Origin: Nitrospirota bacterium
GTDB lineage: Bacteria; JACPQY01
Direction of reading: 5' to 3'
Assembly: GCA_016190245.1 (NCBI GenBank)
Contig: JACPQY010000075.1
Coordinates: forward strand, 1-29,177
DNA length: 29,177 nucleotides
Each line of letters starts with the position of its first letter. The stretch's first letter is position 1. A program made the translations under genes and the position numbers. The notes beneath the pieces are model-generated. The model ran no database searches, had not been told where the DNA came from, and saw only the letters and a program-made list of their open reading frames with translations. Positions 1-29,177 of the stretch are shown in pieces.

Positions 1-152
1 GCGCGGCTGTAGACCATCCCGACTTTCACCACGGGTGGAGTTCGGGGCCAAGCCGCCTCGATCTGGGCGGTCACGGTCGAGGGATCGAGAGGGAAGACCC
101 GGCCGCGCGCCCGCGCGTCCTGGCTTGTGATCGCTGTGATCGAGGTGTGGTG
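1..152 (-). pseudogene. thiD: thiD fragment (hydroxymethylpyrimidine/phosphomethylpyrimidine kinase), 5'-truncated and running off the left edge
   Basis: On the minus strand an open frame from 152 to the window edge reads ITAITSQDARAR, then VTAQIEAAW and VKVGMVYSR. This matches the ThiD core (TAITAQN, then QI/QL, then VKIGML), the ribokinase-fold kinase that phosphorylates HMP and HMP-P in thiamine biosynthesis. ThiD normally has about 40-45 further N-terminal residues before this point, including the substrate-binding AGSDSGGGAG stretch. Here the frame meets an in-frame TGA at 153-155, and none of the three minus-strand frames of 156-290 encodes ThiD sequence. The break coincides with repeat sequence at 149-205. 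I conclude the gene was cut by a repeat or element insertion. The remainder lies outside the window, so whether a downstream start rescues part of it cannot be told. Confidence 0.7.
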
Positions 153-205
153 TCAGGTCTTGCATTCATTCAGGGTTGGGGGGACGTTGCCAATTATTGC
201 AAGGA
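149..205. repeat. Imperfect inverted repeat (RAYT-end-like) abutting the thiD fragment
   Basis: The left arm cttgcattcatt (159-170) and right arm aattattgcaag (192-203) pair at 10 of 12 positions, with 6 perfect outer pairs. The left flank ggtgtcaggtcttgca resembles the end sequence of the RAYT element to the right (ggggtcaaggcttta) in its GGxGTCA-GG-CTT pattern. It starts where thiD homology stops. It is probably a relic or a second, non-autonomous relative of the RAYT-associated repeat. That reading is inference from pattern only. Confidence 0.4.
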
Positions 206-277
206 ACGGCAGGTTGGCTCTTCACAACGACCACTCGACCTCGGGACCCCTTTCCCACTTCGACTACACGTATGAAT

Positions 278-1293
278 TGGGGTCAAGGCTTTACTTGACA
301 TAACTTGGTGGGCTGGGTAGAGTGGGCACATGTCGCGTCCGTTGCGGATCGAGTTTCCGGGTGCCTATTACCACGTGATGAACCGGGGTCTGGGGAGGAT
401 GCAGACTTTTGTGACGGACGAGGATGCTGCGCGATTCACCGAGTTGCTGGAGGACGTCTTTAGGCGGTGGGGAGTGACGACCTATGCCTACTGTTTGATG
501 TCCAACCATTACCATGTTTTCCTTCGGACTCCACGCGGGAATCTTTCGCGGGTGATGCGGCACGTGGATGGTGTATACACGCAGCGTTTCAACCGGGAGC
601 GGGGGAGGGACGGTCCGTTGTTTCGCGGGCGGTACAAGGCGATTGTGGTGGACGCGGAGGTGTACCTGCTTCAGCTTGTCCGTTACATCCATCTGAATCC
701 GGTTGAGGCGGGTGTGGTTCGGTCCCCGGTGGACTATGCTTGGAGCAGCTGTCGGCTGTATCGTATGCGCTCGGGAGCTTCCTGGTTGGCCAGAGAGGAA
801 GTGCTTTCACGCTTTTCGAGCCTGCCGGCTTTTGAGCGGTTTGTGGCGGAAGGGAATGAGAAGAGCCTGCATGAGTTTTACCGGCGCAGACGCTACAGCC
901 CCTTCTTGGGGAGGGAGGGGTTTGAGGCTCAGGTCCGAAGCGGCATTCGGCCATCCGACCGGCACCCCCGTTCGGAGCGAACCCCTCAGTTTTCCAACCT
1001 GGGGGCGGTATCGGACGCCGTGGCGCGGGCCCTGGGGGTCCGGCGCGAGGTACTCATGAACAGTCGGCGTGGCCGATTGAATCCGGCTCGCAACGCGTCG
1101 ATCTACGTCGCCTGTCGGGTGGCGGGTTTTCCACACGAGGAGATCAAGGCTTATTTCGGTCTGGGCAGCGACAGCGCGGTCACCCGGGCCTGTGTGGCGG
1201 CGGAGGCGATGATGAAAGAGGATCAGTCCTTCTTCCGCACCCTCTCCAGGCTGCGGGATGGGACATAATGTGGCAAGTAAAGCCTTGACCCCA
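278..1293. mobile_element. RAYT unit bounded by a perfect 20-bp inverted repeat
   Basis: tggggtcaaggctttacttg at 278-297 recurs exactly in reverse complement at 1274-1293. An ACAT follows the inner end on both sides, with a 2-nt offset. The arms enclose the RAYT gene, leaving 32 bp upstream of its start and 5 bp after its stop. No target-site duplication is evident, as expected for HUH/Y1-type enzymes, which do not generate one. The right arm ends 14 bp from the stop codon of the large lipoprotein gene, so the unit sits in the 3' flank of that gene without breaking it. The arms could also act as a bidirectional terminator, but no T-tract is visible. Confidence 0.75.
330..1268 (+). CDS. REP-associated tyrosine transposase (RAYT, Y1_Tnp family) with a DnaA-domain-IV-like C-terminus
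   Basis: 312 aa. The N-terminus SRPLRIEFPGAYYHVMNRG is the typical opening of RAYT/TnpA-REP proteins. The HUH metal-binding motif is H60-Y61-H62 (SNHYHVFL), and Y83 (GVYTQRFN, followed by GPLFRGRYK) is the expected catalytic tyrosine that attacks single-stranded DNA. LVRYIHLNPVEAG is another family signature. Residues about 225-305 resemble DnaA domain IV (ARNASIYVACR, EEIKAYFGLGSDSAVTRA), a helix-turn-helix appendage seen in some RAYTs, probably for binding repeat DNA. The start is the first ATG of the frame, 32 bp inside the left inverted repeat; no strong ribosome-binding site is seen. The frame and all motifs are intact, so it may be active. RAYTs are usually single-copy and mobilise or spread REP palindromes rather than themselves. 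Confidence 0.9.
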   Translation: MSRPLRIEFPGAYYHVMNRGLGRMQTFVTDEDAARFTELLEDVFRRWGVTTYAYCLMSNHYHVFLRTPRGNLSRVMRHVDGVYTQRFNRERGRDGPLFRGRYKAIVVDAEVYLLQLVRYIHLNPVEAGVVRSPVDYAWSSCRLYRMRSGASWLAREEVLSRFSSLPAFERFVAEGNEKSLHEFYRRRRYSPFLGREGFEAQVRSGIRPSDRHPRSERTPQFSNLGAVSDAVARALGVRREVLMNSRRGRLNPARNASIYVACRVAGFPHEEIKAYFGLGSDSAVTRACVAAEAMMKEDQSFFRTLSRLRDGT

Positions 1294-1307
1294 CACGCCC
1301 GCGGGGT

Positions 1308-4300
1308 CTATGGAGTGGTCACCGTGAGGTCGGCCGACAAGGGAGAATCGCCAAGGGGCTTGTAGGCGCGGACGCGGAACTGATAGGTTGTTTTGGGCGA
1401 GAGGCCGGTGACGAGGAGAGACGTGACGTCCGGCGCAACGGTATTGGCCGTCAGCCACGGTTCTCCAGGGGTTCGGAACTCGACGCGGAAGCCGTTCTCG
1501 TTGTTGGCGCGATCCGTCCACTGGAGGAGGACATGTGTGGACTCGACGCTGACGGCCCGGAGGCTCGAGGGGTGGCGTGGAGAACCGTCGGCGCCCAGTG
1601 GGACGGTCACGAGGATTCGCGTGTCCCACGACCGGCCCCAAGAGTCGCTCACCCGGACCGTATCGAGAACACCCGAAGTGGGTCCCGCAGTGAAGAGGCC
1701 CGTGGACGAGAGGCTGCCCCCCGAGAGACCGCGCACGAGCGTGAAGGAGTAGCCCGGCTCGCCTCCGCTGCCGGCAAACGTGGCGGATCCGCCGGGCACG
1801 AGTCGTGGGAGGGAAGGTCCGACACCCAGCGCGATGGGGCGATTCTCGCTGGGGGTGAGGCCCAAGGCCGGTGGGGCGAGGATGACACGGGCGCGACCGC
1901 CTTCAGCCAGTGTGGTTGGCCCCGCGAAAGGCGCGCCCGCCAGTAGGTCGCCGTGGCCATCGTTGTTCACGTCGCCGCCCCATGCGAGGACGTACCCCAC
2001 GCGGTCGCCTGCGAAATCGCCGCAGACGGCATCCATCGCCGCTCCCGTTTCCCCGGAGAAGAAGGCGATAAAGCCCCGGTTGGGGAGGGGGGGCAGCGTT
2101 CCATCCCCTGTGGCGGTGGTCGCCGGGCAGGCGATTGGATGCGCACCCGCGAAAGGCGCTCCGACCGCGAAGTCCGCGCGCCCATCGCCGTCCATGTCGC
2201 CGGCCGTGCTCACGGCGTAGCCGAATTGCGCGGCACTTGCGTCTCCCTTGAGTGTGTAGACCAGAGCCCATGTGGCTCCGGAGTACACGAAGGCATGGCC
2301 TGCGTCGGAAAGCCCGCCGGGGTCGGCATTGGGCGCGCCCACGATCAGATCCGGGGTCGCATCCGCGTCCACGTCACCGGACGCGGTCAGGCTGAATCCG
2401 AAGTTGTCCCCGGCTGAATCTCCGCAGAGCCGGGCGAGGCGGGTGGCGGGGTTGGCGCCGGAGACCACATGGACGACGCCTCTGTCGGCCGCGCTGGAGG
2501 CGCAGGCGGCGGCATCGCTGTCGGCTCCTGGCGCGCCCACCGCGTAATCACCGCTGCCATCGTCATTCATGTCTCCGAGACCCGCGAGGGCGGACCCGAA
2601 CTTGTCGCCCGCGGTGGTACCGTTCAGGGTGACCAGGAGCGCACCGTTTTCACCAGCGTAGACATACGCCTTGCCCACCGCTCCGGCCGCAGAGACGCTA
2701 AGGGGCGCGCCGACCAGGATATCGGGCTTCCCGCCTCCGTTCGTGTCGGCGACGGCACCCACAGCGGCGCCGAAGTGATCGCCGGCGCTTGCGCCGCAGG
2801 CGCGGCTGAGGATGGCGCCGTCGGAACCGGAAAAGACGTAGGCCGTGCCACGATCGACCGCGGCCACGGCGCAGGCGACGGGTTCGGAGTCGGCCATGGG
2901 GGCGCCCACGGCGAAGTCAATTTTCCCGTCGGCGTTCAGATCGCCCACGGCGGCCAGGGTCGCGCCAAACTGGTCTCCGGCGGCCCCGCCGCACAGTCGC
3001 TGGAGAATCGAACCGTTGAGGCCGGAGATGACCCTGACGACGCCGCGTTGGGCCATGACGACAGGGCAAGCGACGAGGTCCGAATCAGCCAGAGGGGCGC
3101 CGACCGCAAAATCGCCTCTACCATCGCCGTCCAGGTCTCCCAAGAGCGCCACCGCGGCGCCTAGGTGCTGGCCGGGGGCCGAGCCGGAGACCGTCAGGTT
3201 GGAGGGCGTGGAGGTGCGCGGGAGCGGCCGGAAGAAGTCGCCCGTGGTATTCCCGATGCAGGCCGGGCTGAGGGCTCGCACGGCAAAGAACTGGGTGTCG
3301 AATCTGAGCGCGGCCAGCCTTAGGGCTCTCGAACCGTTGGTGTTGGTGCGTTGCCCCGTGACACAGGCGTTGGAAGCCGAGGAGGCGCAGACTTCGTAGG
3401 TGGTCGCGTTCGGCACCGGATCCCAGACAAACTCGGCCGCACCGGGGTAGGGGATGGCAACAACTCCCTTGGGGGCGGGCAGCTCCGGGAAGACCTTCAG
3501 TTCGGTCGGGCCCCAGACCGAGTTCCCCAGGGCGTCAACGGCCTCCACGTTGAGGAAGTAGCCCTGGCAGTTGACCAGCCCCGTCAGGACAGCGGTGGTG
3601 GACGTGACCTTGAGTTCGTTTGTGTACTGCCCGGAGGCGGTGCCCCAATGGACGAGGTAGTGGGACAGTCCGCTTGTCGCATCCGAGGAGGGCGACCAGG
3701 TTAGCGTGACCGTGCGGTTTCCGGCTTCGGCCGCGAGCCCCGTGGGAGCGGAGGGGGGGGTGAGGTCGATTAGGACATCGGTGCGCGCGGGTTTCGCGCA
3801 GAGATTGCCCGCGTCGTCGCGAGTCCACAGGTAGAGGGACCGCAAACCCTCGGCGCTGAATGTGTAGGCCGTCGGCCGAGCGGCGACCCACGCCGCGCCG
3901 TCTGCGGGCGCCAGGGCAAGTCCCTCGCCCACGAGCCAGGACGCGGCTTCGGAGTCTCCGGCGATGGTCAGTGCGAAATCCTTGCGGTTGGATTGCCCCG
4001 GGCGCACCGCGCCGGTCGTTGCGAGGTTCAGTGTGGGCGTCGGCGGCGGGGTGACGTCGAAGGTCCAGGTGAACGAAGCAGGGGTTTCATCCGCGTTGCC
4101 CGCTGGATCGATCGCGCGAACGGCGAGGGCATGCGGGCCTTCGGAAAGGCTGCTGAGGGCATGGGGCGAGGTGCAGGAGGCATAGGCGGCGGAGTCGAGG
4201 GAGCACTCGAAGGCGCACGGGGTCCCGGCTGTCGGCGATGCGCCGTCGGGGGTCGGGTCGGCGCAGGAGAATTCGAACGTCGCCGGAAGCCGGTTGCTGA

Positions 4301-5465
4301 AAGCCGATGGCCGAATGCTGATCGTCGTCTCCGGCGGCGTGCCGTCAACCTGCCAGACGAAAAGTGCGGGTGTGGGGTCCGGGTTGCCGGCGGGGTCCAC
4401 GGCGCGAACCTCGAGGCCGTAGGAGCCGTCTGTGAGGTCTGAGACTTCAAGGCGCGGGGCGCACGGGCGGAAGTCATCTTTCGATCCCCGGCACTCGAAG
4501 GCCGAACCGGGCTCGGTGGAGACGAAGGTGAAGTGCGCCTTGCGTTCGCGAGCCTTGGAAGGGGGTGACTCGACGATCGCCGTGTCCGGCGGGGTGGTGT
4601 CCGGTTGAGGAGAGGGGGCAACGACGGGACTCTCCGGGGTCAGGACCTCGCCAGCGGTCACGACCGGGGTTCCTTGCTCTGCGGCTTGCTGGACGGCCGC
4701 TTCGAACGCGTGCGCCACGGCGGCTTCGGCCTGTGCGATCTGTTCGGCGCTTGGCGTGCTCGTGGGGTCGAACACGACTTGGAAATCCACGGGTTGAGAG
4801 GGATCGAGGGGAGCCTCGGTGAGTTGAACTTGAATTTCCTGGACATTGGGCGAGCCGTCGTCGTCCGCATCGGGGTAGGCGATGTCGGTGAGCTGGAGGA
4901 GGGCCACAGTGCCGACCGTCTCGGGGTCCAGCCAGGCGGTTGCGCTCAGGATCGTGGGGCCTTGGCCGGAGAGGGCGATGATTTCGACGGTCATCGTTGG
5001 CAGGGGCGAGGCAGAAGCCGCGCGCCTAGCCTTCCTCCCAGGGGCCTCCATGGGGATCGAAAGACCGCGACGGGTGTCCGACTGGCGAGAGGCTTCCATG
5101 GGGATCGCGATGGAGCGCATGGTCTCCATGGGCACTTGGAGGCCAAGCTTGGCCTGCCGGTCGTCGCCCGGCTCCTGTTCCAGGGTGACGGCGAGATTGG
5201 TGCCAAGAACGTACGTCTGGTCGTCGATTGTGACGGTGAGCACGGCTGTTCCGCCCGCGGCGAGGATCGTGCCCGCGTCGGCCGCTGTGACAGGGATCCA
5301 GAGTTGAGCGAATTCCTCCGAACGGTCTTCCGCACGAGCGGCCGTATGGTCCCGGTCCCTGCTACACCCGATGAAGAGCCCGCCGGCTAGAAGAGCAATA
5401 ATGCAGAAATATTGGGCACTTGCACGGCGCAAGAGGGCGAAGGGCGAGAGCAAAGGTGCTAGCAT
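1308..5465 (-). CDS. Giant FG-GAP/FnIII surface lipoprotein
   Basis: 1385 aa from the chosen ATG at 5465, preferred over the in-frame ATG at 5519 because it directly begins a lipoprotein signal peptide (basic n-region, IIALLAGGLFIGC lipobox). Next come a low-complexity segment with repeated IPME/VPME units, then two Ig-like bacterial repeats of the FECSLD...VRAIDPAGN type before a TPPPTP linker. FnIII modules follow, and about seven FG-GAP (integrin alpha-type) repeats at about residues 760-1185, most with calcium-binding loops such as GDLDGDGRGDFAVGAP. A final FnIII domain ends the protein. The FG-GAP block should fold as a beta-propeller. The protein is probably exposed on the cell surface or in the periplasm and binds a ligand or matrix; no enzymatic motif is seen. 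It is transcribed alone, divergently from the Ser/Thr kinase gene. Confidence 0.85.
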   Translation of the reverse strand: MLAPLLSPFALLRRASAQYFCIIALLAGGLFIGCSRDRDHTAARAEDRSEEFAQLWIPVTAADAGTILAAGGTAVLTVTIDDQTYVLGTNLAVTLEQEPGDDRQAKLGLQVPMETMRSIAIPMEASRQSDTRRGLSIPMEAPGRKARRAASASPLPTMTVEIIALSGQGPTILSATAWLDPETVGTVALLQLTDIAYPDADDDGSPNVQEIQVQLTEAPLDPSQPVDFQVVFDPTSTPSAEQIAQAEAAVAHAFEAAVQQAAEQGTPVVTAGEVLTPESPVVAPSPQPDTTPPDTAIVESPPSKARERKAHFTFVSTEPGSAFECRGSKDDFRPCAPRLEVSDLTDGSYGLEVRAVDPAGNPDPTPALFVWQVDGTPPETTISIRPSAFSNRLPATFEFSCADPTPDGASPTAGTPCAFECSLDSAAYASCTSPHALSSLSEGPHALAVRAIDPAGNADETPASFTWTFDVTPPPTPTLNLATTGAVRPGQSNRKDFALTIAGDSEAASWLVGEGLALAPADGAAWVAARPTAYTFSAEGLRSLYLWTRDDAGNLCAKPARTDVLIDLTPPSAPTGLAAEAGNRTVTLTWSPSSDATSGLSHYLVHWGTASGQYTNELKVTSTTAVLTGLVNCQGYFLNVEAVDALGNSVWGPTELKVFPELPAPKGVVAIPYPGAAEFVWDPVPNATTYEVCASSASNACVTGQRTNTNGSRALRLAALRFDTQFFAVRALSPACIGNTTGDFFRPLPRTSTPSNLTVSGSAPGQHLGAAVALLGDLDGDGRGDFAVGAPLADSDLVACPVVMAQRGVVRVISGLNGSILQRLCGGAAGDQFGATLAAVGDLNADGKIDFAVGAPMADSEPVACAVAAVDRGTAYVFSGSDGAILSRACGASAGDHFGAAVGAVADTNGGGKPDILVGAPLSVSAAGAVGKAYVYAGENGALLVTLNGTTAGDKFGSALAGLGDMNDDGSGDYAVGAPGADSDAAACASSAADRGVVHVVSGANPATRLARLCGDSAGDNFGFSLTASGDVDADATPDLIVGAPNADPGGLSDAGHAFVYSGATWALVYTLKGDASAAQFGYAVSTAGDMDGDGRADFAVGAPFAGAHPIACPATTATGDGTLPPLPNRGFIAFFSGETGAAMDAVCGDFAGDRVGYVLAWGGDVNNDGHGDLLAGAPFAGPTTLAEGGRARVILAPPALGLTPSENRPIALGVGPSLPRLVPGGSATFAGSGGEPGYSFTLVRGLSGGSLSSTGLFTAGPTSGVLDTVRVSDSWGRSWDTRILVTVPLGADGSPRHPSSLRAVSVESTHVLLQWTDRANNENGFRVEFRTPGEPWLTANTVAPDVTSLLVTGLSPKTTYQFRVRAYKPLGDSPLSADLTVTTP

Positions 5466-5472
5466 CTGGACT

Positions 5473-5500
5473 AGTTTACTCTCACAATCGCAATAGTCAA
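5473..5500 (-). promoter_or_regulatory. Candidate promoter of the giant lipoprotein gene (possible leaderless start)
   Basis: On the minus strand TTGACT (5 of 6 to the -35 consensus), a 16-bp spacer and TAAACT (4 of 6 to the -10) lie immediately before the ATG at 5465. The expected transcription start would fall at or next to the A of that ATG. No Shine-Dalgarno sequence precedes the ATG, which fits a leaderless message. This is consensus matching only. Confidence 0.3.
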
Positions 5501-5519
5501 TGCGGGATAGCTCTATCAT

Positions 5520-5758
5520 CTATAGGAATCTTCAGCAATCAAGATGCCAATAGGCGTTGGTAAGATATGTTAACGATGATATAAAGTTATGCAGTGTAGA
5601 CTAATAAACTGTTTTTGCCTCACATAGATACAATAATTTCATTCTATCGTCAAAAAGACTTACACCTGCCAAAATCCACCTGAAACGAGTATGGAATTCA
5701 TTGGCGCGCACACCCCTAGAATGAAAACTGTACTTGTGTTGCGGGTCGTTGTCGATTT
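5520..5758. other. AT-rich divergent intergenic region
   Basis: 239 bp between the divergent lipoprotein and Ser/Thr kinase genes. It is markedly AT-rich (for example gatataaagttatgcagt, caataatttcattctatc) in a window that is otherwise strongly GC-rich. No open frame with recognisable similarity and no strong hairpin is seen. A TAGAAT at 5717-5722 could be a -10 for the kinase gene but has no convincing -35. Probably a two-way promoter with easily melted or curved DNA, or recently acquired sequence. Confidence 0.5.
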
Positions 5759-8700
5759 GTGTCGAAAGGGATAGACTGGGTAGAACAGGCCTACGTGGTG
5801 AGGGACGAGTTGGAGGATCGAAAAGGTGCGCCGCCTTCCGGTATTCCGCTCGGGCCTTTTGTCCTTGATCATCCCATCGGCCAGGGTGGCATGGGGCAAG
5901 TTTGGCGGGGGATTCATCGCGTTCAAGAAGTTCCTGTGGCGCTTAAGGTTATTACAGCCAAGGCCGCGCGAGATCGCAAATATTTGGATGCATTTCAGAA
6001 CGAGGTGCAGGCCGTGGCAACTCTCGATCATCCGGGGATTGTGACCGTGTTCGACGTGAACCGCGTCACGCCCGAGGCGGAAGAGAAGTCCCAGGGGCAG
6101 CTTGTGACGGGCAGTCCGGTCCTTGCCATGGAATTGGCCAGCCTGGGATCCCTTAACGAGCGGACGGTTCTGTCTTGGGACGATCTGCGGCGGACGCTTC
6201 AGGTGCTGTTGGAAGCCCTGGCTCATGCTCATGCACGCGGTGTGATCCATCGGGACCTGAAGCCGGGCAACATCCTTGTCTGCGGAGACGGTGACCCCAG
6301 ACCGGGCCTCAAGCTTTCGGATTTCGGACTCGCCCACGCCGTTGAGCGGCAGGAAAGGGAAGGAAGTCGTGAGCGCGTGATGGGCACTCCGTACTACATG
6401 GCGCCGGAGCAGGTTCGCGGCCACTGGCGCGACTATGGCCCGTGGACGGACCTTTTCTCGCTGGGATGCGTGGCCTATGCGCTCGCCTCCGGGGCGCCCC
6501 CGTTCAAAAGGCGGAACCCGAAGGCGGTGATGGAGGCGCAGCTCCATGAGAGCCCTCCGCCGCTGGTTGCGCGGATGCCGCTCCCGGCGGGTTTTGAGGG
6601 CTGGTTGTTGCGATTGGTCGAGAAAGATCCCGGCGCCCGATTCCAGCGGGCGGCGGATGCGGCCTACGCATTGGAGAGGCTCGGGGATGCAGAAGCAAAG
6701 GGGACGGGTGGGAGCGAGGCGGGTCGCCAGGTTCGGGGCGCCGAGGCGGAGGCGGCAGACGAGGAATCAACGTCTCTCGTGACCGAGGAGCACACGGCGA
6801 CCCTGGACGGCCCGGAGGTGCCGGCGCCGGAGACGGGGGAAGTCTCTCCTGGGGGCACTCGGTTGTGTGCGCGGGCCGTCCCGCCGCTGCCGCACGAATG
6901 GCACGAACCGCCATCGCGCGCCAGATCCATGCGGTTCGTGGGGGCGGGTCTCGGGCTCTACGGTTTGCGGGCGATTCCCGTTGTGGGGCGCGCGCGGGAG
7001 CGTGACGCGATGTGGCAGGCCCTGGCGGCGGTCCGGACGACCGGCACCGCGCGGGTGGTGGTCCTCAGGGGCGCCGCCGGGAACGGGAAGAGCCGACTGG
7101 TGGAGTGGATGACGCAGCGTGCGCACGAGGTCGGGAGCGCCCAGGTGGTGCGCGGCACACACAGCCCTATCGGGGGCCCCGCCGAAGGCCTCCCGAGGAT
7201 GGTGGCGCGCCTGCTGGGTTGCATCGGACTGAACCGGGCCGAGGTCGCTGAGCGCGCGGAGCGGATCCTGCGCGGGCAGGGCGTGACGAGCCCCTACGAA
7301 TGGAACGCCTTGGCGGAGCTCGTGGCCCCCGCGCCGGAGGACGCCTCCGGCGGAGGAGCCATCGTGCGTTTCGCCAGCCCGACGGAGCGCTACGTCCTCG
7401 TGCGCCGTCTGCTCGAACGCGAGGCGCGCCACAGGCCGGTGATCCTGTGGCTCGACGACGTGCAATGGGGCAGTGATGCCGTTGCTTTTGTGGAGCACCT
7501 TGTCGCCGCGCAGGATCTGACGCCGACCCCCGTTCTGGTTCTCCTGACCCTCCAGGAAGAGGCGTTGGCCGAGCGGCCGGTGGAGGCCGCGCAGCTCGGG
7601 GAGTTGCTTCGGTTGCCGGCCGTGAGCGCCCTGAGCGTCCCAGCGCTGTCGCGCGCCGAGCGGGCCCAGTTGGTCGAGCAACTCTTGGGCCTCGAGGGCG
7701 AATTGGCCGCCCACGTGGAGGAGCGTTCGGCAGGCAATCCCCTCTTTGCCGTCCAGCTCGTGGGGGATTGGGTCGAGCGCGGAGTTCTGGAAGTGGGCCC
7801 CACGGGGTTCATCCTCCGTCCCGGTGAGAAGGCGATCCTTCCGGATACGATCCACGAGGTGTGGCGTGCCCGCGTGCGGAAGCTTCTGGAAGGGCAGGGG
7901 GGCGGGGGCGAGGAGGCGCTTGAGATCGCGGCCGCGGTGGCGCTGGAAGTGGATGCGCACGAGTGGGCTGAGGCGTGCACGCAGGCGGGTGTTGCGCCAC
8001 CGGACGGTCTTGTCCCGGCGCTCGTGGGTGCGAGGTTGGCTGGACGCACCGAGGCGGGCTGGGCGTTTGCGCACGGGATGCTGCGCGAGAGCTTGGAACG
8101 GATGGCCCGCGAGGCGGGGCGCTGGGAGAAGCACAACCTCGCCTGTGCGGCGATGTTGCGCCGCAGGTTCCCGGGACGCCAGCGGGGGATTCCGGAGCGA
8201 TTGGGACGCCACCTGACCGAGGCAGGGCGCTTCGAGGAGGCGTTGCAGCCCCTGTGGGACGGCGCGGAGGATCGGCGTGCCGCGAGCGACTACCGGCAGG
8301 CCCACGCCCTCCTCTCGGAGCGAGACCATCTGCTCGAGACCTTGATGATTCCCCCGACGGATGAGCGTTGGGGCGCCGGGTGGATTCTCCGGTGTCAGAT
8401 CAGCCGGCTGCAGGGGCAGTACGATGCCGCCCAGCGCTGGGCGGAGCGGGCGCGGACGGAGGCCGAGCAGAGCGGGTGGGCTTCCATTCTGCCTCGTTCC
8501 CTGAGGGAACTGGGCGAGGTGGCTCAGCGCAAGGGTGACCTGACGACGGCCGTGTCGCTCTTCACCCAGGCGCTGCGGCTCCATCAGGCGTCCGCGAACG
8601 AGGCCGGCTCAGCGGACTGTCTGCAGGGGCTGGCGCAGGCCGCGCTGCGGCACGGACATCACGACCGCTCGCTCGAGCTGCTCCGCAACGCGCTGAGCCT

Positions 8701-9397
8701 CCGGGAAAAACTGAGCGATGTCTACGGCATGGCGCAGTGCCTGTTCGGGATGGGCAACGTGGCCCAGCAGCTCGGGCAACTTCGGGAAGCGGGGGACTAC
8801 TTCCGGCGCTCGCTCCCGTTGAACGAATCCATCGGCAATCAGTTCGGGGTGGGACAGTGCGTCAACGGTCTGGCGGAGGTGGATCGCTTCCTCGGCAACC
8901 TGGAAGAGGCGGAGGCGGGATACCGCCGGGCTCTCCTGATTTACGAGGCGATCGGCTCGGAGGTCGCGCTTTTCCCGAGGTTGAACCTTGGCCTTGTGCT
9001 GGTGGCCAGGGGGAACCATTCAGAGGCACGCGAGGTCCTTCAGGCCGGCGCGCGGATCTTGGAGCGCTCCGGGCGGCGGGGGCTGCTGGGGTGCGTCCAT
9101 GCCGAACTCCTTCCGAGCACGGCGGCGCTGGGCGACTGGGTGGCGTGGGACCGCCACTATGCCGCGGCGAGCGCGATTCTGGCCGAGACGGGCGAAGTGG
9201 ACGTGGACGTGGCCTGGCCGGCCCAGCTTGCCGGCGATGTCGCGGCAAAGGGCGGCGACACCCGGCGAGCGCTTCTCGCCTACCGCCTGGCGTTGCGCCA
9301 ATGGAAGGCGTTGAAGAACCCGGAGAAGGTCGGCGAGGTCATGGCGGCGATGGAGCGGATCGGGAAGGAAGAGGGGAAAGGCCCGCTGCGGACGTAG
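5759..9397 (+). CDS. Ser/Thr protein kinase fused to an AAA-type ATPase and TPR domain
   Basis: 1212 aa with a GTG start. Residues about 34-300 are a Hanks-type (PknB-like) kinase: glycine loop GQGGMGQV (41-48), ATP-anchoring K63, catalytic HRDLKPGN (164-171, D166), DFG (188-190) and a GTPYYMAPEQ activation segment. All key residues are present, so it should be active. After an acidic linker comes an AAA_16-type module with Walker A GAAGNGKS (438-445) and Walker B VILWLDD (561-567), as in STAND/MalT-like regulators. The C-terminal third, from about residue 830, is alpha-helical with TPRs (repeats such as GDLTTAVSLFTQAL). No transmembrane helix or DNA-binding domain is seen, so it is a cytoplasmic signalling protein. 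This architecture is common in Myxococcota and other Deltaproteobacteria. It converges on the FHA-GGDEF gene 12 bp downstream, whose FHA domain is a plausible phosphothreonine reader for this kinase. Confidence 0.92.
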   Translation: MSKGIDWVEQAYVVRDELEDRKGAPPSGIPLGPFVLDHPIGQGGMGQVWRGIHRVQEVPVALKVITAKAARDRKYLDAFQNEVQAVATLDHPGIVTVFDVNRVTPEAEEKSQGQLVTGSPVLAMELASLGSLNERTVLSWDDLRRTLQVLLEALAHAHARGVIHRDLKPGNILVCGDGDPRPGLKLSDFGLAHAVERQEREGSRERVMGTPYYMAPEQVRGHWRDYGPWTDLFSLGCVAYALASGAPPFKRRNPKAVMEAQLHESPPPLVARMPLPAGFEGWLLRLVEKDPGARFQRAADAAYALERLGDAEAKGTGGSEAGRQVRGAEAEAADEESTSLVTEEHTATLDGPEVPAPETGEVSPGGTRLCARAVPPLPHEWHEPPSRARSMRFVGAGLGLYGLRAIPVVGRARERDAMWQALAAVRTTGTARVVVLRGAAGNGKSRLVEWMTQRAHEVGSAQVVRGTHSPIGGPAEGLPRMVARLLGCIGLNRAEVAERAERILRGQGVTSPYEWNALAELVAPAPEDASGGGAIVRFASPTERYVLVRRLLEREARHRPVILWLDDVQWGSDAVAFVEHLVAAQDLTPTPVLVLLTLQEEALAERPVEAAQLGELLRLPAVSALSVPALSRAERAQLVEQLLGLEGELAAHVEERSAGNPLFAVQLVGDWVERGVLEVGPTGFILRPGEKAILPDTIHEVWRARVRKLLEGQGGGGEEALEIAAAVALEVDAHEWAEACTQAGVAPPDGLVPALVGARLAGRTEAGWAFAHGMLRESLERMAREAGRWEKHNLACAAMLRRRFPGRQRGIPERLGRHLTEAGRFEEALQPLWDGAEDRRAASDYRQAHALLSERDHLLETLMIPPTDERWGAGWILRCQISRLQGQYDAAQRWAERARTEAEQSGWASILPRSLRELGEVAQRKGDLTTAVSLFTQALRLHQASANEAGSADCLQGLAQAALRHGHHDRSLELLRNALSLREKLSDVYGMAQCLFGMGNVAQQLGQLREAGDYFRRSLPLNESIGNQFGVGQCVNGLAEVDRFLGNLEEAEAGYRRALLIYEAIGSEVALFPRLNLGLVLVARGNHSEAREVLQAGARILERSGRRGLLGCVHAELLPSTAALGDWVAWDRHYAAASAILAETGEVDVDVAWPAQLAGDVAAKGGDTRRALLAYRLALRQWKALKNPEKVGEVMAAMERIGKEEGKGPLRT

Positions 9398-9409
9398 GCG
9401 AGCGGGCGA

Positions 9410-10369
9410 CTACGGCTGTGGCGAGGGCGCCGGCGACCACCTCGCCACGCGGTTCCGGCCGGCTTCCTTCGCGTGGTACATCGCCTCGTCCGCACGTCGC
9501 AGTACGGTCTCGGTGGTCAGGCGCTCGGCGGGATCCAGGACGCAGACGCCCACGCTGACGGTGACCTGTACGGTCGTGGTGCGGAACTCGAAGGGTCGGC
9601 GCTCGATGTCGGAACGGACACGCTCGGCGAGGACGGAGGCGGCCTCGGCATTGGCCTTGAGGGCCACCAGAACGAACTCCTCGCCGCCGAAGCGACACAC
9701 CAGGTCCTCTTGGCGAACCGCCTGCATAAGGCGGTGCGCGATCCCGCGCAGCACGGCATCGCCGGCCACGTGGCCGTGGGTGTCGTTCACCTTCTTGAAA
9801 TGATCGACATCCACCATGAGCACGGCGAGGGGCTCCTCGTAGCGCGAAACGGCGCTGAGTTTCGCGTCGAGCTGCTCGAGCAGATAGTGCTTGTTGAAGA
9901 GGTCGGTGAGCGGGTCGCGCGTGGCCAGGCGGTACATCTCGTCAAGCCAGGCATTCTCCAGATCGCTGGTGTGGAGGAACTTGAAGACGTTGGTGCCGAT
10001 GTGGAGGCGGTCCCCGTCGGAGAGCGCCGAGAGCTCCACGCGCTTGGAGTTAACGTACGTGCCGTTCGTGCTCTCGAGGTCCCTCAGTTCGTATCGGCCG
10101 TCGGTGGCGACGATGTCGGCATGGTGTCGGGAGACGAAATCGTCGCCGGCCAAGCGGATGTCCATGCCCCTGGCCCGGCCGATCGAAAGGAGGGGGCGAT
10201 CGACATCGAATCGGGTGCCCCGGAGCTCGCCGTTGAGTGCCACGAGGCAGGCCATCTTGGGGGCACCGGTCAGCCGGCGGGTTGCGTCATCGACAGGACC
10301 CTCGCCCTCGTGGAGGGTGGTTTTCTCGTCCTCACGGTCGAACGCGTCGTCAGGGAACTTTGTGCTCAC
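9410..10369 (-). CDS. FHA-GGDEF diguanylate cyclase
   Basis: 319 aa with a GTG start. The N-terminal FHA domain (about residues 58-130: LLSIGRARGMDIRL, SRHHADI, LESTNGTYVN) binds phosphothreonine peptides and keeps the conserved GR, SRHH and NGT motifs. The C-terminal GGDEF domain (about 150-312) makes cyclic di-GMP from two GTP. The active-site motif is GGEEF (228-232), and an RxxD inhibitory site (RQED, 219-222) lies exactly five residues before it, so product feedback inhibition is expected. No transmembrane helix is present. This is the FHA-GGDEF arrangement known from several Deltaproteobacteria. Its tail-to-tail position beside a Ser/Thr kinase gene suggests a kinase-to-c-di-GMP link, which is inference. 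Confidence 0.93.
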   Translation of the reverse strand: MSTKFPDDAFDREDEKTTLHEGEGPVDDATRRLTGAPKMACLVALNGELRGTRFDVDRPLLSIGRARGMDIRLAGDDFVSRHHADIVATDGRYELRDLESTNGTYVNSKRVELSALSDGDRLHIGTNVFKFLHTSDLENAWLDEMYRLATRDPLTDLFNKHYLLEQLDAKLSAVSRYEEPLAVLMVDVDHFKKVNDTHGHVAGDAVLRGIAHRLMQAVRQEDLVCRFGGEEFVLVALKANAEAASVLAERVRSDIERRPFEFRTTTVQVTVSVGVCVLDPAERLTTETVLRRADEAMYHAKEAGRNRVARWSPAPSPQP

Positions 10370-10380
10370 GAGTGGTCCGG

Positions 10381-10409
10381 ATCATATCGTCTTCGCGCCG
10401 CGCTCGCCA
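10381..10409 (-). promoter_or_regulatory. Weak candidate promoter of the FHA-GGDEF gene
   Basis: On the minus strand TATGAT (10386-10381, 5 of 6 to the -10 consensus) follows TGGCGA (3 of 6 to the -35) with a 17-bp spacer, just before the GTG start at 10369. The leader would be only a few nucleotides long. Consensus matching only. Confidence 0.25.
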
Positions 10410-10447
10410 GTCGTGCCGCGGAGGTTTTCATCAAGCGTGTTGGACGC

Positions 10448-10507
10448 GTAGGGGGCGGCTGCCTACTCCGCCGAGCCGTCCTCCGTCCGCCTCAGGCGGA
10501 CTGCTAC
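10448..10507. repeat. REPIN-like inverted pair with GTAG/CTAC feet
   Basis: This 60-bp intergenic element begins GTAG (10448-10451) and ends CTAC (10504-10507). The right half is a clear hairpin, gtccgcc-tca-ggcggac (10485-10501). The left half has a weaker ggcgg/ccgcc pairing. Size and outward GTAG feet match the element at 23168-23226. In E. coli, REP sequences recognised by RAYTs carry a conserved GTAG tetranucleotide at the hairpin foot. Confidence 0.5.
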
Positions 10508-10546
10508 GGGAAGCGGCTGCGAAGGCCGGATGCCGACCCTTCCCTT

Positions 10547-10568
10547 GGGCCGCCGAGGCGGCCCCTAC
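10547..10568 (-). repeat. Single REP-like hairpin with GTAG foot
   Basis: gggccgcc-ga-ggcggccc (10547-10564) is an 8-bp perfect stem followed by cctac, so the minus strand reads GTAGGGGCCGCC. The head GTAGGGG is identical to the heads of the hairpins at 23168-23226 and 29152-29177, while the stem sequence differs with compensating changes on both sides. Confidence 0.5.
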
Positions 10569-10654
10569 ATGGACAATGGCCTGGCGACGGATCGTGGTTC
10601 TCCCTATGAGCTGTTTTCCCCATGAGCTTGACATCCCCATGGTCCGGGTACGTA

Positions 10655-11770
10655 ATGACCGCCATGAAAGACCGAAAGCGCACGCCTCTGAACGGCTGGC
10701 ACGCGGACGCTGGCGCGAGGATGATCGACTTCGCGGGCTGGGACATGCCTGTCTTCTACGAGAGCATCATCGAGGAGCACTTGGCGGTGCGCAAACAGGC
10801 GGGACTGTTCGATATCAGCCACATGGGGCGCGTGGAGGTGCGCGGGCCGGGTGCGCGGGACGCGATCTCCCGGCTGGTGACGAACAACGTGGGCAAACTG
10901 GTCCCGGGGAGGGCGTTGTACACCCTGATGTGCGATCCGGCGGGGGGGGTGGTGGACGATGTGATCGTGTACCAACTCGCGCCCGAGGAGTACCTCATCT
11001 GCGTCAACGCGGTGAATCGGGTGGCAGACGTCGAATGGATGAGGGCCCATGCCGAGGGGAATCTCGAGATCGTGGACCGAAGCGACGAGACGGCGCAGGT
11101 GGCGATCCAGGGGCCGATCTCGGCGGAGATCCTCGCGGCGGTTCTCGGACCGGCGGTGGGCGGTCTTCGTTTCTTCGGCTGCCTCAGGAGCCCGTGGGAG
11201 GGGGAACCTCTTGTTGTGGCGCGTACGGGGTACACCGGCGAGGACGGATTCGAGATCTACCTGCCCGCCTGGCGGCTTGTGGACCTCTGGCAGAAACTCC
11301 TTCTGGCTGGTCGGAAGCAAGGGCTTGTGCCCTGCGGGCTGGGCGCCCGCGACGGCCTCCGCCTCGAGATGGGGTACCCGCTCTACGGCAAGGAGATCTC
11401 GCGGGAGATCGGGCCCGTGGAGGCCGGGCTCATGCGCTTTGTTGACTTGCAAAAAGAAGCCTTCATCGGTAAGGATGCGATTCGCATGAAGGCCCAGAAT
11501 TCGAATGCCCAAGTCAGAGGAGTGGCGCTCAAAGGGGCGGGTGTGATCCGGGACGGCTGCCGCATCATGGACGGCGGATCCCGGGCCCCCCTGGGCCGGG
11601 TGACGAGCGGGGGCTACTCGCCCACGCTCAAGAAGTCGATCGGCCTCGCCTTGATCACCACCCAGTTCCAGGGAAAGGACCTGAACGTGGAGATACGCGA
11701 TCGCTTGGTTCCCGCGCACGTGTCGTCGGTGCCCTTCGTGCAGCCGGGCACGCGCAGGACCGGGCCATGA
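10655..11770 (+). CDS. gcvT: Glycine cleavage system T protein (aminomethyltransferase)
   Basis: 371 aa. GcvT takes the aminomethyl group from lipoylated GcvH and transfers it to tetrahydrofolate, giving methylene-THF and ammonia. Family motifs are clear: RTPLNGWHADAGARMIDFAGWDMPV at the N-terminus (shown here in part by its order), LFDISHMG, TLMCDPAGGVVDD, ARTGYTGEDGFEIY, and DGLRLEMGYPLYG before the C-terminal barrel. Length fits the family (about 360-375 aa). The start is uncertain: ATGs at 10622, 10655 and 10664 are all in frame and none has a good ribosome-binding site. Homology favours 10655 or 10664, because family members begin only a few residues before the RTPL motif. First gene of the gcvT-H-PA-PB cluster, 50 bp ahead of gcvH. 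No glycine riboswitch is recognisable upstream. Confidence 0.95.
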   Translation: MTAMKDRKRTPLNGWHADAGARMIDFAGWDMPVFYESIIEEHLAVRKQAGLFDISHMGRVEVRGPGARDAISRLVTNNVGKLVPGRALYTLMCDPAGGVVDDVIVYQLAPEEYLICVNAVNRVADVEWMRAHAEGNLEIVDRSDETAQVAIQGPISAEILAAVLGPAVGGLRFFGCLRSPWEGEPLVVARTGYTGEDGFEIYLPAWRLVDLWQKLLLAGRKQGLVPCGLGARDGLRLEMGYPLYGKEISREIGPVEAGLMRFVDLQKEAFIGKDAIRMKAQNSNAQVRGVALKGAGVIRDGCRIMDGGSRAPLGRVTSGGYSPTLKKSIGLALITTQFQGKDLNVEIRDRLVPAHVSSVPFVQPGTRRTGP

Positions 11771-11806
11771 CGTCTCGCCCCGGGGGTCCGCCGGGAGACC
11801 CGCCGC

Positions 11807-11814
11807 AAAGGAGG
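11807..11814 (+). promoter_or_regulatory. Ribosome-binding site that fixes the gcvH start
   Basis: AAAGGAGG lies 6 nt before the ATG at 11821. The longer in-frame reading from 11767 has no such site and would overlap the end of gcvT, so 11821 is taken as the gcvH start. Confidence 0.8.
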
Positions 11815-11820
11815 CAGCCT

Positions 11821-12246
11821 ATGAAGAAGAAAAAGACAAGCCACGAATACCCCCCGGATCTGCTCTACACGCGGGAACACGAGTGGGCCCGGCGCGAAGA
11901 TGAGTCGATCATGATCGTGGGGATCACCGACTACGCGCAGGACGCGCTCGGGGATATCGTGTACGTCGAGCTGCCGGAAGAGGGGGAGGAAGTCCTGAAG
12001 GATGAGTCATTCGGCTTCGTAGAAAGTGTGAAGTCAGTCTCGGACATCTACTCGCCGGTCAGCGGGAAGGTGGTCGAGATCAACCTGGACGTGAAAGAGA
12101 CCCCCGACCTCGTGAACCAGGACGCGTACGCGGACGGCTGGCTGGTGAAGATCGCGATGTCGGATACCTCCGAACTGGACGATCTGATGAACGCGGAGCA
12201 GTACAAGAAGTACGTCGAGGAGGAGCTGGAGAAGGACGAGGAGTAG
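11821..12246 (+). CDS. gcvH: Glycine cleavage system H protein (lipoyl carrier)
   Basis: 141 aa. GcvH shuttles the methylamine intermediate between P, T and L proteins on a lipoyl arm. The motif ESVKSVSDIYSPVSG contains the lipoylated lysine, K71. YTREHEWARRE near the N-terminus and ITDYAQDALGDIVYVELP are conserved in the family. A perfect ribosome-binding site precedes the ATG. The C-terminus ends in an acidic tail (EEELEKDEE), a little longer than in E. coli. It lies between gcvT and gcvPA and is surely co-transcribed with them. The L protein (dihydrolipoyl dehydrogenase) and lipoylation genes are not in this window. Confidence 0.95.
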   Translation: MKKKKTSHEYPPDLLYTREHEWARREDESIMIVGITDYAQDALGDIVYVELPEEGEEVLKDESFGFVESVKSVSDIYSPVSGKVVEINLDVKETPDLVNQDAYADGWLVKIAMSDTSELDDLMNAEQYKKYVEEELEKDEE

Positions 12247-12273
12247 AGGCTTCCATCGGCCCACCGAGCAGGT

Positions 12274-12289
12274 CGGGCGATGTCGCCCG
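12274..12289. repeat. Small hairpin in the gcvH-gcvPA gap
   Basis: cgggcga-tg-tcgcccg forms a 7-bp perfect stem in the 84-bp gap between gcvH and gcvPA. No T-tract follows, so it is not a standard terminator. It may stabilise the upstream part of the message or lower expression of gcvPA relative to gcvT and gcvH. Confidence 0.3.
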
Positions 12290-12330
12290 GTTGCCCGAGC
12301 AAGAAGGCCCACGCCTCGAACGATCAGCCC

Positions 12331-13659
12331 ATGAGATTCTTCCCCAGCAGCGCCACCGAGATACAGGAGATGCTCTCCAAGATCGGGGTCCGCTCGGTGG
12401 ACGAGCTGTTCGAGGTCATTCCGCGCGATGTCCGGCTCCAGAAACGCCTGTTGATCCCCGGCCCGATGTCCGAGCAGGAGATCGAGGCCCATGCCGACGC
12501 CCTCGAAGGGGCGCTCAAGACCCCGGAGCGGCATTTCCTGGGGGCGGGCGCCTACGATCACTTCATCCCCTCGGCCGTGGGGGCCCTCGTGGGCCGGTCG
12601 GAATTCTCCACGGCCTATACACCCTACCAGCCGGAGGTGAGCCAGGGCACGCTCCAGGCCTTGTTCGAGTTTCAGTCCGTCATGGCCGGACTGATGGGGA
12701 CGGATCTCGCGAACGCGTCTCTCTACGACGGGGCGTCCGCCTCGGCAGAGGCCGTGATGATGGCACTCCGCGTGGCCAAGAAGGGCCGCGTGCTGGTGGC
12801 GCGCTCCGTGCATCCGGAGTACCGGCAGGTGATGCGGACGTACGCCGGTGCGGATAGGCTGGAGGAAATCGGCTGGCGGGCGGACGGCGGGGTGGATACC
12901 GGAGTGCTGGCCTCGCGCCTGGGGCCCGAGGTTGCCGCAGTTGTAGTGCAGAGCCCGAATGTTTTCGGCGTGATCGAGCGTCTCCGTGACATGCGCACGC
13001 TGTGGGGGGCGAAGGGCCCCTTGCTCGTTTGCGTCGTGAACGAGCCGGTCAGCCTGGGCCTGATCGAGGCGCCGGCGCGGTTGGGGGCGGATATCGTGGC
13101 CGCAGAGGCGCAGGGGCTCGGCGTGCCGCTCTCGTTCGGCGGACCCTACGTCGGGGTTCTTGGGGCGCGCGCGGAGTTCATGCGTGACATGCCGGGTCGG
13201 CTGATCGGGGCATCGATCGACAAGCACGGCAAGCGGGCCTTCGTCATCGCGCTGGCCACGCGCGAGCAGCACATTCGCCGCGAGCGCGCCACCTCAAACA
13301 TCTGCACCAACCAGGCCCTGTGCGCGCTGGCGGTGACGGTGAACCTGGCCCTCCTGGGGCCGAAGGGTCTCGGCGAACTGGCGGATCTCAATCACCGCGC
13401 GGCCTCGGCCCTGCGGGGCGTGGCGGTCGGCGGGGGGGGGGCGGCGCCGGCCTTCTCCGGTCCGTACTTTAATGAATTCGCCGTCCGCCTGCGGCGGCCT
13501 GTTGCGCGTGTGCTGGAAGAGGCCGAGGCGCGCAACATCGTGCTGGGTCTTCCCCTCGGCCGGTACTATCCTGAGCTCGAGGATTGCCTGTTGATGTGTG
13601 CGACGGAGAAATCGGACCCGTCGCGCTTCGCCGACTTGGCGCCTCTCTTCCGCGCGTGA
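12331..13659 (+). CDS. gcvPA: Glycine dehydrogenase (decarboxylating) subunit 1
   Basis: 442 aa from ATG 12331; an upstream in-frame ATG at 12280 would add 17 residues lacking family character. GcvPA with GcvPB forms the PLP-dependent P protein, which decarboxylates glycine and loads the aminomethyl group on GcvH. Family motifs include the N-terminal MRFFPSSATEIQEML, FLGAGAYDHFIPSAV, AYTPYQPEVSQGTLQ, SLYDGASASAEA, and EAQGLGVPLSFGGPYVG. The C-terminal part carries TSNICTNQAL. The PLP lysine is in the partner subunit. A run of ten G at 13432-13441 lies in a poly-glycine loop without breaking the frame. The stop is 1 nt from the gcvPB start, so the two subunits are probably translationally coupled. 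Confidence 0.95.
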   Translation: MRFFPSSATEIQEMLSKIGVRSVDELFEVIPRDVRLQKRLLIPGPMSEQEIEAHADALEGALKTPERHFLGAGAYDHFIPSAVGALVGRSEFSTAYTPYQPEVSQGTLQALFEFQSVMAGLMGTDLANASLYDGASASAEAVMMALRVAKKGRVLVARSVHPEYRQVMRTYAGADRLEEIGWRADGGVDTGVLASRLGPEVAAVVVQSPNVFGVIERLRDMRTLWGAKGPLLVCVVNEPVSLGLIEAPARLGADIVAAEAQGLGVPLSFGGPYVGVLGARAEFMRDMPGRLIGASIDKHGKRAFVIALATREQHIRRERATSNICTNQALCALAVTVNLALLGPKGLGELADLNHRAASALRGVAVGGGGAAPAFSGPYFNEFAVRLRRPVARVLEEAEARNIVLGLPLGRYYPELEDCLLMCATEKSDPSRFADLAPLFRA

Positions 13660-13660
13660 C

Positions 13661-15142
13661 ATGAACGAGGAACGCCCCGGCCGGAACGACAGCCTCTCGA
13701 GGGCGGGCATCGAGCCCACCCTCTTCGAGATCGGCCGCCCCGGGCACGGCGGGTACAGCCTTCCGCGGCCCCCCTTGCCGGAAGGAGCGGACCCTATCCC
13801 CGGTGAACTCCTCCGCCAAGATGCCCCCCCACTTCCGGAGTTGGCGGAGCCGGAAGTCGTCCGCCACTTCACCCGCCTGTCGCGGCTGAACTTCAGTATT
13901 GACATCGGTATGTACCCTTTGGGGTCGTGTACGATGAAATACAACCCCAAGATTTGCGAGTCGGTCGCCGGACGGCGAAGCCTGCAATCCCTCCATCCGT
14001 ATCTTCCCGCCTCGCGGGTCCAGGGCGTCCTCAAACTGATGTTCGATCTCGAGCAGTACCTCCAGGAAGTGAGCGGGATGGACGCCGTCAGTCTTCAGCC
14101 CAGCGCCGGGGCCCAGGGAGAGTTTCTCGGGCTCAAGTTGATCGCAAAATACTTTGAAAAGAAGGGCGAGCGACGGCGTAAAGTGCTCCTGCCGGATACG
14201 GCGCACGGCACGAATCCCGCCAGTTCGGCGCTGGCCGGTTTCGAAGTGCAGGAGATCAAGAGCGGGGAGAAGGGAATCCTCGACCCCCGCGTCGTCCGAA
14301 AGGCGGTGGACGAGGAGACGGCCGCGATCATGATCACCAATCCCAACACGCTGGGCCTCTTCGAGAGTCAGATCGCCAAGGTGGCGGAGGCCGTGCATGA
14401 GAAGGGAGGGTTCGTGTATGGGGACGGCGCGAATCTGAATGCCATCCTCGGGCGCGCCCGGCCGGGCGACATGGGTTTCGATGTTGTCCAGTTCAATCTG
14501 CACAAGACGTTCTCCACGCCTCACGGTGGCGGCGGACCAGGGGCGGGGCCTGTTGGCGTGAAGCAGAAGCTCGTTCCGTATCTGCCCGTGCCGCGGATCC
14601 GGCTGAGTGAAGGACGGTACCTCCTTGAGGACAACCTACCGGATTCGGTCGGTCGTGTTCGCGCGTTCTACGGCAACTTCCTTGTTCTGGTTCGTGCCTA
14701 TGTCTACATCCTGAGCCACGGTGGCGATGGTATGAAAGAAATAAGCGAAAGGGCGGTAGTCTGCGCGAACTATCTGAAGGAACGCATGAAGGAACGCTAT
14801 CACGTGCCGTTTGACGGCCCGTGCATGCACGAGTTCATTGCAACGGACAAGTTCCAGAAGAAGCAGGGCGTTTCCACCCTGGATATCGCAAAACGGCTTA
14901 TTGATTTCGGGTTCCACCCGCCGACGATCTACTTCCCGCTCGTGGTGCATGGGGCGATGATGGTCGAGCCGACGGAAACCGAGAGCAAGGCGACGCTGGA
15001 CCGCTTCGCGGACGCCATGAGACAGATTGCGGACGAGATCCAGGAAGACCCGCGCCGCGTTCAGGAGGCGCCCCATTCGACCCCCTGTGGCCGCATCAAC
15101 GAAGTGGTGGCGAACCGGTTCCCCGTGCTAAGGTGGGGGTAG
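13661..15142 (+). CDS. gcvPB: Glycine dehydrogenase (decarboxylating) subunit 2
   Basis: 493 aa from ATG 13661, 1 nt after the gcvPA stop. This is the catalytic PLP subunit: K282 in FNLHKTFSTPHGGGG is the Schiff-base lysine, and the glycine-rich loop follows it. Other family motifs are GYSLPRPPLP near the N-terminus, MYPLGSCTMKYNPK, LQPSAGAQGE, DTAHGTNPASSA and VEPTETESK at the C-terminus. Length is usual for the split-type subunit (about 480-500 aa). Split GcvPA/PB occurs in many Deltaproteobacteria, Firmicutes and thermophiles, unlike the single-chain GcvP of E. coli. It is the last gene of the operon; no clear intrinsic terminator follows. Confidence 0.95.
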   Translation: MNEERPGRNDSLSRAGIEPTLFEIGRPGHGGYSLPRPPLPEGADPIPGELLRQDAPPLPELAEPEVVRHFTRLSRLNFSIDIGMYPLGSCTMKYNPKICESVAGRRSLQSLHPYLPASRVQGVLKLMFDLEQYLQEVSGMDAVSLQPSAGAQGEFLGLKLIAKYFEKKGERRRKVLLPDTAHGTNPASSALAGFEVQEIKSGEKGILDPRVVRKAVDEETAAIMITNPNTLGLFESQIAKVAEAVHEKGGFVYGDGANLNAILGRARPGDMGFDVVQFNLHKTFSTPHGGGGPGAGPVGVKQKLVPYLPVPRIRLSEGRYLLEDNLPDSVGRVRAFYGNFLVLVRAYVYILSHGGDGMKEISERAVVCANYLKERMKERYHVPFDGPCMHEFIATDKFQKKQGVSTLDIAKRLIDFGFHPPTIYFPLVVHGAMMVEPTETESKATLDRFADAMRQIADEIQEDPRRVQEAPHSTPCGRINEVVANRFPVLRWG

Positions 15143-15285
15143 GGAAAATGGACCTCTGGCGCAGGAGGCACGCAGGCTCAAAGCCCCTTGCCATGGACGG
15201 CATGGGGCCATGCAAGGTCGCCGCGCCCAGGATGGCGCGGCATGCAACATGGCCTGCGCCTACCCCGGAGTTCCGGCCGCGTAGC

Positions 15286-15348
15286 CGCGGGCTTCCCGCC
15301 TGTCAAGTCCGCCACGGCGGACGGACTTCGGCGGGCAGGCAGCCCGCG
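15286..15348. repeat. Nested palindromic element (cruciform-like) upstream of the aminotransferase gene
   Basis: Three successive pairs of arms share one centre: cgcgggct/agcccgcg (15286-15293 and 15341-15348), cccgcc/ggcggg (15295-15300 and 15330-15335) and aagtccg/cggactt (15305-15311 and 15322-15328). An alternative central hairpin is gtccgcc-ac-ggcggac (15307-15322), whose stem is the same as at 10485-10501. The element ends 23 bp before the GTG of the next gene. No coding function is seen in 15143-15371. It is likely a MITE or REP-type repeat. Confidence 0.5.
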
Positions 15349-15371
15349 TCGTCGCGATCGAGGCTCTGAAA

Positions 15372-16505
15372 GTGGCGGCCCATGTCCCACTGGTAGACCT
15401 TCACGCGCAGTATCGCGCCCACAAGGCCGAACTGGATTCGGCCATGGCGGGAATCATCCGGGCCTCCGCCTACATCGGGGGCGCTGCGGTGCGGAGGTTC
15501 GAGGAGGCGTTCGCGGCCTACTGTGGAGTGAAGCACGGCGTGGGCGTCGGCAGCGGCACCGCGGCCCTGACGCTGGGCCTCAAAGCCCTCGGCCTGCGGC
15601 CGGGAGAGGGCGTCCTCGTCCCCTCCTTCACCTTCGTGGCCACGGCGCACTCCGTCATCGAAGCCGGCGGTCGTCCGGTCTTTGTGGACGTGGACCCTTT
15701 CCGCTTTACCCTCGATCCCGAAGCGTGCGAGCGGGCCCTCAAACGGGAGAAGGGGATCCGCTTCATCATCCCCGTGCACCTCTACGGGCAGATGGCGGAC
15801 ATGGACGCGGTGTCGGCCCTCGCGCGGCGGTACAAGCTGACCATCTTCGAGGATGCGGCCCAGGCGCACGGCGCCCGCTTCCGTGGCCGGAGGGCAGGGT
15901 CGTTCGGCGCAGCCGCGGCCTTCAGTTTCTACCCTTCAAAAAACCTGGGCGCCTACGGCGACGGCGGCATCCTGGTGACGAACGATGCGCGCGTGGCCGA
16001 CAAGGTTGTGCGGCTTCGTGACCAGGGGCGGCCCCGTGAAGGCCGATCGAAGTATCTCCACCCGGGGGTGGGAGGCAACCACCGCCTGGACGGCCTTCAA
16101 GCGGCGATCCTCAACGTGAAGCTGGCGCATCTCGACGAATGGAATGAACGTCGCCGAACCGCCGCCTCGCTCTACACGCGCCTTCTCGAAGGCCACGAAC
16201 GAATCCGGGTGCCTTCCATCGCGCCGCATTCCCAGCATGTGTTTCACATCTACGCGGTGCACGTGCGGCATCGGGACAAAGTGTTGGAGCGATTGCGCGC
16301 GGAGGGGGTGAGTGCGGACGTTCACTACCCAATCCCGTTGCACATGCAACCGTCCATGCGGTTTCTCGGGCACCGCAAGGGGGATTTCCCGGTGTCCGAG
16401 CTGCTGGCACGCACCTGCCTTTCTCTCCCTCTCTACCCCGAGCTGCGCCCGAGCCAGATCCGCCGCGTCGTCCGTGCCCTGGACGCCTCCGTCCGCGGCG
16501 CCTGA
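15372..16505 (+). CDS. DegT/DnrJ/EryC1/StrS family PLP aminotransferase
   Basis: 377 aa with a GTG start. The family makes amino sugars by transaminating nucleotide-linked keto-sugars, used in LPS O-antigen, glycans or antibiotics. Visible motifs: VPLVDLHAQY at the N-terminus, GSGTAALTLGLKALGL (PLP phosphate binding), PSFTFVATAHSV, EDAAQAHGA (the Asp contacts the PLP ring nitrogen), and FSFYPSKNLGAYGDGG, where K190 should be the Schiff-base lysine. HYPIPLHMQ at the C-terminus is also typical. The sugar substrate cannot be deduced, since no other glycan genes lie nearby. It is separated from gcvPB by 229 bp containing a palindromic repeat and converges on the ClpX-like gene 12 bp downstream. 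Confidence 0.93.
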   Translation: MAAHVPLVDLHAQYRAHKAELDSAMAGIIRASAYIGGAAVRRFEEAFAAYCGVKHGVGVGSGTAALTLGLKALGLRPGEGVLVPSFTFVATAHSVIEAGGRPVFVDVDPFRFTLDPEACERALKREKGIRFIIPVHLYGQMADMDAVSALARRYKLTIFEDAAQAHGARFRGRRAGSFGAAAAFSFYPSKNLGAYGDGGILVTNDARVADKVVRLRDQGRPREGRSKYLHPGVGGNHRLDGLQAAILNVKLAHLDEWNERRRTAASLYTRLLEGHERIRVPSIAPHSQHVFHIYAVHVRHRDKVLERLRAEGVSADVHYPIPLHMQPSMRFLGHRKGDFPVSELLARTCLSLPLYPELRPSQIRRVVRALDASVRGA

Positions 16506-16517
16506 TCCCCGCGGCTC

Positions 16518-17651
16518 TCAGCCCAACTCGGCGGTGATCTCGTCGCCGTGGAGGCGGAGGACGACGTCTCCCTGGGCGGTGCCGAAGTGATGGAACGCGA
16601 TGTCCTCGATAACGCGCGTGAACTCGGCTTCCAGCCCGCGCGCTCCCGTCTGGCGACGCAAGGCCCGTTGAACGATGTAATCGACGACCGCTTCGTCCAC
16701 GTGCAGGTCCAGGCCCTCGCCCTTGAATTCGTTGACGAACCGCTGGATCACGTTGTCGTTCAGGATCGCGCGGAGCGTGGTCTCCTCCAGGGGATCGAGC
16801 GGCACGATCCGCGTGAAACGGGCCATCAGTTCCGGGAGGAACCCGTAGTTCGCGAAGTTCTGGATCTCGTTGACCTCCCGGTCGTCCAGGCGGAACGCGA
16901 TCTTGTGCATCTTCTCGCGGGGGGCCACGCTGGCGTGAAAGCCCATCTTCGGGGTTGAGCCCGACATGCGGGCCAGGCCCTTGAAGCCCGAGAAGGCCCC
17001 GCAGGCGATAAAGGAAATGTCCTGCGTGGACATTCGTAAATGGGGGCTGTAGGCGGTGTTGTTGTGTTCGAGGGGGACATCCACGACGGTGGCGCTGAAG
17101 AGTTTCAGCAACTCCTTCTGGACGCCGTAGCCGGCGACGTCCTTCGTGGTGCCCTGGCCGTCGAACATCGCCGAGTTCTGCGTGGTGGCCAGCTTGTCGA
17201 ATTCATCGAGGGCCACGATCCCCACCGAGGCCTTTTTCTGATCGCCGCCCGCGGAGTAGATGAGCGAGGTGAGAACGGTGATGGGGTCGCGCCCGACGTA
17301 GCCGGTTTCGGAGAATCCGGTGATGTCCACGATGACGCAGGGGAGCTTGAGGATGTCGCGGAAGAGCAGCTCGATCATGAAGGTCTTGCCGCATCCGGTG
17401 GGGCCCATGAGGAGCGTGTTGGTCTTGCCGGGGAGCTGCGAGCGGCGGACGCGCTCGGTGAAAATCTGCTTGATGCGCCGGATGTGCCGGTAGGCGAAGA
17501 GTGTGACGCTTTTGCGCGCGACCTCCTGGCCCCGGTAGCCTCGCTCCGTCAGGAGGACGTACATCTCCCGCGGTGAGTACGCGGGGATGTGCTGGATGTA
17601 CTCGAGGTAGTCGTCTTTGGGGTAGTAACTGTCGAGCCTGCGCTGCGCCAC
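16518..17651 (-). CDS. ClpX-like AAA+ ATPase without the zinc-binding domain
   Basis: 377 aa with a GTG start. ClpX-type unfoldase core: Walker A GPTGCGKT (83-90), ETGYVGRDP (the ClpX pore loop GYVG is kept), Walker B GIVALDEFDKLA with D149-E150, FIACGAFSGFKGLA (sensor-1 region), GFLPELMARFTRIVPLDPL (arginine finger region) and RQTGARGLEAEFTRV (sensor 2). The N-terminal Cys4 zinc domain of ClpX, which dimerises and binds adaptors, is absent and replaced by about 60 residues without cysteine pairs. The ClpP-docking IGF loop appears as MGF (KMGFHAS), so ClpP binding is uncertain. It is probably a paralogue of the housekeeping ClpX with a special substrate, or a chaperone working without ClpP. 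It lies 71 bp downstream of the acyl-CoA dehydrogenase gene in the same direction. Confidence 0.85.
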   Translation of the reverse strand: MAQRRLDSYYPKDDYLEYIQHIPAYSPREMYVLLTERGYRGQEVARKSVTLFAYRHIRRIKQIFTERVRRSQLPGKTNTLLMGPTGCGKTFMIELLFRDILKLPCVIVDITGFSETGYVGRDPITVLTSLIYSAGGDQKKASVGIVALDEFDKLATTQNSAMFDGQGTTKDVAGYGVQKELLKLFSATVVDVPLEHNNTAYSPHLRMSTQDISFIACGAFSGFKGLARMSGSTPKMGFHASVAPREKMHKIAFRLDDREVNEIQNFANYGFLPELMARFTRIVPLDPLEETTLRAILNDNVIQRFVNEFKGEGLDLHVDEAVVDYIVQRALRRQTGARGLEAEFTRVIEDIAFHHFGTAQGDVVLRLHGDEITAELG

Positions 17652-17722
17652 GGCTCAGCCGCTCGGTGAACCGGAGCGGGGGGGGCGCCGACCGCCCCCA
17701 TCCTGAGAGGTTCCGGGTCGCG

Positions 17723-18862
17723 TCATCGGCCGAGGAGACGGCGGGCGATGACGACCCGCTGGATCTGGTTCGTACCCTCGTAGATTTGCATGAGTTTGGC
17801 GTCGCGCATGAGCTTCTCGACGGGATAGTCCTTCATGTAGCCGTAGCCGCCGAAGATCTGGACGGCATCCGTGGTCGCGCGCATGGCGGCGTCCGTGGCG
17901 AAGCACTTGGCATAGGAGGAGTAGAGGCCGGCCTCCTGGCCGCGGTCGATGAGCTGCGCGGCATGCCACGTGAGGAGGCGGGCGGCGTGGAGGTCCTTGC
18001 CCATGTCCGCCAGCATGAACTGGATGCCCTCGAACTCGGAAATCGGCGTGTTGAATTGCTTTCGTTCCTTCGAGTAGGCCACCGCTTCGTCGAGTGCCCG
18101 CTGGCCGAGGCCGACGGCCAGGGCGGCGATGGAGGGGCGGCTGCGATCGAGCGTCTGCATGGCCACCTTGAATCCCTCGCCCTCGCGCCCCAACATCTGG
18201 TCGGCGGGCACCTCGCAGTCCTCGAAGACCACCTCGGCCGTGTTCGAGGCGCGCTGGCCCATCTTGTCTTCTTTCTTGCCGGGGCGAACGCCCTTTGAGT
18301 GGGCGTCCACGACGAACGCGCAGATGCCGCGGTGCTGTCGGGTGCGGTCAAGCGTTCCGAAGACCGTGTGCACGTCGGCCACGCCGCCGTTGGTGATGAA
18401 GCGCTTGGTCCCGTTCAGGATGTAGCTCCCGTTGTGCTTCGACACCTGGAGCTGCATCCCGGCCACATCGGACCCGGAGCCGGGCTCGGTGAGGCAGAAC
18501 GCGGCGATCCGAAACTCCATCGTGAAAGGGGTCAGCCACCTCCGTTTCTGCTCCTCCGTGCCGGCCACCATGACGGGCATCAGGCCGAGGTTGGTCACCA
18601 TGATTGAGGTGGTCATGCCGGCGCAGCCCCAACTCAACTCCTCCGTGATGAGACAGGACTCGAGGAGCCCCAGGCCGAGTCCGCCATAGGCTTGAGGGAT
18701 CATCTCGTTCATCAGGCCGATCTCCCACGCCCGCCGGATCAGGTCCCGGGGAAACTCGCCGCTGCGGTCGAAGTCTTGGGCCTTGGGGGCGATCTCCTGC
18801 CTCGCGAAGCGCCGCGCCGTCTCGATCAGCGCAAGCTGCTCTTCGGCCAACTGGAAATCCAC
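17723..18862 (-). CDS. Acyl-CoA dehydrogenase
   Basis: 379 aa with a GTG start. FAD enzyme that introduces an alpha-beta double bond in acyl-CoA and passes electrons to ETF. Three-domain family architecture is complete: the helical N-terminus (MDFQLAEEQLALIETARRFA), the FAD-contacting FCLTEPGSGSD and FITNGG strands, and the C-terminal helical domain with QIFGGYGYMKDYPVEKLMRDAK. E362 in IYEGTNQIQR sits where the catalytic base is found in short- and medium-chain enzymes, so a straight short- or medium-chain substrate is likely; the exact chain length cannot be told. It starts 90 bp downstream of the cytochrome operon in the same direction, and cotranscription is possible but unproven. No ETF genes are present here. 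Confidence 0.93.
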   Translation of the reverse strand: MDFQLAEEQLALIETARRFARQEIAPKAQDFDRSGEFPRDLIRRAWEIGLMNEMIPQAYGGLGLGLLESCLITEELSWGCAGMTTSIMVTNLGLMPVMVAGTEEQKRRWLTPFTMEFRIAAFCLTEPGSGSDVAGMQLQVSKHNGSYILNGTKRFITNGGVADVHTVFGTLDRTRQHRGICAFVVDAHSKGVRPGKKEDKMGQRASNTAEVVFEDCEVPADQMLGREGEGFKVAMQTLDRSRPSIAALAVGLGQRALDEAVAYSKERKQFNTPISEFEGIQFMLADMGKDLHAARLLTWHAAQLIDRGQEAGLYSSYAKCFATDAAMRATTDAVQIFGGYGYMKDYPVEKLMRDAKLMQIYEGTNQIQRVVIARRLLGR

Positions 18863-18952
18863 ACATCCATTGTAGCCGGAGGGCGGGTTCGGTCAAGTGC
18901 GGACTTGCCTCAAGGCGACCGTGCTGCAGCTCTACTCTACCCCCGGTTCTGC

Positions 18953-20395
18953 TCAGAAGGCGAAGTCCCAGCCCGCGCTCGCGACATGCATTCGGAGGGC
19001 GTCATCGCCGGTAGTTCTCATATACTGGTATTCCACGACGAGTCGCTGGAAGTCGTGCGGCGAGGAGAAACCGACCGTGAGTGCGTGAGTACCGGCTACT
19101 TCGTCGTCTGCGGGGTCATAGAAGTCGTAGCGAACCCAGGGAATGAAATGATCCCACACGGCGAGGTCGGCCTCTCCATAGAATCCCCAACTGTTAAATG
19201 GCTCGACGCTCCCGGCCAAGACCCCTTTTCCCACGCCGCCGCCAACACCGCCCAGCAGGTTGAAGGCGTCAAGGGGCGCGTAATTGGCGGCGAGAAGTCC
19301 GCGCCAAAAAGTATTCCGAAAGGTCCCCGCATCCGGATTGGTTTTGTCCTTGGGCTGATCGCGGTTCCCCAAGTATCCTACGGTTTGAACGGCCCCGCCC
19401 GCATCCCCGATGAACCGGATGAAGTGGATCTCCGTATCGAAGCTGTTGTTCTGAGCCGAGAAGCCGGAGACCCCGTTTCCATCCGGATCGAGCCCGTTGA
19501 AGAGGGAGATCGACGCCAGAGAGTCGCTGATCCCGCCGCCGAGCATGACGCCGATCTGGCTGGGATGGATGAAGGAGAAGGCGTTGCCTTCCGAATGGGC
19601 GGAAGTTACCAGAGGCGCCGAGAAGCCTACAGGATTATCGAGGCCTCCAAGTCCCTCGACCGGATGCATCACCCCCGCCTTGACCTGGAGGAATCGGACC
19701 TCCTCACCGAATACGCCGCGCACGTTGGCCATGTGGATATCCGCTTTCCCCTCATCCGCATCGAACCGAACGTCGAAAAAGGTGGAGTAGTATCGCCCGA
19801 ACGGCGCAGTGGAGAAAATGTCGACTTCAGGCGCAGAAAAACCGATCCTCGTCTTGGAAGAATCAGCACCGAAATCCCCGACCGTTTCCACGTGTCGCTT
19901 GGGAGATTTCTCTCGGCGGATTGGAGCAACCCCGATCGGAATGGAGCCGATGTTGACCTCTGCTGCCTGGACGGCGTCTTCTTTGTTGCAGAAGATCGTG
20001 ATCCCCGTGCTCCCTCCGTGGCTGTGACCGGGGGCATCCACACTCTCCACGGACACCTCCTTGTCCACGCACCGGGAGCTACGAGTCACGTTGAATGACA
20101 GGCCGCCCTTCATGGAGAAGGCATCGAGCAGCCGTTTGAGTTCGGGGCCGTTCTCAGCTTCGGGATCCCTGGGCGTGCGATAGCCCATCGCGCGAAACAT
20201 GAACCCGAATTTGTTCAGCCGGGGCCAGGAATCGTGGCAACGATGGCATGGCATCTGTTCGCGGCGGGCGAAAGCCGGAATGGCCTCAGCCGGGGGCGGA
20301 ACCACACCCCAGGCAATCGTGGCAAGAACGAAAAGGGGCGCGTAGCCGGCAAGACGCTTGTGCCGAGTTGCGCGGGGGCGTCCACCCGCCCTCAT
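18953..20395 (-). CDS. Monoheme cytochrome-porin fusion (Cyc2-like outer-membrane protein)
   Basis: 480 aa from ATG 20395, which has a Shine-Dalgarno AGGA 6 nt upstream and begins a signal peptide (RHKR then a hydrophobic stretch, cut after PPAEA at about 38). A frame extending to 20506 exists but belongs to the preceding gene region. Right after the signal is FARREQMPCHRCH, giving one c-type heme site (C50-C53-H54), followed by PRLNKFGFMFRAMGYR. The remaining 400 residues alternate polar and apolar residues with many aromatic-ended strands and finish WDFAF, the C-terminal phenylalanine typical of BamA-assembled barrels. One N-terminal heme plus a large barrel is the architecture of Cyc2, the outer-membrane iron oxidase. 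Family membership and substrate remain unproven. Last gene of a five-gene operon, starting 1 nt after the preceding stop. Confidence 0.75.
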   Translation of the reverse strand: MRAGGRPRATRHKRLAGYAPLFVLATIAWGVVPPPAEAIPAFARREQMPCHRCHDSWPRLNKFGFMFRAMGYRTPRDPEAENGPELKRLLDAFSMKGGLSFNVTRSSRCVDKEVSVESVDAPGHSHGGSTGITIFCNKEDAVQAAEVNIGSIPIGVAPIRREKSPKRHVETVGDFGADSSKTRIGFSAPEVDIFSTAPFGRYYSTFFDVRFDADEGKADIHMANVRGVFGEEVRFLQVKAGVMHPVEGLGGLDNPVGFSAPLVTSAHSEGNAFSFIHPSQIGVMLGGGISDSLASISLFNGLDPDGNGVSGFSAQNNSFDTEIHFIRFIGDAGGAVQTVGYLGNRDQPKDKTNPDAGTFRNTFWRGLLAANYAPLDAFNLLGGVGGGVGKGVLAGSVEPFNSWGFYGEADLAVWDHFIPWVRYDFYDPADDEVAGTHALTVGFSSPHDFQRLVVEYQYMRTTGDDALRMHVASAGWDFAF

Positions 20396-20396
20396 A

Positions 20397-20819
20397 TCAA
20401 GTCCTGATGGCTTCGTTGAGAAACTGGCGGAGGTCGGGATTTTCGTTCTGGATTCGCTCCCAACCCCAGCGGCTGAAGAACGTGACTCGGACGTTGCTTC
20501 CCGCACAAATCGACACGGAAAAACGGCCCTCGGCGGCCAGGGCTTGAAGGCCGAGAAGGCACGGCTCGCAGCAACATCCCACGACGGCGCGGCCTCTCAA
20601 GAAGGAGAGCCGGCCCGCCTCGTGCAGGTAGATTCCTACAGGGTGATGATCCTCGTAGGAGATCGTCTGGCCGGGTCGGAAACGCTGCTCCGTCCCTCGA
20701 CACTTGAGCGAGAAGACAAGAGCGGGATTCGGCAGACACTTGATGGGGAGGGTCGGCGTCGGGACCGATCGTCCGGGAGATTCCCGATTTTCCGGCGCAC
20801 TTCCGGCTTCCCGTGCCAT
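20397..20819 (-). CDS. Stand-alone cysteine-rich cNMP-binding-like protein
   Basis: 140 aa if translation starts at the ATG at 20819, 16 bp after the preceding stop; the stop codon is 1 nt before the next start, so it sits snugly in the operon. Residues about 46-138 resemble a cyclic-nucleotide-binding (Crp/Fnr N-terminal) beta-roll: RFRPGQTISYEDHHPVGIYL, HEAGRLSFL, a middle segment ending LLGLQALAAEGRFSVSI, then VRVTFFSRWGWERIQ and NPDLRQFLNEAI. No helix-turn-helix or enzyme domain follows. The phosphate-binding RxxA/S motif is not clear, so it may not bind a nucleotide. It carries at least seven cysteines, including a GCCCEPC cluster, suggestive of metal, heme, cluster or thiol chemistry. 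No signal peptide is seen. The first about 35 residues are poorly defined and the true start may be a later alternative codon. Confidence 0.65.
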   Translation of the reverse strand: MAREAGSAPENRESPGRSVPTPTLPIKCLPNPALVFSLKCRGTEQRFRPGQTISYEDHHPVGIYLHEAGRLSFLRGRAVVGCCCEPCLLGLQALAAEGRFSVSICAGSNVRVTFFSRWGWERIQNENPDLRQFLNEAIRT

Positions 20820-20835
20820 CACGAACCCGGCCGAA

Positions 20836-21951
20836 TCAGAAGAACACATGGACCATACCGACGACCTCGTTGATGCCGCCCACGGGATTGTCCGACCGGG
20901 CCACCGAACGTCGGTACAGCATTTTGAACTCGAGATACGGAATCGGGAAAATCTCGAATCCGCCGCCGATGCGATGGACGAGGTCTCCCTCCAAGTCGAA
21001 GTCCGGGTTGGTGTATTCATAGAGTCCCTGGATTTCGAGACCCCGGGTGACGATGACGTTGGCCTCCTCATAGACGGCCAATCCCCGAACGGTTTTCTTT
21101 GCGCCCAGATCGCGGTTCGAGAACCAGTCGGTCTCGCCGAGGTATCCAAGACGCCCGTATGACGCTCCCCAGATGATGCCGTCCCGCATGGCGATCCTGC
21201 GGGGCGACTCTTCGGCTGTCTCGCGGCTGCCCGTGAGATTGTACAGACTGGACAGGCCGAGCATGATTGGAACCGGACCGAGCCGGGCGGCGTATTCGAC
21301 ACGGGTGGTTGCGGCCTTTTCCGTATTGTTGTCCTGGTTGACTTTACCCCCAACCCCGTTGAACACGTCCAACTGGATGAGGAACGGGCCGGGTCGGACT
21401 CCGAATTCGATGCCCGTCTCCTTCTCACGCGGTGCAAAGCCGATGTCCTCCCGGACGAACGTGCGGTGGTTGTCGAGACGCCACCCGTAGGTTGGGATGA
21501 ACCGGCCGACCTTCACGAAGCTATCCGACCAAGGGATGGATATGATTCCCATGGCCTCGTAGGTCCCATTGAAACCTTGATCGTAGTAGAGGTTCAGTCG
21601 TTCGTGCAGTTTCGCGGAGGCGTACAGATCCGCCTGCATCTGGAAGAAGGAGCTCGTGCTGGTGATACCTTCCTCCTGCGATGGGATATAGATATATGCG
21701 GATCGCGAGTCGGCCCCAAAGCGCAGGGGACCGATCTCCGGCGGGCCCCAGACCCTTGCCCCGTGTTCCCACGGGAGATCCAACCATTCGAATACCTGGC
21801 TCGCGTAGGCGTTACGCATGCCGCCGCCGGAGGGGTTCACGTGGCAGGCGCCACACGTCATGCCCTCACGCACGGCAAAACGCGGCAGAGCCACCGCCGG
21901 GGCGGAGCCCAGCAGCCACAGGCCCAGGACGAGCGAAACCCTTTGAATCAT
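20836..21951 (-). CDS. Monoheme outer-membrane beta-barrel protein
   Basis: 371 aa. A clear signal peptide (MIQRVSLVLGLWLLGSAPAVA, cut after A21) is followed by PRFAVREGMTCGACHVNPSGGGMRNAYA. The single heme c site is C33-C36-H37, in the CxxCHVNPSGGG context known from hypothetical proteins of metal-reducing Deltaproteobacteria. The rest is a run of predicted amphipathic beta-strands ending VHVFF, a typical outer-membrane barrel C-terminus. It may form a heme-plugged barrel moving electrons or small molecules across the outer membrane. The ATG overlaps the stop of the upstream lipoprotein gene (ATGA), so translation is coupled. It is not obviously homologous to the larger barrel two genes downstream, though the layout is the same. 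Confidence 0.8.
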   Translation of the reverse strand: MIQRVSLVLGLWLLGSAPAVALPRFAVREGMTCGACHVNPSGGGMRNAYASQVFEWLDLPWEHGARVWGPPEIGPLRFGADSRSAYIYIPSQEEGITSTSSFFQMQADLYASAKLHERLNLYYDQGFNGTYEAMGIISIPWSDSFVKVGRFIPTYGWRLDNHRTFVREDIGFAPREKETGIEFGVRPGPFLIQLDVFNGVGGKVNQDNNTEKAATTRVEYAARLGPVPIMLGLSSLYNLTGSRETAEESPRRIAMRDGIIWGASYGRLGYLGETDWFSNRDLGAKKTVRGLAVYEEANVIVTRGLEIQGLYEYTNPDFDLEGDLVHRIGGGFEIFPIPYLEFKMLYRRSVARSDNPVGGINEVVGMVHVFF

Positions 21952-22373
21952 CTGGGCCTCTCCAAGCGGATTTCGGCGCGTGGCGCCTTGGAGAGCGGAT
22001 GGATTCGGATCCTATCCGCCGCGCCGGCATATCCGAACGGATCGACTCCCGCTTTCAGCATCCCGGCGTACGGCGTGTCCGAAGGATCCAGATCGACGGA
22101 CGCGCCGACCACGTAGTCCCCCGGCGGGAGGCCATCAAACCGGACCGTGGTGGGGAACGAGTAATCTTCGATGAGCTTGTACGTGAGCGGGGCGCCCTTT
22201 GGAGGGTATGACTCGTAGACGGCTACGGCCAGGGGCTGCCCCGCCCGCGCCGTTTTTCCGTGGTAGTCGATGACGACGTCGAGGGAGCCTTCCCCGCCCC
22301 CTACCTGCCCGCCGCAACGTGCGAGCAGGCAGACGAGCGCCATCCCTATTCCAAGCCGAAGAATCTTTCCCAC
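21948..22373 (-). CDS. Small putative lipoprotein with a beta-sandwich-like domain
   Basis: 141 aa from a GTG at 22373, chosen because AAGGAG lies 8 nt upstream and the protein then begins with a secretion signal (GKILRLGIGMALVCLLARC). C20 would be the lipidated cysteine, but arginine at -1 is unusual for a lipobox, so lipidation is uncertain. The rest (SLDVVIDYHGK, VRFDGLPPGDYVVGASVDLD) looks like a transthyretin- or carboxypeptidase-regulatory-type beta-sandwich with an acidic loop (DLDPSDTP). No heme motif. The gene overlaps the cytochrome gene upstream by 28 bp and the barrel gene downstream by 4 bp, so it belongs to the operon. A structural or assembly subunit of the conduit is the natural guess. 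Confidence 0.75.
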   Translation of the reverse strand: MGKILRLGIGMALVCLLARCGGQVGGGEGSLDVVIDYHGKTARAGQPLAVAVYESYPPKGAPLTYKLIEDYSFPTTVRFDGLPPGDYVVGASVDLDPSDTPYAGMLKAGVDPFGYAGAADRIRIHPLSKAPRAEIRLERPR

Positions 22374-23116
22374 AGTCCCTTCTCCTTTCCGAGCGAACGA
22401 ACGTAGTGAACGACGTCCCACAGTTCCTCCGGGCTCACCAAATCCTGGTGGGAGGGCATGGGAGTGCCGCAGATGCCCTGGACGATGACGCGGTAGAGAT
22501 CCGCGTTCGTTCCGCCGCTCTTGAACCGCGCCTTTGTGAAGTCACGCGGGCGGACGGATCCACCCCAATCATCTTTCAGAGTACCGGCCGAGGGGCCGTC
22601 CCCGCGCCCCGAGGGGCCGTGACATTTCACGCACTCCAAGTCCTCAAAGACTTTTCGGCCTCGTTCGATCCCTGAGGCGTCCGCCGCCGTTTCAGGCGGG
22701 ACGCCGGAGGCCCCGGCGAGCCTGGGGGATGTCTTAATGAGTTGCAGGACGAAAGCCGCCACGGAGGAAATCTCTTCACCGCTCAGCACGCCCACCCATC
22801 CGGGCATTTTCGTGCCGGGGAGGCCGTCCCTGACGATGCGCTCGATGTCCTCCCGCCGTGGAAGCGAGCCGCATGGCGTGGTCTGGAATTTGAGAACCCC
22901 TTTCCGGAAGTCGCGCGGGCGCGGATTCAGGTACGAAGAAACATCGCCTTCGCCGTCCCCCTCCGCACCGTGGCAGGCGGCGCAGGCCTTGCGGTAGACA
23001 TCCCGGCCTTGGACCAGGCGCAGAACCGCGTTGTCCGCTCCGGCTTCACCCCACGCGGGACCGCCCAGGCAACAGATCCCCGTCAAGAGCACCACGGCTG
23101 CGCAAAACGCTTTCAT
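22346..23116 (-). CDS. Periplasmic diheme cytochrome c
   Basis: 256 aa with a signal peptide (MKAFCAAVVLLTGICCLGGPAWG). Two class I cytochrome c domains: CAACH at C45-H49 followed by GAEGDGEG and a methionine ligand candidate in GTKMPGW, then CVKCH at C162-H166 followed by GPSGRGDGPS and GTPMPSH. Both domains share the PRPRDF motif (NPRPRDFRKG and VRPRDFTKA), so they arose by duplication. Electron carrier in the periplasm. As the first gene of the operon with the two barrel proteins, it is a plausible inner partner that takes or gives electrons at the outer-membrane barrels. The start is preceded by AGAGG 5 nt upstream. Confidence 0.9.
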   Translation of the reverse strand: MKAFCAAVVLLTGICCLGGPAWGEAGADNAVLRLVQGRDVYRKACAACHGAEGDGEGDVSSYLNPRPRDFRKGVLKFQTTPCGSLPRREDIERIVRDGLPGTKMPGWVGVLSGEEISSVAAFVLQLIKTSPRLAGASGVPPETAADASGIERGRKVFEDLECVKCHGPSGRGDGPSAGTLKDDWGGSVRPRDFTKARFKSGGTNADLYRVIVQGICGTPMPSHQDLVSPEELWDVVHYVRSLGKEKGLWERFFGLE

Positions 23117-23167
23117 CCTCGCCTCTATTTGGAGCGGTTCTTGGAGCCTCTAACAGACTGCTGATTC

Positions 23168-23226
23168 GTAGGGGAGCATCTTCAGATGCTCCCTCTTGTC
23201 GGGAGGGTCTGAAGACCCTCCCCTAC
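23168..23226. repeat. REPIN-like element: two inverted GTAG-footed hairpins
   Basis: GTAG at 23168 leads a 10-bp-stem hairpin (23172-23193, gggagcatct/agatgctccc); after tcttgtc a second 10-bp-stem hairpin (23201-23222, gggagggtct/agaccctccc) ends with CTAC at 23226. Outside the feet, aacaga (23152-23157) and tctgtt (23231-23236) also pair. The second half recurs in inverse orientation at the right window edge with 30 identical bases. The element lies between the regulator stop and the diheme cytochrome start and may terminate or attenuate read-through. Confidence 0.75.
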
Positions 23227-23249
23227 GCATTCTGTTGGACGCTCTTAGA

Positions 23250-24104
23250 CTACGAGGCTGGACGGGAAGATTTGATGATGCCGAGTTTCTTGATGAGGCG
23301 CTGGAGCGTAACACGGTGAATGCCGAGTGCTTCGGCGGTATAGGTAACGTTTCCGCCGTGCCTCGCGAGCATATCGACGAGATAATTCCTCTCGTAGTCT
23401 CTGAGGACGGCGCGCCGCGCAGAGACACCGTCGGTCGTCCTCTCCATCGGACGTGGGATCGCTCCCCCCTTCCGGAGATCCTCCACCGTTATGACGGCTC
23501 CCGTGGCCTTCGAGACCGCCTTTTGGACGGCGGCGCGAAGTTCGGCCGAGTTACCGGGCCAATCCTGGTCGGCCAGGAGATCTAACGCCTCGTCCGAAAA
23601 ACCCTTCACGCGCAGTTTGGGGTTTTCCTTTAGTAGTGCATCCAGAAAACGGACGGCGAGGTGTGGGATGATCTCCGGTTTTTCGCTCAAGGCCGGCGCG
23701 GGCTCCATGCGGCGAAGGAGATCCGCGTGCTCCTTTGCCTGGCGAGCGAGGAGGGCCGATCTCACTGCATCGACCAACTGATCGCCCGTAAAGGGTTTGG
23801 TGAGGTAATCCACAACGCCGCCCTTAAACGCTTGAATGGCGGACTCCACGGAGGGATACGCCGTGATGAGGATCACGGGAAGGTCGGGCGCGACTCGGTG
23901 GGCCGCCTGGATGACGGCCTGACCTCCCCCGTTCGGCATACGGAGATCGGTCAGCACAAGATCCAGTTCCTCACGCTGGAGGATCGGTGCGGCTTCCTTT
24001 GGAGAAAGGGCGAGGAAGACCGCAAACTTCGCCCCTTCGAGCGCCTGCCGGCAACTCGCCAGCATGTCCCGGTCGTCTTCGACGATGAGGATGCGTTCAG
24101 GCAT
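23250..24104 (-). CDS. NtrC-type response regulator lacking the AAA+ ATPase core
   Basis: 284 aa. The receiver domain (about 1-120) has acidic pocket D10-D11, phosphoacceptor D53 (VLTDLRMP) and the conserved lysine in YLTKPF. From about 148 the sequence is that of the end of an NtrC AAA+ domain (IIPHLAVRFLDALL, GFSDEALDLLADQDWPGNSAELR), then a Fis-type HTH (NVTYTAEALGIHRVTLQRLIKKLGI, about 252-277). The part holding Walker A, GAFTGA and Walker B is absent, so it cannot remodel sigma-54 polymerase. It probably acts as a DNA-binding activator or repressor with sigma-70-type polymerase, like the PrrA/RegA group in layout. SD GGGAG precedes the ATG. It lies downstream of its kinase gene across a palindrome and next to the cytochrome operon, its likely target. 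Confidence 0.88.
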   Translation of the reverse strand: MPERILIVEDDRDMLASCRQALEGAKFAVFLALSPKEAAPILQREELDLVLTDLRMPNGGGQAVIQAAHRVAPDLPVILITAYPSVESAIQAFKGGVVDYLTKPFTGDQLVDAVRSALLARQAKEHADLLRRMEPAPALSEKPEIIPHLAVRFLDALLKENPKLRVKGFSDEALDLLADQDWPGNSAELRAAVQKAVSKATGAVITVEDLRKGGAIPRPMERTTDGVSARRAVLRDYERNYLVDMLARHGGNVTYTAEALGIHRVTLQRLIKKLGIIKSSRPAS

Positions 24105-24114
24105 CCGTTCTCCC

Positions 24115-24161
24115 TATCGAGGCTAAGCCTCTATAGTCGCCATAGAGGCTTAGCCTCGATA
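24115..24161. repeat. Perfect nested palindrome in the kinase-regulator gap
   Basis: 20-bp arms (24115-24134 and 24142-24161) are exact reverse complements around the 7-nt loop agtcgcc. Each arm is itself a palindrome centred on gaggctaagcctc, so the RNA can fold as one long hairpin or two short ones. It fills most of the 66-bp gap and ends right at the Shine-Dalgarno sequence of the regulator gene (24110-24114). It has no GTAG foot and is a different family from the REPIN at 23168. Confidence 0.8.
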
Positions 24162-24170
24162 GAAACCTCA

Positions 24171-25574
24171 TCAGGCACCTCCCAAGGGGATTCGCACGGT
24201 TACGGTGGTGCCGGAGCCGGACCGGCTCTTAATCCCCAGAGATCCACCGTGGGCGTTCACAATGGAATTGGAGATCGAGAGGCCGAGTCCCAACCCAAGT
24301 TCCTTCGTGGAGTAGAACGGCTCCGTGGCATGCCGCAGGGACTCCTCGCTCATGCCTTGTCCTGCGTCCGAGACGCTCAATACCAAACCCTCCCGTTCGG
24401 CGGCTGCCCGAACGACCACCTCGCCGCCCTCCGGACTCGCATCGATGGCATTCGTCAGCAGATTGAACAGGACCTGCTGGATGCCCTGCTCATCCATCAC
24501 CACCTCGGGCAAGTCCGGCGGGAGATCGGCTCGGACTTGAATTCCCGCGAGACGGATCCGATCGTCCAGAAGTTCCAGACATTCACCCACCATGCCGGCG
24601 ACCTTGACCGGGCGGGGCCGGAGGCCGTCGCTCTTCATCGTGTAGCGCGCAAATTGAAGAAGTTTTTGGGTGGCCAACGTGGCCCGTTTCGAGGCCGTGC
24701 GAAGGCGTCGAATTTCTTCCGCGGCGCCTGAGTTGAATTCCCCCGCCCTGACTCTCGAATCGAGGAACGAGGCATTCATGCTCATCACACCCAATGGGTT
24801 GTTGATTTCATGGGCGATGGTGGCGGAGATTTCTCCGAGGTAGGCCAGTTTCCTGGCCGCGTCGAGCTGACGGGTGCGTTCATCCAGGCGATCCATCAGT
24901 TCCTGGAAGCGCATCGCGATCTGCGAAGTCTCGTGTGTCTCCTCAAGCGAGTTCTTCCCCCCTGTCTTTTCGTCGAGAAAAACCGCCCGCTCGATGGCCC
25001 GATTGAGCTCCTCGATCGGCCGGGAAACGTAGATGGCGGTCAGGATGCCCGCGATGAGTCCTGCCGTCCCAATCCCGAGGAGGTATCTGCCCACCCGACC
25101 GATCAGCTTCCGGAGCGGTGCCTGACTGAGGCCGAGGCGAACGCGATAGCCTCGGCCGATCGATTCGTAGTCATAGACGTATTCGCCGTCCATTCGGATG
25201 AGGCGCACGGACACGTCTTCCCCTTTCACGGCTTCGTGCGGCACGGAGGCAAGGTCCCCCGGAATCCCCTTGGGGAACGTGCTCCAAAGCGGCCGGTTGT
25301 TGGAGTCCATGACCGCGATATAGCGGGTATCCGGCATGGATCTCATCTGGCGCTTGAACAAATCCGAGAGACCCGCGAGGTCGTCATAGTAGACCAGCCG
25401 GGCGCATTCAGCCGCGACGGCCCGCGTGAGGTGGAGGCCCCGATCCCGGAAGAAATTCCGGGCGGAGGCATAAAGGAGGAGGCCCACCGTTGCGGAGATG
25501 ACGGTCCCCCACATCATCGCGTATACAACGAATGTGAAGGAGATCCGAGTCCGGAGCCGGACGGGGTCCCGCAC
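24171..25574 (-). CDS. Membrane sensor histidine kinase
   Basis: 467 aa with a GTG start overlapping the previous stop by 1 nt (TAGTG). TM1 is at about residues 13-36 and TM2 at about 165-184, enclosing a periplasmic domain of about 130 residues. A HAMP-like linker follows (YVSRPIEELNRAI). The dimerisation/phosphoacceptor helix carries H255 in HEINNPLG, the NtrB-like H-box, and the HATPase domain has NLLTNAIDAS (N box), DAGQGMS (G1), FYSTKELGLGLGLS (F/G2) and a final GSGTTVTVRIP. All catalytic elements are intact. The adjacent response regulator is surely its partner, and the PhnD-like gene just upstream probably supplies the ligand-binding input. Confidence 0.93.
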   Translation of the reverse strand: MRDPVRLRTRISFTFVVYAMMWGTVISATVGLLLYASARNFFRDRGLHLTRAVAAECARLVYYDDLAGLSDLFKRQMRSMPDTRYIAVMDSNNRPLWSTFPKGIPGDLASVPHEAVKGEDVSVRLIRMDGEYVYDYESIGRGYRVRLGLSQAPLRKLIGRVGRYLLGIGTAGLIAGILTAIYVSRPIEELNRAIERAVFLDEKTGGKNSLEETHETSQIAMRFQELMDRLDERTRQLDAARKLAYLGEISATIAHEINNPLGVMSMNASFLDSRVRAGEFNSGAAEEIRRLRTASKRATLATQKLLQFARYTMKSDGLRPRPVKVAGMVGECLELLDDRIRLAGIQVRADLPPDLPEVVMDEQGIQQVLFNLLTNAIDASPEGGEVVVRAAAEREGLVLSVSDAGQGMSEESLRHATEPFYSTKELGLGLGLSISNSIVNAHGGSLGIKSRSGSGTTVTVRIPLGGA

Positions 25575-26569
25575 TATTTCCCGCCTTTAAGATAGGCATC
25601 CACCCTCTGATGAATCTCTCTCGCGGAATCGTAGAGGCCCGGTGCGGGAGCTTCGAATCTCAGGACCCCCATCGCCTCCAAGGCTTTCCGGCCTCTGGGA
25701 ACCTGGTCCATGATCAGAAAGGCTTTCTGGAGCCGGCCCCGAAGGTACGGATTCATACTTGTCGGAACGACCACAGGCGGTGCGCCAAGAGGGGGAGACG
25801 TGTCGAGGACGCGGACCTCGGCCCGCAGGGAAGGATTGCGTTGAATTTCGCGCTGGTATGCGCGGCTGTGAACGGCGGCGGCATCGGCCATCCCGCTCGC
25901 CACGGCCTCCAGACTCCCATCGCTGCTGTTTGTGAACGTGGTTCGTGAAAAAAAGCCCCGAGGTTCGATGCCAAGACCCAGCAGACGGAACAACGGGTAA
26001 TAGTAGCCGGCCATGGAGAGCGTATCGGTGTAGGCGAAGGAATAGCCTTTGAGATCCTCGACCGTTCGGGCGGGCCGGTCGGCGCGGACGATGATGAGGG
26101 CGTGATAGACGGGCCCTTCTTCATAGACAGGGACCGCGATATTCTCGATGGGCAGATCGACCTCCTCGGCGCGAATGTAGGCGCCCGGGCAGAGCAAAGC
26201 CGCCTGCACGGCGCCGTTTCTCAGCAGCTCGTTCACCTCGCCGTGCGTCTTCTGCTGGATCAATCGAACCGGGTGAGAGAGCCGGTTTTCGAGGTAGGCG
26301 GTCAGAAGCTCATAGTTCTGCGCCGTCCTGTTGGGGGAAAGAATGGGACCGATCGCAACTCGGTAGGGAGGGGTTTCCGCCCCGTTGGGGACCATGGCGG
26401 AGGAATCCAGCCGAACTTCGATCGCCCGCTCTCCGAGATTTGCGAGAGGCGCGACGGCCAGAAGGATACCCAATCCCACGACCGAGAGAGCGAGGACAAG
26501 ATGCCGGCGCCGGAGCCCGCTCCATTTCGCTGCAAGGACGGTGAATGAAGGAATCACCGGGATTCGCAC
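25574..26569 (-). CDS. Membrane-anchored PhnD-like periplasmic binding protein (sensor subunit)
   Basis: 331 aa with a GTG start. One N-terminal hydrophobic helix (about 22-43) with no obvious cleavage site anchors it in the inner membrane. The rest is a PhnD-family (phosphate/phosphite/phosphonate type) two-lobe binding domain: YRVAIGPILSPNRTAQNYE, a lobe-1 strand AALLCPGAYI, then VYHALIIVRADRPARTVEDLKGYSFAYTD and SDGSLEAVASGMADAAAV. No ABC permease or ATPase gene is near; instead a kinase and a regulator follow in one operon, so it is read as a ligand sensor, not a transporter. The layout is that of AioX-AioS-AioR, where the PhnD-family AioX binds arsenite. The protein has one cysteine, C127, at the ligand-cleft strand. 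The ligand here is unknown. Confidence 0.85.
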   Translation of the reverse strand: MRIPVIPSFTVLAAKWSGLRRRHLVLALSVVGLGILLAVAPLANLGERAIEVRLDSSAMVPNGAETPPYRVAIGPILSPNRTAQNYELLTAYLENRLSHPVRLIQQKTHGEVNELLRNGAVQAALLCPGAYIRAEEVDLPIENIAVPVYEEGPVYHALIIVRADRPARTVEDLKGYSFAYTDTLSMAGYYYPLFRLLGLGIEPRGFFSRTTFTNSSDGSLEAVASGMADAAAVHSRAYQREIQRNPSLRAEVRVLDTSPPLGAPPVVVPTSMNPYLRGRLQKAFLIMDQVPRGRKALEAMGVLRFEAPAPGLYDSAREIHQRVDAYLKGGK

Positions 26570-26621
26570 CGCCGCCTCGTTCCCATGCCTTCAAAGCTAC
26601 GTGTCGGGGATGCTCAGGAAC

Positions 26622-26635
26622 ATGACGGAAGTCAT
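26622..26635. promoter_or_regulatory. Short palindrome in the sensor operon promoter region
   Basis: atgac-ggaa-gtcat lies 53 bp before the PhnD-like gene and after the upstream terminator, where the promoter of the sensor-kinase-regulator operon must be. It could be an operator, but a 5-bp half-site is common by chance. Confidence 0.25.
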
Positions 26636-26670
26636 ATTTGGCGCCGCAGGGAAGGGCGGAGCGGCAGCCG

Positions 26671-26707
26671 GAAAAAGAAGCGGCAGGCGGGGAAGCCCGC
26701 CTGCCGC
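26671..26707 (-). terminator. Intrinsic terminator of the octaheme cytochrome gene
   Basis: Read on the minus strand, a perfect 12-bp GC-rich stem gcggcaggcggg/cccgcctgccgc (26707-26696 and 26691-26680) with loop CTTC is followed directly by ttctttttcc. It lies 28 bp after the stop of the octaheme cytochrome gene. It separates that gene from the sensor operon. Confidence 0.85.
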
Positions 26708-26734
26708 ATAGGGTTACGTTGCGCTCGCTACTTC

Positions 26735-28762
26735 TCAGTCTCCGCTCAATCTCTTATTCTCGTGGCAGGCGCCGCAGGCGTTCGGCATGATGTCCGTATC
26801 CTTCCCGCCCGATGCTTTCTTGAGGGCGCTGGAGGTTTCGTACTTGATCACGTCGAACACGTGGGAGGCTTGGTCACCCGAAACGAGGGCCGTGTTGCCC
26901 GCCGCATCCTTGCCGGTGGTGTAGCCGCCGGACTTGGCCGTCTTGGCCATGTGGCACGAGGAACAACGGCCCACAGGTTTCGCGTCATTCGTCGGATCAT
27001 ACGTGGAGCCCATGCCCGGAACCTTGTCCTTCATGTGCGCTTTCACCGCATCCGCCACGGCCGAGCTCGATCCCCCGCCGGCAGCCAGTGCCGTGTGATT
27101 CTTTTCCGCCTTGCCTCCCGCGGCGATGTGGACCTCGGCCACGTCTTCTTTCGTAAGCGAGGCATACGGAGCTTCACCGGCGTGGCATGTCAGGCACAGG
27201 GTATTGTTCTTGTGGCTCGGACTCAATAGGGCGTACTCGTCCTTCCCGACCTCCTCCTCAAGCTCCTTCGGACCTTGATAGAGCGAGTGGACGTTGTGGC
27301 AGCTCGCGCAGGTCAGCTTCTCCTTCGAGTTGGCCCAGTGCTTGGAGTAGCTCAGCATCGTGTATTGCTGGCGGTGGGCCAACCCGTGTTTGCCGTCCGG
27401 CCACGCATTGAAGGCGCCGCCCTCAGCAGACGTCACGCCGAAGCCTTTGATGTAGTCCTTGAGATCGTAGACGCCCGCCACGAAGGCGCCATTGCCCAAC
27501 TTGGACGCATTCGCCAGGTTGTAGGCGTATCCATGGACTCCCGACGGGTCTTTGCTCTTTCCATCGTCGCCTGAGTGGCACATTCCACAGACTTGGTTCT
27601 CTCCCAGAGCCGTCAAGTTGCGGGGTGTGATGATGGTGAGTTTCCTGTTCTCAGTCGTCGCGGCCAGGTGTTCCGAGCCGGGACCGTGGCACACCTCGCA
27701 GGTGATGTTCATGTCCTTGTAGCTGTACGCTTCCGTGTAGTTCTTGCCGGAGGCCGCTTCTCGCGTGAGCTCCATGCCGGTGTTATGGCAGCCCGCACAC
27801 TGACGGGAAAACGTGCGGCCTCGATCGGCCCATTCGGTTTCCTTGTAGGCGCCGGTCTTCGGCGCACCGTCTCCGGACTGGGTGATTTGCACCGGCAGGA
27901 TGAGATAATCCTTGTCCTTTCCGGAAGTGTATGTCCATGAGGACGCGAGAGGAACGTCAGAGAGTTTGGCGAGGAATCGCTGTTTGTACTTTCCGAAATT
28001 GGGCTTGTTCGCGATACCGCCATCGCCCTCGCCGCCGTAGGTTCCCGAAACCGCTATGAACGTGCCGTCGGTCGTGACCGTGCAATCCGCCGTTCCTCCG
28101 AACTTCATCTGGTAGTCGCCGGCCGTGGGCTGACAGAGGACCACGGCAACTTGGGCCGCCTTGGTCGGATCAGCCGTATCCTTGGCTCCGGTCGGATCCA
28201 TGGCTTTGATTTTGGAGTCGATGGTGGCGCCCACCGTGGGCCATTTCTCGAGGCTGATCATGCGCGATTTGTCGGTCGTGATCGAGACGGCGTGAGGGGC
28301 CCCGCGTTCCTCGGCGTCCTGAGTTTGATGGCAGGCGGCGCACTGGGTCCCGCCGACGTATTTGGCCGAATCGGAAGGCCGGGAGGAAAGCGTGATCGTC
28401 ACCGACTCGGAGGGTTTGCCGTCCTCTCCAATTTCAATCGCATGGCGGGTTTCACCGGCGAGGTAGGAGGCGCTTGGCGCGGCGACTTTCAGAAAGGCTT
28501 TCCCTGCGCCCACGCCTTCAAGAGCGAACGCGCCATTGGCGTCGGTGATCGCGGAAGCCGCCTGACCCTCAACCGTCACCGCGGCGCCTTCGATGCCCTT
28601 GCCCGCGGCGTTCTTCACGAAGAATTCGAGCTTCTTCGTTGTGGTGGTGGTCGTCGTGGTGGTTGTTTCCTTGTCCCCCCCGTCGCATCCGGTCGCGGCG
28701 AGCATGGCCGCGATGAACAACGGGGTCATCCCGCGCAGGGCATTTCGAGCAAGCATACTCAT
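26735..28762 (-). CDS. Octaheme c-type cytochrome lipoprotein
   Basis: 675 aa from ATG 28762, preceded by GGAGG with 7-nt spacing; an ATG 84 bp upstream has no such site. The lipoprotein signal ends LAATGC, followed by GDKE and ten threonines in a row, a flexible tether. A CarboxypepD_reg-like beta-sandwich (VKNAAGKGIEGAAVTVEG, ITDANGAFALEGV) comes next. Eight CxxCH heme sites follow: CAACH (C141), CAGCH, CEVCH, CGMCH, CASCH, CLTCH, CSSCH and CGACH (C663). The opening KYVGGTQCAACHQTQ resembles cytochrome c554-type multiheme proteins. No catalytic residue set of nitrite reductase or hydroxylamine oxidoreductase is recognised. A lipid-anchored, tethered multiheme protein is typical of extracellular electron transfer, though it could face the periplasm. 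Monocistronic: a strong terminator follows. Confidence 0.92.
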   Translation of the reverse strand: MSMLARNALRGMTPLFIAAMLAATGCDGGDKETTTTTTTTTTKKLEFFVKNAAGKGIEGAAVTVEGQAASAITDANGAFALEGVGAGKAFLKVAAPSASYLAGETRHAIEIGEDGKPSESVTITLSSRPSDSAKYVGGTQCAACHQTQDAEERGAPHAVSITTDKSRMISLEKWPTVGATIDSKIKAMDPTGAKDTADPTKAAQVAVVLCQPTAGDYQMKFGGTADCTVTTDGTFIAVSGTYGGEGDGGIANKPNFGKYKQRFLAKLSDVPLASSWTYTSGKDKDYLILPVQITQSGDGAPKTGAYKETEWADRGRTFSRQCAGCHNTGMELTREAASGKNYTEAYSYKDMNITCEVCHGPGSEHLAATTENRKLTIITPRNLTALGENQVCGMCHSGDDGKSKDPSGVHGYAYNLANASKLGNGAFVAGVYDLKDYIKGFGVTSAEGGAFNAWPDGKHGLAHRQQYTMLSYSKHWANSKEKLTCASCHNVHSLYQGPKELEEEVGKDEYALLSPSHKNNTLCLTCHAGEAPYASLTKEDVAEVHIAAGGKAEKNHTALAAGGGSSSAVADAVKAHMKDKVPGMGSTYDPTNDAKPVGRCSSCHMAKTAKSGGYTTGKDAAGNTALVSGDQASHVFDVIKYETSSALKKASGGKDTDIMPNACGACHENKRLSGD

Positions 28763-28769
28763 AGTCACG

Positions 28770-28774
28770 CCTCC
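28770..28774 (-). promoter_or_regulatory. Ribosome-binding site that fixes the octaheme cytochrome start
   Basis: GGAGG on the minus strand, 7 nt before ATG 28762. It decides the start in favour of the form with a clean lipoprotein signal peptide. Confidence 0.75.
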
Positions 28775-28846
28775 TTCATCAGCGCACGATTGGGCCCGGC
28801 TTCGTACCGGTGCCGTGTCGATGTTTCCAATGATTCCTGAAATCAC

Positions 28847-29151
28847 GCGGGGAGTGTAACCGACACGCAGCAGGCGAGAATGACGCCGGTCAATGAGATG
28901 CCTGAAACTTCAAGTGAATCAGATGCGTTACTTCAGAACTGCTGCAATACAGCATCAGCCATGGATCAACGTTGAGAACTTCACATAACCTGTCTTTATC
29001 ACTTGATCATGCTATCGATACTCATCACTGGATCTGTCCAGGCATCGAGATGGATGGAATGAGTGATGCACTATCGCAGCAGCAATGCCCCGATCCGGGT
29101 CCTAAGCTCGACTTTTGCCATTTTTTGAAAGGTTTATGTTGGTCATGATGC
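28847..29151. other. Non-coding, AT-richer upstream region of the octaheme gene
   Basis: No credible gene is seen in about 300 bp. The base composition is clearly lower in GC than the genes. It contains ctgga-tctg-tccag at 29028-29041 and catcact/agtgatg pairing across it (29023-29029 and 29062-29068), possible operator or structured RNA elements. No promoter matches well enough to call. Confidence 0.4.
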
Positions 29152-29177
29152 GTAGGGGAGGGTCTTCAGACCCTCCC
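29152..29177. repeat. REPIN-like half element at the right window edge
   Basis: GTAG followed by a perfect 10-bp-stem hairpin gggagggtct/agaccctccc (29156-29177), cut by the window end. Together with two preceding bases and more (29148-29177) it is identical to the reverse complement of the right half of the element at 23168-23226. Confidence 0.75.

Follow-up and report, generated by a model that had tools for sequence, protein, structure and literature searches.

A cassette of two predicted fused monoheme barrel proteins in a Nitrospirota genome, and its probable chimeric junction with a sensor-linked octaheme block

The window, a stretch of 29,177 nucleotides from a Nitrospirota bacterium, is contig C68 of a 3.29-Mb metagenome-assembled genome (G000), and we compared it with one relative, G001, which belongs to the same family and to a different genus. 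A row of nine genes in this window is made up of two separate blocks that meet in a palindromic repeat. We give a probability of about 0.7 to the reading that the contig is chimeric, a five-gene cassette (block II) having been joined to sequence from a G001-like organism (block I). The cassette, which encodes two likely monoheme beta-barrel proteins and a diheme cytochrome, is genuine and is kept in the second genus. The features of the window are as follows.

26735-28762, minus strand: octaheme c-type lipoprotein (block I), with eight CXXCH motifs and a carboxypeptidase-regulatory-like N-terminal domain
26680-26707, minus strand: intrinsic terminator 3' of the octaheme gene, a 12-bp stem with 11 G-C pairs, then TTCTTTTTCC
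25574-26569, minus strand: PhnD/ArrX-like periplasmic binding protein, N-terminally anchored (X component; block I); PF12974, E 4e-54
24171-25574, minus strand: histidine kinase (S component; block I); HisKA and HATPase_c domains
23250-24104, minus strand: response regulator (R component; block I); PF00072, PF25601 and PF02954
23141-23250, strand not applicable: REP-like palindromic repeat at the junction of blocks I and II; many copies in G001; near-identity to contig 16 of G001 (G001:C16) stops here
29148-29177, plus strand: partial repeat copy cut by the contig end, a perfect inverted copy of 23201-23230
22346-23116, minus strand: periplasmic diheme cytochrome c, PRDF-type (block II); PF13442/PF00034
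21948-22421, minus strand: small putative lipoprotein (block II); lipobox LLARC, with a GTG near 22373 as probable true start
20836-21951, minus strand: barrel A, predicted fused monoheme beta-barrel protein (block II); one CXXCH, of the CxxCHVNPxGGGxR family
20397-20819, minus strand: CNB-like small protein, cyclic-nucleotide-binding-fold-like (block II); PF00027 at E 0.0036, below the Pfam cut-off
18953-20395, minus strand: barrel B, predicted Cyc2-like fused monoheme beta-barrel protein (block II); AIPAFAR...CHRCH...PRL, one CXXCH
330-1268, strand not given: Y1-type transposase gene; PF01797, 88% identical to a G001 copy

All nine genes that the initial annotation had described were found, running on the minus strand from the octaheme lipoprotein to barrel B in order of transcription, with every heme motif in place, including the eight of the octaheme protein. 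The coding of the genes picked by the gene caller is backed by third-position GC. The CNB-like gene was missed by the caller and is supported by a homologue at the equivalent place in contig 52 of G001 (G001:C52), with 53% protein identity.

The join lies between the regulator and the diheme gene. From 23141 to 29177, the window differs from G001:C16 (126118-132154) by 4 mismatches in 6037 bp, or 99.93% identity, and a comparison of the junction sequences places at least three of these mismatches in the first 25 bases, within the repeat in which the near-identity starts. Genes on the left of the cassette have syntenic counterparts in G001:C5 with an identity of only 69-78%, which we take as the ordinary divergence between the two genera. 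The repeat itself (about 105 bp) folds strongly (-63 kcal/mol, z -9.8). G001 carries over 30 copies of it, with 90-98% identity, while elsewhere in G000 we found short partial matches only. For its 30-nt core, we counted 19 occurrences over 420 kb of G001 and none over 430 kb of G000. The window's own end also falls inside a copy of this repeat. Both a Markov profile and a tetranucleotide classifier, whose cross-validated accuracy is 0.98, class roughly the first 18.9 kb of the window as G000-like and the rest as G001-like, so that the composition of block II is G001-like too.

A chimeric contig is the most likely explanation because a stretch nearly free of differences spans two genera and because the join and both contig ends lie at the same repeat. 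We also considered whether G001:C16, instead of the window, could be the chimera. This was rejected, since G000:C25 has the same gene order and block I resembles G001 in both its composition and its type of repeat.

Could the join be natural? Block I might have come very recently from an organism of the G001 lineage, or a G001-like strain might have recombined two of its own loci, in either case by homologous recombination between repeat copies. The breakpoint does sit in a multicopy repeat, and at 330-1268 the window encodes a Y1-type transposase, a type of enzyme that mobilises REP elements and may have helped. Furthermore, block II is itself G001-like in composition and its identity to G001:C52 is a mosaic, ranging from 64 to 95% in 300-bp bins, so that exchange of DNA between the G000 and G001 lineages probably occurs, and a tract of 83-95% identity that covers the genes of the diheme cytochrome and of barrel A suggests an earlier event of this sort. 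However, block I is almost undiverged against a background identity of 69-78%, the contigs of both assemblies stop at the same repeat, which is the usual signature of repeat-induced misassembly, and the full nine-gene order is not seen on the donor side. We consider a natural join the less likely alternative.

Whatever the origin of the join, the five genes of block II form a tight unit, in which adjacent genes overlap or are at most 17 bases apart. The same five genes are found in G001:C52, with protein identities of 93% for the diheme cytochrome, 91% for the lipoprotein, 89% for barrel A, 53% for the CNB-like protein and 69% for barrel B. The claim that two different monoheme barrels share a locus with a diheme cytochrome is therefore borne out, by a cassette conserved in a second genus. 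Of the nine-gene row, G001:C52 has this cassette only: no octaheme gene or PhnD-type trio lies beside it there. Upstream of it are genes for a cupredoxin-like protein, a lipoprotein of 503 aa, a PAS-type histidine kinase and a regulator of the sigma-54 type. Among the genomes sampled, G000 and G001 are the only ones with both barrel families within one operon; in G238 the two are 10.6 kb apart. In an unrelated genome (L027), a barrel-B homologue adjoins a triheme relative of the window diheme protein, 37% identical to it.

Both barrel families extend well beyond this cassette. Using profiles at E below 1e-20, we found a barrel-B-type match in 54 of 386 sampled genomes and a barrel-A-type match in 25 of 386, and no relative of either barrel in the viral collection, where searched. 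The initial annotation had expected that the barrels would not occur widely without cytochromes. In part they do, which weighs against its reading: both families are widespread, mostly apart from one another, and many of their members have no such neighbour. On the other hand, many barrel-B homologues do adjoin c-type cytochromes, either a protein with four or five hemes (L035, L119, L120, L125, L131 and L135) or a pair formed by a monoheme and a NapC-like triheme protein (L031 and L134), and barrel-A homologues lie beside a PSCyt1 cytochrome at three loci (L022, L105 and L106). The heme site of barrel A, CxxCHVNPxGGGxR, is unlike that of barrel B, and barrel A apparently belongs to a second, undescribed family of fused monoheme barrels.

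A barrel fold is likely for both proteins, judging from several weak but consistent sequence features. When the barrel-B profile was compared with the PDB, every one of the ten sequences at E below 1 (best E 0.0075) was an outer-membrane barrel, PhoE, OmpA and NanC among them. The barrel-A profile matched cytochromes at its heme end and, weakly, Porin O and P. Individual family members match Porin_4, Porin_O_P, BBP2 or OMP_b-brl, and the C-terminal residue is F, W or Y in 27 of 34 and 17 of 19 members of the two families. AlphaFold models had a pLDDT of 28 for barrel A, aligned with one relative (L022), and of 32 for barrel B alone, too low to be usable, and so did not confirm the barrels.

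Is barrel B a Cyc2? The published signature of this Fe(II) oxidase comprises AXPXFAR[Q/K][T/Y] ahead of the heme motif, a single CXXCH and PXL four residues after it, in a protein of at least 365 aa with a fused beta-barrel (PMC8406198). Barrel B, at 480 aa, shares with Cyc2 a signal peptide, the AxPxFAR element, the single CXXCH, PxL, a terminal Phe and, as far as predicted from weak porin profile matches, a barrel-like C-terminal domain. However, it reads AIPAFARRE, with R-E in place of [Q/K][T/Y], and its PRL comes three residues after CXXCH, compared with four in the Cyc2-type proteins of L030, L036 and L136. It also differs in its setting, next to the genes of another fused barrel and of a diheme cytochrome c. 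On the two deviant signature positions we reject its assignment to Cyc2; as far as its sequence can tell, barrel B is a Cyc2-like fused cytochrome-porin that falls outside the published signature.

If barrel B were nevertheless a true Cyc2, the cassette would be an Fe(II)-oxidation system. The shared elements and the length over 365 aa speak for this, as does the cupredoxin-like gene adjoining the cassette in G001:C52, which recalls rusticyanin. We find it improbable, given the two departures from the signature and the many relatives with three-residue spacing that adjoin pentaheme or NapC-like cytochromes, which suggests other roles.

With barrel B considered as Cyc2-like, a role of block II in outer-membrane electron transfer is plausible, in view of its heme motif and of its cytochrome neighbours. 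The N-terminal plug of each barrel would hold a single c-type heme, allowing electrons to cross the outer membrane, and in the periplasm the diheme cytochrome c would carry them between the barrel hemes and the respiratory chain, with the lipoprotein and the CNB-like protein as putative accessories. Cyc2 oxidises a soluble electron donor (PMC8406198, PMC9040806) and, by analogy, electron uptake from such a donor would be the likelier direction.

Known conduits such as MtrCAB, PCC3 and PCC4 (PMC5566968) resemble block II in their association of a barrel with a periplasmic cytochrome, and block I in their outer-membrane multiheme lipoprotein. They differ from block II in that the latter has no large barrel with a separate multiheme plug, its heme being fused to the barrel. 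Each barrel of the cassette carries a single heme of its own, and in its native settings the octaheme gene lies apart from the cassette. We tentatively suggest that the cassette may represent a new type of conduit, in which two fused monoheme barrels that are unrelated to each other would serve as parallel or sequential entry points to one diheme cytochrome; one of the two would come from an undescribed family spread over many bacterial families. The cassette extends the theme of fused cytochrome-porins past Cyc2, to a broad barrel-B superfamily, to a second family represented by barrel A, and to the presence of both in one cassette. Should barrel A turn out to be an electron-transfer porin, it would provide a candidate for the many genomes in which no known conduit is present.

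Block I has a different native setting. In G001:C16, the regulator is followed by the repeat, then by a nonaheme gene and a decaheme gene, the latter closer to the repeat and with an MtrC/MtrF-like domain (PF22113, E 4e-26). The counterpart of block I in G000 lies on contig C25 and comprises an octaheme gene and a PhnD-kinase-regulator trio, after which comes a decaheme gene. The members of this trio are 76% (PhnD), 72% (kinase) and 59% (regulator) identical to those of the window. These two contexts indicate that the trio is natively part of a multiheme-cytochrome cluster. Block I consists of an octaheme outer-membrane-type lipoprotein gene with its own terminator and of an ArrX/AioX-type trio native to such a cluster.

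That all nine genes form one operon, a complete outer-membrane conduit with its own three-component sensor, is very improbable: the genes do share a strand and are separated by short gaps, but directly 3' of the octaheme gene lies a strong terminator (a hairpin with a 12-bp G+C-rich stem and a T tract, -28.7 kcal/mol, z -7.0), the repeat junction falls within the gene row, and the native contexts of blocks I and II differ in two genera. The description of the locus as a self-contained, sensor-equipped nine-gene operon is not supported, nor are the sensor and the octaheme protein dedicated partners of the cassette, since they touch it only at the chimera-like repeat junction and belong to a separate multiheme cluster in both related loci. 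An attractive operon can arise from a repeat-joined contig, so that electron-transfer operons claimed from metagenome-assembled genomes need to be checked in a second genome.

The octaheme protein is identical in G001:C16 and has a homologue at about 70-71% identity in G000:C25. Its best PDB sequence match is 6i5b (E 5e-10, query residues 308-609 only), the multiheme reductase OcwA. Beyond this weak similarity, the window protein differs from OcwA by its eight hemes, its lipoprotein nature and its extra N-terminal domain.

The sensor genes are arranged in the order X-S-R, and the PDB sequences closest to the PhnD-like protein are ArrX (6x6b, E 4e-42) and then AioX (6esk, E 2e-26), as in XSR modules. 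PhnD-type sensor-kinase-regulator sets of this kind (AioXSR, ArxXSR and ArrXSR) are known to control arsenic metabolism (PMC5908839). Hence, the genes of the ligand-sensing set put forward initially are present, but their layout is not new. The window trio shares with the known modules a PhnD-fold binding protein, the order of kinase and regulator, and the setting in a respiratory cluster. It differs from them in that it adjoins multiheme cytochromes, with no recognised arsenic enzyme, and in that its regulator has no AAA+ core. A literature search found no paper linking PhnD, a histidine kinase, extracellular electron transfer and a multiheme cytochrome.

We compared the residues of the AioX pocket, Y88, C106, Y131, S161, S163, H192 and D210. 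The window protein has H, C, Y, S, A, S and D at these seven positions, so that four are kept, with changes of Y88 to H, S163 to A and H192 to S that set it apart from arsenic-sensing X proteins. These three changes recur in the G000:C25 orthologue, which in addition has a D at position 131. Two X paralogues, C25c and that of G001:C12, appear to retain all seven residues, and both lie beside molybdoenzyme genes. Judging by the altered pocket, the ligand of the window trio is probably not an arsenic oxyanion. The kinases adjoining the X paralogues in G000:C25 and G001:C12 are 54-72% identical to the window kinase.

The response regulator combines a receiver, an AAA+ lid and a Fis-type HTH, without the AAA+ ATPase core that is present in its full-length paralogues. 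An assembly error was ruled out as the cause of this short form, because the orthologous regulator in G000:C25 (L169:2591-3445; 59% identity) has the same deletion of the AAA+ core.

The response regulator of the window (23250-24104) and its orthologue on another contig of the same genome, G000:C25 (L169:2591-3445), combine a receiver domain, an AAA+ lid and a Fis HTH without the AAA+ core. Deletion of this core from window-type regulators is common to both genera, that of G000 and that of G001, a MAG of the same family, and the core is present in paralogues. Between the kinase and regulator genes, the intergenic gap holds a perfect 21-bp inverted repeat with a 7-nt loop (24114-24162) and a folding energy of -44 kcal/mol.

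At two other loci (L168:5286-9859 and L170:1464-5934), ArrX-like sensors adjoin genes for a molybdopterin oxidoreductase, its 4Fe-4S partner and one more small protein. The arsenic-binding pocket of these sensors seems to be complete, and it is possible that the loci serve respiration of arsenic or another oxyanion.

The counterpart of the barrel cassette in G001 is preceded by two genes (L023:10605-12703), one for a lipoprotein of 503 aa and one whose product resembles cupredoxins, a setting reminiscent of Cyc2 with rusticyanin. At three loci (L022, L105 and L106), the gene adjoining a barrel A homologue encodes a cytochrome of the Planctomycete type, PSCyt1; L106 has a cytochrome P460 gene in addition. 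Cyc2-like fused barrels are immediately adjoined by a four- or five-heme cytochrome in L035, L119, L120, L125, L131 and L135, a pairing that recurs across several unrelated genomes.

A second repeat family, represented at 15170-15350, has many scattered copies in G000, and one half of it is scattered in G001 too. Positions 1-141 are identical, when reverse-complemented, to the end of G000:C25; an overlap of this length suggests that the assembly used a k-mer of 141.
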